A stretch of 64,000 nt of DNA from Rhodospirillales bacterium URHD0017 (GTDB lineage: Bacteria > Pseudomonadota > Alphaproteobacteria > Reyranellales > Reyranellaceae): assembly GCA_900110395.1 (NCBI GenBank), contig FODP01000002.1, positions 372,001 through 436,000 of the forward strand, given 5' to 3'. A program made the position numbers and the translations under genes. Shown here in pieces: positions 1-64,000 of the stretch (positions are counted from its first letter, which is position 1; every line of letters starts with the position of its first letter). The notes under the pieces were generated by a model. It had not been told where the DNA came from and did not search any database. It saw only the letters and a program-made list of their open reading frames with translations.

Positions 1-533
1 AGCGCGCCGGCGACTACGCCCAGGCGATGATGGATCTCGGCGCCACGGTGTGCACGCCGCGCAGCCCGCGCTGCGTCATCTGCCCGCTGATGGCCAACTG
101 CCAGGCGCGCAAGGCGGGCCTCGCCGAGGACCTGCCGCGGCGCGCGCCGAAGGCGGAGAAGCCGACGCGGCGTGGGCTCGCTTTCGTGCTGTCGCGCAAG
201 GACGGCGCCATCCTGCTGCGCAAGCGGCCGGCCAAGGGGCTGCTCGGCGGCATGGACGAGGTGCCGTCGAGCCCGTGGCGCGAGGGCAAGCTCTCGACCG
301 ACAAGGCAATGGGCGACGCGCCGGTGCCGGCACGCTGGCAGATCCTCGACGGGCTGGTGCGTCATACGTTCACGCATTTCCATCTCGAGCTCACCGTGGC
401 GCGCGCCACCGCGACCACCGGCGGACTGGCCAGGCTGGCGCCCGGCACGAGCTGGTGCGCGGTGGACCGCATGACCGAACGGGCCCTGCCGACGGTGATG
501 CGCAAGGTGATCGCACACGCGGTGAGGAACTGA
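1..533 (+). CDS. mutY: A/G-specific adenine glycosylase MutY, 3' part
   Basis: The 5' end lies outside the window; the visible frame is open from base 3. MutY removes adenine mispaired with 8-oxoguanine in base-excision repair. The fragment shows the C-terminal part of the catalytic domain with the [4Fe-4S] ligand pattern C-x6-C-x2-C-x5-C (CTPRSPRCVICPLMANC). A NUDIX-like C-terminal domain follows that reads 8-oxoG, with RRGLAFVLSRKDGAILL and a late HTFTHFHLEL segment. The iron-sulfur spacing together with this C-terminal domain separates MutY from endonuclease III. The gene ends about 250 bp before the next start. The identification is secure; the catalytic Glu and Asp residues are not in view. 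Confidence 0.93.
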   Translation, partial: RAGDYAQAMMDLGATVCTPRSPRCVICPLMANCQARKAGLAEDLPRRAPKAEKPTRRGLAFVLSRKDGAILLRKRPAKGLLGGMDEVPSSPWREGKLSTDKAMGDAPVPARWQILDGLVRHTFTHFHLELTVARATATTGGLARLAPGTSWCAVDRMTERALPTVMRKVIAHAVRN

Positions 534-584
534 TCCCGATCGTACGCCGATAGGGCGTCCCGGTCAATAACTTAGATTATATTG

Positions 585-600
585 AATTACCCGGGTAATT
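585..600. promoter_or_regulatory. 16-bp perfect palindrome in an AT-rich intergenic stretch
   Basis: AATTACCCGGGTAATT is a perfect 16-bp palindrome within an unusually AT-rich patch (about 563-615) in otherwise GC-rich DNA. It lies between mutY and the small gene starting at 782, about 180 bp upstream of that start. The position and composition suggest an operator or promoter element. No matching regulator is identifiable here. Confidence 0.4.
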
Positions 601-781
601 TTCTGATATTATTGCGTGCCGTATAGGCGCCGAAACTCGGTGCTGTCAGTGACTGCATCGCCTCGATGAAACTGAGTATCAGTCGCCGCTCGACACTCTA
701 TCGCAGGGTCAGGGCCAGCCCTATGGTGCGCTTCACGGTCAGCCGGTGGCTGCCGCGTTTGGGGACTGTCGAAAGCCCATC

Positions 782-1174
782 ATGTTCGACATTGGCGTTT
801 GCGAAGCGAAGCAGGTCGTCCTGATTCGCTTCAGTGGGGAACTGACCGAAAGCGATTTCACCGGCCTCGATCGAATGGCCGGCAACGCGCGCGGCAGAGC
901 CGAGTTCGACTGCATCTTCGATTTCACCGCGGTCGAAAGGCTCGATCTTGCGACCGCGTTCATCGCCAAGCGCGGCGAGCTTCCGCAGGCCTTCGAGGAC
1001 CGTGAGCGGATCTATGTGGTTCCTCAGGACGACCTGAAGCTGTTGACCAAGCTCTACGCTGCCTATCAGGCGGCCAAGGGATGGCGGCCTCCGACAATCA
1101 TGGCGACGCTGGACGAGGCGCTCGCCCGCCTGGGCGTGGCGCGAGCCGATTTCCGTCCTCTCGTGATCGACTGA
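782..1174 (+). CDS. small STAS/SpoIIAA-like protein
   Basis: A 130-residue soluble protein beginning MFDIGVCEAKQVVLIRF. The alternation of short beta strands and helices (VVLIRFSGEL, FDCIFDFTAV, ERIYVVPQDD) resembles the STAS/SpoIIAA-like fold, but I cannot assign a specific family. I preferred the ATG at 782 over an in-frame GTG at 746, because the extra residues look non-native and the ATG start places the first strand at the N terminus. The gene converges on the hybrid kinase at the end of the chemosensory operon, with only 12 bp between the stops. A signalling role is therefore possible but only by proximity. Confidence 0.6.
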   Translation: MFDIGVCEAKQVVLIRFSGELTESDFTGLDRMAGNARGRAEFDCIFDFTAVERLDLATAFIAKRGELPQAFEDRERIYVVPQDDLKLLTKLYAAYQAAKGWRPPTIMATLDEALARLGVARADFRPLVID

Positions 1175-1186
1175 ATCGGCGGCCGG

Positions 1187-3508
1187 TTATTTTCGCAGCA
1201 TGTCGCGGATCTTGAGCGCGAGCGCGTCGAGCGCGAAGGGCTTGGTCACCATCTCCATGCCGCGGGCCAGGAAGGGTGCGTGGCCGGTGGCATGCTCGGC
1301 GTAGCCGGTGACGAACAGGATCTTCAGCTCCGGCCGGTGCTGGCGGGCGACCTCCGCGACCTGCCGGCCGTTCATGCCGGGCAACCCGACGTCGGTGATC
1401 AGCAGGTCGAGCGGCGTGTTCGACATCAGGATGGGCAGCGCTGCCTGGCCGTCGCTCGCCTCCAGGCAGGCATAGCCGAGGTCGCGCAGGACGTTCGAGA
1501 TGATGAGGCGCACCGCCGAATCGTCCTCGATGACCAGCACGGTCTCGCCGGCGCCAGTGGCGGCATCGCGCGCCGGCGCGATGGCTCTCGCCTCGACGGC
1601 GCCCTGGTAGCGCGGCAGGTACAACCTGAAGGTCGTGCCGACATCTTCCGCGCTTTCGACCCGGATATGGCCGCGCGACTGCTTGGCGAAGCCATAGATC
1701 ATCGACAGTCCGAGGCCAGTCCCCTGGCCGAGCGGCTTGGTCGTGAAGAACGGCTCGAACACCTTCGAGAGCGTGTCCGGTGACATTCCCACCCCGGTGT
1801 CGCCGACGCACACCACGGTGTAGTCGCCGGCGTCGATCGTCTCCTGGCCGTATTGCTCCCGGCTCTTGATGACCACGTTCTCGGTGGCGATGGTCAGCGT
1901 TCCGCCCCGGGGCATGGCATCGCGGGCGTTGATCGCGAGGTTGAGGATCGCGTTCTCGAGCTGATGGGCATCGGTGAGTGCCGGACCAAGGCCTGGCTCG
2001 AGCTGAACCACCAGCTTGATCTTTTCGCCCAGGGTGCGCTCCAGCAGGTCCTGCATGCCGTTGATGAGCTGGTTGACGTCCACCGCCTTGGGGTCGAGGG
2101 GCTGGCGGCGCGCAAAGGCGAGCAGCCTGTGGGTCAGGGCGGCCGCGCGGTTGGCGGCGCCGATCGCACCGTCCATGAAACTCTGGACATCGTCGTAGCG
2201 GCCGTCGCGGATGCGGCGCTTCAGCACTTCCATCGACCCGATGATGGCCGTCAGCATGTTGTTGAAGTCGTGCGCGATCCCGCCCGTCAGCTGGCCGATC
2301 GCGTCCATCTTTTGCGAATGGCGCAGCGCCTCCTCGGCGTGGTGCAACGCCGCCTCGGCCTCGCGTTCCGCGGTGACGTCGCGGCCGACGGCCTGAAGGA
2401 GATTGTCGGCGGCGACCGCACTCCACTCGATGCGCCGGCTGGCGCCATTGCCCGTCCGCATTGTGAGCTCGATCAGTCTCGGTGCCGTGCCCCGCGACAG
2501 CGCATCCAGCCCGTCCTGCAGGACCGCGCGCTCCTCGGGAACGACGAAGTCCATGACATTGGCGCCGATCAGTTCGCTTGCCTGCCAGCCCAGCAGGTGC
2601 GTCCAGGCTGGGTTGACCGAGTTCAGCGTGCCGTCGAGACCTCCCACCATCATGACGTCGGTCGACAGCGTCCACATGCGGTTGCGGTCGGCGGTGCTCT
2701 GGGCAACGCGTTTCTCGAGGGTCTGATTCAGCAGGCGTAAGGCATCTGCCGCCATGCGCCGCTCATTGACGTCGCGCAGGATCGCCGTGACGAAGGTCCT
2801 GCCTTCGCTGGTCCATCTCGATGCCGACGCCTCGAGGTAGCTGGGCGAGCCGTTCTTGCGCCGCGCCGTGACCTCGATGGGTCGGCCCAGGCCTTCGCCG
2901 GCGCGGGCGGCCTTGAAGGCGGCGCTCCACTCCTGCGGATTGGCCAGGAACGACGACAGCGGTTGGCCGACGAGCTCGTCCGGTGAATAGCCGAACTGCC
3001 GCGCCGCCGCCGGGTTGACGAGCTGGATCGTGCCGTCGGCATCGAGGGTCAGGATCGTGTCGGGCGCGCTGCTGACGACGGCATCGTAGCGCGCGTTCTG
3101 ACGCTCGCGCAGGATGCGCTCCCGCCCCGCCACCACGGTGACGTCGAGGACTTGCAGCAGGCAACGCAGGTTCGGCCGCTTGCCGATTGGGCGGACAGAA
3201 ATGTTGTGCACCAGCTCGCGGCCGGCTGGGGTACGCAACCGCAGCATGGCGGGATGAAGCGTGTGCGTCACCAGGCTGGAGGCGCCCAGCTCCAGGGCCT
3301 GGGCGATCGCCGTCGCCAGCCGCGGCGGAACGTTGCCGGGAAACAGCTCGTCCAGGCGGCGGCCTCGGGCGGCGGCGTCCGCTATGCCACTCGCGTTCTC
3401 GATCCATGCATTCCAGCCGATCACGCGACGATCGCCATCGAGCAGGATCAATCCGAGATCGACGGCGTCGAAGACGCCGGAAACGCCGTTCCGGTCAGGA
3501 GCGTTCAT
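1187..3508 (-). CDS. PAS hybrid sensor histidine kinase with receiver
   Basis: A 773-residue soluble hybrid kinase with no membrane segment. Three PAS-like modules occupy roughly residues 10-125, 140-255 and 275-390; the second contains [17 protein letters not shown]. HisKA follows with phospho-acceptor His413 in [10 protein letters not shown] HATPase then shows [18 protein letters not shown] and [13 protein letters not shown]-terminal receiver starts near residue 650 ([11 protein letters not shown]), with the acceptor Asp in [13 protein letters not shown]. It is the last gene of the chemosensory operon and overlaps the end of cheC by 14 bases, so it is probably co-transcribed with it. It may feed a second input into the cluster; its output partner is unknown. 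Confidence 0.9.
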
Positions 3509-4142
3509 GGGACGGAACCGAACCGCCTGACGTTCGCTCGATGAAGTCGCGCAGCAGCAAGCGCAGCGCGCTGAGCGACGGCACGTCCATGACCATGGCG
3601 ATGTATCCGCCGATGTCGCGGTCGCGGATGGCGAAGTTGATGTAGAGGAACATCACGACGTCGCCCGCTTCCGGCGGCGGCTCTAGGTTGAAGAAGACCG
3701 CCGCCTCGCCGCGCACGATCTCCGGCAGCGACATCTTCAGATTGCGCTGCAGCAGGTTGGCGATGGTGGCCAGGCAACCGTTCAGGATGATGTTGCCGAT
3801 CTCGGCGAGGGCTTCCTGTTCGAGCTCGATGATCTCCTCGAGACTGAGCTCGCCGCCGATGACGGCGCGCACCAGCTCGAGGCTCTTGGTGTCCGGGAAG
3901 ATCAGGAACGCCCGGCCGGTGATATCGCCCTCGAACACCTGGTGGATGCCCACGAGATGATTGACATCGTTTTCGCTCAGGGTCCTGATCGCCGTGTCGC
4001 GGCTGACCAGCGCGACTTTGGGCACCGACAGCAGCACCTGCTGGCCGACCATGTCCCGCAGGCTGGTGGCAGCACGGCCGACGCCGATATTGACCATCTC
4101 GGTCAGGGCATCGATCTCGAGCTCGTTGAGGAGCTCGCTCAC
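3495..4142 (-). CDS. cheC: CheC-type chemotaxis phosphatase
   Basis: A 215-residue CheC-family protein, expected to dephosphorylate CheY-P. Both active-site signatures are visible. The first is ALTEMVNIGVGRAATSL near residues 13-29, with the E-x2-N core. The second is EALAEIGNIILNG near 109-121, again E-x2-N, each followed downstream by the conserved Pro. It overlaps the upstream receiver gene by 4 bases (ATGA) and the downstream kinase by 14, indicating translational coupling. CheC is common in Firmicutes and Archaea and less so in alphaproteobacteria, which makes its place here notable. Confidence 0.88.
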   Translation of the reverse strand: MSELLNELEIDALTEMVNIGVGRAATSLRDMVGQQVLLSVPKVALVSRDTAIRTLSENDVNHLVGIHQVFEGDITGRAFLIFPDTKSLELVRAVIGGELSLEEIIELEQEALAEIGNIILNGCLATIANLLQRNLKMSLPEIVRGEAAVFFNLEPPPEAGDVVMFLYINFAIRDRDIGGYIAMVMDVPSLSALRLLLRDFIERTSGGSVPSHERS

Positions 4143-4516
4143 CGCGCGGCCAGTCGATGGGCCGCGTCGCCCAGGAACTCTGCCATCGCTTTTTCGGTCA
4201 GCGGTTTCTGCAGGAATGCTGCGCCAACCTCGCGCGCGCGCGTCACGACTTCGACCTGGTGGTTGGCGGAGATGACCGCCAAGGGCAGTGCGGGCTTGAG
4301 CTTGAGCAGCTCGGCTGCGAGATGAAGGCCGTCGTGGCCCGGCATGTTGAAGTCGAGGATGGCGAGGTCGAACGCATCCTTCGAAGCGAGCGCGAGGGCC
4401 TCGTCCGCGTTGGCCGCTTCGACACGGGTCCAGTCCGGTTGCAGAGTCGTCAGGGCCTTGGCGACGGCCATCCGCGCAAGCTTGCTGTCGTCGACGACCA
4501 GAACCCTGTAACCCAT
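4139..4516 (-). CDS. single-domain response regulator in the che operon
   Basis: A 125-residue stand-alone receiver: acidic pair Asp9-Asp10 (VLVVDDSKLAR), acceptor Asp55 in LAILDFNMPGHDG, and conserved Lys in FLQKPLTEKA. I chose the ATG at 4516, which has a GGGGAG ribosome site 8 bases upstream. A longer frame to 4585 adds residues that do not look like a receiver. It overlaps cheC by 4 bases, so its most likely partner is the CheC phosphatase. This is the second CheY-like protein of the cluster, perhaps a phosphate sink or an alternative output. A 107-bp gap separates it from cheA and could hold an internal promoter. Confidence 0.88.
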   Translation of the reverse strand: MGYRVLVVDDSKLARMAVAKALTTLQPDWTRVEAANADEALALASKDAFDLAILDFNMPGHDGLHLAAELLKLKPALPLAVISANHQVEVVTRAREVGAAFLQKPLTEKAMAEFLGDAAHRLAAR

Positions 4517-4623
4517 ACTACCCGCTCCCCATGATCCGGCAGACCTGGACTGTCTCGTTTCAATAGCACCCGACGACCCCCGCATATTGGCGACGCCCGG
4601 CGGAAATCGTGATGCAACGTTTG

Positions 4624-6540
4624 TCAGTCGTCGGCGTTCCCGAAGACTTCGCCAAGATCGAGGACGATCAGGACCCTGCCATCGCCCAGCAGGGTGGTGC
4701 CGTCGATTCCGGGAATACCGGCCAGCAGACCCTCGGGCGGCTTCAGCATGACGTCCAGGCGGTCGCCCAGGCGGTCGACCTCAAGGCCGCCAAGCTGGCC
4801 TGCGACCGCGACGATCAGCACGTTCGCATCGCCTTCGGCGGCGCGGGCCCCGCGCCCCAGGGCCTGACCGAGATCGATGACCGGCAGCGTACGGTCGCGA
4901 AGCACCATGGCCCGGGCGGCGCCGACGGGCGAAATGGCGCTGCGCCCGACGCGAACGGTCTCGACGACGGCCTCCAGGGGCACGCCGAAGACCTGGCCGG
5001 CAGCCTCGACCGTGAGGACCTGCGTCATGATGACGGTGAAGGGCAGGGTGAAGCGCACGGTCGTGCCGCGCTGCCGCCGGCTCGACAGCGAGACGCGGCC
5101 GCCCAGCCGCTCGATCGTGTTGCGCACGACGTCCATGCCGACGCCCCGGCCGGAAAGGTCGGTGACCCGGCTGGCGGTCGAGAAGCCCGGCGCGAAGATC
5201 AGATTGATGGCCTCTTCGTCGGACATGGCGACGATTGCCGCTTCCGGCGCCGCGTTGCGCCGGCGGGCGACCTCGCGGACCCGGGCCACGTCGATCCCGC
5301 GGCCGTCATCCTCGACCTCGATCACCACGTGCTCGCCCTGGCGCTCCGCCCGCAGATGAATCGTCGCCGTCGCCGGCTTGCCGAGCGCGGCCCGCTCCGA
5401 GGCGTCCTCCAAACCGTGATCCAGCCCGTTGCGCAGGACATGAAGAAGGGGCTCGGCGATCGCCTCGACGATCGTCTTGTCGGCCTCGGTCGTGGCGCCT
5501 TCGATCATCAGGCGCGCCGGCTTGCCGAGCGCCGTGGCCATTTCCCGGACGAGGCGGGGGAAGCGCTGGAAGGCGTGCTGCAACGGCAGCACCCGCAGGC
5601 TGAACACCGAGCGCTGCAGCTCGCCTATCAGGCGATCGAGCGCGAGATGCTGGTTCTTGAGCGCGACAGCGAGGGCTCTGGGATCGCCTTCGCCCTGCGC
5701 ACGCGCGGCCGAATGGCCGATGGCGTTCTTGGCGATCAACAGCTCGCCGGTGAGGCGAACGAGGCTATCGATACGATCGACATCGACACGCAGCGTCGCT
5801 TCCGGCGCCTGCGGGCTTAGCGTGCCGGGCCGTTCGGGTGCTGGCTCGGCCAGTCCCTCGAGAATTCGGTCGATGGCCTCGATCATGGCCTCGGCATTGC
5901 CGGTGACCAGGCTGCTTTGCAGCGGACCCTCGAGATCCGCCGCGTCCAGCGAGCGGCCGTGATGGCGCAACACGTTGGCGGCGATGCGGCTTGCCGATTC
6001 GAGCCGTGCGGCGGCCGCACCCTCCGGCGCCGGCTCGGCAAGCATCAGCTTCTGCGCTTCGAGAAGGTCGCGCTCGATGGTCGACACGCCGGTCGAGTCC
6101 GCAGGCCGCCTCGTGGTGGCGTCGCCAGGACCGCGCGGGGCGAGAGATGCCGTGTCGGGCGATGCGAGTGTGGCGAAGCGACGGACGAGGTCGTCGGCGG
6201 CAGCATCGGCATCGGCAGGAAGCTCGCCGCTCGACCGCATCCGGTCGATCCAGGCGCTTACCTGGTCGAGACACGCCAGGCACAGGTCGATCAATCCAGG
6301 CGTCACCGGGGCGCTCTTGGATCGGACGGCGGACAGCACGTCCTCGGCGGCATGCAACGCCCTCGACATCGCGACGAAGTCGACGATGCCTGCCGCACCC
6401 TTCAGCGTGTGGAAGGCGCGAAAGGCGCCGTCGAGGCGTTCCCTGTCGTCCGGGTGCTCCTCGAGCGCGAGCAGGTCGTCGTTGCCCTGGGCCACGAGTT
6501 CGCGGCCCTCGATCAGGAATTGCTCGACGAACTCGTTCAT
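4624..6540 (-). CDS. cheA: chemotaxis histidine kinase CheA
   Basis: A 638-residue CheA. The P1/HPt domain is at the N terminus, with phosphorylated His44 in AFRAFHTLKGAAG. A Pro/Ala-rich linker follows rather than an obvious P2 domain. The P3 dimerisation segment includes DSLVRLTGELLIAKNAIG. The P4 ATPase has the N box LLHVLRNGLDHGLED, G1 DDGRGIDVARV and G2 SGRGVGMDVVRNTIERLGG. A P5 CheW-like domain ends the protein. The start at 6540 was chosen because its ATG overlaps the cheY stop as ATGA; an in-frame start 15 bases upstream is less likely. It would phosphorylate the two receivers and CheB of this operon in response to the soluble receptor. Confidence 0.95.
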   Translation of the reverse strand: MNEFVEQFLIEGRELVAQGNDDLLALEEHPDDRERLDGAFRAFHTLKGAAGIVDFVAMSRALHAAEDVLSAVRSKSAPVTPGLIDLCLACLDQVSAWIDRMRSSGELPADADAAADDLVRRFATLASPDTASLAPRGPGDATTRRPADSTGVSTIERDLLEAQKLMLAEPAPEGAAAARLESASRIAANVLRHHGRSLDAADLEGPLQSSLVTGNAEAMIEAIDRILEGLAEPAPERPGTLSPQAPEATLRVDVDRIDSLVRLTGELLIAKNAIGHSAARAQGEGDPRALAVALKNQHLALDRLIGELQRSVFSLRVLPLQHAFQRFPRLVREMATALGKPARLMIEGATTEADKTIVEAIAEPLLHVLRNGLDHGLEDASERAALGKPATATIHLRAERQGEHVVIEVEDDGRGIDVARVREVARRRNAAPEAAIVAMSDEEAINLIFAPGFSTASRVTDLSGRGVGMDVVRNTIERLGGRVSLSSRRQRGTTVRFTLPFTVIMTQVLTVEAAGQVFGVPLEAVVETVRVGRSAISPVGAARAMVLRDRTLPVIDLGQALGRGARAAEGDANVLIVAVAGQLGGLEVDRLGDRLDVMLKPPEGLLAGIPGIDGTTLLGDGRVLIVLDLGEVFGNADD

Positions 6541-6926
6541 GCCGGCAACCCGCACATGATCGAGACGTGTTGGACGAGCACGTCCTGGGCGACAGGCTTC
6601 ACGAGATAGAAGTTGGCGCCGGCCGAGCGCGCGGCGCGCCGGTCGTGCGGCCCTGCTTCGGTGCTGATGACCAGGGCCGGAATGGAGGCGATTGGCGGCG
6701 CCTGCTGGCGCAGCGAGCGCAGGAAGGTGAAGCCGTCCATCTGCGGCATGTTCACGTCGACGATCAGGAGGTCGGCCGGCTCGCCGAGCAGTTTCTCGAG
6801 CGCCTCGACGCCGTTCAACGCCTCGTCGACCTCGAAGCCCGCGCGTTCCAGCGCGTCGCGATAGTAGCGACGGACCAGGCTCGCATCGTCGATGATGAGG
6901 ATGCGCTTGCTCGACGCCTCAGCCAT
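6537..6926 (-). CDS. cheY: CheY-like chemotaxis response regulator
   Basis: A 129-residue receiver: Asp13-Asp14 (LIIDDASLVRR), acceptor Asp57 (LLIVDVNMPQMDG), Thr/Ser in ALVISTEAG and Lys in FYLVKPVAQD. There is no output domain. The start at 6926 (MAEASSKR) overlaps the cheR end by 8 bases; the upstream in-frame GTG/ATG alternatives give a non-conserved tail. It is immediately upstream of cheA and coupled to it (ATGA), so it is the likely principal phosphorylation target of this CheA. No flagellar genes are visible, so whether the output is motility is unknown. Confidence 0.92.
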   Translation of the reverse strand: MAEASSKRILIIDDASLVRRYYRDALERAGFEVDEALNGVEALEKLLGEPADLLIVDVNMPQMDGFTFLRSLRQQAPPIASIPALVISTEAGPHDRRAARSAGANFYLVKPVAQDVLVQHVSIMCGLPA

Positions 6927-7785
6927 TCGAGCGTCCCCCGTTTCCGACAGCCAGGGGCCGTTGGTAGACGATGGCATCGGAGAAGCGACGCACCTCGAAC
7001 AGCGGGGAAATGCGGCTCATGGATTCGGTATGCCCCAGGCATATGAAGCCGCCCGGCACGAGGGCCTCGAACAGGTTCTCGGCCGCCACGCGGCGGGAGG
7101 CGTCGTCGAAGTAGATCAACACGTTTCGGCAGAAGATGACATCGAATAAGCCATGCTGGCGGGTTTGCGAAGCGTTGGTGATGTTGGCCGAGCTGAACTG
7201 GACCGACTGGCGCAACTCGGGAACGACGCGCCAGCGGTCCTTTCCCGCCGGCACAAAGTACTTTTCGACGAGCTGGGGCGACAGCCGCATGAGCGCCCGG
7301 GCGCCGTACTCGCCTTCGGCGGCGGCCGCGGTGCATTGGGTGTCGATGTCGGAGCCGATGATCTCGATGTCCTGGACGTCGACCCCGGGCCAGTTCTCGA
7401 GCAGCCAGATGGCGATCGAGTAGGGCTCCTCCCCGGTGGCGCAGGGCACCGACCATATGCGCAGCGCGTCGCCCGGCCGCTTGGCGCGCACGCGCTCAGC
7501 CAGCAGGTCGGACGACAGGCAGCGCAACTGGTGGTCTTCGCGGTAGAAATAGGTTTCGTTGACGGTGAAGGCGTTGATGAATTTCTCGACCTCTCCGTCG
7601 GCGTCGCTGCGCAGGTAGGCGAAATAGGTCCAGAAGGACGCGATCCCGAGCGCGTTCATGCGATCGGAGATCCGCCGCTGGACATAATAGCGCTTGGCCT
7701 CGCCAAACAGCATGCCGGTGCGGCGATAGAGGAACTCGCAGATCGCGCGGAGTTCCTCCTGCGATACCGGCTCGACCTCACTCAC
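6919..7785 (-). CDS. cheR: chemoreceptor methyltransferase CheR
   Basis: A 288-residue SAM-dependent methyltransferase that methylates receptor glutamates. The all-helical N-terminal domain (residues 1-80) contains FLYRRTGMLFGEAKRYYVQR. The Rossmann domain shows FYREDHQLRCL, the SAM motif IWSVPCATGEEPYSIAIWL, IIGSDIDTQC and FDVIFCRNVLIYFD. It overlaps the HEAT-repeat gene upstream by 4 bases and cheY downstream by 8. The receptor of this operon has no visible C-terminal CheR-docking pentapeptide, so methylation would not use tethering. Confidence 0.94.
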   Translation of the reverse strand: MSEVEPVSQEELRAICEFLYRRTGMLFGEAKRYYVQRRISDRMNALGIASFWTYFAYLRSDADGEVEKFINAFTVNETYFYREDHQLRCLSSDLLAERVRAKRPGDALRIWSVPCATGEEPYSIAIWLLENWPGVDVQDIEIIGSDIDTQCTAAAAEGEYGARALMRLSPQLVEKYFVPAGKDRWRVVPELRQSVQFSSANITNASQTRQHGLFDVIFCRNVLIYFDDASRRVAAENLFEALVPGGFICLGHTESMSRISPLFEVRRFSDAIVYQRPLAVGNGGRSNG

Positions 7786-8390
7786 CGCCAGTCGCGCGCC
7801 GGCGCAGCGATGCGTTCGGTCGCGACCCTAAGGCTGAAGGCAATGAAGGGATCGCCGGCGAAGCGGGCTCCGCAACGCAGCAGGGAGGGCACGGCTTCCG
7901 GCCGGCCGATCTCCGCCAGCACTTCGATCGCTGCGGCGCAGACGTTCCTTTCGGTCTCCCGTTCGAGCAGGTCGCACAGCAGGCGGTTGGCCTCTTCGTC
8001 GGGCAGTCCGCGCGCGAGCTCGCAGCTCAACAGGCGGACATCGGCATCGCCGTCGGTGAGCAGAGCCGGCAGATGGGCGCGGCAGGCCTGCGGCATCGCC
8101 CGCAACGCATCGACGGCGCCGGTGCGCAAATTGGCGTCGTCCGACCGGAGGTAGGGCACCACGACCGCAGCGCTCTCCGGCGTCGCCAGGCGCGCCAGGC
8201 CGGTGAAGATCGCCTCGCGCACGCGCGGATCGCTTTCGCGCGACAGGGCATCGGCGAGCAGCGCGAGCCCATCGGGCCTTTCGGCCGCGGCGCGCACGGC
8301 CGCCCAGCGCTGCTCCCTCGTGCCCTCGCCAAGCGCCGGGGGCGCGGCGGCGGCGGGAGTCTGCGGCGAAGGCTTGCGCACGAGCGGCAT
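7782..8390 (-). CDS. HEAT-repeat protein encoded between cheB and cheR
   Basis: A 202-residue protein of paired short helices in the HEAT/PBS-lyase style. Helical pairs such as SRESDPRVREAIFTGLARLA, SDDANLRTGAVDALRAM, DGDADVRLLSCELARGL and RETERNVCAAAIEVLAEIG repeat about every 30-33 residues. It has no catalytic motif, signal peptide or membrane segment, and probably acts as a protein-protein adaptor. It overlaps cheR by 4 bases and follows cheB by 1 base, so it is made as part of the adaptation module. A role in scaffolding CheB/CheR or the array is inference from position only. Confidence 0.85.
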   Translation of the reverse strand: MPLVRKPSPQTPAAAAPPALGEGTREQRWAAVRAAAERPDGLALLADALSRESDPRVREAIFTGLARLATPESAAVVVPYLRSDDANLRTGAVDALRAMPQACRAHLPALLTDGDADVRLLSCELARGLPDEEANRLLCDLLERETERNVCAAAIEVLAEIGRPEAVPSLLRCGARFAGDPFIAFSLRVATERIAAPARDWR

Positions 8391-8391
8391 G

Positions 8392-9486
8392 TCACGGCAC
8401 CAGCTTCGTCAGCCAGCCGGCGATCGCAGGCAGCGGCAATACCCAGTCCGCGCCGCCGGCCGCCACCAGTTCGCCGGGCATGCCCCAGACGACGGCCGTC
8501 TCTTCGGCTTCGGCGATGGTGCGGCCACCCCGCGCACGCAGCTGGGCCATCGCCTCGGCGCCGTCCGAGCCCATGCCCGTCATGAGGACACCGACGATCT
8601 GGCCGGGCGAGACATGATCCATGGCAGATCTAACGAGTCTGTCGGTGCTTGGATGCCATGGGTAATCGGCTTGTGAGCGGACCGGCGCGACGACGACGCC
8701 CGAGGGGCGCCGGTCGATCACGAGGTCGGCGTCGCCCTTGCCGATATAAGCGCAGCCGGGCTCGAGCTGCATCGTCCGAACGACCTCGACGACGCTGAGA
8801 GCCGACACGCCGTTCAGCCGCCGGGCGAGAGCGCCCGTGAAGGTCGCCGGCATGTGCTGGGCGACAACGATCGGCCAGCGAAAATCGCCGGGCAGGACCG
8901 TCAGCAGCGCTTCCAGCGCCGGCGGTCCGCCGGTCGAGGTGCCGACCACCACCAGCCCTTCGCCGACGGCGCGCCGCGGCTCGCGGCTGTCGCGTCGACC
9001 GGTCTCCCGATCGCCCTCTTCCAGGCGAATTGCCGGCGCGTCGCGGCCGATGCGGTGCCGGACACGCTCCCTGAGGCGAGCGCTCGACCGCATCCGCGCG
9101 GTCGATGCAGCACGCACCTTGGTGATGAGTTCGTCGGTCAGCTCGTCGATGTGCAGCGAGATCGCGCCTTCGGGCTTGGCCACGAAGTCGATCGCGCCCA
9201 GGCGCAAGGCCTGCAGCGTGACCTCGGCACCCTCGGCGGTCAGCGACGACACCATGACGACCGGGCAAGGGCGTTCGATCATGATGCGGTCGAGACACGC
9301 CAAGCCATCCATCTGCGGCATGTGGATGTCGAGCGTCACCACATCCGGTTTGAAAACAGCCAGAAGCTCGAGCGCTTCCAGCCCGTTGCGTGCGAACTGG
9401 ACGTCGAAATCGGCTTCCTTGGAGAAGATGCGGCCCAGCAGCTTTCGCATGAGGGCCGAATCGTCGACGACCAGGACCTTGGTCAC
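8392..9486 (-). CDS. cheB: chemotaxis methylesterase/deamidase CheB
   Basis: A 364-residue two-domain CheB. The N-terminal receiver shows VLVVDDSALMRKLL and acceptor Asp in VVTLDIHMPQMDG. After a linker, the C-terminal esterase shows the catalytic Ser in VVGTSTGGPPALEALL, the catalytic His in VVAQHMPATF and the Asp in GVLMTGMGSDGAEAM. It removes receptor methyl groups and is activated by CheA phosphorylation. It overlaps the triple-CheW gene by 4 bases, so adaptor and adaptation enzyme are translationally coupled. Confidence 0.95.
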   Translation of the reverse strand: MTKVLVVDDSALMRKLLGRIFSKEADFDVQFARNGLEALELLAVFKPDVVTLDIHMPQMDGLACLDRIMIERPCPVVMVSSLTAEGAEVTLQALRLGAIDFVAKPEGAISLHIDELTDELITKVRAASTARMRSSARLRERVRHRIGRDAPAIRLEEGDRETGRRDSREPRRAVGEGLVVVGTSTGGPPALEALLTVLPGDFRWPIVVAQHMPATFTGALARRLNGVSALSVVEVVRTMQLEPGCAYIGKGDADLVIDRRPSGVVVAPVRSQADYPWHPSTDRLVRSAMDHVSPGQIVGVLMTGMGSDGAEAMAQLRARGGRTIAEAEETAVVWGMPGELVAAGGADWVLPLPAIAGWLTKLVP

Positions 9487-10994
9487 AAGCTGGCGCGCTC
9501 CGCCTTGGCCCGGAACGTGTCGAGCAGGCCACGCTCGGCGCGCGTCAGCAGCTCGGCGGGATCGAGCAGCAGGACGATGCGCCCTGCCTGCTCGAGGTTG
9601 ACCACGCCGTGGACCAGCTTGACGGTCTCGTTGCTGAGGTTGGGCGCCGGTTCGATCTTGTCGGCCGGGCAGCGCAACACCTCGGACACCGAATCGACGA
9701 TCAGCCCCGCCTTGTGGTGCTCCGTCCTGACCACGACCAGGCGACGCGAAGCGCGCCCGTCCAGCGCTGGCATGTCGAAGCGCCGCCGCTGATCGACGAC
9801 CGGCAGCACCTCGCCGCGCAGGTTGACGACACCTTCGAGGAACTTCGGGGTCCGCGGCAGTCGCGTGATCTGATCGGGGACGCGAGCGACCTCGTCGACA
9901 GCCTCGATTGGCAGGCCGAACTCGTCGTCGCCAAGCCGAAACACCAGGAACTGGCGCTCTTCGCGCTGGCTACCGGGCGCTTCCTTGTCGCCCTCGCCGG
10001 TCGGGCCCCCGCTCGCCTTCAGCCGCTGCATGACGTCCTCCCGGAACAGTTGCTCCGGCGCCAGAACCGACACCAGCCGTCGTCCGTTGTCGCCGCGATA
10101 GATCGCCGAGATCTTGGCCTCGCCTCCGGCGCGGGCGGACAGCACCGGCGGGATCTTTTCGATCAGCTCGGCATCGGCCGGGAAGATGCTGCGCATGCGG
10201 TCGGCCAGCAAGCCGACCAGCGCGCCGCCGACCCTGGTGACGACGATCTTCTCTCGATCGGTGCTTTCTGTCGGTTTGGTGAAACCGAGCAGGCCGCGCA
10301 GCGACAGCAGGGGCAGCAGCGTATCGCGAAACGGCGTCACGCCGAGGACCAGTGCCTCGCTGCCCGGCATCGCCGCCAGCGCCTCCGGCGTATCGACGAT
10401 CTCCTGAACGGCATCGAGGGCGAGGGCGTATTCCTGGCCGGCCACGTCGAAGCTCACCAGCATCTGCCGGTCCTCGCCGCCAGCCGCCCCGTCGATCTCT
10501 CTTTCCGGCACCGCGGCCCCGGAAGGAGTGACTGCCAGCGCGCGCCGCGGCCGCGCTCGCGCCTCCTGAACGAAGGTAGCGCCGATCAGCCCTTCGATAT
10601 CGAGGATCTTGGCGATGGCGGTCTTGCCGTCGGCGGCGAAGGCGCCTTTCAGCCGCTCGCCCGGCCGAGTCGCGAGCTCGGCCTGGCGCGTCTCGATCTG
10701 TTCGGGCTCCACGGCGACCAGCGCCTCGACGACGTCGACAGCCAGCGCCACCGGCGCCGCGCCGTCGAGGACGATCGCCCGCGTCGTTGCCTCGGCCGAT
10801 TCCTCGGCGCCCACCAGCCCGCGCACGCTGGCGACGGGCAGGACGCTGCCCCGCAGGTTGGCCAGTCCGAGCAGCCCCTTGGGGGCCTGCGGCACGCGCG
10901 CCACGGCAGGCAGGCGGATGACCTCCGCGACCTGGTTCGCCGGCAGGGCGTAGAGCTCGCCGCCGACGCGAAACGTCAGGAAGCGCTCAGCCAT
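9483..10994 (-). CDS. cheW: triple CheW-domain coupling protein
   Basis: A 503-residue protein built of three CheW-like domains in tandem, roughly residues 1-145, 175-325 and 345-495. Each begins with the CheW strand pattern ([59 protein letters not shown]). Each also has the LxGLxNLRG-type segment, clear in domains 1 and 3 ([24 protein letters not shown]) and altered in domain 2 ([12 protein letters not shown]). Canonical CheW is about 150-170 residues. CheW bridges receptors and CheA; a three-domain version could link several receptor or kinase units. It overlaps the receptor gene by 8 bases and cheB by 4. Confidence 0.92.
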
Positions 10995-12948
10995 TCTGCT
11001 GCTTGAGCGTGTCGGCCAGTGAAGCGATCTCTTCTATGGCCGCGGCAAGGTCCTCGGCGCCGCTGGCCTGCTCGGACGCCGCCGTGGCGGCTTGGCGGGC
11101 GGCGTTGCTCGCTTCCTCGGCGGCGGCCGCGATCTGTCGCGCGCCGGCCGCCGTCTCGCCGGCGGCCGACAGGATCTGCTCGGCACCCTGCAGGATGGCG
11201 TCGTTGGCGGCGCGCAGCGCGCCGAACTCGCGCTCCACCTTGTCGAGCGCGCCGATTACCGACCGGTTGCTCTGGACCTCGACCTCGACGGAATCGACGA
11301 TCTGCTCGAGGTCGCGGCGCAGCGCGGCAATCTGCTCGAGGATGCCGCCGACCGTTTCCTTGATCCGATCGGCGCTGTCGGAAGCTTCGCGGGCGAGGCT
11401 ACGAATGTCGTTGGACACGACGGCAAAGCCGCGACCCGCCTCGCCGGCGCGCGCGGCCTCGACCGAACCGCTGACCGCCAGCATGGTGGTCTGGACCACG
11501 ACCAGCGAGATGCCGGACACGATCTTCTCGATGTTACGGCCGACCGATTCCAGGCGCGCGATCGTCTTGAGGCTGGCGCGCGTGTTGTCGAGGCCGGCCG
11601 AGACGTCGGCCACCAGCTTGGCGACCGTGCCGCTGCTCTGCTTGAGGTCGTCCGCCATCTTGGCGACGCGCCCGTTTGTCTGGACGGCGTTCTCCTGTGC
11701 CCGCTTGGCGCTCCGCTCGATCTGGCTGAGGGCTGCCGAGGTCTGCTGCGTCGCGGCGGCCTGCTGCTGGGTTCCGCGGTTGATCTGGCCCTGCGCCGCC
11801 ATGATCTGTTGCGAGGCGCTCGACAGTTCCTGGATGGTGGCCGACAGTTCCTCGGCCGTCGCGCTGATCTGCTCGGTGGAAGAGAGGTCCACGCGGCCGG
11901 TGCGGGCGGCTTCCGCGATCCGCGCCAGCTCCCGCGCGGCCGTCTGACCCTGCTCGAGCGACTTGGCCTGCTCCTGCACCGCCGCCTGGGCCTCGCTGGC
12001 GGCCGACGATTGTTCTTCGGCTGCGCTGGCCACCAGGGTCGCGCCTTTTTCCGCTTCGGTCGCGGCGCGGTCGGCCTCCAGCGCTTCGGTCAGGGTCTGC
12101 TGGCTGCCGTCGGCGACCTTCTGCATGTCCGCGCGCAGGCCGTCCAGGACCTCGACGGCGCCGGCGCCAGCCTTCGATTCGTTGACCGCGGCTTCGGCCG
12201 CTCGGCTCAGGGCGGCGGCGACCTCGCGCACGTCGGCCTGGATCGCCGCGGCGAGCTTCTGCACCTCCTGCGAGCTCCTATCGGAGGTCTCGGCGAGTGC
12301 GCGCACTTCGTCGGCGACGACCGCGAAGCCGCGGCCGTGATCGCCGGCGCGCGCCGCTTCGATCGCGGCGTTCAACGCCAGGAGATTGGTCTGGTCGGAG
12401 ATGCGGCTGACCGCGCCGGTGATCTCGCTGATGTCCTGGGCGCGCCGCTCGAGTTCGCGGATGAGCTCGACCGAGGTGCCCTGGCGGACGCCGTTGCGTT
12501 CGATGGCGCGCACCGACGTGCCGATCTGCCCCGCGGTTTCGGCAAGCACCACCTCGACCGCTTCGGTGCGGCGGCGTGTGGCCTCCGCCTGGGTACGCGC
12601 CGTGCCGAGGTTGGCGACGACCTGCTTGATGGCGGCCAACTGCTCCTGCGAGGCGCCGGCGGCCTCGCTGGCGCCGCTCGCGATCTGTTCCATGGCGCGG
12701 CGCAGCTCTTCCGCGGCGGCCGCGGCCTCGCTGAGACCGCTGGCCAGCTCCTCGGTGGCGGCGGCAAGGCGTTCGGAGACCTTGTCCTGCGGACGGGCAG
12801 ATACGCCTCGGGTCGCGCCGTTCTGCTGGCCGTTGCGCGCCGGCGGGCGGGTCGACGAGCCAGTCGGGGGGCGGGCCGGCGCACGGATCGGCGGTTCGCT
12901 CGGTGGGGCGGTTCCGCCGGTCAGCTTGGACTTCTTGACGAGAGCCAT
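10987..12948 (-). CDS. soluble methyl-accepting chemotaxis protein with two signalling hairpins
   Basis: A 653-residue receptor with no membrane segment, HAMP or recognisable sensor domain. The first 50 residues are Pro/Arg-rich and disordered; the rest is heptad-rich helix. A canonical hairpin tip lies near residues 180-220 ([20 protein letters not shown], then [14 protein letters not shown]). A second, diverged tip lies near 475-520 ([16 protein letters not shown], then [14 protein letters not shown]). Two tips in one chain is the arrangement of Vibrio cholerae DosM, which stabilises cytoplasmic double-layer arrays. The C terminus ([10 protein letters not shown]) lacks a CheR pentapeptide. 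It is the first gene of the che operon and sets its architecture. Confidence 0.93.
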
Positions 12949-13335
12949 TGGATTCCCTGGGACAATGCGGATTGCTCGCGATGAAACGCAGTCGCACGCT
13001 ATCGGCCGCTGGATAGTGCGACCCTAATGCAATTTGCCGCCCTCTCCAAGGCAGGCGGCTCGCCTGACGACGTCGCACCGCTGGCGCGCGTGTCTTGTGT
13101 GGTGAGGCTCGGCGGATTTGTGCAGGCAGCGGTCAGTTGGATGTCGGCGCCGACGGAGCCGTGCATCAGGCCCACCGCTTGTTCGATTAGAACCTGGAGC
13201 GCGGCAACGAACGCGCTGACCCTGCGTTGCGATATAGCGCAGGAGGAGACCGACATCGGCCTTCGCGCGACCCCCACAGTGACGGCTGACCGCGGTGGCG
13301 GAGTGTTCGATGGGCGCCGAGCGAGGGAGCTGGTC
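12949..13335. other. 387-bp divergent intergenic region between the che operon and the ROK kinase
   Basis: This must hold the promoter of the minus-strand che operon and that of the plus-strand kinase. The plus-strand frame is open from 13027, but its translation is Arg/Ser-rich and unlike the conserved protein, so I read it as non-coding leader. I see no strong palindrome or recognisable sigma-70 hexamers. The AGGGAG at 13324-13329 is the likely ribosome site of the kinase. Confidence 0.45.
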
Positions 13336-14409
13336 TTGAGCAACACGGACGAAGCCGACGCAGATGCCCGGCCGCATACTCCCCTTGCGCACGGGAGCCG
13401 GGTGCTGCCGGCCGTCACGGTCGACACCTATAACGAGGAACTGCGCGATGACGATGGCTTTGTCGGCGATCGCGCCAGCCGCCGTGCCTTCCGGGCGATA
13501 CTGGCCGACTGGCGTGAACGCCTGAAGGAGCATGGCGAGGATCCGCTGGGCGCCACGCCGACGGAGGAGGTCTCCAAGGCGAAGCTCGACAAGATGATGG
13601 CGAGCGACGATCCGAAGTCTGCCGCCCTCGTCCATACCGTAGTGGAAGAATTCGCCGTCGAGCTGGCGACGGTGGTGCGTCGTTTCATGCGGCTCGCGAG
13701 CTGGAAGGATACCCAGCGTATCGTGCTGGGCGGCGGCCTGATCGCCAGCCGCATCGGCGAGCTGGCCATGGGTCGCGCCTCGCTCATCCTGACCGGCGCC
13801 GGCGTCACGGTGGAGCTGTCGCCTATCCAGAATCATCCCGACGAAGCCGGCCTGATCGGCAGCGTGCAGCTTGCTCCGTCCTGGATCCTGGCCGGCCACG
13901 ATGCCATCCTCGCCGCCGACATCGGCGGCACCAACGCGCGCGTCGGCATCGTCGAGCTCAATGCCGACAAGCGCGGCAGCGTTGCCGAAGCCGATGTGTG
14001 GAAACGCCAGCACTGGCGGCACTTTGACGACAAGCCAAGCCGCGAGGAGGCGATCGACCGCATCGCCGACATGCTGGTCAAGCTGATCGAGCGTGCCGAG
14101 GGCGAGAAGGTGAAGCTCGCCCCGTTCATGGGCATCGGCTGCCCCGGCCTGATCGACGATCACGGCACGATCCTGAAGGGCGGCCAGAACCTGCCGGGCA
14201 ACTGGGAAGGCGACGGCTTCAACCTCGCTGTCGCGCTGGGCAAGCGCCTGCCGCGGATCGGCGGTCACGACGTCTTCATCCAGATCCACAACGATGCCGT
14301 CGTTCAGGGCCTGAGCGAGGTTCCGAACATGAAGGACGTCAGCCACTGGGGCGTGATGACCATCGGCACGGGCCTCGGCAACGCCCGCTTCACCAACCGG
14401 ACGGACTAG
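13336..14409 (+). CDS. ROK-type sugar kinase, apparently circularly permuted
   Basis: A 357-residue ASKHA/ROK-like kinase. I start it at a TTG at 13336, preceded by AGGGAG six bases upstream; upstream codons read as non-native sequence. Motif order is unusual. The adenosine-type segment RIVLGGGLIASRIGELAMGR lies near residues 128-147. Phosphate-1 (ADIGGTNARVG) comes only near residue 194, then GIGCPGLID and LPGNWEG. The phosphate-2 segment GTGLGNARFTNR is at the very C terminus. In ordinary ROK or glucokinase proteins DIGGT is N-terminal and GGG is near the C terminus. The substrate is unknown; sugar or glucose phosphorylation is inferred from the motifs. The cyclase gene follows 10 bases later. 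Confidence 0.8.
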   Translation: MSNTDEADADARPHTPLAHGSRVLPAVTVDTYNEELRDDDGFVGDRASRRAFRAILADWRERLKEHGEDPLGATPTEEVSKAKLDKMMASDDPKSAALVHTVVEEFAVELATVVRRFMRLASWKDTQRIVLGGGLIASRIGELAMGRASLILTGAGVTVELSPIQNHPDEAGLIGSVQLAPSWILAGHDAILAADIGGTNARVGIVELNADKRGSVAEADVWKRQHWRHFDDKPSREEAIDRIADMLVKLIERAEGEKVKLAPFMGIGCPGLIDDHGTILKGGQNLPGNWEGDGFNLAVALGKRLPRIGGHDVFIQIHNDAVVQGLSEVPNMKDVSHWGVMTIGTGLGNARFTNRTD

Positions 14410-14419
14410 GAGCTCCCGC

Positions 14420-15388
14420 GTGGAAGCGCCGCGCCTGGAACGCAAGCTGGTCGCCATCCTCGCCGCCGACGTCGAGGGCTACAGCCGCCACATGGAACGC
14501 GACGAAGCGGCAACGCTGGCCGCCCTGTCCGCCCATCGCGTGATCGTCGATGACCTCATCAGCTCCTTCAATGGCCGCATCACCGGCACGGCCGGCGACA
14601 GCGTGCTGGCGGAGTTCGCCAGCGTCGTCGATGCCGTCGACTGTGCGGTGAAGATCCAGGACGCGCTGGCCGTGGCAAACGAGGCATTGCCGGATGAGCA
14701 TCGCCTGCGGTTTCGCATCGGCATCAATGTCGGCGACGTCATGGTCAAGGACGGCGACATCTTCGGCGACGGCGTCAATATCGCCGCCCGCCTCGAATCC
14801 CTGGCCGAGGCGGGCGGCATCTGCATCTCGCGCGGCGTGCGCGACCATGTACGCAAGATGGGCCGCTTCGCCTTCGAGGACCTGGGCGAGCAGAGCGTCA
14901 AGAACATCGACCAGCCGATACGCGCCTTTCGGCTGCGCGGCGTGGATCCCACGACGGCGCCAGCGCCGATTTCGCCGGCGACGGCTTCTCCAGCGTCAGC
15001 CGACCACTCCTCCTCCGACGGCCCCGTCCTGCGGCAGCCGGCCAGTCCTGCCGAGGAAGCGGAGTTCGAGCTGACGTTCTGGGAGTCGATCAAGGACAGC
15101 GGCAATCCGGCCGAGTTCGCCGCCTACCTCGAACGCTACCCGGCAGGCACGTTCGCCGCGCTCGCCGAAACGCGCCGCCAGGCGTTGCTGGAAGAAGCGG
15201 CCGTGCCGGCGGCGGAGGCAGCCGCGGCCGACCAGGAGGTCAGCGCCGTCGAGCTGGCGTTCTGGGATACCGTCAAGGACAGCGCCAATCCTGAAATGTA
15301 TTCCGCCTACCTCGAGCGCTATCCCGAAGGCGCCTTCGCCGCCTTGGCGAAAGTTCGCGTCGAGGAGCTCGGATCGCCGCCCCCGTGA
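14420..15388 (+). CDS. class III adenylate/guanylate cyclase with C-terminal FW/YP repeats
   Basis: A 322-residue protein starting at GTG 14420, with AGGAG at 14408-14412 overlapping the previous stop. Residues 6-170 form a class III cyclase domain: metal Asp in LAADVEGYSRHM, GDSVLAEF, second metal Asp in INVGDVMVKDG and DGVNIAARLESLAEAGG. A low-complexity linker follows. Two copies of a roughly 40-residue repeat lie near 215-257 and 277-318, each with an FW...D/N P...YL-RYP-G-FA-LA pattern. Such repeats also occur in caspase-like and TPR proteins and probably mediate binding. The product is likely cAMP, by family. It may form an operon with the kinase. Confidence 0.9.
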   Translation: MEAPRLERKLVAILAADVEGYSRHMERDEAATLAALSAHRVIVDDLISSFNGRITGTAGDSVLAEFASVVDAVDCAVKIQDALAVANEALPDEHRLRFRIGINVGDVMVKDGDIFGDGVNIAARLESLAEAGGICISRGVRDHVRKMGRFAFEDLGEQSVKNIDQPIRAFRLRGVDPTTAPAPISPATASPASADHSSSDGPVLRQPASPAEEAEFELTFWESIKDSGNPAEFAAYLERYPAGTFAALAETRRQALLEEAAVPAAEAAAADQEVSAVELAFWDTVKDSANPEMYSAYLERYPEGAFAALAKVRVEELGSPPP

Positions 15389-15458
15389 GGCACTGGGAGC
15401 CGACAATGCGCCTGTTCACGTTACAGGTCTGCCGCCGCCTCGGACATCTGTCTCGCGG

Positions 15459-17267
15459 ATGGTAAGCATGGCAAAGCTGCCCGGATCGGCCCTGGCGGAC
15501 CGCGATTCCGATCTCCCGGTGATCCGTGGCGCCGCCATCGCCTTGCTGGGGGCGATCGCGATCCTGGCGCTCTACTTCGGCCGCGACGTGCTCATCCCGA
15601 CGGCGGTCGCGGTGTTTTTCGCGTTCATCCTGAGCCCGGCGCTGACCTGGGTCAGGCGCCTGCTGCCGCTGCCGCTGGCGGTCGCCGCGGTCGTGACCGG
15701 CGGCCTGCTCGTGGGCGGCATCGTCGCGGTCCTGGTGTTCTCCCAGCTCGCCGACGTGGCGGGCAGCCTCACCCGCTATCAGGCCAACCTCCATCAGAAG
15801 ATCCAGGACGTGCGCGCCTTGTCCGAGGGCGGAGGCGCCGTCAGCCGTTTCATGTCGATGGTGGCGTCGCTCGCCCACGATCTCAGCCCCGATGCCGGGC
15901 CGGCCGCGGTGCCCGCCGTTCATGTGCAAAGCGGCCTGTCGAACTTTGCCAGCGTCGCGGGCTTCGTGGCGCCGCTGCTCTACCCTCTGCTCAGCCTGGG
16001 CATCATCGTCATCCTGGTCATCTTCATCCTGGCCGACCGCGACCATCTCAGCGACCAGTTCGTGCGGCTGTTCGGCGCCAGCGACGTGCACGCGACGTCG
16101 CAGGCGCTGGGCGATGCCGCTACGCGCGTCGCACGGGTGCTCGCGCTGCAGCTTCTCACCAATTTCGGCTTCGCCGTGCTGGTCGGGCTGAGCCTGTTCG
16201 CCCTCGGCATGCCCAACGCCGTGCTCTGGGGCCTGCTCGCCGGGGCGCTGCGCTTCGTGCCGTATGTCGGCGCCTTGCTCGGCGCGCTGCTGCCCACGAT
16301 CATCGCCTTCGCCGTCCTGCCCGGCTGGCTGATGCCGTTGCTCGTGCTGGGATGCATCGTCGCCCTCGACGTCGTCATCGGCCAGGTCGTGGAGCCGCTG
16401 CTGTTCGGCGAATCGACGGGCGTCAATCCCCTGGCTCTGATCCTGTCGGCGATCTTCTGGGGCACCTTGTGGGGCCCGATCGGCCTCTTGCTGTCGACTC
16501 CGCTCACCGTCTGCCTTCTGGTCATGGGCAAGCATGTGCGGCACCTGCGGTTCCTGGAGATCCTGCTCGGCCACGAGCCGGCGCTGGCGCCGTACCAGCA
16601 GATCTACCGGCGGCTCATCCGCAAGGCCGTGGCCGAGGCATCCGCCGTGGCCTCGGCCGAGATCGAGGCCAAGGGGCCGGAAGCGGGGCTGGACGATGCA
16701 ATGGGACGCATGGTGGTCCTGGCCGAAGCCGACGACACGCTCGACCGGTTGAGTCCGGCCGAACTCGCGGCAATCGTCGAAGGCACCGATGATGTGCTCG
16801 ACTTCCTGTCCGCAGCGCCGGACGACGCCGGCACCGCTGCCGCGGCGGCACCCTCGGGCCTTGCCGAGCGGCGCGAAGACCAGCCGTCCTTCCGTTGTAT
16901 TGGCGGCCGCGGTGGAATTGACGATGCCGCTGCCGCGATCTTTGCCTTCGCTCTGCGCCGACAGGGCTTCGAGGCGGTTGTCAGCCGTCGCGGCGAACCC
17001 GACGGCGAGGAGACCCAGGACTCGCGCCGCGTGCTTCCGCTGATCTGCTATGCCTCCCATCCGTCGGATGCCGTCAGGCGCTACAACAGCCGCAAGCTGC
17101 CGGCGGAACAGGCGTTGCAGGCCCGCCATGCCGTGATCGACTACGACGTCGCTCCCGCGCCGCCGGCGGTCGCGGGCGTTGCCGGTCCGCACGACCTCTG
17201 GGTCGGGGACATCGCAAGCATATGCCGGTTTGCGGCCCATCATGCGCTCTCGGTCGACGGTCGATGA
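15459..17267 (+). CDS. AI-2E family (PerM/YdiK-type) transporter with long cytosolic tail
   Basis: A 602-residue protein. About the first 360 residues have seven to eight membrane segments (AIALLGAIAILALYFG, VAVFFAFILSPALTW, LLYPLLSLGIIVILVIFILA and others). The family loop GALRFVPYVGALLGALLP and the segment GQVVEPLLFGESTGVNPLAL are present. Families of this type are putative exporters or antiporters; transport of AI-2 is not implied. Residues from about 375 to 602 form an extra hydrophilic tail after EPALAPYQQIYRRL, which the 350-400-residue relatives mostly lack. The start is ATG 15459; a second ATG lies 9 bases later. No tight operon link to the neighbours is evident. Confidence 0.85.
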   Translation: MVSMAKLPGSALADRDSDLPVIRGAAIALLGAIAILALYFGRDVLIPTAVAVFFAFILSPALTWVRRLLPLPLAVAAVVTGGLLVGGIVAVLVFSQLADVAGSLTRYQANLHQKIQDVRALSEGGGAVSRFMSMVASLAHDLSPDAGPAAVPAVHVQSGLSNFASVAGFVAPLLYPLLSLGIIVILVIFILADRDHLSDQFVRLFGASDVHATSQALGDAATRVARVLALQLLTNFGFAVLVGLSLFALGMPNAVLWGLLAGALRFVPYVGALLGALLPTIIAFAVLPGWLMPLLVLGCIVALDVVIGQVVEPLLFGESTGVNPLALILSAIFWGTLWGPIGLLLSTPLTVCLLVMGKHVRHLRFLEILLGHEPALAPYQQIYRRLIRKAVAEASAVASAEIEAKGPEAGLDDAMGRMVVLAEADDTLDRLSPAELAAIVEGTDDVLDFLSAAPDDAGTAAAAAPSGLAERREDQPSFRCIGGRGGIDDAAAAIFAFALRRQGFEAVVSRRGEPDGEETQDSRRVLPLICYASHPSDAVRRYNSRKLPAEQALQARHAVIDYDVAPAPPAVAGVAGPHDLWVGDIASICRFAAHHALSVDGR

Positions 17268-17336
17268 GCCAAGGCGCGCGGCGGGAGCCGAAGGCGCACT
17301 CCGCGCGTTCTCCTCACCGCAAGCGAAGGAAAGAAC

Positions 17337-19565
17337 GTGCCCCCATCGTCAGCTCGCCGGTCGCGCCTGTCGGAAGGCCTCCCCTATCCTCTCGGCGCGA
17401 CCTGGGATGGGCTGGGCGTCAATTTTGCCCTGTTCTCGGCCAACGCCACCAAAGTCGAGCTCTGCCTGTTCGAGGAGGGCGGCCGGCGCGAGGTCGAGCG
17501 CATCGCCCTGCCGGAGTACACCGACGAGGTGTGGCACGGTTACCTGCCCGATGCCCGGCCGGGTACGGTCTACGGCTATCGCGTGCACGGCCCGTATGAG
17601 CCCTCGGCCGGCCACCGCTTCAACCCCAACAAGCTGCTGATCGATCCCTACGCCAAGCAGATGATCAGCCATATCGAGTGGAACCCGGCGCTGTTCGGCT
17701 ACCAGGTCGAGAGCGGCGACGACACGACCTTCGACGAGCGCGACAGCGCTCCCTACGTCATGAAGGCCAGCGTTGTCGACACGGCCTTCACCTGGCGCAA
17801 CGGGCGGCGGCGCATCCCTTGGGAGAACACCGTCGTCTACGAGGCGCATGTGCGCGGGCTGACCAAGCGCCATCCGGCGCTGCCCGAGGCACTGCGCGGC
17901 ACCTATGCCGGCCTGGCGAGCGCCGAGATCACCGGCTACCTCGGCTCGCTCGGCGTCAGCACGGTCGAGTTGCTGCCGGTCCACACCTTCGTCGACGACA
18001 GCTACCTGCTCGACAAGGGGCTCAAGAACTACTGGGGCTACAACACGATCGGCTTCTTCGCGCCCGCCCGGCGTTACGCGGCCAATGCCGACTTCGCCTT
18101 TGCAGAATTCAAGGAGATGGTGGCCCATCTGCACGATGCCGGACTCGAGGTCATCCTCGACGTCGTCTACAACCACACCGCCGAGGGCAACGAGCTCGGT
18201 CCCACGCTGTCCTTCAAAGGCATCGACAATGCCTCCTACTACAGGTTGGCACCCGAACCGCGGCACTACATCAACGACACCGGCACCGGCAACACCGTGA
18301 ACCTCAGCAACAGCCGCGTGCTGCAGATGGTGATGGACAGCCTGCGCTACTGGGCCAACGACATGCGCGTCGACGGTTTCCGCTTCGACCTCGCCACCAT
18401 CCTGGCGCGCGAACCGCACGGCTTCCACGAAGACGGCCGTTTCCTCGACGCCTGCCGGCAGGACCCTACGCTCAGCCAGGTCAAGCTGATCGCCGAGCCG
18501 TGGGACATCGGGCCCGGCGGCTATCAGGTCGGCCGCTTCTCGCCGGGCTGGGCGGAATGGAACGACCGCTATCGCGACACGGTACGGGCCTATTGGCGCG
18601 GCGACGACGGCAAGCTGCCCGATCTCGCGGCGCGGCTCTCCGCCTCGGCCGACCTGTTCGCCAAGCGCGGCCGCAAGCCGTGGGCCTCGATCAATTTCGT
18701 GGCGGCGCACGACGGCTTCACGCTCAACGACCTCGTTTCCTACAACGACAAGCACAACGAGGCGAACGGCGAGGACAACCGCGACGGCCACAGCCACAAC
18801 CTGTCGGCCAATTACGGCGTCGAGGGGCCGACCGACGATCCGCAGATTCGCGCCCTGCGGTTCATCCAGATGCGCAACATCCTGGCGACCCTGCTGCTGT
18901 CGCGCGGGACGCCCATGCTGCTGGGCGGCGATGAGATCGCGCGCAGCCAGGGCGGCAACAACAACAGCTACTGCCAGGACAACGAGATCTCCTGGGTCGA
19001 CTGGGAAGGCGCCGGGCCGGACGGCCGCGCCCAGGCCGAGTTCGTGCGCAAGCTGCTGATGATCCGCCGGGCGCTGCCCATGCTGCGGCGCGGCCGCTTC
19101 CTCACCGGGGCCTACGACGAGGAGATCGGCGTCAAGGACGTGGGATGGCTGACGCCGGCCGGCGAGGAGATGACTCCGGAGAACTGGGAGGATGCGCATG
19201 GCCGCTGCATCGGCATATTGCTGGACGGCCGCGCGCAGGAGACCGGCATCCGGCGCGTGGGCGATGATTCCACCCTGCTGATCATCACCAATGCGCACAG
19301 CGAGGTTGTGCCGTTCACCTTGCCCACGGCGGCGGGCGGCAGTCGTTGGATCAAGCTCCTGGACACGCACAAGCCCGACGACACCGCGCTTGCCGGTTCG
19401 GCGTTCGGCGAGAGGTATGAGGTGCCGGGCCGTGCACTGCTGCTGTTCGTGCTGCAGCCGGAGCGCACGCCGCAGCGCGCGACGGCGGCTGAGCGATCGT
19501 TCCAGCGAGTGGTACAGGCGGTCGAAGAGGCGGCCTTGAAGGCGGTGCGGTTTGGATTCGAGTGA
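17337..19565 (+). CDS. glgX: glycogen debranching enzyme GlgX
   Basis: A 742-residue GH13 isoamylase-type enzyme that cleaves alpha-1,6 branches of phosphorylase-trimmed glycogen. An N-terminal CBM48 region (LGATWDGLGVNFALFSANAT) precedes the barrel. GH13 motifs are in order: DVVYNHTAEG, the nucleophile Asp in RVDGFRFDLA, the acid Glu in LIAEPWDIGPGG and the HD pair in FVAAHDGFTLNDL. It starts at GTG 17337. No other glycogen gene lies within the window, so it stands apart from a glg operon. A long antisense open frame covering it is a codon-bias shadow. Confidence 0.95.
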   Translation: MPPSSARRSRLSEGLPYPLGATWDGLGVNFALFSANATKVELCLFEEGGRREVERIALPEYTDEVWHGYLPDARPGTVYGYRVHGPYEPSAGHRFNPNKLLIDPYAKQMISHIEWNPALFGYQVESGDDTTFDERDSAPYVMKASVVDTAFTWRNGRRRIPWENTVVYEAHVRGLTKRHPALPEALRGTYAGLASAEITGYLGSLGVSTVELLPVHTFVDDSYLLDKGLKNYWGYNTIGFFAPARRYAANADFAFAEFKEMVAHLHDAGLEVILDVVYNHTAEGNELGPTLSFKGIDNASYYRLAPEPRHYINDTGTGNTVNLSNSRVLQMVMDSLRYWANDMRVDGFRFDLATILAREPHGFHEDGRFLDACRQDPTLSQVKLIAEPWDIGPGGYQVGRFSPGWAEWNDRYRDTVRAYWRGDDGKLPDLAARLSASADLFAKRGRKPWASINFVAAHDGFTLNDLVSYNDKHNEANGEDNRDGHSHNLSANYGVEGPTDDPQIRALRFIQMRNILATLLLSRGTPMLLGGDEIARSQGGNNNSYCQDNEISWVDWEGAGPDGRAQAEFVRKLLMIRRALPMLRRGRFLTGAYDEEIGVKDVGWLTPAGEEMTPENWEDAHGRCIGILLDGRAQETGIRRVGDDSTLLIITNAHSEVVPFTLPTAAGGSRWIKLLDTHKPDDTALAGSAFGERYEVPGRALLLFVLQPERTPQRATAAERSFQRVVQAVEEAALKAVRFGFE

Positions 19566-19916
19566 TTTCGCGCCGGCATGACGAGCGGTCGGCGCGGCGC
19601 GACGAGGGAGATGCTGTTCGAGTCTGCGAACCGGACGGCATCGTACGGGGCAGCATCGGTAACAGATGTTTGCCACCCCCGACTCATCGGCAGCGCGCCG
19701 TGCAGCGACGCGCTTCATGTGGCATAGCGCGGGGACTGCAGGTTCTAACCTGCCTATCCACGTCCTTGTCGGCTGACTGACCGTAACGGTGTCGGCTTGC
19801 ACCGCAGGCGGCACCATGCATCGATGACCGCGCCTCAACTGTCCGCAATGGGACAATCATTCCTGCCGGCTCGAGGCCAAAGAAATCCAGGCAGGGCAGC
19901 GTTCGTGTGGCTGCCG
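19566..19916. other. 351-bp intergenic region between convergent glgX and the alcohol dehydrogenase gene
   Basis: No convincing gene. It contains a short perfect hairpin at 19738-19753 (GCAGGTT, CT loop, AACCTGC) that could terminate either gene, and the Crp-format inverted repeat at 19840-19855 listed separately. The composition is less GC-rich than the flanking genes. Confidence 0.5.
19840..19855. promoter_or_regulatory. TGTCC-N6-GGACA inverted repeat (Crp/Fnr-format)
   Basis: TGTCCGCAATGGGACA has 5-bp arms separated by 6 bp, the spacing used by Crp/Fnr-family dimers (TGTGA-N6-TCACA, TTGAT-N4-ATCAA). A near match, TGTCCCAAATGGGACG, occurs at 24514-24529 beside the Crp/Fnr-like regulator. 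Here it lies between convergent genes, so no promoter is obvious nearby. Confidence 0.35.
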
Positions 19917-21092
19917 TCAGCCGCCCGGCCTCAGCATGACCTTGATGACGCCGTCCTTCTTGTCGCGAAACTTGTTGTACATCTCCGGCGCATCTTCGAG
20001 GGCGGCCGGGTGCGTCACGACGAAGCTCGGGTCGATCGCCCCCGCCTTGATCTTGTCCAGGAGAGGCTTGGTGTAGGCCTGGACGTGGGTCTGGCCCATC
20101 TTGACGGTGAGTCCCTTGTTCATCGCCGCGCCGAGCGGGATCTTGTCGGCCATGCCGACATAGACGCCGGGGATCGAGATCGTCCCTCCCTTGCGGCAAC
20201 ACATGATCGCCTCGCGCAGCACGTGGACGCGATCGGTCGCCAGCATCACGGAAGTCTTCACCTTGTCGAGGATGGCGTCGGCCGCGCCGTGACCTGAGGC
20301 CTCGCAGCCGACGGCATCGATGCAGCTGTCGGGGCCGCGCTTGGCGGTGCGCGACATCAGCTCGTCATAGACATCGACCTCGGAGAAATCGATCGTCTCG
20401 GCGCCGCCGGCTTCCGCCATGGCGAGACGCTCGGGCACCTCGTCGATGGCGATGACACGACCGGCGCCCATCATCAATGCCGAACGGATGGCAAACTGGC
20501 CGACCGGGCCGCAGCCCCAGATGGCGACGGTGTCGCCCGGCTGGATCTGCGCGTTTTCCGCCGCCATGTAGCCGGTCGGGAAGATATCGGAGAGGAACAG
20601 CGCCTGCTCGTCGGTGACGCTGTCGGGCACCTTGATCGGGCCGATGTCGGCCATCGGCACGCGAAGGTATTCCGCCTGTCCGCCGCTGTAGCCGCCCATC
20701 ATGTGGCTGAAGCCGAACAGTCCGGCGGGGGAATGGCCCATGGCCTTGGCCGCCAGATCGGCGTTGGGATTGGTCCGGTCACAGGCCGAGAACAGGCCCT
20801 TCTGGCAAAACCAGCACTGGCCGCAGCTAATCGTGAAGGGTACGACGACGCGGTCGCCGATCTTGAGGTTGGTCACTTCCGTGCCAAGCTCGATCACCTC
20901 GCCCATGTTCTCATGGCCGAGAATGTCGCCGCTCTCCATCGTCGGCTGATAGCCGTCGAGCAGATGCAGGTCCGAGCCACAGATCGCACAGGCCGTGATC
21001 CTGATGATCGCGTCGCGGGGATGTTCGATCCTGGGATCCGGAACCGTGTCGACGCGGACGTCGCCCGTTCCGTGCCAGCACAGTGCGCGCAT
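19917..21092 (-). CDS. zinc-dependent alcohol dehydrogenase, formaldehyde-dehydrogenase-like
   Basis: A 391-residue medium-chain dehydrogenase. The catalytic zinc site shows [13 protein letters not shown] and [12 protein letters not shown]; the structural zinc loop shows [16 protein letters not shown]. The Rossmann nucleotide motif is [14 protein letters not shown], followed by ViAIDEV-type acidic residues that favour NAD. The length and the [17 protein letters not shown] segment resemble glutathione-independent formaldehyde dehydrogenase relatives. The start is ATG 21092, with GGAGAC about 7 bases upstream, rather than the in-frame codon at 21110. The substrate is uncertain; aldehyde or alcohol detoxification would fit the nearby oxidative-stress genes. 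Confidence 0.9.
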
Positions 21093-21216
21093 GTTTCGTC
21101 TCCAATCCAAATGAGCGGCGCGGGCCCGCGCCGATTTCCTGAATGTCCGTCACGAAGCGAACGGCGCCGGCGACCAACTCGTTGCTGCTCAACAGCGCTT
21201 TTCGCGCGCGCTCGTG

Positions 21217-21903
21217 TCATCGCGACGCCAGCGGTGATTCCGGGTAGCGCGCCAGCAGGTCGGCGGGATCCCTGAAGACGGCGACGCAGCCTGCCCCCTT
21301 CAGTTCATCCTCCGACCAGCCGCCGCAGAGCAGGCCGACGGTCCGTAGGCCGGCCTTGGCCGCAGCCTCGGCGTCGTACGGCGTGTCGCCGATCACGAGG
21401 GCCTGCGCCGGCTGCACAATCTCGAGCCTGGCCAGCGCCGCCCGGAAGATGTCGGGATGAGGCTTGCTCTTCTCCGCATCGTCGGACGAGGTCTCGACGT
21501 CGATCAGATCGACGATATTGGCGATCTTCTTGTATTGCGCCAGCTCGTCCTCCTTGGCGGAGGAAGCGAGCGCGATGGCCTTGCCGTCGGCGATCACGCG
21601 CTGGAGCAGCTCGCGCACGCCGGGAAAAGGCTTTATGCGACGGAGATAGCGTTCCTTGAGCAAGGCGCCGCGACGTTCTTCGAGCTTTTCACCGAAACGA
21701 TCGATCTCCGCCTGCGACAGAAAGACCGGCATGAGCTGATCGCCGCCTTTTCCGATCTGCCGGCGGACGTCGCCGAACCGGACCTCGTGTCCGAATTCGG
21801 CAAGGGCGTCGACCCAGGCCTGGGCGTGGACGTCGACCGAATCGATGAGCGTGCCGTCGACGTCGAAGACGACCGCCTTGAGGGACTCGTGCTGTCTGAT
21901 CAT
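21217..21903 (-). CDS. HAD-family hydrolase (phosphoglycolate phosphatase-like)
   Basis: A 228-residue HAD phosphatase of the Gph/beta-phosphoglucomutase type. Motif I is AVVFDVDGTLIDSVD near residues 10-24, with nucleophile Asp14 and acid Asp16. Motif II is IALASSAKEDE. The motif III lysine is in KSKPHPDIF, and motif IV is VIGDTPYDAEAAAKAG. A helical cap lies between motifs I and II. The substrate cannot be told from sequence. It is the first gene of a minus-strand run that may include the alcohol dehydrogenase downstream; a 124-bp gap separates them. Confidence 0.9.
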   Translation of the reverse strand: MIRQHESLKAVVFDVDGTLIDSVDVHAQAWVDALAEFGHEVRFGDVRRQIGKGGDQLMPVFLSQAEIDRFGEKLEERRGALLKERYLRRIKPFPGVRELLQRVIADGKAIALASSAKEDELAQYKKIANIVDLIDVETSSDDAEKSKPHPDIFRAALARLEIVQPAQALVIGDTPYDAEAAAKAGLRTVGLLCGGWSEDELKGAGCVAVFRDPADLLARYPESPLASR

Positions 21904-21937
21904 GCAGGCTAATGCGTTCGACGGCCGATACGTTGCA

Positions 21938-23275
21938 CTAGTCCATCATCCCCCGAAGCAGCACGCCGTTCAGCCCGATCAGGCCGGCGGTCATCGTCCA
22001 GGCGATGGCCGCGGTGAAGGGGCCGTTGGCGAACTTGCCCATCGATGCCCTGCTGCCCGTGAGGCGCACCAGGGGATAGACGGCGAAGGGCAGCTGCAGG
22101 CTCAGCACGACCTGGCTCAGGATGAGGAGCTGCGTCGCGCCCGCTTCGCCATAGGCCGTGACGACAAACAGCGCCGGCACCATGGCCAGCAGGCGGGCCA
22201 CGAGCCGGCGCGCCCAGGCCGGCCAGCGAAAGCGGGTGAACCCTTCCATGACGATCTGTCCGGCTATGGTGCCGGTGACGGAGGCGTTGTGGCCCGCGGC
22301 CAGCAGGGCCACCGCGAACAACGTCCCGGCCGCGCCGACGCGCAACGCCGGCGTCAGAAGGCGGTAGGCCTCGTCGATGCCCACGACCTCGGTCATGGCG
22401 GCATGGAAGGTCGAGGCGGCCAGCACGAGAATCGACGCGTTGACGAAGATCGCGAGCGTCAGCGCCACGACGATGTCGATGGTCGCGAACCGCATCGCCT
22501 CGCGCTTGCCCGCGTCGGTGCGCCGAAAGTCGCGCGTCTGCACGATCGATGAGTGCAGGTAAAGGTTATGCGGCATGACCGTGGCGCCGAGGATGCCGAT
22601 GGCGAGATAGAGCATCGCCGGGTCGGTGACGATCTCGGCGCGCGGCACAAGCCCGTCGAGCACGGCGGCGAGCGGTGGTCGGGCGAGGGCCAGCTCGACG
22701 ATGAAGCAGAGACCGATCACGGCCATCAGCGACACGACCAGCGCCTCGAGCTTGCGAAAGCCGCGCGCCTGCAGGGCCAGCACCAGCAGCACCTCGAGGC
22801 CGGTCAAGGCGACGCCGAGGGCAAGGTCGAGGCCGAACAGCAGCCTGAGCGCGATCGCCGCGCCGATCAGCTCGGCGAGGTCGCAGGCGACGATGGCGAG
22901 CTCGCACAGCAGCCACAGGAGCATCCGGGTCATGGCGCCGTAGCGCTGGCGGCAGGCCTGCGCGAGATCGAGGCCTGTGACGATGCCCAGTCGCGCCGCC
23001 AGGCGCTGCAGGAACATCGCCATGAGGTTGGCGAGCACGACGACCGAGAGCAGCCGATAGCCGAAGGCCGAGCCGCCGGCGATGCCGGTCGCCCAGTTGC
23101 CGGGATCCATGTAGCCCACGGCGACGAGGTAGCCGGGGCCCGAGAAGGCAAAGAGCTTGCGCCAGAACGAAGCGGCCGGGATGCCGACGCTGCGATGCGC
23201 TTCCCGCCGGGGCAACAGATCGGCGGAAAGCGCATCGGCCGTCGCCACCGCTTCAGGAGGCGGCGGTGGCGTCAC
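21938..23275 (-). CDS. mntH: Nramp-type divalent metal (manganese) transporter
   Basis: A 445-residue Nramp protein with about eleven membrane helices. It has the TM1 metal motif [15 protein letters not shown] and the TM6 motif [16 protein letters not shown]. It imports Mn2+ (or Fe2+) with protons. Its start lies 2 bases after the stop of the manganese catalase gene, so the two are co-transcribed. That pairing supports manganese as the cargo and loading of the catalase as one purpose. The gene symbol follows the family; direct orthology to E. coli mntH is not proven. Confidence 0.93.
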
Positions 23276-23277
23276 GA

Positions 23278-24231
23278 TCAGGCGGCTCGCGGCTTCGTGC
23301 GGTCAGCCTTGGTCACATCCGCGGCCGTGCCGTAATCCTCTCCGCCGGTGGTCTTGCCGGCGCCCGGCCCGGCGCCCAGATCGGCGCCCGTCTCGGCGTC
23401 GCACGTGGGATCGGAGACCAGACGCTCACTCACCTTCTTGGCCGCCGTGGCCTCGGCGCGATTCAACTTGACGCTGGCAGTGCCGTCGCCCTCATCGGCC
23501 GGCATGACCTCCTCGAGATCGTCGACCCGCTCCCACTGCTCGCCGGCATTCCAGGGGCCGCTCATGTCGCCGTCACCCTGGGAGGTGTTGACGTACATGT
23601 CGGCAAAAGGACCGATGCCGAGCAGCTTGCCGGAGGGGAAGTTGTCGGTGATGGCATAGAGCGCCTTCTCGAACGACTTCTGATGGGCGATCTCGCGGGT
23701 CATCAGGAAGCCCAGGGCGTCCTTGATGCCGGGATCGTCGGTGATGGCGATCAGCCGCTCGTAGATGATCTTGGCGCGGCTCTCGGCGGCGATGTTGGAT
23801 CGCAGGTCACAGGTCGGCTCGCCGCGCGAATCGACGTAGGCCGCCGTCCACGGCACGCCGGACGAATTGGTGAGCGAAGGGCCGCCGCCAAACAGCAACG
23901 CCTGGGTGTGGCTGTCGCCACCGGCATTCAGCGAACGATAGAGATCGGCCTCCGCGAGCGCCGCCTCGGAGAGCTGGGCCTTGATGCCCTTGTTGAGCAT
24001 GGCGACGATCGAGCCGATGACTTCGAGATGGCTGAGTTCCTCGGTGGCGATGTCGAGCAGCATGTCCTTGCGGCCGGGATCGTCCTCGGCGAGGCCCTGG
24101 GTGAAATAGCGCATGGCGGCGGCGAGCTCGCCGTCGGGACCGCCGAACTGTTCGAGCAGCAGCGACGCGAGCGCGGGATTGGTCTCGCCGACGCGCACGG
24201 TGTACTGCAGGCGCTTGTTGTGCATGAACAT
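23278..24231 (-). CDS. manganese (non-heme) catalase
   Basis: A 317-residue dimanganese catalase that disproportionates hydrogen peroxide. The ferritin-like four-helix bundle shows metal-ligand segments [18 protein letters not shown] and [13 protein letters not shown]. The C terminus is an acidic, Gly-rich tail typical of the family. I place the start at the second ATG (24231, [10 protein letters not shown]): AGGAG lies 8 bases before it but only 2 before the first ATG at 24237, and relatives begin M-F-x-H. It is followed 2 bases later by the Nramp transporter, forming an import-and-use pair. A Crp/Fnr-like gene lies upstream with a candidate operator between them. Confidence 0.93.
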
Positions 24232-24233
24232 CT

Positions 24234-24440
24234 TCATTTCTCCTGATGGGAAGGACTACGAGGCGCAGGCGGTCTCGCCACGAGAAGCCCGCCGGGCACG
24301 CTCGGCGATGACGTGCCCCGGCGGTGAAGCATGGCCAACGACGCGATGCGCCGGCCGATTGCAAGACGTCGCAGGGCAGAGACCTCCACGCTGGCGAGTT
24401 GCCTGCCGATCGTGCGGAGGCCGACAAGGCGATTTGTCAT
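24234..24440 (-). CDS. possible 68-residue basic protein upstream of Mn catalase
   Basis: A short frame beginning MTNRLVGLRTIGRQLASVEV, with a good GGAGG site 4 bases before the ATG. Its TGA overlaps the first ATG of the catalase (ATGA). The product is Arg-rich (18% or so by eye), without known domains. Third-codon-position G+C is lower than in neighbouring genes, which argues against strong coding selection. It could be a leader peptide coupling translation to the catalase, or chance. I list it mainly because of the ribosome site and the overlap. Confidence 0.3.
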   Translation of the reverse strand: MTNRLVGLRTIGRQLASVEVSALRRLAIGRRIASLAMLHRRGTSSPSVPGGLLVARPPAPRSPSHQEK

Positions 24441-24513
24441 GTAACCTCCGAGGACGGGCAGCTGCGGAGAGCCAATGACCCGCCGGCTGGGCAGTTGCCG
24501 CAGACGCACGCTC

Positions 24514-24529
24514 TGTCCCAAATGGGACG
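24514..24529. promoter_or_regulatory. TGTCC-N6-GGAC operator-like repeat upstream of Mn catalase
   Basis: TGTCCCAAATGGGACG contains the perfect inverted repeat GTCCCA-AA-TGGGAC (24515-24528). It lies between the end of the Crp/Fnr-like gene and the Mn catalase start, about 280 bp upstream of the latter. It matches the repeat at 19840 at most positions and has Crp/Fnr-like 5-6-5 geometry. Binding by the adjacent regulator is inference. Confidence 0.45.
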
Positions 24530-24546
24530 TGCCGCTTGGCGGCGGC

Positions 24547-25305
24547 TCACGCCGCCTGGTGGTGCCTCAAGTCTTCCCCGAACAGCCGCCGGTATTCGTC
24601 TTCAGGCACACCGTAGAAGCCGTTCGCCGTCCGCTCGAGGCCGGCGCGGTCGATGATGCGAACGCGATTGCGCATCGAGCGGATCAGTCCCTTGCCCTCG
24701 AGCTCATGCAGGGCCACGGTGACGCCCTGGCGGCGCACGCCCATCAACAGCGCCAGGAATTCGTGGGTCACGAACAATTCGGCGTCACGTATGCGGTCGT
24801 GCCACATCAACAGGCCGCGCGAGAGACGCTCATCGATGCGGGCGCGGCCGGCAGCGATCGCGGCGTGGCTGCCCTGGACCATGAAGGCGTGCACGAAGCG
24901 CAGCAACATGTCGTGCAGGGAACGGCTTTGCCTGGTCGCGTCGCGCAGAGTGGTGGACGACAGGCGCAGCGCGGAACCGGGCGACTGCACCAGCGCCTCA
25001 TGAGCCGCCACGCCGCCGCCAAGGACTGCTTCCAGGCTGGTCATGCCTTCGAAGCCCACCATGCCGACCTCCATGCGGCGGCGGCCTTTGTTGGCGCCGA
25101 CGAGGGAGACGAGGCCACTCTCGACGAAATAGACATGGCGGACAGGCTGACCCGTCGCGTAGAGGACGCGTCCGACGTCGAGCTGCACCGGTTCGAGGGC
25201 GGCGCGCACCAACCCGGCATCTTCAGCTGACAACTGCTGGAGCAGCTGGTTGGCGCAGGGGATGCGAAGGGGGGCTGGACGGCTCAGTGTGGTCGAGTCG
25301 GGCAT
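24547..25305 (-). CDS. Crp/Fnr-family transcriptional regulator
   Basis: A 252-residue protein with an N-terminal cyclic-nucleotide-binding-like beta roll (residues ~25-140, VLYATGQPVRHVYFVESGLV) and a C-terminal winged helix (residues ~165-235, LFVTHEFLALLMGVRRQGVT). The phosphate-binding cassette of true cAMP receptors is not obvious, and there are no N-terminal Fnr cysteines. The recognition-helix region GVRRQGVTVAL resembles the HTH_Crp_2 group seen in alphaproteobacterial stress regulators. It lies upstream of the Mn catalase-Nramp operon on the same strand and divergent from a hemerythrin gene, so control of either is plausible. The effector is unknown. Confidence 0.9.
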   Translation of the reverse strand: MPDSTTLSRPAPLRIPCANQLLQQLSAEDAGLVRAALEPVQLDVGRVLYATGQPVRHVYFVESGLVSLVGANKGRRRMEVGMVGFEGMTSLEAVLGGGVAAHEALVQSPGSALRLSSTTLRDATRQSRSLHDMLLRFVHAFMVQGSHAAIAAGRARIDERLSRGLLMWHDRIRDAELFVTHEFLALLMGVRRQGVTVALHELEGKGLIRSMRNRVRIIDRAGLERTANGFYGVPEDEYRRLFGEDLRHHQAA

Positions 25306-25501
25306 GGCGGGAGGAACTCTCGCCGGCGGCTCACGCGACCATCATGGGCATCATGAGGCTGGCGTCATTGAAGTCGGTCAGGCGCGACAACCAACGACCG
25401 CCGAGCGCTGCCGGTTGCCCTGCCAACCGAAGAGTCGGCAACCTCGGCGAGAAGGGCCCGTTGCCCGAGGCGGGAACACCCGAAAAATCACGGAGACATC
25501 C

Positions 25502-26044
25502 ATGCCGACCACCACACCAGCCGACGCCATCGCGCTGCTGAAAGCGGACCATCGCAAGGTCGAGGCGCTGTTCGAACAGTTCGAGAAGGCCAAGGACATC
25601 GCCGGCAAGCGGAAGCTGGCGCAGGAGATCTGCACCGAGCTCACGGTGCACGCGACAATCGAGGAGGAAATCTTCTATCCGGCCTGCAAAGAGGCCGTGG
25701 AGGACGATCTCGAGCACGAGGCCTATGTCGAGCACGACGGCGCCAAGGTGCTGATCGCGGAGATCGCGCAGGGCAACCCGGAGGACGAATTCTACGGCGC
25801 CAAGGTCATGGTCCTTTCCGAGATGATCAAGCATCACGTGAAGGAAGAGGAGAAGCCCGGTGAAGGCTTCTTCGCCCAGGCGCGCAAGGGCGACGTCGAC
25901 ATGGAAACCCTCGGCGGCACGCTGCAGGCGCGCAAGGCCCAGCTGCTGGCGGCGATCAGGCAGGGCGGGCTCCCGCCTCCGGAGACCCGCAGCTTCACCG
26001 GCCACAAGCTGAAGCAAGGCCATGTCGTCGAGGCCGCCGGCTAG
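25502..26044 (+). CDS. hemerythrin HHE domain protein 1
   Basis: A 180-residue protein with a diiron hemerythrin-like four-helix bundle in residues ~5-130. Ligand-bearing segments are LKADHRKVEALFEQFEKA, HATIEEEIFYPA, YVEHDGAKVL and MIKHHVKEEEK. The C-terminal 50 residues are a family-typical tail ending near FTGHKLKQ. The ATG at 25502 follows CGGAGACATCC; the longer upstream frame has no ribosome site. Such proteins bind oxygen, NO or iron; its role here is unproven. It is closely similar to the second hemerythrin gene 1.7 kb downstream, so the two are probably paralogues. It is divergent from the Crp/Fnr-like gene. Confidence 0.92.
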   Translation: MPTTTPADAIALLKADHRKVEALFEQFEKAKDIAGKRKLAQEICTELTVHATIEEEIFYPACKEAVEDDLEHEAYVEHDGAKVLIAEIAQGNPEDEFYGAKVMVLSEMIKHHVKEEEKPGEGFFAQARKGDVDMETLGGTLQARKAQLLAAIRQGGLPPPETRSFTGHKLKQGHVVEAAG

Positions 26045-26051
26045 CGCACCG

Positions 26052-26109
26052 CGCTCCGCGACGTCTCAGCGGAGCGATGCGAACGACAGGGCAGGCTTGC
26101 GCCTGCCCT
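26052..26109. terminator. two hairpins downstream of hemerythrin 1
   Basis: Two perfect stems lie just after the stop: CGCTCCGC/GCGGAGCG (26052-26076) and AGGGCAGGC/GCCTGCCCT with loop TTGC (26088-26109). Neither has a clear T-tract. They sit between convergent genes and could act as bidirectional terminators or as 3' end stabilisers. Confidence 0.4.
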
Positions 26110-26166
26110 CGTCAGCCACGGTCTGAGCCCGAGCGCTTTCCCTTTCAGGGTCGCTGAAGTCGATCG

Positions 26167-26442
26167 TCAGAAAATCGACTTGCGCTGAAAAGGCAACCGG
26201 CGACCACGACGGTCGCGGGCAAGCTTGGCATCCGGTACCGCGCCGCTGGCGGCGGTCGCCTTCTCCGGCTTCCGGCCTGCCAGCTGCCGTCCGGCGGCTG
26301 TCACGACAACGCCCCGCGCTCCATCTCGAATGACGCCGGACAGCTCCAGTCGAAGCCGCAGCTGAGACGACAACGAAACCGTCTCTCCGTTGACCAGCTT
26401 GCGGAGTATGTCGAGTTCAAGATTGCTGAGGTTGGGCACCAT
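26167..26442 (-). CDS. small hypothetical protein, possibly winged-helix-like
   Basis: A 91-residue protein beginning MVPNLSNLELDILRKLVNGE. Residues 5-55 predict helix-helix-strand (LELDILRKLVNG, LRLRLELSGVIRD, RGVVVTAAGRQLAG), which could be a small winged-helix. The C-terminal 35 residues are basic and disordered, ending LPFQRKSIF. I placed the start at ATG 26442; a longer frame upstream runs antisense-style through the YihY gene and is not credible. It lies 59 bp downstream of the YihY-family gene on the same strand, so they may be co-transcribed. I do not recognise a named family. Confidence 0.5.
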   Translation of the reverse strand: MVPNLSNLELDILRKLVNGETVSLSSQLRLRLELSGVIRDGARGVVVTAAGRQLAGRKPEKATAASGAVPDAKLARDRRGRRLPFQRKSIF

Positions 26443-26501
26443 GCCGCCCCAACGCGCACGTGCCTGGCGAGTTCCGATTCGTGGCGGATCGCGCTTGCTT
26501 C

Positions 26502-27623
26502 CTAGCGCCGGTCGCCACTCAGTCCCAGGTCGTGCCGCAGCCGCTCGCGATGCTCGGTCCGCATGCTGAGCGTCCGCTCGGCGGCAGCCAGAGCTCGCCG
26601 CGCGCCGCTGGCGTCCTGGCGCTGGCGCTCGAGTCGCTCGACCGACCGGCGCTCCTGTTCGACCCGTCGGTTGGTGAGTGCCACGTTGCGTTCGGCGTCC
26701 GCCAGCAACTCTTGCAGGGCATCGCGGTCGGCCTCGCCCAACCGCACGCCGTCGCCGGCCGGGCCCGCCGCGGAATGGCTGCCGTAGCGCCGCGCATAGG
26801 CGTGGGTGAACTCGGCGCCGAGCAGGAAGATCTGCGCCGTGTAGTAGATCCACAGCAGCAACACCACCAGCGCGCCCGCCGCGCCATAGGTCGCGGCCAC
26901 GTCGCTCTTGCCGATGTAGAGCGCGATCAGGTACTTGCCGCCTTCGAACAGCAGCGCCGTCACGACGGCGCCGATCGCGACGTCGCGCCAGGCGATCGGC
27001 TTGTCGGGCAGCACCTTGTAGATCGCCGCGAACATGAAGCCGATCAGCGCCGTCGAGATCACGAAATCGACGATGGTGAGGACGATCTCCGCGCCGGGAA
27101 ACACGCCGCGCAGGTAGCCCGACAGGCCCTCCAGGGCGGCGCTGGTGGCGAGCGAGACGGTGATCAGGAAGCCGGAGGTCACCACCAGCCCCAGGCTGGC
27201 CGCGCGGGCGCGCGCCAGCCGGCCGAGCGTCGATTGGCGTTCTTTGGTCTTCCTGCCCTTGGCCTTCCAGACGACGTTCAGCGCCGACTGGACCTCGCCG
27301 AACACGCCGGTCGCCGTGAGGATCAGCGCACCGACGCCGACCACCGTGGCCCAGACGCCGCCTTCGCGGTCGCCCACCTTGTGCACGATCTCTTCGAGGG
27401 CCTTCGCCGTCGATTCACCCATCAGGCCGCTCAGCTGGGCGACGATCGCGGCCTCAGCCGCTTCCCGGCCGAACACCAGCGCGGCGATGGCGATGATGAT
27501 CAGCAGCACCGGCGCGACAGCAAACATCGTGTAGTAGGCGATCGAGGCGCCGTGGCTCAGCGCCTCGTCGGCGATGAAGCTCCTTACCGTTTCCTTCGCC
27601 AGTTTCCAGGCGCCCGTTGCCAT
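26502..27623 (-). CDS. YihY/BrkB-family inner membrane protein
   Basis: A 373-residue protein with six membrane helices in residues ~30-280 (AYYTMFAVAPVLLIIIAIAA, AVVTALLFEGGKYLIALYIG, ALVVLLLWIYYTAQIFLLGA). It has the family segments ALSHGASIAYYTMF and YGAAGALVV. The C-terminal ~80 residues are hydrophilic and predicted coiled coil (RRVEQERRSVERLERQRQ), longer than in most relatives. The family was once called ribonuclease BN; the function remains unclear and it is probably not a nuclease. It is divergent from the second hemerythrin gene. Confidence 0.9.
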   Translation of the reverse strand: MATGAWKLAKETVRSFIADEALSHGASIAYYTMFAVAPVLLIIIAIAALVFGREAAEAAIVAQLSGLMGESTAKALEEIVHKVGDREGGVWATVVGVGALILTATGVFGEVQSALNVVWKAKGRKTKERQSTLGRLARARAASLGLVVTSGFLITVSLATSAALEGLSGYLRGVFPGAEIVLTIVDFVISTALIGFMFAAIYKVLPDKPIAWRDVAIGAVVTALLFEGGKYLIALYIGKSDVAATYGAAGALVVLLLWIYYTAQIFLLGAEFTHAYARRYGSHSAAGPAGDGVRLGEADRDALQELLADAERNVALTNRRVEQERRSVERLERQRQDASGARRALAAAERTLSMRTEHRERLRHDLGLSGDRR

Positions 27624-27769
27624 TGGTGCCCCTCACGATGGGCAAACAGAACGAGATGCGCTTGCCGGCGTTGCGACGATCTGGGCCGCCACGCACGGGC
27701 AAGGCGAGCGCCGGGGAACGCGCGGCTGGCAGCCACGTTCCGTGGCAGTCCAACCTGGGAGGAATTTGC

Positions 27770-28315
27770 ATGCCCCGTCGCACGAAGCCCGACGCGATCG
27801 CCCTGATCAAGGAAGACCATCGCAAGGTGGAGAAGCTGTTCGCCAGCTTTGAGAAGGCCCGCGATGAGGATCGCAAGAAGGCGCTGGCCCGCCAGATCTG
27901 CACCGAGCTCACGATCCACGCCATGGTCGAGGAAGAAATCTTCTACCCGGCGTGCCAGGGCTCGATCGAGGACGAGGACGTCCTGGACGAAGCCTATGTC
28001 GAGCATGACGGCGCCAAGGTCCTGATCTCCGAGATCATGTCGAACATCAACGCCCGCTTCTTCGAGGCGAAGGTCACCGTCCTGTCCGAGATGATCAAGC
28101 ATCACGTCAAGGAGGAGGAGAAACGCTCGGAGGGGCTGCTGGCGCAGGCCAAGGCCGCCGGCCTGGACCTGGACGAGCTGGCCGCGCGGCTGACGGCGCG
28201 CAAGGACGAGCTGACACGGCAGTTCGCCCACGGACACCTGCCGCCGGCCCACACGCGCAGCTACACCGGCCATAACCTGATTCAGGACAAGCCGCTCTCC
28301 GCCCCCGCCGGCTGA
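27770..28315 (+). CDS. hemerythrin HHE domain protein 2
   Basis: A 181-residue diiron hemerythrin-like protein. Segments IKEDHRKVEKLFASFEKA, HAMVEEEIFYPA, YVEHDGAKVL and MIKHHVKEEEK carry the His and Glu ligands. It starts at ATG 27770 behind GGGAGGAATTTGC, a strong ribosome site. It is clearly a paralogue of the gene at 25502: the order of motifs, the length and the tail (SYTGHNL versus SFTGHKL) all match. The two copies are separated by the YihY-family and small-protein genes, suggesting an old duplication with intervening divergent genes. The function in oxygen, NO or iron handling is inferred from the family. Confidence 0.92.
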   Translation: MPRRTKPDAIALIKEDHRKVEKLFASFEKARDEDRKKALARQICTELTIHAMVEEEIFYPACQGSIEDEDVLDEAYVEHDGAKVLISEIMSNINARFFEAKVTVLSEMIKHHVKEEEKRSEGLLAQAKAAGLDLDELAARLTARKDELTRQFAHGHLPPAHTRSYTGHNLIQDKPLSAPAG

Positions 28316-28377
28316 TGCCGCTTGCGGCCTTACGCGCTCCGTCAGTCGCTGCCCGTGCACGGGCGGGCCGCTTCGCG

Positions 28378-29764
<1,387 letters not shown>

Positions 29765-30430
29765 CTATGTGAGCGCGTCGACGGCCGGTTCCTCCAAGGG
29801 CAGCGTCGGCTCGAGCACCATCCTGACCGGCGCGAAGCTGCGGCGATGGTGTGCCGTGGGGCCGAGCCGGTTGAGCGCGGCCAGATGCTCGGGACGCGCG
29901 TAGCCGACATTGGTCTCCCAGCCGTAGCCGGGGAACGACGCCGCCAGGCCGCGCATGTAGCGGTCGCGCGTCACCTTGGCGATGATCGAGGCGGCGGCGA
30001 TGGAATAGGAGCGCGCATCGCCGCCGACGATGGTCTCGGCGCGGCACCCCAGCTCGGGCGGAACCTGGTTGCCGTCGATCAACACCAGGTCGGGCTGCTC
30101 CGCCATGCCCTGCAGGGCGCGGCGCATCGCAAGGAAGGTCGCCCGCAAGATGTTGATGGTGTCGATCTCCTCGACGCTGGCTTCGCCCACGGCATAGCGC
30201 ACAACGCCGGACTCGAGGATGGCGGCGTAGGCCTCCTCACGCTCTTCCGGGGTCAGCTTCTTGGAATCGTCGATCAGCCGCAGCAGCTTGCGCTTGGCCA
30301 CCGTGCGGTCGATGACGGCGACAGCGGCGACCACCGGGCCGGCCAGCGGCCCGCGACCGACCTCGTCGATCCCGGCGATCAGGATCGCTCCGGCCTCGGC
30401 GCAGCGCTTCTCGTGGCGAAAGCTCGGCAT
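29765..30430 (-). CDS. rnhB: ribonuclease HII
   Basis: A 221-residue RNase HII that cuts the RNA strand of RNA-DNA hybrids and single ribonucleotides in DNA. The signature IAGIDEVGRGPLAGPVVAA near residue 19 contains the first catalytic Asp-Glu pair. DLVLIDGNQ carries a later Asp, and AASIIAKVTRDRYM is the typical core segment. It sits upstream of ccrM on the same strand, a pairing common in alphaproteobacteria. The ccrM promoter elements in the 316-bp gap suggest ccrM also has its own transcription. Confidence 0.95.
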   Translation of the reverse strand: MPSFRHEKRCAEAGAILIAGIDEVGRGPLAGPVVAAVAVIDRTVAKRKLLRLIDDSKKLTPEEREEAYAAILESGVVRYAVGEASVEEIDTINILRATFLAMRRALQGMAEQPDLVLIDGNQVPPELGCRAETIVGGDARSYSIAAASIIAKVTRDRYMRGLAASFPGYGWETNVGYARPEHLAALNRLGPTAHHRRSFAPVRMVLEPTLPLEEPAVDALT

Positions 30431-30459
30431 ATCCCCCGCCGCCTCTCCTAGAGTGCAGC

Positions 30460-31002
30460 ATGATCTCGATCGCCGGCATCATCGCCCAAGACCCTGTGGG
30501 CATGAAACAGCTTCGTGCGGCGCGGGCGCTCGCCCTGCCCGACTGGTGCATTGCCGCAGGATTCGTGCGCAATCGGGCGTGGGACCATCTGCACGGCATC
30601 TCCCCGCCGCGCGAGCCGCCCGACATCGATGTCCTCTATTACGACGCGGCGGACCTTTCGAAGGAGCGCGAGGTCGAACACGAAAAGCGGCTCGACGCCC
30701 TGCTGCCCGGCCCGCTCTGGCAGGTGCGCAACCAGGCCCGCATGCATGTCTGGAAGGACGTTCCCCAGCACCGCGACACGGCCGATGCGATGACCTACTG
30801 GCTGGAGACGGTGACGGCGGTCGGCGTGCACCTGGAGGCCGACGACAGCCTGACGGTGATCGCCCGGCTCGGCGTCGATGACCTGGTCAATCTCCGCTGC
30901 CGGCCGACCGCCTTCGGCCGCACGCGGCGTCATGAGTACGAGGCGCGCATCGCCGCCAAGCGCTGGCGCGAGCTGTGGCCGAGGGTGGCGTTCCCGGACT
31001 GA
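30460..31002 (+). CDS. nucleotidyltransferase family protein (NTP_transf_6 type)
   Basis: A 180-residue protein of the predicted nucleotidyltransferase family once called DUF925. The N-terminal segment ARALALPDWCIAAGFVRN leads to the metal-binding acidic pair in PDIDVLYYDA. Downstream, QARMHVWKD and DTADAMTYWLETVTAVGV are the conserved family segments, followed by VDDLVNLRCRPT. Family members resemble minimal nucleotidyltransferases with unknown substrates. The gene is divergent from rnhB with only 29 bp between starts, and its 3' side meets the 128-bp palindromic element. Confidence 0.85.
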   Translation: MISIAGIIAQDPVGMKQLRAARALALPDWCIAAGFVRNRAWDHLHGISPPREPPDIDVLYYDAADLSKEREVEHEKRLDALLPGPLWQVRNQARMHVWKDVPQHRDTADAMTYWLETVTAVGVHLEADDSLTVIARLGVDDLVNLRCRPTAFGRTRRHEYEARIAAKRWRELWPRVAFPD

Positions 31003-31015
31003 AAGCGGCGCGCAG

Positions 31016-31143
31016 CTAGAGCGGAATGCGATGAGATGGAACCGCGTGCGGTTCCATCTCATCGCATTCGCGCGCACCGGTGACGAGTGTTGCAGGAGGC
31101 ATGATGGGTCCAGCTGATTCCAGCTGGACCCATCATGCTCTAG
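31016..31143. repeat. 128-bp composite palindromic element with CTAGAGC/GCTCTAG ends
   Basis: The element is bounded by 7-bp terminal inverted repeats, CTAGAGC (31016-31022) and GCTCTAG (31137-31143). Inside are two strong hairpins. One has 22-bp perfect arms at 31024-31045 and 31048-31069 with a 2-base loop. The other has 18-bp perfect arms at 31099-31116 and 31121-31138 with loop ATTC. It fills the space between two convergent genes and supplies the TAG stop of the minus-strand gene at 31140. It resembles a MITE or REP-like pair, or a bidirectional terminator built from one. Confidence 0.75.
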
Positions 31144-31664
31144 CGCCGGCGTGCCGGTCTTGATGGGCGTGCCGGAGTGGCCATCGCCACGAACGTGACG
31201 AAGCCGTTCTCAGGGGTCTCGTTCGCGTCGTAGTTCTGGATCACCAAGGGCGGCGTGCGGGGCATCTCGACGCTGGTCCTCACGTGCGCGAACGGGCCCG
31301 TCAGCGTTCCCGTCAGCACGTGATTCTCCCTAAAGCTGTTGTCGCCATAGACGACGTTCGTCGCGGCGCGCAGCACGGAGGAGCGCGGATCGGCGATCGG
31401 ATCCGTCCATTGCACGAGGACAAGCCGGTTCAGCCGGGCGAACGGATCGCGCTGCGGCGCGGCGCTTCCCGCCGCCGCCATCTGCCAGGCACGACTGACG
31501 GCGGCTTCCACCAGGGCATAGAGGCAGTGCAGGCGGAACGCCTGCAGGGGATCGCGCGCCCGGACCTGCTCGAACAGCGCCAGCGCGGTATCGCCCGGCC
31601 CATTGATGCTGAACCAGGGCAGCGACCAACGAGTGAGAATGTCCTGCGCGTCATGCTGGGTCAT
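31140..31664 (-). CDS. hypothetical protein
   Basis: A 174-residue soluble protein beginning MTQHDAQDILTRWSLPWF. The first half is helical (LQAFRLHCLYALVEAAVSRA); the second half is beta-rich (LVLVQWTD, NHVLTGTLTGPFAHVRTS, GFVTFVAMA). I do not recognise the family. The start at 31664 is chosen because upstream residues in the open frame are Arg/Pro-rich shadow sequence from the radical SAM gene. Its stop codon is formed by the end of the palindromic element at 31016-31143, so the original C terminus may have been altered when the element inserted; the last residues are PSRPARRR. Confidence 0.6.
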   Translation of the reverse strand: MTQHDAQDILTRWSLPWFSINGPGDTALALFEQVRARDPLQAFRLHCLYALVEAAVSRAWQMAAAGSAAPQRDPFARLNRLVLVQWTDPIADPRSSVLRAATNVVYGDNSFRENHVLTGTLTGPFAHVRTSVEMPRTPPLVIQNYDANETPENGFVTFVAMATPARPSRPARRR

Positions 31665-31711
31665 GATCAAAGCGCTCCCATGCTGGCCGCGCCGATCATA
31701 GCAGCTTTCGG

Positions 31712-32869
31712 TTACAGCAGCTTCATCTGCCGGGCGTCGCGCTTGGCGTCGACCAGGGCGGTACGCGCTTCCTCGGGCACCCGGAAGCGCAGCGTCTCCA
31801 GGCGATAGCGGATCTTGTTGAGTCCGAGCCTCTTTACAGCCGCGCCGAAGCGGGCGCTCAAGAGCTCGGCGATCGGGCCCTCGCCCTTCATGCGCAGGCC
31901 GAAGCTCGACTGGTAGAGCGCGCCGCCCCGGATCTGGCGGATCAGCGACAGCACGCGTTCGGCGCGGTCGGGCCGGTGCTGGCGCAGCCACTCCTCGAAC
32001 AGCTCCTTGATCTCGAGCGGCAGGCGCAGGACGGTGAACCCCGCGCGCGTGGCGCCAGCCTCGGCGGCCGCTTCGAGGATTGCCTCCATCTCGTGATCGT
32101 TCAGCCCCGGGATCATCGGCGCGGTCATCACGCCGACCGGCACGCCGGCATCGTTCAGCGCGCGGATGGCGTCGAGCCGACGATGCGGCGCCGACGCCCG
32201 CGGCTCCATGGTGCGCGCGAGGTCCTTGTCGAGCGTCGTCACCGACAGGAACACCTCGGCGAGGTTGCGCTTGGCCATGTCGGCTAAAATGTCGATGTCG
32301 CGCGTCACCATGTGGTTCTTGGTGACGATGCCCACCGGATTGTTGAAGTCACTCAGCACGCGCAGGATCTGGCGCGTGATCTTCATCTCACGCTCGACCG
32401 GCTGGTAGGGATCGGTGTTGGTGCCCATGGCCACGACGTCGGGCCGGTACTTGGGCGAAGCGAGCTCGGCCACCAGCAGCTTGGCGGCGTCGGGCTTGAA
32501 GAGAATTTTCGTCTCGAAGTCGAGGCCGGGCGACAAGCCGAGATAGGCGTGCGTCGGACGCGCGAAGCAATAGATGCAGCCGTGCTCGCAGCCGCGATAG
32601 GGATTGATCGAGCGGTCGAACGGCACGTCGGGCGAGGTGTTGCGCGCGAGGATGGTGCGCGTGGCATCGCGCGTCAGCGTCGTGCGCAACGGTGGCAGCT
32701 CGTCGTCTTCCGACGGCTCAGCCGACGCCTCGGTCTCCCAGCCGTCGGTCGTGCGGATGCGCCTCTCGCTGTCGAAGCGACTCGATTCGTTGGAGAGCGC
32801 GCCACGGCCGTTATGCACCGGCTCGGCGATCGCATCGTCTGGATAATCGGGAGGATTTTTCGGCCTCAT
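31712..32869 (-). CDS. radical SAM protein, PA0069 family
   Basis: A 385-residue radical SAM enzyme. The [4Fe-4S] motif C-x3-C-x2-C appears as GCEHGCIYCFARPTH near residues 100-115. The characteristic downstream segments are GTNTDPYQPVEREMKITR and ILADMAKRNLAEVFLSVTTL. Proteins of this group resemble spore photoproduct lyase-like repair enzymes, but the substrate is unknown. The start at 32869 (MRPKNPPDYPDD) replaces a longer frame whose first 50 residues are non-native. It follows the phosphotransferase gene by 35 bp on the same strand. Confidence 0.88.
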   Translation of the reverse strand: MRPKNPPDYPDDAIAEPVHNGRGALSNESSRFDSERRIRTTDGWETEASAEPSEDDELPPLRTTLTRDATRTILARNTSPDVPFDRSINPYRGCEHGCIYCFARPTHAYLGLSPGLDFETKILFKPDAAKLLVAELASPKYRPDVVAMGTNTDPYQPVEREMKITRQILRVLSDFNNPVGIVTKNHMVTRDIDILADMAKRNLAEVFLSVTTLDKDLARTMEPRASAPHRRLDAIRALNDAGVPVGVMTAPMIPGLNDHEMEAILEAAAEAGATRAGFTVLRLPLEIKELFEEWLRQHRPDRAERVLSLIRQIRGGALYQSSFGLRMKGEGPIAELLSARFGAAVKRLGLNKIRYRLETLRFRVPEEARTALVDAKRDARQMKLL

Positions 32870-32904
32870 GGTGAGACCGACTTTGAGAACAAACAGGGAA
32901 CGAG

Positions 32905-33930
32905 TCAAGCCATCCATTCGGCTCGGATCGATTGAATCGTATCGCGACGAAAACACTGATCGATGCGGGCATCGATGTGCGCCTTCATCGCCGGCTCCAG
33001 TCCGGCGTCGCTCCATTGTGTGGGGTCGGACGGATCACGCGCCTCGCGCGTCTGCACACGCCATCGGGCCATGAAAAGCGTGGTTCGAAGCCAGGTCAGC
33101 CGACGCATCGGCAGCAGCCACGGCGCGAGGTTGGCGGCCTGCCGGACGCCGACCTTCTCAAGATATAGCGTGTGAAAGCGCTGAACCTCGTCGCGTGACA
33201 GCACTTTGCCGACATCGGGGTGCCATAGCGTCGAGGTTGCAAGCGTTGCATGCGCAAGGTCGATTGCCGGCGAACCGACATGGACCTTCTCCAGATCGAC
33301 GAACCAGGCGATGCCGCCGCGATCGACGATGAAGTTGCCCGGATGCGTGTCGGCCAGCGCCACGGTGAGCGGCTGCGCGCGTTGCGCGACGGCAGGCGCC
33401 AGTCCGCGCATCAGGCCGAGCTCCTCGGCGATCTCAGCGCGCGCATCCGGATCAGGCACGGCCTTGTCGAGGAAGCGCGTGGCGTTCTGCTCGATTGCGG
33501 CGAGCGTCTCAAGGAATGGATTCTCCTGACGCGGAATCGGCGAGCCCGCGGCCGGCAGCGGCAAGGCATGGATGCGCGCCAGCGTGTCGGCCATGGCGTC
33601 AAGCTCATCGGGCAGCCGCGGTGCACGGCCATCGATGCGATCGACGATCAAGGCGCCACCGGGCAGTCCGGGACGCGGCTCGATGACGTCGTGCAGACTC
33701 GGCGTGCGGCCGGCTGGGGCGAGATGACGGAAGGCTTCGGCTTGTGTCGCGAGCCGCACGGCGGCCGAGGGATCGTTTTCGTGCGCGTAGGCGACGCGCG
33801 CCAACAGACCGTTCGGCAAGCGCACATGACCATGCGCCGTGCCCGTCGCGGGCAGCGGCTTCAGGTCGGCGGCAGTAAGCGAGGCGAAGGCCGGCCGCTC
33901 GCGCAGGGCATCGATCAAGGCGTCACTCAT
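32905..33930 (-). CDS. aminoglycoside-phosphotransferase-fold kinase
   Basis: A 341-residue APH-family phosphotransferase. The catalytic segment VALADTHPGNFIVDRGG carries the Brenner-type D-x-H-x2-N (Asp, His, Asn), followed by the metal Asp in IAWFVDLEKVHVG. The N-lobe is short (RLPNGLLARVAYAHENDPSA). Substrates of such proteins vary (choline, homoserine, fructosamine, antibiotics), and nothing here decides it. The start codon at 33930 is directly adjacent to a family A palindromic repeat, and no Shine-Dalgarno sequence is visible between them. The next in-line gene upstream is moaB. Confidence 0.82.
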   Translation of the reverse strand: MSDALIDALRERPAFASLTAADLKPLPATGTAHGHVRLPNGLLARVAYAHENDPSAAVRLATQAEAFRHLAPAGRTPSLHDVIEPRPGLPGGALIVDRIDGRAPRLPDELDAMADTLARIHALPLPAAGSPIPRQENPFLETLAAIEQNATRFLDKAVPDPDARAEIAEELGLMRGLAPAVAQRAQPLTVALADTHPGNFIVDRGGIAWFVDLEKVHVGSPAIDLAHATLATSTLWHPDVGKVLSRDEVQRFHTLYLEKVGVRQAANLAPWLLPMRRLTWLRTTLFMARWRVQTREARDPSDPTQWSDAGLEPAMKAHIDARIDQCFRRDTIQSIRAEWMA

Positions 33931-34003
33931 TGCTGGGAGCGCGCCACTTCGTGGCGCATCTTGATCATGAGCATGAGCGCCACGGAGTGGCGCGCTCCCA
34001 GCA
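33931..34003. repeat. family A palindromic repeat, copy 1
   Basis: Arms at 33931-33957 and 33977-34003 are 27-bp inverted repeats with one mismatch, starting TGCTGGGAGCGCGCCACT. Each arm also contains its own GCGCCAC/GTGGCGC hairpin. The loop is 19 bases. It fills nearly all of the 78 bp between moaB and the phosphotransferase gene and abuts the latter's start codon. Related copies are at 45899 and 58401. Confidence 0.85.
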
Positions 34004-34008
34004 AAGAC

Positions 34009-34557
34009 TCAACCACTTCTCGGCATCTTGCCTTCGTTCAGCCGCGGCATCAGCTCGGCGAAATTGCAGGGCCTGAAACGGATGTCGAGCTGCTGGCGCA
34101 GGATGTCGTCCCAACCGTCCTTGCAGGCGCCTGTCGAGCCCGGCAGGGCGAAGATGTAGGTTGCGTTGGCGACGCCGGCGATGGCGCGCGACTGCATGGT
34201 CGAGGTGCCGATCTTCTGGAAGGAGATCCAGCGGAAGACCTCGCCGAAGCCTTCGATGCGCTTCTCGAACAGGCCCTCCAGCGCCTCGGGCGTGACGTCG
34301 CGGCCAGTGACGCCGGTGCCGCCGGTGGTGATCACCGCCTCGACCTTGGGATCGTCGATCCACTTCTTCACCTGGGCGCGGATCTTGTCGACGTCGTCGG
34401 TGACAATGGCGCGGTCGGCCAGGACATGGCCGTCGCGGTTGATGCGCTCGACCAGCGTGTCGCCCGACTTGTCGGTCTCGAGAGTCCGGGTGTCGGAGAC
34501 GGTGAGCACGGCGATGTTCACCGGCTTGAAGGGTTTGGATTCGTCGATCCTGTTCAT
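34009..34557 (-). CDS. moaB: molybdenum cofactor biosynthesis protein MoaB
   Basis: A 182-residue MoaB/Mog-like protein. It binds molybdopterin and belongs to the molybdenum cofactor pathway. Visible features are VNIAVLTVSDTRTLETDKSG near the N terminus, the substrate-binding loop VITTGGTGVTGRDVTPEAL near residue 80-100, and ATYIFALPGSTGACKDGWD. No other moa genes lie nearby. It is upstream of the phosphotransferase gene on the same strand, separated from it by the repeat element. Confidence 0.93.
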   Translation of the reverse strand: MNRIDESKPFKPVNIAVLTVSDTRTLETDKSGDTLVERINRDGHVLADRAIVTDDVDKIRAQVKKWIDDPKVEAVITTGGTGVTGRDVTPEALEGLFEKRIEGFGEVFRWISFQKIGTSTMQSRAIAGVANATYIFALPGSTGACKDGWDDILRQQLDIRFRPCNFAELMPRLNEGKMPRSG

Positions 34558-34615
34558 GGCGCCATCCTACAGCCGGCATCTTGCGGCGGCGAGGCCGCGG
34601 GCCTAGATGGGAGGC

Positions 34616-35080
34616 ATGACCGATTGGAAACACGATGGCGTTCGGGTCATCCCGGCCGGATCGCTCGACACCAACACCGCCCAGACGCCGGGCATGAACC
34701 GCGCCGCAGCCATCAATTTCGCCCGCGTCGGCGCCCAGAAGCTGTGGGCCGGTACGGTCACCATCCACGCCCACGCCAAGACCGGCGCCCATCATCACGG
34801 CCACCTCGAGAGCGTGATCTACGTCGTCAAGGGCCGCGCGCGCATGCGCTGGGGCGACAAGCTTCAGTTCATTGCCGAGGCCGGCCCCGGCGACTTCATC
34901 TATGTGCCGCCCTACGTCCCGCACCAGGAGATCAACGCCTCGGAGACCGAGCCGCTGGAATGCGTGCTGGTGCGCTCCGACAACGAGGCGGTGGCGATCA
35001 ACATCGACATCGAGCCGGCCGAGAAGCCGGAGACGGTGTACTGGGTCGATCCGACCCATCCGCATCCGCACAAGCACTAA
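34616..35080 (+). CDS. cupin domain protein
   Basis: A 154-residue single-cupin protein. Cupin motif 1 is seen in AHHHGHLESVIYVVKGRARM (metal His residues and Glu), and motif 2 in GDFIYVPPYVPHQEINAS. The C terminus is His-rich (PTHPHPHKH), which may add metal binding. The start is uncertain: an in-frame ATG at 34607 precedes ATG 34616, and a GGGAGG lies between them, too close to the second. I use 34616 because MTDWKHDG looks like the natural N terminus. The enzymatic role is unknown. It converges on the cysteine-dioxygenase-like gene with 3 bp between stops. Confidence 0.8.
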   Translation: MTDWKHDGVRVIPAGSLDTNTAQTPGMNRAAAINFARVGAQKLWAGTVTIHAHAKTGAHHHGHLESVIYVVKGRARMRWGDKLQFIAEAGPGDFIYVPPYVPHQEINASETEPLECVLVRSDNEAVAINIDIEPAEKPETVYWVDPTHPHPHKH

Positions 35081-35083
35081 AGA

Positions 35084-35701
35084 CTAAGGCTGCGCCCTGA
35101 CCTCGGCGGAGCGGTCCCACAGGTTGGGCTGCTCCTTGTTGGTGTAGCCCGAGACGAAGAGTTTCGGCTCGCCGGTCTTCACGTCGAACGTATGCCGCCG
35201 CACCGCGCCGATGTTGCCGCCGTAGACGTGGATGCTGATCGACCCCTGGTCGGTAAGCGCGTTGGTCACCTGATGGATGTCGCCCTCGGCCGGCGACAGG
35301 ACTTCGACATCGCCCGGCTTCAAAGCGTTCAGCACGCCGGGCTTGAGCGCGCCGGTTTCGGGATCGGCCGCGAAGTGCAGCGACGTCTCCGAGCCGCGCA
35401 GCATGCCGACCATGCCCCACATCTGGTGATCGTGCACCGGCGTCACCGCCCCCGGCGCCCACACGAAGCTCACGACGCAAAATCGTTCGAAGGGATCGCA
35501 CCACAGAAGGTTCTGGGCGTAGCCGTGCGCCGGCACCTTGGCCATCGACTCGGGCAGCCAGTCGTCGTGCGACACCAGCTCGCCAAGAAGCTTCTGGCCG
35601 ACCTCGACGATCGCCGCCTCGTCCTTGTCCTGCCACGCGCCCCCCACCAGGGAGGTCATGTCTCCGATGAAGCGGCGCAGACGGTCGATACTCATGCTCA
35701 T
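35084..35701 (-). CDS. cysteine dioxygenase-type cupin protein
   Basis: A 205-residue member of the cysteine dioxygenase/thiol dioxygenase family, which oxidises a thiol such as cysteine or 3-mercaptopropionate to the sulfinate. Metal ligands are seen in TPVHDHQMWGMVGMLRGSE (H-x-H) and in GDIHQVTNAL (third His). The N-terminal ~60 residues are helical. The ATG at 35701 has AAGG only 2 bases away, so the second ATG (35695, MSIDRLRRF) may be the true start. It resembles the N-terminal domain of the rhodanese fusion 2 kb downstream, implying shared sulfur chemistry. Confidence 0.85.
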   Translation of the reverse strand: MSMSIDRLRRFIGDMTSLVGGAWQDKDEAAIVEVGQKLLGELVSHDDWLPESMAKVPAHGYAQNLLWCDPFERFCVVSFVWAPGAVTPVHDHQMWGMVGMLRGSETSLHFAADPETGALKPGVLNALKPGDVEVLSPAEGDIHQVTNALTDQGSISIHVYGGNIGAVRRHTFDVKTGEPKLFVSGYTNKEQPNLWDRSAEVRAQP

Positions 35702-35713
35702 AACCTTTTCTTG

Positions 35714-35804
35714 CTCCTCTCCCCCGCTAGGGGGAGAGGTTGGGAAAGGGGGCTACGCACGTCGCTTCCCCCTCTCCTAGCCTCTCCCCCTAGCGGGGAA
35801 AGGA
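35714..35804. repeat. imperfect inverted repeat with CCCCGCTAGGGG cores
   Basis: Two arms of about 40 bp (35714-35754 and 35765-35804) are imperfect inverted copies, each centred on a CCCCGCTAGGGG-type palindrome flanked by CTC/GAG runs. It lies between the lytic transglycosylase and the dioxygenase gene, both on the minus strand. It is distinct from families A and B. It could fold as a bulky hairpin in the shared transcript. Confidence 0.65.
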
Positions 35805-35832
35805 ACATGAGGACGAGCAGTTCAGGCAACGC

Positions 35833-37761
35833 TCACCGCCCCGTATCCTGCACCGCATAGCGCGGCCATTCGTGCGCTGCGATCTGGTCGAGCGACAGCG
35901 TCGGCTGGCCGAGCCTGATCTGGTAGACCCAGTAGTTGGCGAGCACGCGCTGTACGAAGTCGCGGGTCTCGTGCAGCGGGATCGAGGCGATGTAGAGCAG
36001 CGGGTCCTGGCTCGCGTTCAGCGAGTTGTCCCAGCGGATGACGTTGCCCGGCCCGCCGTTGTAGCCCGCCGCCGTGCGCACCAGGTTGTTGTCGACCTCG
36101 CCCAGCAGCGAGATGATGTAGGCCTGCCCCAGCGCCACGTTGTTCGACGGATCATAAGGATTGCCGCCCGTAGTCTCCGGCGCGTAGCGGTTCGATACCA
36201 GCCGCGCCGTGCCGGGCATCAGCTGCATCAGGCCCATCGCGCCCACCGTCGAGCGCGCCTTGGGATTGAACGCCGACTCCTGGCGCATGAAGCCCCAGAC
36301 CAGGGCGCGGTCGAGCGACCAGCCACCGCTCGGCTGCCACGGCGGCAGCGGATACATTGCGCCGTCATAGCCCTTGATGTTGTGGCGCTGGTCCCAGTTG
36401 GCATTGCCGACGCGCACCGACAGGCCGGGCAGGTTCGCCTTCTGCGCCACCGCCATCACCGTCTCGATGTACTGCGGATCGGCGTCGACCGAGGCGCCGA
36501 ACAGCTCGCGCTCGGCCGCGGTCTGGGCGCCGAGCTGGAACAGGGCAAGCGCGCGCCGGCCGGCGCGGTCGTTCTTCAGCACGTCGGCGCGGCGGCGGTC
36601 GAGCGCCGGCACGTTCCAGTCGGGCTCGATCCTCATGCCGAGCGCCTTCTGGGCGATCAGGCCGTGGAAGGTGCGGCCATGCAATGCCGCCCTCTTGAGA
36701 TAGGGCGCGAACTTCTGCGGGTTGCCGGCCAGCAGGTTGGCGCGGCCGGCCCAGAACGAGCCTGCCGAGAGTGTCCACGACGAGGCCTGGTCGGGCGCAG
36801 CATCGGCCACCGCCTCGAAGCGGCGCGCGGCCTCGGCGTAGTTGCCGGCCTTGAAGGCGGCAAGCCCGGCCGTCCAGTTGGCGTCAGGCGGCATCGAGAC
36901 CTCGACCGGCACCTGCACACCGCGCTGAGAGTCGGCTTCCAGCGCACGGGTCCGCATGCGGCCGCGCCACAGCTCGACCTCCTGCGGGCCCAGCACATCG
37001 ACCGTCGACTTGCGGTCGAGCAGCGCGAAGGCTGCGTTGAACCCGCCATCGTCGGCCATGCCCTGCAGGCGCGCGCGCAGATCGGCCGCTTGGCCGGCAT
37101 CGGCGCCGCGTGTCGTGCGTGCCGCGGCAAAAGTCGGCGAAGGCTGGGCGAAGCCGACAAAGCTCGCCGGCGTGATCTCGGGCGAGCCCGGCGTGCGGCG
37201 CGCCACCGCGAGCCTGTAGATCGCCGGCGCATCGGGATGGTCGTTGTAGTCCTGCAGCCATTGGGCGAGCTCTGGAAACTTCGCCTGGTAGGTCGGGCTC
37301 AACAGGCGCTGGGCGCTGACATAGCCCATCAAGGTCTTGTCCTTGAGCTGGGCGATGTCGGCGTCGGCCTGGCCGAACTGGCCGGATGACTGGGCCTGGA
37401 AGATGCGACGGTAGCGGTCGCGCTCGTCGCTCTCGAGCACCGTCGGCAGATCGGCGACCACGGCCATCTCGTCGAGCTCGATGACCGGCGGCGGCGGCAC
37501 GAAGACCGGACGCTTGGGGACGATGGTGGGGTGCGCGGCGGCCTGCGGCTTGGCGGCAGGGGCCGGCTTGGCGGGGGCGGGCTTGGGCGCCGCCGGATTG
37601 ACGAATGTGGACTTCGCCGGGGGACTGGCAGCGGCCGGGCTGGCGGCCGAATTGTTCGTGGCCGCGGTCTTGGGCGGCTTGGTCTGGGTCTGGGCCAGAG
37701 CCTGTGCCGCCAGCATCGTCACTGCTGCCCCCAGCAGGACGACCGGGACGATATGTTTCAT
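35833..37761 (-). CDS. slt: soluble lytic murein transglycosylase
   Basis: A 642-residue periplasmic enzyme that cleaves peptidoglycan to 1,6-anhydro-muropeptides. Residues 1-23 are a signal peptide (MKHIVPVVLLGAAVTMLAAQ, then ALA). A Pro/Ala-rich linker (24-90) and a long helical superhelix region follow. The C-terminal goose-lysozyme-like domain has catalytic Glu in FMRQESAFNPKARS, then GAMGLMQLMPGTA and AAGYNGGPGNVIRW. The length matches the Slt70 type. The gene is divergent from the rhodanese fusion with 74 bp between starts. Confidence 0.93.
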   Translation of the reverse strand: MKHIVPVVLLGAAVTMLAAQALAQTQTKPPKTAATNNSAASPAAASPPAKSTFVNPAAPKPAPAKPAPAAKPQAAAHPTIVPKRPVFVPPPPVIELDEMAVVADLPTVLESDERDRYRRIFQAQSSGQFGQADADIAQLKDKTLMGYVSAQRLLSPTYQAKFPELAQWLQDYNDHPDAPAIYRLAVARRTPGSPEITPASFVGFAQPSPTFAAARTTRGADAGQAADLRARLQGMADDGGFNAAFALLDRKSTVDVLGPQEVELWRGRMRTRALEADSQRGVQVPVEVSMPPDANWTAGLAAFKAGNYAEAARRFEAVADAAPDQASSWTLSAGSFWAGRANLLAGNPQKFAPYLKRAALHGRTFHGLIAQKALGMRIEPDWNVPALDRRRADVLKNDRAGRRALALFQLGAQTAAERELFGASVDADPQYIETVMAVAQKANLPGLSVRVGNANWDQRHNIKGYDGAMYPLPPWQPSGGWSLDRALVWGFMRQESAFNPKARSTVGAMGLMQLMPGTARLVSNRYAPETTGGNPYDPSNNVALGQAYIISLLGEVDNNLVRTAAGYNGGPGNVIRWDNSLNASQDPLLYIASIPLHETRDFVQRVLANYWVYQIRLGQPTLSLDQIAAHEWPRYAVQDTGR

Positions 37762-37835
37762 AGCGATACCGTAGTGGGAGTTGGCATGGGGCTACAAGCG
37801 CCGGATGGCTATACTGCGGCAAACCGGAGGACCAA

Positions 37836-40037
37836 ATGACCCTGCACCAGGAGCGCGCCGCCGCCGTGCGGCGCCTGATCGACGAAAGCCGCGCCCTCGA
37901 AAAGGCCGGGGTGACCCGTGCAAACCTGGAGAAGATCGGCGGCCTGCTGGCATCGCTCGCCAGCCGCGCCGAGCTCTTCCCGCAGGAGGAATTTCCGTTG
38001 GGCGCCGACGGCGGCATCTATCGCCTGGCCGAGGATCCCGACCATCGCTTCGCGCTCTATGCCTCGGCCGGCGGCGCCGGCAAGAAGGTGCCGCCGCACA
38101 ATCACACGACCTGGGCGATCATCGCCGGCGTGCATGGCGCCGAGCGCAATGTCGTCTACGACCGGCTCTACAACGGCGCGCGCGAGGATCTCGTGCAACT
38201 GCGCGAGGCGCCGGCCAAGGAGAAGACGCTGCGCCGCGGCGACGTCATCTGCTATCTCCCTGAGGACTTCCATCACATCGAGACGCCGGCAGGCTCGGGC
38301 GACGCGCTGCACCTGCATTTCTATGGTCTCAGCCTGGAGCACCTGCCCGACCGCGTGTCGGTCGACATGGCAACCGGCAACGCCAAGCGCTTCATGGCCA
38401 AGGCCAAGATCCTGACGCCGCTGCTCGATGTGAAGCAGGTCAAGGCGATGCTGAAATCCGGCGAGATCTTTGGCTTCTTCGACGTGCGCGAGGAAGGCGA
38501 GTTCTCGATCCAGGGCCATCCGCTGTTCGCGACGCCGCTGCCGCTGTCGAAGCTCGAGCCGCGGGCGTTCGCCCTGCTGCCCGATCCGCATACCCGCATC
38601 GTGCTGATGGACAGCGGCGATGAGGCCCAGGACCCGCAATGGGCTGGCCGCGCCAACCGGGCGGCAGCGAAGCTCTCGCAGCTCGGCTACACGAATGTGG
38701 CCGTCATGAAGGGCGGCCTGAAAGCCTGGCGCGACGCGGGCTGCGAGGTCTTCACCGGCGTCAATGTGCCCAGCAAGGCGTTCGGCGAGGTGGTCGAGCA
38801 CGAGAACGACACGCCGCGCATCGACGCCGCCGACCTGCAGAAGCTGGTCGACGCCAAGACCGACCTGGTGATCCTCGATTCGCGGCCGATGCCGGAGTTC
38901 AACAACATGTCGATCCCGGGCGGCATCGACTGCCCCGGCGCCGAGCTGGTCTATCGCGTAAAGGACTTCGCGCCCGATCCCAAGACGCTGGTCGTCGTGA
39001 ACTGCGCCGGCCGCACGCGCTCGATCATCGGTGCACAATCGCTGATCAATGCCGGCCTGCCCAACAAGGTGATCGCGCTCAAGAACGGCACCATGGGCTG
39101 GCATCTCGCCGGGCTGAAGGTGGCGCGTGGCGAGACCAGGAGCTTCGGGCCGCAGGGCCCGGAGGCCGCGAAGTTCGCCCAGACCGCGGCAGCGAACATC
39201 GCCAGAAAGATGAAGATCAAGAAGATCGACAAGGCCGGCCTCGACAAGCTTTTGGCCAAAGCGGGCCCGCTTCATCTCCTCGATGTGCGCGATCCGGCCG
39301 AATATGCGCAGGGCCATCTGAAGGGCTTCCGCCATGCCGCGGGTGGCCAGCTCGTGCAGGCAACCGATCAATATGTCGGGGCACGCGGGGCCGCCATCGT
39401 GCTGCACGACAATGACGGCGTGCGCGCCACCATGACGGCGCACTGGCTGATGCAGATGAACTGGAGCGAGGTCTACGTCCTCGACCACAAGCCGGCCGCG
39501 AGCGAACTCACGACGGAAGCCGAGCCGCGCTTCCCCAAGGGCTTTGCCGTGCCGACGCCCGCGACAGTCGCACCGGCGGAGCTCGACAAGTCGCTGGAGC
39601 AGGCGCTGGTCATCGATCTCGATACCAGCCTGCGCTATCGCGACGGTCATGTGCCCGGCGCCTGGTTCGCCGTGCGCGCCGGTCTGGCCAGGACCATCCC
39701 CGACATGCTGGCCAAGCAGAAAGGCGTGACGCGCATCGTGCTCGTTTCGCCCGACGGCGAGATCGCGGCTCTTGCGGCGGCTGAAGCGGCGGAGGCCGCG
39801 GGCGGCTTGCCGGTCGCGGTTCTGGCAGGCGGCATGAAGGCGTGGCGCGACGCCAAGCTGCCGGTCGAGGCAGGACACACGCGGATGGCCGATCCGCCGA
39901 CCGACGTGTGGTATCGCCCCTATGACTTCAAAGATAATGTCGAGGCCGCCATGCGGCAGTACCTCGAATGGGAAGTCGATCTCGTCCCGCAGGTGGCCCG
40001 CGACGGCGATGCGAGCTTCAACGTGCTGAAGGGCTGA
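37836..40037 (+). CDS. thiol-dioxygenase-like cupin fused to four rhodanese domains
   Basis: A 733-residue fusion. Residues ~1-180 are a cysteine-dioxygenase-like cupin (PPHNHTTWAIIAGVHGAERN, EDFHHIETPAG). Four rhodanese-type domains follow at about 195-300, 325-430, 460-560 and 580-690. Only the second has an active-site Cys (Cys390 in VVVNCAGRTRS). The equivalent loops of the others read IVLMDSGDEAQ, IVLHDNDGVRA and IVLVSPDGEIA, so they are inactive for persulfide transfer. A C-terminal tail carries WYRPYDFKDNVEAAM. The fusion joins thiol oxidation to sulfane-sulfur handling; the substrate is unknown. The B repeat lies directly after it and the atp operon follows. Confidence 0.88.
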   Translation: MTLHQERAAAVRRLIDESRALEKAGVTRANLEKIGGLLASLASRAELFPQEEFPLGADGGIYRLAEDPDHRFALYASAGGAGKKVPPHNHTTWAIIAGVHGAERNVVYDRLYNGAREDLVQLREAPAKEKTLRRGDVICYLPEDFHHIETPAGSGDALHLHFYGLSLEHLPDRVSVDMATGNAKRFMAKAKILTPLLDVKQVKAMLKSGEIFGFFDVREEGEFSIQGHPLFATPLPLSKLEPRAFALLPDPHTRIVLMDSGDEAQDPQWAGRANRAAAKLSQLGYTNVAVMKGGLKAWRDAGCEVFTGVNVPSKAFGEVVEHENDTPRIDAADLQKLVDAKTDLVILDSRPMPEFNNMSIPGGIDCPGAELVYRVKDFAPDPKTLVVVNCAGRTRSIIGAQSLINAGLPNKVIALKNGTMGWHLAGLKVARGETRSFGPQGPEAAKFAQTAAANIARKMKIKKIDKAGLDKLLAKAGPLHLLDVRDPAEYAQGHLKGFRHAAGGQLVQATDQYVGARGAAIVLHDNDGVRATMTAHWLMQMNWSEVYVLDHKPAASELTTEAEPRFPKGFAVPTPATVAPAELDKSLEQALVIDLDTSLRYRDGHVPGAWFAVRAGLARTIPDMLAKQKGVTRIVLVSPDGEIAALAAAEAAEAAGGLPVAVLAGGMKAWRDAKLPVEAGHTRMADPPTDVWYRPYDFKDNVEAAMRQYLEWEVDLVPQVARDGDASFNVLKG

Positions 40038-40042
40038 TCATC

Positions 40043-40102
40043 GGAGCGCGGACCTCCAGGTCCGCTCAAGATTCATGAGGCGGACCTGGAGGTCCGCGCT
40101 CC
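40043..40102. repeat. family B palindromic repeat, copy 1
   Basis: Perfect 23-bp arms at 40043-40065 and 40080-40102, beginning GGAGCGCGGACCTCCAGGTC, with a 14-base loop. Each arm contains an internal GCGGACCT/AGGTCCGC hairpin. It lies between the rhodanese fusion and atpI, ending 20 bp before the atpI start. The second copy is nested in family A copy 2 at 45931. Confidence 0.85.
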
Positions 40103-40121
40103 ATATAAGTGATTGATTCAT

Positions 40122-40484
40122 ATGGCGAATCCCCCGGACCCCGAAGGCGATCGCCGGCGCGTCGAGGACATCGACGCGCGCCTCAAGGCAGCGCGCGGAA
40201 AAATCGAAAAACCGCGGCCGAACAATGGGGTAAGTAGCGGAATGTCGCACCGCCAGACAGGCGTTGCGTATCGAGTGTTGGTGGATATGATCGCGGGCCT
40301 TTTGGTCGGGGGGTTCCTCGGCTATTGGCTCGACCGCTGGTTGGGTTGGGCGCCCTGGTCGTTGGTGACGGGCCTGGTTCTGGGTTTCGCCGCGGGCGTC
40401 AACAATGCCTGGCGCGCCATTCGGGACTACTCGAGGGACGCCAACAAGGCAGGGGGGAGCGACGAAGAGCGCCGCCTGCCCTGA
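40122..40484 (+). CDS. atpI: ATP synthase assembly protein AtpI
   Basis: A 120-residue small membrane protein. A hydrophilic basic N terminus of about 45 residues precedes two transmembrane helices (LVDMIAGLLVGGFLGYWLDR and PWSLVTGLVLGFAAGVNNAW), the AtpI pattern. It assists c-ring assembly or Mg2+ handling for the F0 sector. It is the first gene of the atpI-B-E-F'-F operon. There is no strong ribosome site before ATG 40122; a family B repeat ends 20 bp upstream and may influence expression. Confidence 0.88.
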   Translation: MANPPDPEGDRRRVEDIDARLKAARGKIEKPRPNNGVSSGMSHRQTGVAYRVLVDMIAGLLVGGFLGYWLDRWLGWAPWSLVTGLVLGFAAGVNNAWRAIRDYSRDANKAGGSDEERRLP

Positions 40485-40529
40485 AGCGGTTGGGCGTAAG
40501 ATCGACGTGTTGGGGACGAGGTAAGCCAA

Positions 40530-41255
40530 ATGCATAGCCCGATGGAGCAGTTCGAGATCAAGCGGCTGCTCCACCTGAATCTCTTTGGCATCGACGCCTC
40601 TTTCACGAATTCATCGACCTGGATGATCATCGCCGTGATCCTGGCGACCGCGGTGTTCGTGTGGGGCATGCGCCAGCGCGCGCTGGTGCCGGGCCGCCTG
40701 CAGTCGGTTGCCGAGCTGGGCTACGAGTTCGTCGCCGGCATGGTGCGCGACAACGTGGGCGACGGCGGCAAGAAGTACTTCCCGTTCATCCTCACCCTCT
40801 TCATCTTCATCCTGTTCTGCAACGTGCTGGGCATGGTGCCCTACTCGTTCACACCGACCAGCCACATCGTCGTCACCTTCGCCATGGCGGCCTTCGTGTT
40901 CATCGGCGTCACCATCATCGGCTTCGCCAGGCACGGCATGCATTTCCTCTCGTTGTTCGTGCCGAAGGGCGTGCCGTTCGCGCTGCTGCTGCTCCTGGTG
41001 CCGATCGAGATCATTTCCTACTTCATCCGCCCGTTCAGCCTCTCCATCCGGCTGTTCGCCAACATGCTGGCCGGCCACACCATGCTGAAGGTGTTCGGCG
41101 GCTTCGTGGTCATGCTGGGCATCATCGGCGGCTGGGCGCCGCTTGCCTTCATCGTCGTGTTCACCGGCCTGGAACTGCTGATCGCATTCCTGCAGGCCTA
41201 CGTGTTCGCGATCCTGACCTGCCTTTACCTGAACGACGCAGTTCATCTTCACTGA
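40530..41255 (+). CDS. atpB: ATP synthase F0 subunit a
   Basis: A 241-residue subunit a with five to six membrane helices. It forms the proton half-channels next to the c ring. The essential Arg lies in the segment FSLSIRLFANMLAGHTMLKV, followed by the C-terminal helix GLELLIAFLQAYVFAILTCL. It begins MHSPMEQFEIKRL, typical for alphaproteobacteria. It lies 45 bp after atpI and 41 bp before atpE. Confidence 0.96.
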   Translation: MHSPMEQFEIKRLLHLNLFGIDASFTNSSTWMIIAVILATAVFVWGMRQRALVPGRLQSVAELGYEFVAGMVRDNVGDGGKKYFPFILTLFIFILFCNVLGMVPYSFTPTSHIVVTFAMAAFVFIGVTIIGFARHGMHFLSLFVPKGVPFALLLLLVPIEIISYFIRPFSLSIRLFANMLAGHTMLKVFGGFVVMLGIIGGWAPLAFIVVFTGLELLIAFLQAYVFAILTCLYLNDAVHLH

Positions 41256-41296
41256 TCCCAATCACTGACAAATCCATCGACTGAAAGGAAATCGAA

Positions 41297-41524
41297 ATGG
41301 ACGCTTCTGCAGCCAAGCTCATCGGTGCCGGTCTGGCCACCATCGCCCTCGCCGGCGTCGGCGTCGGCATCGGCAACATCTTCGGCAGCTTCGTGGCGGG
41401 CGCGCTGCGCAATCCCGAGGCCGCTCCCCGCGTGTTCGGCAACGTGCTCCTGGGCTTCGCGCTCACGGAAGCCGTGGCGCTGTTCGCGCTGGTCATCGCC
41501 TTCATGATCCTGTTCGTGTTCTAA
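41297..41524 (+). CDS. atpE: ATP synthase F0 subunit c
   Basis: A 75-residue two-helix hairpin that forms the rotor ring. Helix 1 is [20 protein letters not shown] with a GxGxG packing pattern. The polar loop RNPEAAP is canonical. The ion-binding Glu lies in helix 2 ([18 protein letters not shown]), consistent with proton coupling. AGGAAA-type ribosome site upstream. Next gene starts 8 bp after the stop. Confidence 0.97.
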
Positions 41525-41532
41525 GCACGACG

Positions 41533-42129
41533 ATGCGTAGACAAGCCTACGGTGCGTTCACTGCCGGCCTCGCCGCGTTCGTGGCGAGCAGCACGGCTAT
41601 GGCGAAGGAAGGGTCGGGCGGCATGCCGCAGCTCGACTATCACAGCTTCGCACCGCAGCTCGTCTGGCTCGCGATCGCCTTCCTGGGGCTTTACTTCGTG
41701 ATGTCGAGGCTGGCGATCCCCGCGATCTCCGACACCATCGAGATGCGCCAGGGCAAGATCCAGGGCGATCTCGACGCCGCCGAGAAGGCCAACGAGGACA
41801 CGCGTGGCCTGGTCGCGGCATACGAGAAGCGGCTGGCCGACACCCGCGAGGAAGCACGCAAGCTGATGCGTGAGCGCGGCGAGGCCGACAGCGCTGCGGC
41901 AGCGGCGCGGCTGCAGGCTGTGCACGACAAGCTCGCGGCGCAGATCGGCGAAGCCGAGAAGCGCATCGCCGCCCAGCGTGACGACGTCATGCGCGGGCTC
42001 GAGCACATGGCCGCGGACATCGGCCAGGACGTCTATGCCAAGCTCGCCGGCCAGCCGGCCGACCAGGCGGCGCTCGCCGCCAAGATCGCGACGGCCGCTC
42101 CAGAAACAAGAGGGGGAGGCAGCCGATGA
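41533..42129 (+). CDS. atpF': ATP synthase F0 subunit b'
   Basis: A 198-residue peripheral-stalk subunit. It has a longer N terminus than b (a signal-like AFTAGLAAFVASSTAMA before the membrane anchor LVWLAIAFLGLYFVMSRLAI). A long charged coiled coil follows (EKANEDTRGLVAAYEKRLAD). The split b'/b arrangement is characteristic of alphaproteobacteria and phototrophs. It overlaps atpF by 4 bases. Confidence 0.93.
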   Translation: MRRQAYGAFTAGLAAFVASSTAMAKEGSGGMPQLDYHSFAPQLVWLAIAFLGLYFVMSRLAIPAISDTIEMRQGKIQGDLDAAEKANEDTRGLVAAYEKRLADTREEARKLMRERGEADSAAAAARLQAVHDKLAAQIGEAEKRIAAQRDDVMRGLEHMAADIGQDVYAKLAGQPADQAALAAKIATAAPETRGGGSR

Positions 42130-42653
42130 TCGGCACGGCATGGGCGGCCGACGCCGCACACAGCGAGAGCTTCTTCTCCGATCCGGCGTTCTGGGTCGCG
42201 GTCGCCTTCTTCCTGTTCTTCGCGCTGGCGGGCAAGGCCCTGTGGGGCCGCATCTCCGCCATGCTCGACAAGCGTTCGACCGACATCGCCAAGGCGCTGG
42301 CCGATGCCGCGCGCCTGCGCGAGGAAGCGATGAAGGCCAGGCAGGACGCCGAGCGCACGCTCGGCCAGGCTCAGGCCGAAGGGGCAGAGATCCTGAAGCA
42401 GGCGCGCGAGGAAGCCGAGCGCATGCAGGCCCGCGCCGCCCAGAATCTGGTGACGGCCGTGGCGCTGCGCGAGCAGCAGGCGCTGGACCGCATCGCCCAG
42501 TCGGAAGCGGCCGCCACCAAGGACGTGCGCGACACCGCCGTCGACGTGGCGCTCTCGGCGACTCGAGCGCTGTTGCGCGAGCAGGTCGGCTCGAGCCGCG
42601 GTGCGGCCCTGGTCGACGAGGCGATCGCGGAGCTGCCGCGCCGCCTGCACTAG
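42126..42653 (+). CDS. atpF: ATP synthase F0 subunit b
   Basis: A 175-residue stalk subunit with one membrane anchor (PAFWVAVAFFLFFALAGKAL) followed by a long amphipathic coiled coil (ARLREEAMKARQDAERTLGQ). It dimerises with b' to hold the F1 head. It is the last gene of the F0 operon; a rho-independent terminator follows at 42704. The F1 genes are not in the window, as expected for alphaproteobacteria, where the F0 and F1 operons are separate. Confidence 0.95.
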   Translation: MIGTAWAADAAHSESFFSDPAFWVAVAFFLFFALAGKALWGRISAMLDKRSTDIAKALADAARLREEAMKARQDAERTLGQAQAEGAEILKQAREEAERMQARAAQNLVTAVALREQQALDRIAQSEAAATKDVRDTAVDVALSATRALLREQVGSSRGAALVDEAIAELPRRLH

Positions 42654-42703
42654 CTGCGTGAATTTGAGGATTGCCCGCAAATAAAAATCGCGGGCTACCT
42701 GGC

Positions 42704-42734
42704 AGCCCCCGTCGCAAGGCGGGGGCTTTTTCTT
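42704..42734 (+). terminator. rho-independent terminator of the atp operon
   Basis: Stem AGCCCCCG/CGGGGGCT (42704-42711 with 42720-42727), 8-base loop, followed by a T-rich run to about 42734. A smaller hairpin GCCCGC/GCGGGC (42673-42695) precedes it. It lies about 50 bp after the atpF stop. Confidence 0.85.
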
Positions 42735-42746
42735 TGCCTTCTCTTG

Positions 42747-42770
42747 TCCTCCCCCGTCATCGGGGGAGGA
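42747..42770. repeat. perfect 10-bp hairpin TCCTCCCCCG-TCAT-CGGGGGAGGA
   Basis: A perfect stem of 10 bp with a TCAT loop directly downstream of the atp terminator. The TCCTCCCC core resembles the hairpins of the larger repeat at 55201. It may be a remnant of that repeat type or an additional terminator. Confidence 0.55.
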
Positions 42771-42845
42771 AGTAAGATCGGGCAAGACGCCGTAACCCTC
42801 ATCGACTAGCGTCGTGGTCCGATTGGTCATCTTTGGGGGCGTTCA

Positions 42846-43160
42846 ATGACTCGTGCATCTCGTGGTCTCGGTGCGACGTTGGCCACCGCCGTCCTGACGC
42901 TCGGCCTGTCGGCCGCAGCGCAGACGGACAATTTCATGAGCGAATGCCAGCAGGGATCGTCCGCGGCGGATCCCGTGAAAGCCTGCACCTGCATGTCGGA
43001 GAAGGTAAGCGGCGCCATCCGCGCCGACGCGATCGCCGCCATGCACACCATGAACACGACCAAGGGCGCGAATGGCGGAGGGCCCGATCCCAAGACGCTG
43101 CCTGCCAACCAGCAGAAGGGCCTCGAGGCGGTGATCGCCGCTCATGGGCAGTGCCGCTAA
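42846..43160 (+). CDS. small secreted cysteine-containing protein
   Basis: A 104-residue protein. Residues 1-25 form a signal peptide (SRGLGATLATAVLTLGLSAA, then AQ). The mature part has four cysteines: one in SECQQG, two in ACTCMSEK and one at the end (GQCR), spaced for two disulfides. The middle is helical. No family is recognised; it resembles the small periplasmic helical-hairpin proteins with a CxC motif seen in alphaproteobacteria. A GGGGGCG precedes the ATG. It stands alone between the atp terminator and the iclR scar. Confidence 0.7.
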   Translation: MTRASRGLGATLATAVLTLGLSAAAQTDNFMSECQQGSSAADPVKACTCMSEKVSGAIRADAIAAMHTMNTTKGANGGGPDPKTLPANQQKGLEAVIAAHGQCR

Positions 43161-43185
43161 GGGCTGGCCCCAACCTGCAATCCCC

Positions 43186-43214
43186 CCATCCATCCCGAAT
43201 TGCGGGATGGATGG
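43186..43214. promoter_or_regulatory. 12-bp-arm palindrome just before the iclR remnant
   Basis: CCATCCATCCCG (43186-43197), loop AATTG, CGGGATGGATGG (43203-43214): perfect arms ending 3 bases before the ATG at 43218. It could be the autoregulatory operator of the IclR-type regulator or an RNA hairpin next to the start. It may also terminate the upstream gene, whose stop is 26 bp away. Confidence 0.5.
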
Positions 43215-43217
43215 AAG

Positions 43218-43586
43218 ATGCCTGAAGACTCCCTGAAGTCGCTGGCCAAGGTGGTCTCGATCCTGGACGCCTTCTCGACTTCGCGGCGCTCGCTGTCGCT
43301 GGCGGAGATCTCGGCCATCAGCGGCTTCCCGCGCAGCACCGCACACCGCCTGGCAGCCTCGATGCGCGACGTCGGGCTGCTCGACCAGGACAGCCATCGC
43401 GACCGCTATCGCCTCGGGCTAAAGCTATTCGAGCTCGGCAACACGGTGCTGGCCAATATGGACTTGCACCGCGAGGCCCGCCCCTTCGTCGACGCTCTCA
43501 GCCAGGTCACCGGCCACCTGGTGCATCTGGCAGTGTTCGACGGACAGCAGGCGATCGTCCGCTCAGCATGCCCGGCATCGCGGTGA
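43218..43586 (+). pseudogene. iclR-family regulator, truncated after about 115 residues
   Basis: The N terminus is a normal IclR winged helix (SLAEISAISGFPRSTAHRLA) followed by the start of the effector domain (ARPFVDALSQVTGHLVHLAV, FDGQQAIV). Family members are about 250 residues. Here homology stops at codon ~115, near base 43557, and 9 unrelated codons lead to a stop. Immediately after the break a different gene fragment (an ABC permease) begins in another frame. This looks like a deletion joining two genes. The DNA-binding domain is intact, so a short DNA-binding product is conceivable. Confidence 0.8.
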
Positions 43587-43819
43587 CGGTGATCCTGGGC
43601 TTCATGTTCTGCTGGAACGCCTTCAACTACCCACTGATGCTGGCCGGCCGCCAGACCTTCCCGGTGACGGTGGGTGCCATCCAGTTCATCTCCTACGAGC
43701 AGGTGCTGTGGGGCAAGATGGCGGCGGCGACCATCGTTGCCGCCCTGCCGCAGCTGGTGCTGAGCCTGATGGTGCAGAAGTGCATTGTCCGCGGTCTCAC
43801 CATGGGCGCGGTGAAATGA
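43559..43819 (+). pseudogene. C-terminal fragment of a sugar ABC transporter permease
   Basis: The frame from about 43559 reads PLSMPGIAVTVILGFMFCWN, then PLMLAGRQTFPVTVGAI and a final GLTMGAVK. This is the C-terminal 80-odd residues of a MalG/carbohydrate-uptake-type inner membrane permease, with the last two membrane helices and the typical ending. The rest of the permease, roughly 200 residues, is missing. It is fused by deletion to the iclR fragment, so a sugar uptake operon once regulated by IclR has largely been lost. The GMC oxidoreductase pair downstream probably belonged to the same catabolic locus. Confidence 0.8.
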
Positions 43820-43846
43820 GGCGGCTGATCGTGTAGAGCAGAGTCG

Positions 43847-44299
43847 ATGGGTAACGACAGTCTTTCCGCGGCCGAGATCGACGCCCTGCGCGAGATCGCC
43901 GGCACGATGGTTCCCGCCGACGCCGCTCTTGGCGTGCCGGGGGCCGACGATCCCGCCATCCTGGCCGACATCGTGAAGTCGATCGGCCGCGACCTGCCGC
44001 TGGTCCGCAAGGCCCTGGCGGAGATCGCGGCCAGGTCCTTCGGCAGTCTCGACCGCGACAAGCGGGAAGCCCTGATCAACGACATGTACGCGAGCCGCGG
44101 GGCGCCGATCGTGGCGCTGGGACGCGTGGTCCTGGGCGCCTACTACCGCGACGACCGCGTCCTGCTCGCCCTGAAGCAGGAGGCCCGCGCGCCCTTCCCC
44201 AAAGGCTACACGCTGGAACAGGGCGACTGGGCCCTGCTCGATGCGGTGCGCGGCCGACCCCCGCTGTGGCGTGACGATCGCAGGGAGCTCGCCAAATGA
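43847..44299 (+). CDS. gluconate 2-dehydrogenase subunit 3-like small subunit
   Basis: A 150-residue helical protein that resembles the small subunit partnering membrane GMC dehydrogenases (gluconate 2-dehydrogenase subunit 3 family). It begins SLSAAEIDALREIAGTMVPA and ends LLDAVRGRPPLWRDD. No Tat or Sec signal is visible at the N terminus, whereas many relatives have one. It overlaps the GMC gene by 4 bases (ATGA), so the two form a complex by inference. It may assist export or FAD loading of the large subunit. Confidence 0.75.
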   Translation: MGNDSLSAAEIDALREIAGTMVPADAALGVPGADDPAILADIVKSIGRDLPLVRKALAEIAARSFGSLDRDKREALINDMYASRGAPIVALGRVVLGAYYRDDRVLLALKQEARAPFPKGYTLEQGDWALLDAVRGRPPLWRDDRRELAK

Positions 44300-45900
44300 G
44301 CGGCAACGAGCGCGTCGACGTCCTGATCATCGGCTCGGGCGCCTCGGGCGCGGCCGTGGCCTGGAGCTTGGCCGAAACGAAGATGCGCATCCTCTGCCTG
44401 GAGCAGGGCGACTGGATGAAGTCGACCGATTTCCCCACCAACGGCCGCGACTGGGAGGCGCGCCGCTACGGCGATTTCGACATCTTCCCCAACCGCCGCG
44501 GGCGCGACACCGACTATCCGGTGAACGACGACAATTCGCCCATGAAGGTCGCCAACTTCAACGGCGTCGGCGGCGGCACCGTCATCTACACGGCGCACTG
44601 GCCGCGCATGCACCCCTCGGACTTCAAGGTGAAGTCGCTCGACGGTGTGGCCGACGACTGGCCGATCGACTACTGGGCGCTGGAGCGTTTCTACGAGGAG
44701 AACGACCGCATGATGGGCGTGTCGGGCCTGCCCGGCGATCCCGGCGTGCCGCCGCGCAACCCGCCGATGCCGCCGATCCCGCTCGGCAAGACCGGCTCGC
44801 ACTATGGCCGGGCGATGAACCGGCTGGGCTGGCACTGGTGGCCCTCCGACACCACCATCGCCACGACGCCCTACGAGGGCCGCGCGCAATGCATCAATCT
44901 CGGCCATTGCACGCCGGGCTGCGCGCAAGGCGCCAAGGCCAGCACCGACATCACCTACTGGCCGCTCGCCATCCGCGCCGGCGTGGAATTGCGCACGCGC
45001 TGCCGGGTGCGCGAGATCACCACCGACGAGCACGGCATGGCCGCCGGCGCCATCTACTACGACGCCGACGGCAAGGAGCACTTCCAGCCGGCCGAGGTCG
45101 TGATCGTGGCCTGCAACGGCGTCGGCACGCCGCGCCTGCTGCTGAACTCGGCTTCGGGACGGTTTCCCAACGGGCTCGCCAACTCCTCGGGCCTGGTCGG
45201 CAGAAACCTGATGCTGCACCCGTGGCCGATGATCTCGGGCTACGTCGAGGAGACGCTGGATGGCGGGCGCGCGCCCATCACCAATCTGTGGAGCAAGCAG
45301 TTCTACGAGACGGATACGTCGCGCGGCTTCGTGCGTGGCTACACGCTGCAGTTCAACCGCGGCATGGGGCCGGCGAACCAGGCGATCACCAGCGCCGCGG
45401 CCGGGCAGCTGCCGTGGGGTCGTGACCACCATCGCGTCTACCGCGAGATGTTCGAGCACCGCGTCGGGATCGGCGTCGCCTGCGACGACCTGCCGGAGGA
45501 GCACAATCGCGTCACGCTCGATCCCGGGCTGAAGGATAGCCACGGCATCCCCGCCCCCAAAATCGACTACGCCATCAGCGACAACACGCGGCGCATGATG
45601 GAGCACGGCATCGCCCGCGCCGAGGAGATCCTGACGGCCGCCGGCGCCAAGCGGCTGTTCTGCTCGCGCACCGCGCTCAACAGTCCGGGCCACCTTCTGG
45701 GCACGGCGCGCATGGGCAGCGATCCCGAGCGCTCGGTGGTGAACGAATGGGGCCGCTGCCACGACGTCAAGAACCTGTTCATCGTCGACGGCAGCGTCTT
45801 CGTGACGGGCGGCGGTGTGAACCCGACCTCGACCATCCAGGCCGTGGCGCTCTACATCGCCGACCAGATGAAGCAGCGGCTGGCGAACCTGTTCGACTAG
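44296..45900 (+). CDS. GMC-family FAD oxidoreductase
   Basis: A 534-residue flavoprotein. The FAD motif VDVLIIGSGASGAAVAWSLA is at the N terminus. FNGVGGGTVIYTAHWPRM is the GMC FAD-loop region. The C-terminal segment NLFIVDGSVFVTGGGVNPTS contains the FAD-contacting residues; the catalytic His is probably in NSPGHLLGTARMG. Substrates of such enzymes are sugars, polyols or alcohols; the adjacent sugar-transporter remnant favours a carbohydrate. It forms a pair with the overlapping small subunit. Its stop codon directly meets repeat A copy 2. Confidence 0.9.
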   Translation: MSGNERVDVLIIGSGASGAAVAWSLAETKMRILCLEQGDWMKSTDFPTNGRDWEARRYGDFDIFPNRRGRDTDYPVNDDNSPMKVANFNGVGGGTVIYTAHWPRMHPSDFKVKSLDGVADDWPIDYWALERFYEENDRMMGVSGLPGDPGVPPRNPPMPPIPLGKTGSHYGRAMNRLGWHWWPSDTTIATTPYEGRAQCINLGHCTPGCAQGAKASTDITYWPLAIRAGVELRTRCRVREITTDEHGMAAGAIYYDADGKEHFQPAEVVIVACNGVGTPRLLLNSASGRFPNGLANSSGLVGRNLMLHPWPMISGYVEETLDGGRAPITNLWSKQFYETDTSRGFVRGYTLQFNRGMGPANQAITSAAAGQLPWGRDHHRVYREMFEHRVGIGVACDDLPEEHNRVTLDPGLKDSHGIPAPKIDYAISDNTRRMMEHGIARAEEILTAAGAKRLFCSRTALNSPGHLLGTARMGSDPERSVVNEWGRCHDVKNLFIVDGSVFVTGGGVNPTSTIQAVALYIADQMKQRLANLFD

Positions 45901-46030
45901 CTGAGAGCGCGCCACTGCGTGGCGCATCTTCGGAGCGCGGACCTCCAGGTCCGCATCATGATTCTGAGCGGACCTGGAGGTCCGCGCTCCGGCATGAACA
46001 TGAGCGCCACGGAGTGGCGCGCTCCCAGCT
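45899..46030. repeat. family A palindromic repeat, copy 2, interrupted by family B
   Basis: Arms at 45899-45925 and 46004-46030 are 27-bp inverted repeats with two mismatches, matching the A copies at 33931 and 58401. The loop is expanded because a complete family B repeat (45931-45991) sits inside. The element exactly fills the space between two convergent genes: the TAG stops of both the GMC gene (45898-45900) and the LLM gene (46029-46031) overlap its ends. Confidence 0.88.
45931..45991. repeat. family B palindromic repeat, copy 2, nested in family A
   Basis: Perfect 24-bp arms at 45931-45954 and 45968-45991, identical over 23 bp to copy 1 at 40043, with a 13-base loop. It lies wholly within the loop of family A copy 2. 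That shows B inserted into, or was captured by, an existing A element. Confidence 0.88.
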
Positions 46031-47066
46031 ATGAATGTCGGTACACCGTCGGGATCTTGGCCAGGTCCTGCAGCAGGTCGGGCGGCATGTCGGACGGCTT
46101 CGCTGAATTCGCGCTGGCGCCGATCGAATCGACCAGCCCGCCGAAGCGCTCGGTGATCGCCTTGGCGATCTGGTCGTGGCGGCCGACAGCGGCGAACAGG
46201 TGGACGACATCGTCGGACACCTCCTTGGCCATCTGGTCCCATTGCCCGGCGCGGGTCATGGCGTTGAGCTTGCGGCCGAGATCGCCCAGCCCATGGACCT
46301 CGAATACCGGCCAATAGGCCGGCGTCGAACCGTAGAAGGCCACGCGATAGCGCACCCAGTCGAACAGCTTGGCCACCGCCGCGTCGTCCTTGCCGGTGAC
46401 GACGAAGCCGCCACCGGAAATCTCGAAGCTCTCGCGGCTGCGACCTCGCGTGGCCAACCCGGCCTTGAGGATCGGCATGATGTTCTCGGCCAGGTATTTC
46501 CGGGTGCAGAACGAGTGGAGCTTCACGTCGTCCGATTCCTCGGCGGCCACCTTCAGCATGACCGGCCCGACGGCGGCGACGCCGAGCCGCGGCAGCGGCC
46601 CATCATAAGGCTCGGGCACGAAGTTGGGCGTCATCAGGGTGAAGCGATAGTGCTTGCCCTCGTAATTGAGCTTGCCGTCGCCCTTCCATGCTGCCCAGAT
46701 CGCCCGCACCGCCTGCACGTACTCGCGGATGCGCGGCGCCGGCGGCGACCACGGCACCGAGAAGCGCCGCTCGTTGTGGGCGCGCACCTGGCTGCCGATG
46801 CCGAGGGTCACGCGATGGGCGCCGAAGCTCGAGGCGAGGTCCCAGCCGACATTCGCCACCGCCATGGGCGAGCGGACGAAGGCGATGGCGACGCCGGTGT
46901 GCAGCTCGATGCGCTTGGTCGCGGCGCCGGCGACAGCCAGCGACAGGAACGGCTCGTGCCGGTTCTCCTGGGTGCTGACGCCGGTGTAGCCCGTCGCCTC
47001 GATCGCCTGGGCAGCCTGGCCGACCGTGGCCAGGTTCTCCTGCGGCAGCGTGGTGAAGATACGCAT
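46029..47066 (-). CDS. LLM-class (luciferase-like, F420/FMN) oxidoreductase
   Basis: A 345-residue TIM-barrel protein of the luciferase-like monooxygenase superfamily, closest in pattern to the F420-dependent group. Visible segments are TGYTGVSTQENRHEPFLSLA, RIELHTGVAIAFVRSPMAVA, RVTLGIGSQVRAHNERRFS and PPAPRIREYVQAVRAIWAAW. The substrate is unknown. It lies 33 bp downstream of gcvPB on the same strand, with a hairpin in between that overlaps its ribosome site. Its TAG stop is part of the family A repeat. Confidence 0.85.
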   Translation of the reverse strand: MRIFTTLPQENLATVGQAAQAIEATGYTGVSTQENRHEPFLSLAVAGAATKRIELHTGVAIAFVRSPMAVANVGWDLASSFGAHRVTLGIGSQVRAHNERRFSVPWSPPAPRIREYVQAVRAIWAAWKGDGKLNYEGKHYRFTLMTPNFVPEPYDGPLPRLGVAAVGPVMLKVAAEESDDVKLHSFCTRKYLAENIMPILKAGLATRGRSRESFEISGGGFVVTGKDDAAVAKLFDWVRYRVAFYGSTPAYWPVFEVHGLGDLGRKLNAMTRAGQWDQMAKEVSDDVVHLFAAVGRHDQIAKAITERFGGLVDSIGASANSAKPSDMPPDLLQDLAKIPTVYRHS

Positions 47067-47070
47067 GGAT

Positions 47071-47092
47071 GCCCTCCCGCTGCGGGGAGGGC
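47071..47092 (-). promoter_or_regulatory. hairpin sequestering the ribosome site of the LLM gene
   Basis: On the minus strand, GCCCTCCC pairs with GGGAGGGC (47071-47078 with 47085-47092), leaving a 6-base loop. The 3' arm contains the GGGAGGG Shine-Dalgarno sequence, 5 bases before the ATG at 47066. Translation of the LLM gene would need this stem opened, for instance by ribosomes finishing gcvPB, whose stop is at 47100. Confidence 0.5.
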
Positions 47093-47099
47093 CTGCCTG

Positions 47100-48698
47100 C
47101 TACTCCGCCGCCTGCTTCATCGGATCGCCTTCCGGCGGATTGTTCGACGGCCGCCAGCGTAGCACGGGCTTGCGCGCGGCAAGCGTCTCGTCGAGGCGCC
47201 GCCGCGGGGCGAAACGCGGGGCGGCTTTGAACTCTTCCTCCGCCGTTCCGCTCTTCGCGCGCTCGGCCAGCGAACGCAACGCCGCGATGAACAGGTCGAG
47301 GTCTTCCTTGGCCTGGCTCTCGGTCGGCTCGATCAGCATGGCGCCATGCACCACCAGCGGGAAGTACATGGTCATCGGGTGATAGCCCTCGTCGATCATC
47401 GCCTTGGCGAAGTCGAGGGTGCTCACGCCTGTGTCCTTGAGAAAGGAGTCGTCGAACAGCGCCTCGTGCATGCACGGGCCCTCGAAGGCCGGCGTCATGA
47501 CGTCCTGCAGCGAGGCCATCACGTAATTGGCCGAGAGCACGGCATCCTCGGCCACCTGCTTCAGGCCGTCGGCGCCGTGGCTCATGATGTAGGAGAGCGC
47601 ACGGGTGAACATGCCCATCTGGCCGTGGAACGCCTTCAGCCGCCCCAGCGGCTTGCCATCGACCGCGGCACCATCCTCGGCGACACGCCACTTGTCGCCA
47701 TCCTTCACGATCCACGGATACGGTGCGTAGGGCGCCAGCGCCGCCGACAGCACCACCGGCCCCGCGCCCGGCCCGCCGCCGCCATGCGGCGTCGAGAAGG
47801 TCTTGTGCAGGTTGATGTGCATGCAGTCGACGCCGAGATCGCCCGGCCGCACACGGCCGACGATGGCGTTGAAGTTGGCGCCGTCGCAGTAGAAGAAGGC
47901 GCCGGCGTCGTGCACCGCCTTCGAGATCTCGACGATCTCGCTCTCGAACAGGCCGCAGGTGTTGGGGTTGGTCAGCATGATCGCGGCCACGTCGGGGCCC
48001 AGCGCCGCCTTCAGCGCAGCGAGGTCGACGCGGCCGCGCTCGTTGGCCGGGATCGGCTTGACCGTGAAGCCCAGCGCCGCCGCCGTCGCCGGGTTGGTGC
48101 CGTGCGCCGATTCCGGCGCCAGCACGACCTTGCGCCTGACCCGCTCGCCGCGCGCTTCCAGGGCGGCGGCGATCGCCATCATGCCGCACATCTCGCCATG
48201 CGCGCCGGCCGCGGGGGACATCGCCACGGCCGGCATGCCGGTGAGCGCCTTGAGCCAGTGCGCCAGGCGGTCGATCAACTCCAGCGCGCCCTGGACCGTC
48301 GAGACCGGCTGCAGGGGATGCAGGTCGCCGATGCCGGGGAGGCGCGCCACCTTCTCGTTGATGCGCGGGTTGTGCTTCATGGTGCACGAGCCCAGCGGGT
48401 AGACGCCCATGTCGATGGCGTAGTTCTTCTGGCTGAGCCGGGTGTAGTGCTGCACGACCTGCGGCTCCGACAGGCCGGGCAGGCCGATCTCGCCGGCACG
48501 CTTCAGGCCGTTGAGGCGATCCTTCACCTTCGGCGGCTCCGGCAGGTCGACGCCGCAGCGGCCGGGCTGACCCATCTCGAAGATCAGCGGTTCCTCGATC
48601 TGTAGCGCGCGGTTGCCGGTGAAGGTGGCGGGTGCCGCCGACGCGTCGGCGGCGAGGCCGCCGGCTCGTCCCTGCGAGCGGTCGAGCGACTGGACCAT
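47100..48698 (-). CDS. gcvPB: glycine dehydrogenase (decarboxylating) subunit 2
   Basis: A 532-residue PLP-binding half of the split glycine-cleavage P protein. The PLP lysine lies in CMHINLHKTFSTPHGGGGPG. Other conserved segments are SCTMKHNPRINEKVARLPGI and HGTNPATAAALGF. With GcvPA it decarboxylates glycine and passes the aminomethyl group to GcvH. I start it at ATG 48698, which has GGAGG 7 bases upstream and overlaps the gcvPA stop (TGATG); a GTG one codon earlier is possible. It is the fourth gene of the gcv operon under the glycine riboswitch. Confidence 0.95.
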   Translation of the reverse strand: MVQSLDRSQGRAGGLAADASAAPATFTGNRALQIEEPLIFEMGQPGRCGVDLPEPPKVKDRLNGLKRAGEIGLPGLSEPQVVQHYTRLSQKNYAIDMGVYPLGSCTMKHNPRINEKVARLPGIGDLHPLQPVSTVQGALELIDRLAHWLKALTGMPAVAMSPAAGAHGEMCGMMAIAAALEARGERVRRKVVLAPESAHGTNPATAAALGFTVKPIPANERGRVDLAALKAALGPDVAAIMLTNPNTCGLFESEIVEISKAVHDAGAFFYCDGANFNAIVGRVRPGDLGVDCMHINLHKTFSTPHGGGGPGAGPVVLSAALAPYAPYPWIVKDGDKWRVAEDGAAVDGKPLGRLKAFHGQMGMFTRALSYIMSHGADGLKQVAEDAVLSANYVMASLQDVMTPAFEGPCMHEALFDDSFLKDTGVSTLDFAKAMIDEGYHPMTMYFPLVVHGAMLIEPTESQAKEDLDLFIAALRSLAERAKSGTAEEEFKAAPRFAPRRRLDETLAARKPVLRWRPSNNPPEGDPMKQAAE

Positions 48699-50044
48699 CA
48701 CAGCACCTCCTTCAGGCCGGCGATCAGCGGGCCCATGCCCGCCTCGGTCGCGGTCTCGGTCGCGGCCAGCAGCAGGAGGTCCTCGACGGACGGATCGTTC
48801 GGGATCAGGCGCGACACCGGCACACCGCCGAGGATGCGTTTGTCGGCGAGGGCCTCGACCACCGGCGCGGCAGGCTTCGGCAGGCGCACAGTGAACTCGT
48901 TGAAGAAGCTGTCGTTCAGGAGCGTCACGCCGGGCACGGCCGCGACCCGGTCGGCAAGCTCGCTCGCCTTGGCATGGTTGAGCTCGGCCAGGCGGCGGAA
49001 CCCCGCCTCGCCCAGCAAGGTCATGTGCACCGTGAAGGCGAGCGCGCAGAGGCCGGCGTTGGTGCAGATGTTGGAGGTCGCCTTCTCTCGCCGTATGTGC
49101 TGCTCGCGCGTCGACAGCGTCAGCACGAAGCCGCGCTTGCCGTCGGCGTCGAAGGTCTCGCCGACCAGGCGGCCCGGCATCTGGCGCACGTACTTGTCGC
49201 GGGTGGCGAACAGGCCGACATAGGGCCCGCCGAAGCCCAGGCCATTGCCGATCGACTGGCCCTCGCAGACCACGATGTCGGCGCCCATCTCGCCCGGCGG
49301 CTTTATGAGGCCGAGGGACACGACCTCCGTCACGACCACGATCAGCAGAGCGCCCGCGACGCGGCAGGCCTCGGCGAGCTTCGCGAAGTCGCGGACATGG
49401 CCGAAGAAGCTCGGGTTCTGGACGACGACGCAGGAGGTCTCCTTGTCGACCTGGGCGATCAGGTCCTCGAGCCCCTCCGGATCGACCTTGCCGGCGACGG
49501 CGCTGTAGCCCTGCCAGTGCGCGGTGGTCTCGATGATGCTGCGGTAGTGCGGATGGAGCCCGCCCGAGATCAGCGCCTTGGCGCGGCGCGTGATGCGGTT
49601 GGCCATCAGCACGGCCTCGGACGCTCCCGTCGAGCCGTCGTACATCGAGGCGTTGGCCACCTCCATGCCCGTGAGCAGGCTGACCTGGGTCTGGAACTCG
49701 AACAGGTACTGCAGCGTGCCCTGGGTGATCTCGGGCTGGTACGGCGTGTACGACGTCAGGAACTCGCCGCGCTGGATCATGTAGTCGACGGTCGAGGGCA
49801 CGTGATGGCGGTAGGCGCCGGCGCCTATGAAGAACGGCGCCGTGGACGGCGACACGTTCTTCGCCGCGTAGTCCTGGAAGGCGCGCTCGACCTCGAGCTC
49901 GCCGAGATGGTCGGGAAGGCCCGCGACCTTGCCGGGCAGCCGCGCCGAGGCGGGGACATCCCGGAACAGCTCGTCGACCGATTTGGCGCCGACGACGCCC
50001 AACATGTCGCGGCGGTCGGTCGGCGTGAGGGGGAGATAACGCAT
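48698..50044 (-). CDS. gcvPA: glycine dehydrogenase (decarboxylating) subunit 1
   Basis: A 448-residue N-terminal half of the split P protein. Diagnostic segments: [60 protein letters not shown] and [20 protein letters not shown]. It lacks the PLP lysine, which is in GcvPB. The start at 50044 ([13 protein letters not shown]) is 5 bases after the gcvH stop; upstream residues in the open frame are shadow of gcvH. The two-subunit P protein marks a subset of alphaproteobacteria and Gram-positives. Confidence 0.95.
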
Positions 50045-50049
50045 GGTGA

Positions 50050-50427
50050 TCAGCCCAGGGTTTTCACGAAGGCGTTGTAGGCGGCCTCGTCCATCAGGCC
50101 TGAAAGCTCGCCCTTGTCTGAAAGCCTGATCTTGAAGAACCAGCCCTTGCCCATCGGGTCGGCGTTGACCTCGCCCGGGGCGTCGGCGAGGGCGGCATTG
50201 GCTTCGGTCACCTCGCCCGTCACCGGGGCGTAGATGTCGGAAGCGGCTTTCACCGATTCGACCACGGCGCAGGCCTCGCCCTTGGCGACCCTGCGGCCGG
50301 CCTGCGGGACATCGACGAACACCACGTCGCCCAGCTGCTCCTGGGCGTACTGCGTGATGCCGATGGTGCCGACATCGCCTTCGACGCGGATCCACTCGTG
50401 TTCCTGGGAGTACCTGGTGTCGGCCAT
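50050..50427 (-). CDS. gcvH: glycine cleavage system H protein
   Basis: A 125-residue lipoyl carrier. The lipoylated lysine is in [20 protein letters not shown]. The N terminus reads [20 protein letters not shown], diagnostic for GcvH. It shuttles the aminomethyl group between P and T proteins. It lies 10 bp after gcvT and 5 bp before gcvPA. Confidence 0.97.
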
Positions 50428-50437
50428 CTAAAAACTC

Positions 50438-51547
50438 CTATCCGCGGTAGTAAGCGTTCTTCACGAAGGGCATGGGCACGATCTCGGCCGGCACGGGCTT
50501 GCCGCGCACGACAAGGTCGACCTTGGTGCCGTTGGCTGAATGGCTGCGCTCGACGTAGCCCATGGCGACGGCGCGGCCGAGCGTCGGTGCGAAGCCGCCG
50601 GAGGTGACCTTGCCGATCACGTTGCCGGCGACGGTGATCTCCGCACCCTCGCGCGCAATCGCCTTGCCCTCGGGCAGCAGGCCGACGCGCTTGCGCGGCG
50701 CACCCTCGGCGATCTGTTTCTGGATGACGGCCGCGCCCGGGAAACCACCCTGCGTGCGGCGTTCCTTGCCGATGCTCCACAGCAGGCCCGCTTCGATCGG
50801 CGTCGTGGTGGTGTCGATGTCGTGGCCGTAGAGGCAGAGGCCCGCCTCGAGGCGCAGCGAATCGCGCGCGCCCAATCCGATCGGCTTGACCTCCGGCTCA
50901 GCCAGAAGCTTGCGGGCGATGGCGTCGGTGGCGTCGTTGGGCGTGGAAATCTCGAAGCCGTCGCCGCCGGTGTAGCCCGAGCGCGTGATGTAACAGCGCG
51001 CGCCGTCAATGACGAAGAAGGCGCCAGTCATGAACTTCATGGTCGCGACCTGCGGCGCCAGACGCGCCAGGACCTGCGAGGCCTGCGGACCCTGCAAGGC
51101 CAGGAGTCCGCGGGAGAACATCGGCTCGATCTCGCAGGTCGCGGCGAGGTGCTTCTGCACATGCGCGAGGTCGGCGTCCTTGCAGGCGGCGTTGAACACC
51201 ATCAGCAGGTGGTCGCCGGTGCTCGTGATCATCAGATCGTCGAGGATGCCGCCGGCATCGTTGGTGAGCTGCGTGTAGCGCTGCTGCCCGGGGGCCAGGC
51301 CGGTGATGTCGCCGGGCACCAGCGCTTCGATCGCCTTGGCGGCGTCGTGCCCGGGCTTGGCCGTCAGCCGCACCTGGCCCATGTGCGAGACATCGAACAG
51401 GCCGGCTGCCGTCCGCGTCTGGGCGTGCTCGGCCAGGATGCCGGTCGGGTACTGCACCGGCATCTCGTAGCCGGCGAAGGGCACGAGGCGCGCGCCGAGC
51501 TCGCGATGCAGGTCGTAGAGCGGTGTGCGTTTGAGGGTGTCGCCCAA
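50438..51547 (-). CDS. gcvT: glycine cleavage system T protein (aminomethyltransferase)
   Basis: A 369-residue tetrahydrofolate-dependent aminomethyltransferase. Conserved segments: [50 protein letters not shown] and [21 protein letters not shown] start it at TTG 51547, preceded by GGAG six bases upstream. The longer open frame to 51661 runs into the second aptamer of the glycine riboswitch and cannot be coding leader in the native state. It is the first gene of gcvT-H-PA-PB, and the riboswitch upstream turns the operon on with excess glycine. Confidence 0.93.
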
Positions 51548-51597
51548 GAAGATCTCCAGAGTCGCGGGGTCCGACGCAAGGACTGCGCCGCCTGCGA

Positions 51598-51790
51598 CCC
51601 CCTCTGTCCGGAGACCTGAAAGATTCGCCGGAGCGATCCGGCTTACTTCGTCGGTGGACACGCTCCCGTTCGGGAGCCCGTCACTTTCCAGAGACCCATC
51701 CTCCTGCGGTCCGTTTGCCTGAGAGTTTCCGGGGCCGGTTGCTCCTTCGGCGCCGCTGTTGAGCAGCGGTCTCTCCCACAGGGATCGTCT
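51598..51790 (-). promoter_or_regulatory. tandem glycine riboswitch upstream of gcvT
   Basis: Read on the minus strand, the first aptamer contains GGGAGAGACCGC, the conserved GCCGAAGGAGCAA and GGAAACTCTCAGGCAAA, followed by GGACCGC. A short linker leads to the second aptamer, with TCTGGAAAGTGACGGG, a CTCCCG/CGGGAG-type stem, CCGACGAAG, and TCTTTCAGGTC then GGACAGAGGGGG. These are the hallmark core sequences of gcvT-type tandem glycine aptamers. It ends about 50 bases before the TTG start of gcvT, so it likely controls translation start access or early termination. Glycine binding should activate the operon. Confidence 0.92.
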
Positions 51791-51875
51791 GGGTGGCGCG
51801 ACCTTAGGAGGCCTCTCCGGCGGCGTCCACCGGGAAAACCCGTGGCAAATCTGGAGCTTAGAAGGGACTTGAAAT

Positions 51876-51912
51876 TGAGTGATTGCTCACTTATAAAATG
51901 AGCATGCGCTCA
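51876..51912. promoter_or_regulatory. two TGAG-N6-CTCA operators upstream of the 51929 ORF
   Basis: TGAG-TGATTG-CTCA at 51876-51889 and TGAG-CATGCG-CTCA at 51899-51912 share the same half-sites and spacing, and are 23 bp apart centre to centre. A third copy precedes the tetR start. The AT-rich ttataaaat between them may be a -10 region. They are best read as TetR-family operator sites overlapping a promoter pointing right. Confidence 0.65.
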
Positions 51913-51928
51913 TTCCAAGGAGGGTCGC

Positions 51929-52135
51929 ATGTACATCCGCCGTGCCTTCACCGTCTTCCTCGACGTGCAAAGCGAGGCTTCGCCCATGGTCGCCGCGGCG
52001 AGCGACTGGACGCTCGACTGGCGCTGGTTCTGCGAGCCGGTGGATGCTGCCTTGCCAAGTGAGCACTCCCTCATAGACTGGCCGGCATGGGCAAAGCCGA
52101 AGATACCAAGGCGCGGCTGGAGCGCGCCGCGCTGA
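51929..52135 (+). CDS. short ORF with strong ribosome site upstream of tetR
   Basis: A 68-residue frame beginning MYIRRAFTVFLDVQSEASPM. AAGGAGGG lies 6 bases upstream of the ATG, one of the best ribosome sites in the window, and two TetR-type operators sit in its promoter. Yet the frame overlaps the start of tetR by 49 bases, and its last part (KPKIPRRGWSAPR) reads through the tetR N-terminal codons. It may be a leader peptide, or the stump of a target gene whose remainder was deleted. No family is recognised. Confidence 0.4.
   Translation: MYIRRAFTVFLDVQSEASPMVAAASDWTLDWRWFCEPVDAALPSEHSLIDWPAWAKPKIPRRGWSAPR
52060..52073. promoter_or_regulatory. third TGAG-N6-CTCA operator, 13 bp before tetR
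   Basis: TGAG-CACTCC-CTCA matches the half-sites and spacing of the two sites at 51876-51912. It lies 13 bp upstream of the tetR ATG, where a bound repressor would block transcription or readthrough into tetR. This supports autoregulation. Confidence 0.6.
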
Positions 52136-52662
52136 CGCTGTTCGTGGCGCGCGGCGTCGCCGAGACGACGACCAAGGAGATCGCCATGGCGGCCTCGGTC
52201 GCCGAGGGCACGATCTACCGCTACTTCCCGAGCAAGGAGCAGCTGGCGTTGGATCTCTTCCTGCACCATCACCAGGGGCTGGCCGAAGCGCTCGCCGAAG
52301 CGCAGCGGCCGGCCAAGGGATTGCGCGCTAAGATCGAGACCATCGTGCGCTGCTATTGCGAATGGGCCGACCGCGACTGGACGCTGTTCGCCTATCATCT
52401 GCTCAATCAGCACTCCTTCCTGATCCAGGTTCCCGACGGCGCGCCCAACCCGGTCACCGTCGTGCGCGACGTGATCAGCCAGGCGATGAAGGCGGGAGAG
52501 ATTCCCCGCCGCAACGTCGACCTCGTCGCCGCCTCGGCCATCGGCGTGGTGATGCAGGCTGCGACCTACAAGGTCTACGGCCGCTTCACCGGCGCTCTCT
52601 CGGACCATGTCCGCTTCTTCGCTGACGCGGCGTGGGCCGTCCTGGCCGTCAAGGAGAAGTAG
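52087..52662 (+). CDS. TetR/AcrR-family transcriptional regulator
   Basis: A 191-residue regulator. The N-terminal helix-turn-helix (residues ~6-50) contains RLERAALTLFVARGVAETTT, then EIAMAASVAEGTIYRYFPSK, the TetR signature. The C-terminal domain is helical and ligand-binding (residues ~60-185). Three operator-like palindromes (TGAG-N6-CTCA) precede it, one 13 bp before the start, so it probably represses itself. There is no clear ribosome site at ATG 52087, so translation could be coupled to the overlapping short ORF. The ligand and remote targets are unknown. Confidence 0.92.
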   Translation: MGKAEDTKARLERAALTLFVARGVAETTTKEIAMAASVAEGTIYRYFPSKEQLALDLFLHHHQGLAEALAEAQRPAKGLRAKIETIVRCYCEWADRDWTLFAYHLLNQHSFLIQVPDGAPNPVTVVRDVISQAMKAGEIPRRNVDLVAASAIGVVMQAATYKVYGRFTGALSDHVRFFADAAWAVLAVKEK

Positions 52663-53004
52663 TCAGGCGGCGACGTAGACGAAGGCCTCGAGCCCGGACT
52701 TCAGCCGCACGGCGATGCGCTTGTAAGCCGATATCTCGTATGTATCGGCAGCCGCGAGCTCGGCTTCGGTGATGCGGAAAGCCACGCCCGCGACCTCGTC
52801 GGCCGGATTGGCGGTCGGACGCGCCATGAGATGGTGGGTCTTGCCGCTGGTCGCGATCACGTCCGCGTCCGTGATCTCGAACAGCGACGTCGCATAGCCC
52901 GGCAGGGCATCGGCGCGGCCTTCGAGCCGGCGGCCGAAGGTGGCGAGCTGGACGTCGTCCTGTTGCAGGGTGCCGTAGGAGAACAGCCAGACGCCGTCGT
53001 TCAT
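52663..53004 (-). CDS. gamma-glutamylcyclotransferase (AIG2-like) family protein
   Basis: A 113-residue protein of the GGCT/AIG2 fold. The N-terminal signature is WLFSYGTLQQDDVQLATFGR. The catalytic Glu is expected in the DEVAGVAFRITEAEL region, and YEISAYKRIAVRLKSGLEAF closes the barrel. Family members convert gamma-glutamyl dipeptides to 5-oxoproline or act on related amides; the substrate is unproven. It overlaps the lipoprotein gene upstream by 4 bases (ATGA) and ends one base after the tetR stop on the opposite strand. Confidence 0.88.
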   Translation of the reverse strand: MNDGVWLFSYGTLQQDDVQLATFGRRLEGRADALPGYATSLFEITDADVIATSGKTHHLMARPTANPADEVAGVAFRITEAELAAADTYEISAYKRIAVRLKSGLEAFVYVAA

Positions 53005-53402
53005 CCTCTTCCAGCCAGCCTCTGCTGCGCGTCATAGCAACCGGCGTTGCTGCCCTGCCAGTCCGTCGAGGTGACATTGCCGGCGCCGTCGACGAAGGCG
53101 CGCAGCGTGCAGCTCTCCTGCCGCGGCGGATCGGGGTAGCTCAGTGTCTCGATGGTGTTGGGCCGCCCGGTCGGGTAGCTGACCCGGGTCGACGGCACCG
53201 GTGTCGCCGGCGCGCGGGTCTGCACGTTCCAGACATAAGCGGTGCGCCCGTCAATCTGCTCCTGGGAATCGGCAGGGCCCAATCGTGCGGTGATCGCCGA
53301 CAGAGGCTGCCCCTTGAGCTGCGGCGGTGGACTCTCGCCGCCTTGCGTCGTCACGCACGCCGTTACCAGCGCGGCGACGACGACAGGTGCGAGCCTGCTC
53401 AG
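53001..53402 (-). CDS. small lipoprotein, probable CTG start
   Basis: A 133-residue protein with a short signal sequence and lipobox (PVVVAALVTAC, lipidated Cys near residue 16). The mature domain includes LSAITARLGPADSQEQIDGR and TAYVWNVQTR, a small beta-rich outer-membrane-lipoprotein-like (SmpA/BamE-like) pattern. No ATG, GTG or TTG exists in frame upstream within the signal sequence. The only start that keeps the signal peptide is a CTG at 53402, which overlaps the upstream TGA as CTGA. It is coupled to the GGCT gene downstream by 4 bases. The start assignment is tentative; the reading frame itself is well supported. Confidence 0.65.
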   Translation of the reverse strand: MSRLAPVVVAALVTACVTTQGGESPPPQLKGQPLSAITARLGPADSQEQIDGRTAYVWNVQTRAPATPVPSTRVSYPTGRPNTIETLSYPDPPRQESCTLRAFVDGAGNVTSTDWQGSNAGCYDAQQRLAGRG

Positions 53403-54739
53403 CTCTCCCTCACCAGCGCCGTGAACGCCTGGGCGAAGGCCTCGCGCGAGCCGGCGAGGCCGGTCTCGTTGAAGATGTCGGCGGTGAGCGACGCCACCGA
53501 GGCCTCGTCGACGCGCACGCCGTTGTCCTGCAGGAAGCGGCGCGCGGCACTCACCGCCTCGTCCATGGCGCCGCCCTGCTTGTAGAGGCGGTAGTAGTCG
53601 GGATGCCCGCCGCGGCCCAGGGCCTCGGCCAACACGTCGGTGAAGTTCACGACCTTCAAGGGATAGATCGCCTCGGCGCCGGCCAGCGCGCGATGGCAGG
53701 AATGGTACATGGTGACAATGGTGTCGGCGCCGGCCGCGACCGCTCCTTCGGCGAGGCCGCGATGGATCGCCTGCTCGCGCTCCTTGAACTTGGCGGCCAG
53801 GCCGCCGCAGGCATAGGAGAAGCCCGAATCCTGCGGCAGCTCCAGCAGCTCGAGGTTGGGCACCGCGGCGAGCAGCTGGCGGATCGAGGCCACCGTGGCG
53901 CCGATGCCGAGATGCTCGTGGATCACGACGCGGCGCCTCGGCTGGTCGACGACGAAGCGCGCCTTCAGGGCGTCGAGGTTGGCGGCCAGGAATTCGCTGA
54001 CGTGGCCCAGGTCGAACGTCGGCTCCTCGACGTCCTTCTCGAGCTCGTCGAAGTTCTTGGTGCAGGTCGGGCACCAGGTCAGCACGCGGCCGGCGCCGGA
54101 CTGGCCGAAACGCTTGAAGGTGCGGTGGCCCATGCGTTCGTAGGTCGGCAGGTCGGCTTCCTGGAACTGGTAGACGCCGCAGCAATGCGCGGTGCCGCCG
54201 ACGACGTCGAAGTCGAGCTCCAGCGCGTCGAGAATGTCCATGACATTCAGCACGATGTGCGGCGTGCGCAGCACGTTGCAGCCCGTATAGAACAGCACAT
54301 CGGCGGTGCGCCGTTCGGCCGGCGCCAGGATCTTCTTCAACGTCTCCGACGGCAGCTGCATGCTGGCGAGCAGCCGCACCGCCTGCGCCATATGGCGGAA
54401 ACGGTTGGCGGCGGTGGCCGCACCGACCTCACGCGGGCGCGTGGCCTCGACCGCCTTCATCTTGGCGATGGTCACCCACTGGCGGACGTTGATGTCCTCG
54501 GGGCAGGCCTCGCTGCAGCGCGCACTGCCGTCGCAAGCGCCCAGCCACTTCTGCAAGTCGTCGGCCGGCGCCTCGCCGCGCGTCAGGGCCAGAAGCTCGC
54601 CGACGCGTTGCTTGGCAGCGCCGGCGTCGAGGCCGATCTCGCGCGCGGTCGGGCAGGCTTCGAAGCACTTGCCGCAGGTCGTGCAGCGTTGGGCGGCATC
54701 GGCCGCCAGGGCTTCCAGACGTTCGGCATAAGCACTCAA
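53399..54739 (-). CDS. (Fe-S)-binding oxidoreductase with two CCG domains (HdrD/GlcF-like)
   Basis: A 446-residue protein. Two [4Fe-4S] ferredoxin motifs lie near the N terminus: [12 protein letters not shown], then CSEACPEDI preceded by CDGSAR. Two cysteine-rich CCG domains follow, one with CNVLRTP, AHCCGVY and [12 protein letters not shown], the other with [11 protein letters not shown] and [10 protein letters not shown]. This is the layout of HdrD, GlcF and GlpC-type subunits. I choose TTG 54739, which has CGGAGG 6 bases upstream, over the ATG at 54763 that contains that site. The electron donor and acceptor are unknown; no flavoprotein partner is adjacent. Confidence 0.88.
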
Positions 54740-54861
54740 GGCAATCCTCCGTACGTGGTGCATGCAAGCGCTCGCGTTCGGGAACTGTCAAGCCTTCGGC
54801 ACCGGCCGAAACATGGATCAGCCGCCACCGGCTAGCATCTGGCATCACCAAGGAGACCGCC

Positions 54862-55170
54862 ATGACCGTGACTTGCGCCATCCGCTACGTCATCGATCCG
54901 TTCAAGCGCGAGGCGTTCGAGACCTATGCCAGGAACTGGCTCACCATCATCCCGGCCTGCGGCGGCGATCTTCTGGGCTATTTCATGCCGCACGAGGGCA
55001 CCAACAACATCGCCCACGCGCTGATCTCGTTCGAGAGTCTCGCGGCCTACGAGGCCTATCGCGCGCGCCTGCGCACAGATCCCGCCGGCAAGACGAACTT
55101 CGAGTTCGCCGAGCGCGAACGTTTCATCCTGAGCGAGGAACGAACCTGGCTCAGGCCCGTCACGAATTGA
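54862..55170 (+). CDS. NIPSNAP family protein
   Basis: A 102-residue protein of the NIPSNAP/dimeric alpha-beta barrel type. It starts [20 protein letters not shown] and contains [20 protein letters not shown], the conserved central segment, and [13 protein letters not shown] at the end. AAGGAG lies 7 bases before the ATG. The function is unknown; these small ferredoxin-like-fold proteins often act in small-molecule binding. It is divergent from the Fe-S oxidoreductase, and a palindromic repeat follows. Confidence 0.85.
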
Positions 55171-55200
55171 TCCAAGCTTGGTCCGTGCTGCCCGGATCAG

Positions 55201-55333
55201 TTCCTCCCCATCGTTCATACGATGGGGAGGTGGCCCGAAGGGCCGGAGGGGTCACGAGCAACAAGTGATGATGCTCACGACCCCTCCGTCAGCGTAAGAC
55301 GCTGACACCTCCCCAGCTTCGCTGGGGAGGAAG
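55201..55333. repeat. 133-bp imperfect inverted repeat with nested hairpins
   Basis: The ends TTCCTCCCCA and TGGGGAGGAA are inverted. Each half contains further stems: CCTCCCCATCGT/ACGATGGGGAGG on the left, and CGTCAGCGT/ACGCTGACA then CCTCCCCAGC/GCTGGGGAGG on the right. The centre has GGAGGGGTCACGAGCA facing TGCTCACGACCCCTCC. It lies between convergent genes. It looks like a dispersed intergenic repeat; the 42747 hairpin shares its TCCTCCCC core. Confidence 0.75.
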
Positions 55334-55344
55334 GGACCGACAAC

Positions 55345-55851
55345 CTAGGGCTGACGGCCGCGCCGGTTGTAGTTCAGCTCTTCCGGCGTGGGCCGGAGGC
55401 CGACGGCGATGCGATAGCCGCCCTCGACGGGAACAACGAACGTCAGCTCCTCCTGCGAGGAGCCGCGCGGGTTGCTCGATGTCAGGCGGAAGTCGGCGCT
55501 GAAATCCTGGCTCTGGACCACGTTGTTGCCCGAGTCGAGCACGCGCACGAAATAGGGAACGCTGGTCCGCCCGGCGCTGGCCGACGGGCCGGCGGTGGCC
55601 GAGATGCGCAGGAACAGCGTGACCTCGACCCGGTTGCGGCTCAGCGAGCACTTGGTCGCCGACCCGACGATCGATGCCTCATAGGCGATGTCGCGCGGAT
55701 CTCGGCCTGCCCCCTCCTTGAAATGGGTCAGGCGTTCGGCATCCGTCACCGTGAACGGTTGGGGGCAGGCATAACTCACTTCCGGCGTGCCGCCGCCGCA
55801 GGCGGCCAGCGCCAGGGCCAGCGCAAAAACGACGAATTTTCCGTGGGTCAT
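55345..55851 (-). CDS. hypothetical lipoprotein
   Basis: A 168-residue protein starting [20 protein letters not shown], a lipoprotein signal with lipobox LAAC (Cys18). The mature part has a Cys pair (YACPQP and ATKCSLSRN) and a beta-rich region ([46 protein letters not shown]). I use the ATG at 55851, since 13 extra residues upstream would precede the signal. No family name is justified. It points toward the repeat at 55201 and is divergent from ispH. Confidence 0.75.
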
Positions 55852-56038
55852 GACGGGATCTTGGCCAGGGTCTTCAGTGCTCCGTCGCACACCGCGACAA
55901 CCGGCTCAGTCATGTTGCTTTCCCCGTTGCGGAGGCTTTGTTACGGTGCCGCCGCCTAGTCCGTTGCTGCCAATCCATTGCGGCCGGAGTCTAGGCAATG
56001 GTCAAGAAGCCCGCAAGCGAGCGGGCAGAACGTTCCGC

Positions 56039-56989
56039 ATGAGCCCGCCCGAGAAACCGCTGAAAATCCTGCTCGCCAGCCCTCGCGGTTTCTGCGCCGG
56101 CGTCGATCGCGCCATCCAGATCGTCGAACGCGCCATCGAGCGCTATGGCCGGCCGGTCTATGTCCGCCACGAGATCGTGCACAATCGTTATGTCGTGGAG
56201 AACCTCGAGGCCAAGGGCGCGATCTTCGTCGACGAGCTCGACGAGGTGCCCGACGACCGCCCGGTCGTGTTCTCTGCGCACGGCGTGCCGAAAGCCGTGC
56301 CGGCGGAGGCGGGCCGCCGCAACCTGCTCTATGTCGACGCCACCTGCCCGCTGGTCTCGAAGGTCCATCGCGAGGCCGAGCGCCATCACGCCTCCGGCCG
56401 CACCGTGATCCTGATCGGCCATACCGGCCATCCCGAGGTCATCGGCACGATGGGCCAGCTTCCGCCGGGCATCGTGCTGCTGGTCGAGGACGTGGCGCAG
56501 GCCGAGACGCTGGAAGTGCCCGATCCGGACAATCTCGCCTATGCCACGCAGACCACGCTGTCGGTCGACGACACGATCGCCATCGTGACGGCGCTGCGCC
56601 GCCGCTTCCCGGCGATCCAGGGCCCCAAGATGGAGGACATCTGCTACGCCACCACCAACCGCCAGGCCGCGGTCAAGGCGATCGCGCCCCAGTGCGACGT
56701 CCTGGTGGTGATCGGCGCCCCCAACTCGTCGAACTCCATGCGGCTCGTGGAGGTGGCGGCGAACTACGGCTGCCACAAGTCGCGGCTGGTGCAGCGCGCC
56801 GTCGACATGGACTGGGACTGGCTGGAAGGCGCGAGCCGGCTCGGCATCACCGCCGGCGCCTCGGCGCCCGAGACGCTGGTCGACGAGCTGATAGCCGCCT
56901 GCCGCGAGCGCTACGACGTCACCGTCGAGGAAGTGCGGACAACCGAGGAGAGCGTCGTGTTCAAGCTGCCGCGTGCCCTCGTCGCATGA
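56039..56989 (+). CDS. ispH: 4-hydroxy-3-methylbut-2-enyl diphosphate reductase
   Basis: A 316-residue iron-sulfur enzyme that makes IPP and DMAPP in the last step of the MEP pathway. The three cluster cysteines are in [35 protein letters not shown] and [14 protein letters not shown]. The catalytic Glu lies in the TNRQ region nearby, and [11 protein letters not shown] is a conserved His segment. The start is ATG 56039 (MSPPEKPLK); the long open frame upstream is not conserved. It leads the ispH-thrB-rnhA cluster typical of alphaproteobacteria. Confidence 0.96.
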
Positions 56990-57002
56990 TGACGGTGGCT
57001 TG

Positions 57003-57953
57003 ATGGCGGTCTATACCGAAGTCAGCGACGCCGAGCTGGAAGCCTTTCTCGCCGAATACGACATCGGCGAGCCCGAATCCTTCAAGGGCATCGCTGAAGG
57101 AGTCGAGAACTCCAACTACCTGCTGACCACCACCAAGGGGCCCTACTTCGTCACGCTCTACGAAAAGCGCGTCGATCCTGCGGACCTGCCCTTCTTCCTC
57201 GGCCTGATGGACCATCTCGCCGCCCGCGGCATCAACTGTCCGCGGCCGATCCACGGCCGCGACGGCCAGGCGCTGCGCACCCTGGCGGGACGGCCCGCCG
57301 CCATCACGACCTTCCTGCAGGGGCTGTGGCCACGCCGCATGACGCTGGCCCATTGCGGGCAGGTCGGCGAGGCGTTGGCCGCGCTGCACCTGGCCGGCCG
57401 CGACTTCGAGCTGAAGCGGCCCAATGCGCTGTCGGTCGCGGGCTGGCGGCCATTGTACGAAGGCTCGAGCCGTCACATCGACGCGCCGCTTGCGGCCGAG
57501 CTTTTAGCCGAGATCGATTTCTTCGAGGCCAACTGGCCAACCGGGCTACCATCGGGCGTCATCCATGCCGACCTGTTCAACGACAACGTGCTCTTCCTGC
57601 ACGACAGGCTGTCGGGGCTGATCGACTTCTACTTCGCCTGCAACGACGCCTTCGCCTACGACGTCGCGATCTGCCTCAACGCCTGGTGCTTCGAGCCCGA
57701 CAAGTCGTTCAACGCCACCAAGGGCCGCGCCCTGCTGCAGGGCTATGAAAGCGTGCGGCCGCTCGGCGCCGACGAGCGCAAGGTGCTGCCGCTGCTGGCG
57801 CGCGGCTCGGCGCTGCGCTTCCTGCTGACGCGGCTCTACGACTGGGTGCACACGCCGCCCGACGCTCTGGTGAAGCGCAAGGATCCGCAGGAATACCTCG
57901 CCAAACTGCGCTTCCACCGCGGCATCGCTTCGATCGCGGACTACGGGCTGTGA
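57003..57953 (+). CDS. thrB: homoserine kinase (ThrB, choline-kinase-like type)
   Basis: A 316-residue kinase of the APH-like ThrB2 class used by alphaproteobacteria for threonine synthesis. [20 protein letters not shown] is the N-lobe signature. The catalytic segment is [17 protein letters not shown] (His, Asp, Asn) and the metal segment is [15 protein letters not shown]. The start is ATG 57003, 13 bp after the ispH stop. It overlaps rnhA by 4 bases, so the two are translationally coupled. The conserved gene order supports the assignment over a generic phosphotransferase. Confidence 0.93.
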
Positions 57954-58396
57954 GTGAACCGGAAGTCGAGATTTTCACCGACGGGGCGTGCAGCGGAAAT
58001 CCCGGGCCCGGTGGTTGGGGCGCCATTCTGCGACTGGGCAACCGCGAGCGCGAATTGTCGGGCGGCGATCCGGCGACGACCAACAACCGCATGGAGCTGA
58101 TGGCGGCCATCATGGGGTTGGAGGCGCTGAAGCGGCCGTGCAACGTGCGGCTCTGGACCGACAGCGTCTATGTGAAGGATGGCGTCACCAAGTGGATCCA
58201 CGGCTGGAAGCGGAATGGCTGGCGCACCGCCGACAAGAAGCCGGTCAAGAACATGGAGCTGTGGCAGCGCCTCGACGCCGCCCGCGCGCCGCATCAGGTC
58301 GAATGGCGCTGGGTGAAGGGCCATAGCGGCCACCCGGAGAACGAACGCGCCGATCAGCTGGCGCGCGATGAAATACTCAAGCTTCGGGCCTCATGA
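57950..58396 (+). CDS. rnhA: ribonuclease HI
   Basis: A 148-residue RNase HI that degrades RNA in RNA-DNA hybrids. The catalytic residues are visible: Asp in [19 protein letters not shown], Glu in [16 protein letters not shown], Asp in [13 protein letters not shown], and the His-containing [17 protein letters not shown] with the last Asp. GTG start overlapping the thrB stop (GTGA). A family A repeat begins 5 bp after its stop. Confidence 0.97.
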
Positions 58397-58400
58397 TCTT

Positions 58401-58480
58401 TGCTGGGAGCGCGCCACTCCGTGGCGCATCTTTGTCGATCACACAGCCTATGAGCGCCACGGAGTGGCGCGCTCCCAGCA
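58401..58480. repeat. family A palindromic repeat, copy 3
   Basis: Perfect 27-bp arms at 58401-58427 and 58454-58480, with a 26-base loop, beginning TGCTGGGAGCGCGCCACTCC. It fills the space between convergent rnhA and a secreted-protein gene, ending exactly where the latter's TGA begins (58481). This is the cleanest copy and can serve as the family reference. Confidence 0.88.
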
Positions 58481-59113
58481 TCAACTCCGCTTCGGCTGGG
58501 CCGGCACGGGCTTCTTCTCGACCGGCTTCTCGTGGACCAGATCGAAGCCCTCGCGCATGCCGTCGCAGGGATTGTCGCCTTCGGCCAGGCGCCAGACCTG
58601 CGACTTGCCCGAGCGCTTGAAGTTCAGCACGCCGGCCACCTTGCAGGCCGTACCCTTCTCGACCTTGGCGACGCGGAAGGCGACCTCGCCCCTGATCTGC
58701 ACCAGGCCGGGCGCGATCTTCTCGACCACGCCATCGACCGACGCCCAATCGCCCTCGCTGCCGGGCGCCACGCTGTCGATGCGTCCCTTCACGACCCAGA
58801 CATTGCCCTGCCTGGTCACGCTCACGTCACCGTATTTGGCGCCCTTCACCTTGGCATAGCGGCCCCAGGAGATCTTGCGCGCATCGGCGAAGAGCTGCGC
58901 CTCGGCGTCCGAGGCGATCTCGGTGCGGTCGATCTTGGGAACGTTCGCCGGCAAGGGCGAGCTCAGCCCTGTGGTCGGCTGCCCCTGCTGCACGGTCGGC
59001 GCCTGCGCGGGCGGCGGTGCGGGATAGTAGGGAGTCGACGGTTGCTGTTGCTGCTGCTGGGCGGCGGCGCCGCCGGCGAGCAGGACAAGAACCAGGACGA
59101 GGAGGCGATTCAT
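58481..59113 (-). CDS. secreted hypothetical protein
   Basis: A 210-residue exported protein. Residues 1-18 are a signal peptide (MNRLLVLVLVLLAGGAAA), followed by a Gln run (six or so) and a Pro-rich stretch. The mature domain, residues ~65-190, is beta-rich (VSVTRQGNVWVVKGRID, RGEVAFRVAKVEKGTACKV) with two Cys (GTACKV, DNPCDGM) that could pair. The C terminus is Lys/Pro-rich. I do not recognise a family. It follows the TPR gene by 36 bp on the same strand, so the two are probably co-expressed envelope proteins. Confidence 0.75.
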   Translation of the reverse strand: MNRLLVLVLVLLAGGAAAQQQQQQPSTPYYPAPPPAQAPTVQQGQPTTGLSSPLPANVPKIDRTEIASDAEAQLFADARKISWGRYAKVKGAKYGDVSVTRQGNVWVVKGRIDSVAPGSEGDWASVDGVVEKIAPGLVQIRGEVAFRVAKVEKGTACKVAGVLNFKRSGKSQVWRLAEGDNPCDGMREGFDLVHEKPVEKKPVPAQPKRS

Positions 59114-59149
59114 TATCTACGGGCTCTTACATCAGGGTTGGCGGCGACG

Positions 59150-59977
59150 CTACTTCCGCGGCCCACTCTTCGGTGGAACAGCGGGTGTCGAGGGAGAAAC
59201 CGGAGCGGCCGCCGGCGGCTGCTCGCCGCGCAGCCCGGCTTCGGCGCCGCGCGCCGCGCTCGAGCCGGGCGGCACCAGGCGCAGGACGGAGCTGAAATCG
59301 GCGTTGGCCGAGCCGCGATCGCCGCGCGCCAGGTTGGCGAAGCCGCGCTCGAGCAGGGCCTCGGAATGGTCGGGCGCGATCTTGAGCGCCCGCGTGGCGT
59401 CCTCATAGGCCTTTGCCGGATTGCCGGCGTTGCGCCAGGCCGCCGCCCGCAGCACCAGGACCTCGACATCGTCGCGCCTGAAACCCAGCGCGCGGTCGAA
59501 GTCGGAGATGGCCCGCGGCCAGGCCTTCAGGGCGGCATAGCTCAGCCCGCGATCGAGCCAGAGGTCGGCATCACTGCTGTTGAGCTCGAGGGCGCGGCTT
59601 TGCGCCTCCGCCGCCTTTTCGGGCAGGCCTGCTTCCATGAGGGCCTGACCGGCTTGCGCCCACAGCTCGGCGCGCAGGCCGGGGCGCTCCTTGCCCATGT
59701 CGCGCGCGATCGCCTCGAACTGCGCGGCCGCCTGAGTATAGCGGCCGGCGCCGAACATGGCGGTCGCCACGCAGTGACGGGCGGCGAGGCCGCCGCCCTG
59801 GGCGTGCCATTTCTCGGCAGCGGGCAACGCCTTCAGCGGCTCGGCGCGCGCTAGGTTCATGCACTCGTTGTACTTGCGCAGATGGTCCGGCGATTCCTCG
59901 ATGATGCTCAACCCCTGCGCAGCACATGGCGCAGCGGCCAACAGCGCAAGGCAGGACACCAGACGGAAAAAGAACAT
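59150..59977 (-). CDS. exported TPR-repeat protein
   Basis: A 275-residue periplasmic protein. The signal peptide is MFFFRLVSCLALLAAAPCAA. Tetratricopeptide repeats follow (RYTQAAAQFEAIARDMGKER, ADLWLDRGLSYAALKAWPRA, SEALLERGFANLARGDRGSA), about four to five units. The C terminus is Pro-rich. TPR proteins act as binding scaffolds; the partner is unknown, though the adjacent secreted protein is a candidate. The gene lies upstream of that protein on the same strand. Confidence 0.85.
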   Translation of the reverse strand: MFFFRLVSCLALLAAAPCAAQGLSIIEESPDHLRKYNECMNLARAEPLKALPAAEKWHAQGGGLAARHCVATAMFGAGRYTQAAAQFEAIARDMGKERPGLRAELWAQAGQALMEAGLPEKAAEAQSRALELNSSDADLWLDRGLSYAALKAWPRAISDFDRALGFRRDDVEVLVLRAAAWRNAGNPAKAYEDATRALKIAPDHSEALLERGFANLARGDRGSANADFSSVLRLVPPGSSAARGAEAGLRGEQPPAAAPVSPSTPAVPPKSGPRK

Positions 59978-60129
59978 CCCTGAAAAGAACCGCGTCGCGG
60001 CGACCCTGACAAGATGAAACGGACACTCGCCTCAAGCGACCGATGCGCGCACAGTTCTGAAAAGATCAAATGACACAGGGAGAATTCATCTAGCATCTGC
60101 CACGCGAGTAGGTTGGCTGATAGCTAGGG

Positions 60130-60351
60130 TTAGTGTTGGTCGGCCAATTGCTTGAACAACCGATCGCGATCAGCAACGTCACTTGCGAGCCTGCTTTCCA
60201 ACCGCTTCAGAAACGCTCTTGCCAGACTGGCATCGTGGCCGGCTCGTTCCAGCACCTCGACTGCCTCGCGCTGCCGTAAGATGTTGAGTTCTTCCCGATG
60301 AAGAAGACTTTCGGCTTCCCAAAGGCGCTGTTGGAGTGTGGTCCTGTCCAT
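60130..60351 (-). CDS. small coiled-coil hypothetical protein
   Basis: A 73-residue soluble protein, MDRTTLQQRLWEAESLLHRE onward, almost entirely charged helix with heptad spacing (LHREELNILRQREAVEVLE, FLKRLESRLASDVADRDRLF). It contains no cysteine or signal. The start is ATG 60351. It is an isolated minus-strand gene, 255 bp downstream of the cysteine-rich operon on the same strand. Small helical proteins of this kind are common in alphaproteobacteria without known function. Confidence 0.6.
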   Translation of the reverse strand: MDRTTLQQRLWEAESLLHREELNILRQREAVEVLERAGHDASLARAFLKRLESRLASDVADRDRLFKQLADQH

Positions 60352-60521
60352 CCGACCTATCTGCCTCCAACGCGCGTCGGCAGTCGATTAGACCGAGCGC
60401 CGGCCAATACAGATATGAACGACTGATCCATGAACGCCTCCTTCAAGAGAGCGGACATATTCGATCATATCGATGCCGTCAGACTTGGCTGCGATGGGCT
60501 TGAAGAAGCAAAGCCCGATCG

Positions 60522-60540
60522 CACCACGGTTGCCGTGGTG
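60522..60540 (-). terminator. hairpin downstream of the cysteine-rich operon
   Basis: CACCACGG/CCGTGGTG with a 3-base loop, about 65 bp beyond the stop of the last operon gene (60606). There is no T-run on the minus strand, so termination is uncertain. The surrounding 60352-60605 gap shows no credible gene; a plus-strand frame at 60430 runs into the antisense of the cysteine-rich gene. Confidence 0.35.
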
Positions 60541-60605
60541 GAAGAATCACTGATGGCTGAGCGCCAGCTGTTTCGGCGTCCGCAGCGTGCGAGCGCTCGG
60601 CCGTC

Positions 60606-61136
60606 TCAACAACAGCTTCCCACGCCGGGGTTGCAGCACTCGCAGCCGCAGCAGTCCGGCTGGCAGCATGACGGCTCGCAGCAGCTCTCGCAGCCGCATC
60701 CGCATCCCCCATCGTCGTGTTGGCCGTAGCCATTGGTGCCGGTGAAGCCGCCGAGGATCTTCGCGCTGTTGAACAAGGCCGCGTTCAGCAGGTCCACACC
60801 GAGCCGCAGCGTGGTCCCGATACCCTCGGTCAGGCCGCCCGCTGCACCGCCGAGGCCGGCGGCACCTCCCGGGCCTGGCCCGCCCGGACCGGGCGGCGGC
60901 CCACCGAAGTAGACTGGTGCCGTGCCGACGCCGAGCGGCACCGCCCAAGTGAGGCCGCTGCCGGGGAAAGGCCCGGCCGCGGTCTGAGGGCCGAACCCCG
61001 CAGCCGCCGAGGGCGGCGTGGGCGACGGTCCGGTCGATGCCGTGGCCTGCGCCTGGCGGCGCTTGGTGTACTTGTCGAACTCAGCCTGCGCCTTGTTCGG
61101 GGTGGCCGGCTTTGTGGTCGTCGTGGTGCGCGCCAT
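60606..61136 (-). CDS. Gly/Pro-rich protein with 14-cysteine C-terminal tail
   Basis: A 176-residue protein with no signal peptide. Residues 1-40 are Thr/Lys/Ala-rich and charged (AQAEFDKYTKRRQAQATAS). A Pro/Gly-rich low-complexity middle follows (GGPPPGPGGPGPGGAAG). A short amphipathic helix region (EGIGTTLRLGVDLLNAALF) precedes the tail. The last 32 residues hold 14 cysteines, several in CC pairs (for example GCESCCEPSCCQPDCCGCEC). AGGAGA lies 7 bases before ATG 61136. The tail suggests metal binding or dense disulfide or cross-linking chemistry. It is the last gene of the operon with the flavoproteins; no family is recognised. Confidence 0.75.
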   Translation of the reverse strand: MARTTTTTKPATPNKAQAEFDKYTKRRQAQATASTGPSPTPPSAAAGFGPQTAAGPFPGSGLTWAVPLGVGTAPVYFGGPPPGPGGPGPGGAAGLGGAAGGLTEGIGTTLRLGVDLLNAALFNSAKILGGFTGTNGYGQHDDGGCGCGCESCCEPSCCQPDCCGCECCNPGVGSCC

Positions 61137-61153
61137 GGTGGTCTCCTCTGCCT

Positions 61154-61684
61154 CTAACAGCTGAACACTTCGCACCAGCGCGCCCGCACGGTCGCGTTAA
61201 TGGCGAACAGCAGGATGGTCGCGCCTGGCTTGGTGGTGACCACACACTCCTTGACTTGGTAGTGCGTGCCCGGCGGGTTGATCTTCTCCCACAGCATCAC
61301 CGTGCCTTCGGTGTCGCGAACAAGGATGGCCACGGCGGACTGGGCGGTGGCGGTGATCGGGGCGTACTCCAGCGCGATGTGCACGCAACACCCCCCGCCG
61401 ATGAAGGCGGTCGCCGGAGCGGCTGCCGCTGCGGCCCCTGGGGCTGCCGCCGCCGCCGAGGACATGAGGTGGGCGGCGGCGAGACCGGCGGCGGCGTTGT
61501 TGGCCTTGGGGTCGGCCGTAAAGGTGAGCTCTTTGGCCTCCTTGCGGCACTGCCGGCAACCGCAGCGACAGTCGGCGGAGGCGCATCCGCACCGCTTGCA
61601 CATCCCCGGGCCGTACGCGTGTCCAGGGCGCGCGAACGGCAGCACGTGCGAACCGGTGTATCTGGCGAACTGAGCTGAACTCAT
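61154..61684 (-). CDS. cysteine-rich protein with beta C-terminal domain
   Basis: A 176-residue protein. After a basic N terminus, CKRCGCASADCRCGCRQC packs seven cysteines in 18 residues, a zinc-ribbon- or metallothionein-like knot. An Ala-rich helical linker follows (AAAAAAPGAAAAAA type). The C-terminal ~70 residues form a predicted beta sandwich with GGGCCVHIALEYAPIT, GTVMLWEKINPPG, VKECVVTTKPGATILL and the ending VRARWCEVFSC. AAGGAG lies 7 bases before ATG 61684. The C-terminal domain matches that of the next gene upstream (ARLRWCELVCC), so they are paralogues in part. The function is unknown. Confidence 0.75.
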   Translation of the reverse strand: MSSAQFARYTGSHVLPFARPGHAYGPGMCKRCGCASADCRCGCRQCRKEAKELTFTADPKANNAAAGLAAAHLMSSAAAAAPGAAAAAAPATAFIGGGCCVHIALEYAPITATAQSAVAILVRDTEGTVMLWEKINPPGTHYQVKECVVTTKPGATILLFAINATVRARWCEVFSC

Positions 61685-61733
61685 GGCGTGTCTCCTTGCC
61701 GCGCCGGTGTGCGCGTTCATTGAAGTGGAAGTC

Positions 61734-62099
61734 TCAACAACAGACGAGCTCGCACCATCTGAGGCGCGCGATTGCATTGTTCACCGCTAGGGTCACCTTC
61801 GTCCCCGGTGCGGCGCTCAGCACCGCCTGGCGCACGGTGTAACCCTCGGCCGGCGTGTCGTCGCTCCAGGTAGCGCTGGAACCGGCGGCGGCGGTAGTCA
61901 CCTTCACCGCGGGCGAGGCCGCCCCGGCCTCCACCAAGTATTCCAGGGAGAGGAAGACCGGCCGCGCGCCGCCGACAAGGCCTTCCTTGGACGGCGTGGC
62001 TGCATCGGCATCGATCTCGCGGGCCACCAACATGGCCGGATAGACGTGGTGGCAGTTGGGCGGCTGATGGCCGTAATGGCTCCAATATCCTGTGTACAT
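61734..62099 (-). CDS. small beta-domain protein, paralogue of the adjacent cysteine-rich protein
   Basis: A 121-residue protein beginning MYTGYWSHYGHQPPNCHHVY. A His/Tyr-rich N terminus with one Cys leads to a beta-rich domain (ARPVFLSLEYLVEAG, VKVTTAAAGSSATWSD, GYTVRQAVLSAAPGTKVTLA) ending NAIARLRWCELVCC. The ending and the preceding strand match the neighbouring gene (INATVRARWCEVFSC). GGAGGT precedes the ATG. It lies between the 63-residue gene and the cysteine-rich gene with short gaps, so it is part of the operon. No signal peptide and no recognised family. Confidence 0.72.
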   Translation of the reverse strand: MYTGYWSHYGHQPPNCHHVYPAMLVAREIDADAATPSKEGLVGGARPVFLSLEYLVEAGAASPAVKVTTAAAGSSATWSDDTPAEGYTVRQAVLSAAPGTKVTLAVNNAIARLRWCELVCC

Positions 62100-62133
62100 G
62101 GCGACCTCCTGAATTGGATGAGGACGCGGGCTC

Positions 62134-62325
62134 TCAAGGCCCGGGAGGCGGGGGTGGCGGCGGCACCGTGATGTCGCGCACGATCTTCAGGGTATCGTTG
62201 GTCACCGACAGGCCCGAGCTGACGAAGTTCGTGACCATGTTCGACACTTTGGTCGTGACATCAGCGTCGATCAAACCCTGTGCGGTGTCGTGGATAAGGC
62301 TCCTGACGGAATCGAAGAGTGCCAT
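62134..62325 (-). CDS. 63-residue helical protein with polyproline tail
   Basis: MALFDSVRSLIHDTAQGLID onward. Residues 1-50 are amphipathic helix with small residues and few charges (TTKVSNMVTNFVSSGLSVTN). The protein ends in a run of seven prolines and GP. No cysteine, no signal peptide. AAGGTCACG precedes the ATG. It sits between the flavoprotein and the beta-domain gene, 21 bp after the flavoprotein stop and 34 bp before the next start. The helix resembles the amphipathic helix of the 14-cysteine protein, suggesting a shared surface or assembly partner; this is inference. Confidence 0.65.
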   Translation of the reverse strand: MALFDSVRSLIHDTAQGLIDADVTTKVSNMVTNFVSSGLSVTNDTLKIVRDITVPPPPPPPGP

Positions 62326-62346
62326 GACGTGACCTTTCCTGCGGTT

Positions 62347-63801
62347 TTAATTCTCCGGTGACGCCACCGCGCGCGGCGCCGAGAGGCGCCGGTCGGCGAA
62401 GGTGGCGGCCTTGGTGAGCACCTCGAGCGCCCAGTCGAGCGACGCGCCCGGGCGACGCGCCAGCCCGGCGCCGCCGCGGGCCGCGCTGGCGATGGCTCCG
62501 GCCAGAAGGCGCACCGAGCCGGCCGCGACGCTCTTCTTGCTCCTGCTGTTTTCGCGCAGCAGTGCCGCCCAGGCGGCGGGATCCTTGGGCACGGCCTCGG
62601 AAAGGGCGCGCACGCTCAGCCAGCTCGACTGGGAGACCACCCCGCTGAAGACGCCGCTGGCGAAGCCGCCGAAACGGGGGTCGGCCTCGCCGAGGGTTCC
62701 CACCTGCTCCAGCAGGAACAGCACCAGCTCCTTCAGGCCCGGGTTCTTGGCGAGCGACATGAAGATCTCGGAGGTGCGCCAGTCGGGCTCGCTGTGCGCG
62801 CTCCACAGCGCTTCGTAGCGGGCGAGCGCTGCGCGGGAGAAATCGCCGGCGTCGAGCGCAAGGTGGCACGCGTCGGCGGCGTAGAAGGCGCTCTCGATGG
62901 CGGTGTGGATGCCGCCACGGTTCAGCGGGTCGGCCTGGCAGGCCGCATCCCCGATCAGGAGCACCCCGTCGGCGGTCATCGCCTCGGGCCTGAAATGGGG
63001 GGCGATGCCGCCGGAGAAGGGCCCGATCCGGCGGGCGTCCGCCAGCGTCACCTTCAGGTCCGAATCGATGAACTGGCGCAGCGCCGAGCCCAGCTTGTCG
63101 GTGGGCGGGAACTTCGGATCGACCGCGCAGCCTACGCCGACACAGGCGGTCTGATGCTCGTCGATGAACATCCAGCCGTAGCTCGGGAAGTAGTCGCGGT
63201 TGAAGTAGACGCGGATACCGGCGTCGCATTTTACGCCGGCGTAGGTGGTGCGCACCGACAAGCCCAGTACCCCGTCCTTCAGGTTGTTGCCGATCGAGCG
63301 CGAGACGACCGAGCTTGCGCCATCCGCGCCGATGACGATGCGCGCACGGTGCTCCACCGTCTTGCGGCCGGTGTCGGCGAACACGCGCACAACCTCGCCA
63401 TCGCGCGCCACGGCGCGGACCGTGGTCCTGCCCGCGAAGCGCGCGCCGGATGCCACGGCATGGGCCTGCATGATCTCGTTGAACCGGCGACGAAGAACCA
63501 GGAGAGCGAAATCCGGATAGCGCGAGTCGTCGGGGAATCGACCGGTCAGCAGATGGCGACCATCGAGATACAGGTCGCAGCCCTTGATGCAGCCCTTGGC
63601 CTCGGCCAAGACCTCGCGAACGCAGCCCAGCCGCTCGAGCCAATAGATCCCCTGAGGCATCAGTCCGTCGCTGCGGACGGTGTCGCGTGGTGGAGCGGAC
63701 TGGTCGATCAGCAGGACGTCGATGCCCTGACGAGCCAGAAGGCTCGCAGCGGCCGATCCGCCGGCCCCGGCCCCCACGACGATGACGTCATGGACGGTCA
63801 T
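62347..63801 (-). CDS. FAD-dependent oxidoreductase (geranylgeranyl-reductase/halogenase-like)
   Basis: A 484-residue flavoprotein of the class A monooxygenase/geranylgeranyl reductase superfamily. The FAD dinucleotide motif is DVIVVGAGAGGSAAASLLA at residues 5-23. A DG-type motif is in ARIVIGADGASSVVSRS. The GD motif is VLLIGDAACQADPLNRGGIH. The C-terminal ~100 residues are helical and include ASAARGGAGLARRPGASLDW. I start it at ATG 63801, which overlaps the upstream TGA (ATGA). The substrate is unknown; the genes downstream encode cysteine-rich proteins it may modify or serve. The upstream gene ends in a homologous C-terminal segment. Confidence 0.85.
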   Translation of the reverse strand: MTVHDVIVVGAGAGGSAAASLLARQGIDVLLIDQSAPPRDTVRSDGLMPQGIYWLERLGCVREVLAEAKGCIKGCDLYLDGRHLLTGRFPDDSRYPDFALLVLRRRFNEIMQAHAVASGARFAGRTTVRAVARDGEVVRVFADTGRKTVEHRARIVIGADGASSVVSRSIGNNLKDGVLGLSVRTTYAGVKCDAGIRVYFNRDYFPSYGWMFIDEHQTACVGVGCAVDPKFPPTDKLGSALRQFIDSDLKVTLADARRIGPFSGGIAPHFRPEAMTADGVLLIGDAACQADPLNRGGIHTAIESAFYAADACHLALDAGDFSRAALARYEALWSAHSEPDWRTSEIFMSLAKNPGLKELVLFLLEQVGTLGEADPRFGGFASGVFSGVVSQSSWLSVRALSEAVPKDPAAWAALLRENSRSKKSVAAGSVRLLAGAIASAARGGAGLARRPGASLDWALEVLTKAATFADRRLSAPRAVASPEN

Positions 63802-64000
63802 GGCCGCTCTCCTTCCGGCAGAGGCCGGCCGGCCAGGCGGTTGTGCGCGAGCCAGGCGGCCTTGGTCGCCAGATCGAGGCCCCAATCCATGTTGGCGATG
63901 GGATCCTTGGCCATGCTGACAGCCGCCCGTGCGGCGCTGGCCAGGTAGCCAGCGGTGAGGTTGAAGGTCCCGGCGGCGATCTCGCCCCCGACCTCTTGTC
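63798..64000 (-). CDS. 3' end of a second flavoprotein-like gene
   Basis: Only the last 66 codons are in the window; the gene continues past base 64000. The visible part, including LTAGYLASAARAAVSMAKDP and MDWGLDLATKAAWLAHNRLA, aligns with the C terminus of the downstream flavoprotein (IASAARGGAGLARRPGAS, then LDWALEVLTKAATFADRRL). It therefore appears to encode a paralogue in tandem. It overlaps the downstream start by 4 bases. No catalytic region is visible, so the assignment rests on this C-terminal similarity. Confidence 0.65.
   Translation of the reverse strand, partial: QEVGGEIAAGTFNLTAGYLASAARAAVSMAKDPIANMDWGLDLATKAAWLAHNRLAGRPLPEGERP

Follow-up and report, generated by a model that had tools for sequence, protein, structure and literature searches.

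A two-tipped chemoreceptor of an F9-class operon is the only receptor detected in a Reyranella genome in which FlhA was not found

The genome of the soil organism Rhodospirillales bacterium URHD0017 carries a complete chemosensory operon headed by DosM, a chemoreceptor with two signalling hairpins and no recognizable sensor, which is the only receptor gene that we detected in this genome. Taken as a whole, we consider it fairly probable that this F9-class operon serves a non-flagellated bacterium as its sole chemosensory system. Two-tipped receptors without a sensor are a kind already known; unusual here is DosM as a lone chemoreceptor in a genus without detected FlhA. A search of titles and abstract openings, with most subscription journals outside its scope, found no paper on the chemosensory system of Reyranella.

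The window is a stretch of 64,000 nucleotides from contig FODP01000002.1, and in it we identified the following ten genes:

10987..12948, minus strand: DosM, 653 aa, chemoreceptor with a pair of signalling hairpins (two Pfam MCPsignal stretches; 169.2 bits, cut-off 34.6)
9483..10994, minus strand: CheW3, three CheW domains, 503 aa (Pfam CheW in three stretches, E 1.8e-90)
8392..9486, minus strand: CheB methylesterase with receiver domain (Pfam; catalytic motifs present)
7782..8390, minus strand: HEAT-repeat protein, 202 aa, start MPLVRK (Pfam HEAT_2; predicted helical solenoid, pLDDT 91.5)
6919..7785, minus strand: CheR methyltransferase (Pfam CheR and CheR_N)
6537..6977, minus strand: CheYa, receiver-only regulator, start codon uncertain (Pfam Response_reg)
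4624..6555, minus strand: CheA with Hpt, dimerisation, ATPase and CheW domains, start codon uncertain (Pfam; motifs present)
4139..4585, minus strand: CheYb, receiver-only regulator, start codon uncertain (Pfam Response_reg)
3495..4142, minus strand: CheC/CheX-type CheY phosphatase (Pfam CheX 45.2 bits and CheC 41 bits, both above cut-off)
1187..3508, minus strand: hybrid histidine kinase with three PAS stretches, HisKA, ATPase and receiver (Pfam)

The first-pass annotation had placed a receptor at 10987-12948. The frame of 653 aa is indeed there, and the strand, which the annotation did not give, is minus; the plus-strand reading was ruled out, as its translation is no receptor. The annotation also had the receptor heading an operon in an alphaproteobacterium, which agrees with the same-strand chemosensory genes downstream of DosM as far as 1187 and with Reyranella soli as the closest named relative. 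Its proposal that DosM would be the only local input proved wrong, because the operon also encodes, as its conserved tenth gene, another candidate input, a three-PAS hybrid histidine kinase. The CheC/CheX protein has two motifs, DALTEMVNIGVG and EALAEIGNIIL, which we take to be the active-site motifs of this phosphatase. In a structure search, every match of the HEAT model was a repeat solenoid, and many of these solenoids are designed proteins.

MCPsignal matches DosM over two stretches with an E-value of 9.5e-50, and when the tips were scored separately in the whole-genome search they reached 105.4 and 70.6 bits, both above the PF00015 cut-off of 34.6. No transmembrane-like stretch was found in DosM (top 19-residue hydropathy 1.75) and no Pfam family besides MCPsignal at E <= 0.001, as expected from the earlier description of a receptor with no membrane or sensor domain. 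PMC9321776 states that 98% of published DosM homologues are without a sensory domain and that DosM together with a triple CheW is an uncommon combination, found in the F9 class only. We find the tandem double signalling domain, the adjacent triple CheW, the CheA/CheB/CheR/CheY set and the sensor-less DosM, so that the assignment to an F9-class operon is well supported at the level of sequence; the likeness to V. cholerae is by published description, the DosM tree being made up of other bacteria with no V. cholerae DosM included. With two full hairpins, no sensor and an adjoining triple-CheW gene the receptor can be called DosM-like, as had been suggested, and the overall interpretation was partly supported.

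All 25 candidates in the source genome (99.64% complete, 62 contigs) were scored and DosM is the one MCPsignal gene among them. DosM is present in 5 of 65 Reyranella genomes and is the only gene matching MCPsignal in four of these five (G000, G012, G041 and G054), while G001 has two receptor genes besides DosM. The expectation that further receptors join the array comes from V. cholerae and lies outside the published F9 definition. A single CheA was found in G000, G001, G012 and G054. Genome G012 belongs to Reyranella soli NBRC 108950 and carries the same operon, with a single receptor gene and a single CheA. Flagellar FlhA was detected in none of the 65 Reyranella genomes, source genome included, by a search that was positive in 4 of 14 known genomes used as a control.

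A second receptor could have gone undetected, for example through a strongly diverged signalling domain or a gap in the 62-contig assembly, and in V. cholerae the need for a partner receptor has been inferred (PMC7534058); given the complete scoring of candidates, the completeness of the genome and the same outcome in three further Reyranella genomes, we regard this as quite unlikely. There is a slimmer chance still that Reyranella gained the cluster recently and makes no use of it, as could be read from its presence in so few genomes of the genus and from the horizontal spread that the DosM tree suggests. Against this, none of the ten frames is broken in the window, and all are present in the four other DosM-bearing Reyranella genomes, where identity is ~71% at lowest and both tips are retained. 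Outside the genus, 47 of the 49 other DosM genomes searched contain additional MCPsignal matches and 44 of 49 have FlhA; together with G001, this means that DosM usually has company. We count this rarity of a lone DosM against our model, as we do the second CheA in G041.

The two hairpins and the two tips of DosM are located as follows:

11902..12792, minus strand: hairpin 1, residues 53-349 (model and sequence match to 2ch7 and 3ja6)
10993..11886, minus strand: hairpin 2, residues 355-652 (model and 2ch7_A alignment)
12277..12420, minus strand: tip 1, canonical, residues 177-224 (profile of 73 sequences)
11377..11520, minus strand: tip 2, diverged and constrained, residues 477-524 (invariant residues and entropy)

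A single hairpin with tip 2 in a continuous helix had been named as the outcome that would contradict the proposal; it was not seen, and the predicted structure and the sequence both point to two hairpins. In the model, residues 349-653 align with a solved receptor hairpin along its full length (2ch7_A; Z 13.6, 305 of 309 residues), and residues 59-336 and 62-336 match 2ch7 and 3ja6, respectively, by sequence. Hairpin 1 alone is absent from the listed structural matches, which hold one chain per entry, and we give this no weight against it. The predicted monomer (pTM 0.65) does not establish an end-to-end rod, and the hairpins appear packed side by side in it, which we also count against our model. 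The chain might turn back at the junction (residues 350-354) to form a covalent pseudo-dimer, one four-helix bundle with both tips at one end, in which case DosM would act as a ready-made receptor heterodimer serving a single baseplate and no double layer would be required. The short junction of small, variable residues and the unrelated helical proteins that align over both hairpins together (127-581) would fit such a side-by-side arrangement. However, in tomograms of V. cholerae DosM is an elongated rod that has signalling domains at both ends and is present in both baseplates (PMC7534058), receptor dimers are four-helix bundles and this may alone make a monomer prediction pack the hairpins together, and the pTM is 0.65, so we consider the pseudo-dimer unlikely. 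At 0.149 nm per residue, a straight rod with the 300-residue spacing seen here would measure about 45 nm between the tips, while the 35 nm array of V. cholerae would correspond to a spacing of about 240 residues.

The repeat itself exceeds chance. In a profile self-comparison of 73 DosM homologues, an offset of 300 scored 1.12 against 0.29 for the next best, over a background with mean -0.41 and SD 0.22 across the offsets tested, and in the DosM of the window the identity at this offset is 0.278 (82 of 295 residue pairs), with other offsets from 280 to 320 at or below 0.164. The two tips, reported earlier as about 300 residues apart in one chain, have their central glutamates at 197 and 497; the spacing is 300 in 59 of 73 DosM proteins (range 297-305), with the variation sitting in the junction between the hairpins. 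Tip 2 is diverged and contains EAARAG, just as first read from the sequence, and residues Q486, M489, G494, E497 and D514 are found in 73/73 DosM proteins. Decay of tip 2 was ruled out because its columns are almost as constrained as those of tip 1 (mean entropy 0.82 and 0.67 bits in the homologue profile). The three CheW domains of CheW3 differ little in conservation (69 rows), so no CheW domain can be assigned to tip 2.

Ahead of hairpin 1, DosM has two further segments:

12922..12948, minus strand: residues 1-9, conserved peptide MALVKKSKL (M[AP]L[VIK][KR] in 65 of 73 aligned DosM proteins)
12793..12921, minus strand: residues 10-52, variable linker, predicted disordered (low pLDDT and high entropy)

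Model pLDDT is below 50 at residues 1-4 and 6-50, and mean entropy is 2.42 bits over residues 10-50. The motif M-[A/P/G]-L-[V/I/K]-[K/R] opens both DosM and the unrelated HEAT-repeat protein and is followed in each by a variable linker, so that we read it, from sequence, as a candidate docking peptide shared by the two. For six HEAT proteins (L084, L089, L090, L093, L103 and L112) there were several possible starts and the motif-bearing one was chosen; the resulting lengths, 198-212, fit the family. An RNA-level signal is unlikely because codons 2-5 vary synonymously in 62 sequences. Four DosM frames seemed to be 397-512 residues longer upstream of hairpin 1 (L071, L095, L106 and L070), and sensor domains were considered for them, but L071, L095 and L106 each have an internal MALVK start at the position usual for DosM, so a sensor is not needed there. 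At 30 loci searched for other receptors (6 DosM, 5 without a frame, 19 other receptor frames), the motif was near the start of none of the 19, of which 7 run off the left end, leaving 12 testable. Seventeen motif-bearing starts were of neither DosM nor HEAT size: three are DosM pieces (L077, L105 and L112), and among 7 examined of the remaining 14, six are internal codons of longer frames and one is L101, a 314-residue frame that matches no known gene and in which the motif follows the stop by one residue. A literature search of the same scope as above (titles and abstract openings, most subscription journals outside) found no paper on the shared motif.

We infer the following working of the system. 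The DosM receptor would be made up of two tandem hairpins, with tip 1 and tip 2 each binding CheA/CheW3; the array would most likely stand free in the cytoplasm and consist of DosM alone. Because DosM is without a sensor, input would reach it through partners. These could be the PAS hybrid kinase of the operon, or proteins contacted by the conserved, tethered peptide at the N-terminus of DosM, a peptide also present in the HEAT-repeat protein. CheR and CheB would adapt DosM, and the output of CheA would pass to the two CheY-like regulators, be reset by the CheC/CheX phosphatase and control something other than flagella. In a more specific and doubtful version, DosM alone forms a complete array with dissimilar faces, a canonical tip-1 and a specialised tip-2 baseplate, and no second receptor, and its state is set by way of the docking peptide shared with the HEAT protein, the two proteins competing for, or being bridged by, one mid-plane partner. 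If true, such a chemosensory array would read intracellular partner proteins, not ligands, and control a process other than movement.

DosM could also be a scaffold only, with the PAS hybrid kinase as the real sensor passing phosphate straight to CheYa or CheYb and the array as its platform. The kinase has three PAS stretches and a receiver, closes the operon in all five other genomes compared, which share an identical order of the ten genes. Among 61 relatives for which 9 kb or more of sequence was available, 48 have the kinase downstream. In the other 13 it was not detected, although weak or distant versions may be missed, and these include all listed non-alphaproteobacteria (L084, L088, L089, L090, L093, L094, L103 and L108). 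CheW3, CheB and CheR are present in 61/61 of these relatives, CheA, CheC and the kinase in most, and the HEAT gene in just 18. That CheB and CheR were found in all 61 while the kinase was not detected in 13 suggests that receptor adaptation matters, and we see the scaffold as possible but not the expected outcome; our preferred reading keeps DosM as a working receptor.

In V. cholerae, which has 45 receptors and three chemosensory systems, deletion of the F9 CheA is reported to give no detectable phenotype under standard conditions (PMC7534058). Since DosM is the only receptor detected and FlhA was not found, sensing and control by F9 should be testable in Reyranella without interfering receptors. 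The genus includes the named strain NBRC 108950 of Reyranella soli, in which one can address directly whether DosM alone forms an array, and what its input and output are. The N-terminal peptide common to DosM and the HEAT protein is a concrete handle on the missing input. The review PMC7534058, from 2020, knew of no genome with F9 as its only system. In a 2022 survey, 3 of 72 species had no system besides F9, and 97% of the F9-bearing species were flagellated (PMC9321776).

The soluble receptors of Thermotoga maritima (3g67, 2ch7) have the same signalling hairpin fold in solved pieces without a membrane span, but a single hairpin and a single tip where DosM here has two. The cytoplasmic arrays of Rhodobacter sphaeroides consist of single-tip receptors. 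They have two baseplates ~30 nm apart in the cytoplasm, where the array proposed here would also lie, and V. cholerae arrays are described as without their curvature (PMC3964821). Among alphaproteobacterial F9 clusters, those of Caulobacter sp. S45, Bradyrhizobium sp. SSBR45G, Aquabacter spiritensis, Microvirga, Rhizobium and Methylobacterium were compared, and these clusters have DosM with a 297-305 residue spacing, as here. V. cholerae DosM (VC1403; F9, cluster I) has the same double signalling domain without a sensor, together with a concatenated triple CheW and CheA (PMC9321776, PMC7534058). The F9 class is further characterised by a two-layered array that lies wholly in the cytoplasm and is spanned by DosM. 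In V. cholerae arrays DosM is placed in every other trimer, a second receptor is inferred to be necessary and others are thought to join (PMC7534058), and the inferred need for company we count against our model. The Reyranella operon also has genes for a CheC/CheX phosphatase and for a hybrid kinase with PAS stretches. V. cholerae is flagellated, with its many receptors and three systems (PMC7534058), whereas here DosM is the sole receptor detected and FlhA was not found.

The main interest of this locus is twofold: it is a minimal system of the F9 chemosensory class (marked by the two-hairpin receptor DosM and by CheW3, an adaptor with three CheW domains) in an FlhA-less genus, and its DosM has an N-terminal peptide in common with a 202-aa HEAT-repeat protein of the same operon. 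The features concerned are:

12948 down to 10987, minus strand: DosM ORF, 653 residues
12922-12948, minus strand: DosM start, MALVKK
8373-8390, minus strand: HEAT protein start, MPLVRK
1187-4585, minus strand: the three genes 3' of CheA, the last of them a hybrid histidine kinase having three PAS stretches
13027-15388, plus strand: divergent genes upstream, one frame matching the ROK family and one protein with an adenylate/guanylate cyclase domain

DosM matches the Pfam chemoreceptor signalling domain (MCPsignal) in two stretches, has central glutamates E197 and E497 at tips 1 and 2, and matches no second Pfam family at E <= 0.001, confirming the two-tip receptor seen in the first-pass annotation. 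It is followed, in order, by CheW3, CheB, the HEAT protein, CheR, a CheY-like regulator (CheYa) and CheA, and 3' of CheA by a second such regulator (CheYb), a CheC/CheX phosphatase and the hybrid kinase. The double signalling domain next to CheW3 is the F9 pair and supports the proposed DosM-like identity, while the suggestion that the receptor is the operon's sole local input is not supported, as the hybrid kinase is also encoded there. The excerpted text of a survey singles out DosM and CheW3 as the unusual architectures that no class but F9 has, and 64 of 2781 species have them in full (PMC9321776). We are nearly certain that the operon belongs to this class.

Five other genomes keep the ten genes in this order on a single strand; four belong to the same genus, and the fifth, from another family, has an additional CheC copy. 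The divergent upstream genes had no match in these five stretches. Among the 61 of 72 DosM relatives with at least 9 kb downstream, with genes called by similarity to the window's proteins, CheW3, CheB and CheR each occur in all 61, CheA in 58, CheC in 53, the hybrid kinase in 48 and HEAT in 18. In two relatives, Phenylobacterium sp. J426 (L077) and an uncultured Rhizobiales MAG (L105), the DosM frame is in two pieces, reflecting decay or sequencing error. CheW3-like proteins are also found on large plasmids (22 records from Azospirillum, Agrobacterium vitis, Novosphingobium and others), with query coverage of 80% or more in 17 of the 22 and identity below 60% in all.

In the window genome (8.18 Mb, 62 contigs, 99.64% complete), DosM is the single MCPsignal gene (25/25 candidates scored), there is one CheA, and FlhA has no match. 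Its DosM and the Reyranella soli one share 93% identity, and named relatives place the genome in Reyranella; G041 (the L040 genome), though entered as Enhydrobacter, is assigned to the same genus. Any MCPsignal match occurs in 10 of 65 Reyranella genomes and DosM in five (the window genome, R. soli, G054, G041 and G001; 12 candidates scored per genome, with the MCPsignal search of the genus in agreement), in four of which it is the only receptor gene detected, G001 holding two more. FlhA was found in 0/65, and the same search matched 4 of 14 control genomes. PilT-type twitching is likewise not supported by the sequences, because PilT exceeds its family cut-off in 0/5 DosM-bearing Reyranella genomes (weak partial matches in 4/5). 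One or two other MCPsignal genes are present in each of G001, G002, G020, G027, G036 and G048, despite FlhA being found in no Reyranella genome, and in G041 the CheA dimerisation domain is matched a second time (G041:C85:2319-2501, in a 952-aa frame), apart from its F9 operon. Of 49 other DosM genomes, 47 have MCPsignal matches beyond DosM's two, the exceptions being L041 (a 2.6 Mb MAG) and L057 (a Rhodospirillales MAG), and 44 have FlhA, which was not found in L049, L052, L057, L062 and L080. Among these genomes, all of unstated completeness, L057 thus repeats the lone-DosM, FlhA-less state outside Reyranella.

In a profile self-comparison of 73 DosM homologues (the window's and 72 of 80 loci), offset 300 dominates with a score of 1.12 (runner-up 0.29; mean -0.41, SD 0.22 across tested offsets), from which it follows that DosM is a tandem duplication of the entire hairpin, beyond the tip motif alone. 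At this offset, 82 of 295 residue pairs in the window DosM are identical, 59 of them outside the tips, and methylation-like pairs, judged by the consensus pattern, lie at -131 and -96 relative to both tips. The tip spacing is 300 in 59 of the 73 proteins and 297-305 in all, the variation being accounted for by the junction, whose length from position 345 to 365 is 18-26 residues.

The AlphaFold2 model (45 sequences, mean pLDDT 87.9, pTM 0.65) has low confidence in residues 1-50 (pLDDT mostly < 50) and predicts helices at 53-349 and 355-652 with a single break at 350-354, the tight tips falling below the resolution of the secondary-structure line. Residues 349-653 align with the entire 2ch7_A hairpin (305/309 residues, Z 13.6, 4.2 Å) and 358-628 with the E. 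coli receptor chain 8c5v_I (271 residues, Z 12.6, 2.1 Å). Because Z up to about 13 can carry little meaning for helical bundles, sequence matches were used beside structure: 59-336 to 2ch7 and 62-336 to 3ja6 (E 2e-18), and 433-573 to 3g6b (E 5.5e-12). Unrelated helical proteins align over both hairpins together (127-581, with Z as high as 16.0). The two hairpins thus seem to lie side by side in the monomer model, as they would in a less likely reading of DosM as a side-by-side pseudo-dimer. The end-to-end rod presumed for the window DosM comes from tomography of the V. cholerae protein, in the excerpted account (PMC7534058).

Tip 2 has a signature of its own: Q486, M489, G494, E497 and D514 are present in 73/73 sequences, position 492 is V in 70 and position 493 is S in 59 and N in 11, the tip 1 counterparts L192, N193 and A194 being present in 73/73. 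The signature recurs in gammaproteobacteria, Desulfovibrio and one acidobacterium; most non-alphaproteobacterial rows printed have N at 493. Judged by sequence conservation, tip 2 is specialised, and may have a bearing on CheA or CheW binding. Decay is ruled out by these invariant residues and by a mean entropy of 0.82 bits, near that of tip 1 (0.67) and below that of the arms (1.55-1.83).

The motif M[AP]L[VIK][KR] starts 65 of 73 DosM sequences (two with a GTG start); it is degenerate and further in in two (L063, L070) and missing in six, one cut by a contig end. A variable linker of 36-77 residues separates it from the conserved start of hairpin 1. The non-homologous HEAT protein begins in the same way: a looser pattern, M[APG]L[VIK]{1,2}[KR], fits 19/19 relatives in which HEAT was matched, and these range from alphaproteobacteria to Acidobacteria and one actinobacterium. 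In six of the 19 the motif guided the choice of start codon. All 20 HEAT rows have M1 and L3. Residues 1-24 of the HEAT model are helix-free and of low confidence (block means 58), and the remainder is an alpha solenoid (mean pLDDT 91.5). Across 86 loci (1.63 Mb), ORFs of 100 aa or more have 38,693 possible starts; the loose pattern occurs at 113, of which 96 are DosM- or HEAT-sized and three of the remaining 17 are DosM pieces. DosM proteins of Desulfamplus (L094, L100, L107) and a Flavobacteriales MAG (L109) lack the MALVK start, those of Desulfamplus having a different common N-terminus, MAKTLAKP or similar; the CheW3 proteins of L094, L100 and L109 reach just 25-26% identity.

Since the motif codons vary synonymously, the peptide seems to be the level at which selection acts. 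That two unrelated proteins of one operon carry the same tethered end suggests one common binding site. The HEAT family occurs in exactly the five of 65 Reyranella genomes with DosM (E <= 1e-10; 48 candidates scored per genome); elsewhere DosM retains the motif where no HEAT gene was found, so the peptide's partner is not HEAT alone. By geometry, the DosM N-terminus would lie far from both tips and close to the methylation region, which makes CheR or CheB, besides CheW3, candidate partners.

In a quick tree, the four Reyranella-type DosM rows group together (support 100) and nest in a 12-row set (100) with Caulobacter, Phenylobacterium, Aquabacter, Belnapia and Bradyrhizobium. This grouping, with DosM in so few Reyranella genomes, suggests horizontal spread; many horizontal transfers were inferred for F9 overall in the excerpted survey (PMC9321776). 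Less likely alternatives are an acquired cluster that is idle in Reyranella, a system driven by the PAS hybrid kinase, with DosM as scaffold only, and a second receptor that is present and escaped detection. We think it somewhat probable that this is instead a lone F9 DosM system with partner-fed input and non-flagellar output, of which the components and motifs are what was seen directly. DosM would form arrays in which each of the two tips binds CheW3 and CheA, input would arrive via the hybrid kinase, the HEAT protein and the adaptation enzymes, and CheYa and CheYb would act on a target other than the flagellar motor, with CheC resetting their output.

An F9 system as the only one is rare, yet already known, since the excerpted 2022 survey had it in 3 of 72 species, with flagella in 97% (PMC9321776). 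The excerpted 2020 review stated that no genome with solely an F9 system was known, and inferred that the V. cholerae DosM array needs a second receptor (PMC7534058). It is against these statements on F9-only genomes, flagella and a second receptor that a lone DosM without FlhA is notable.
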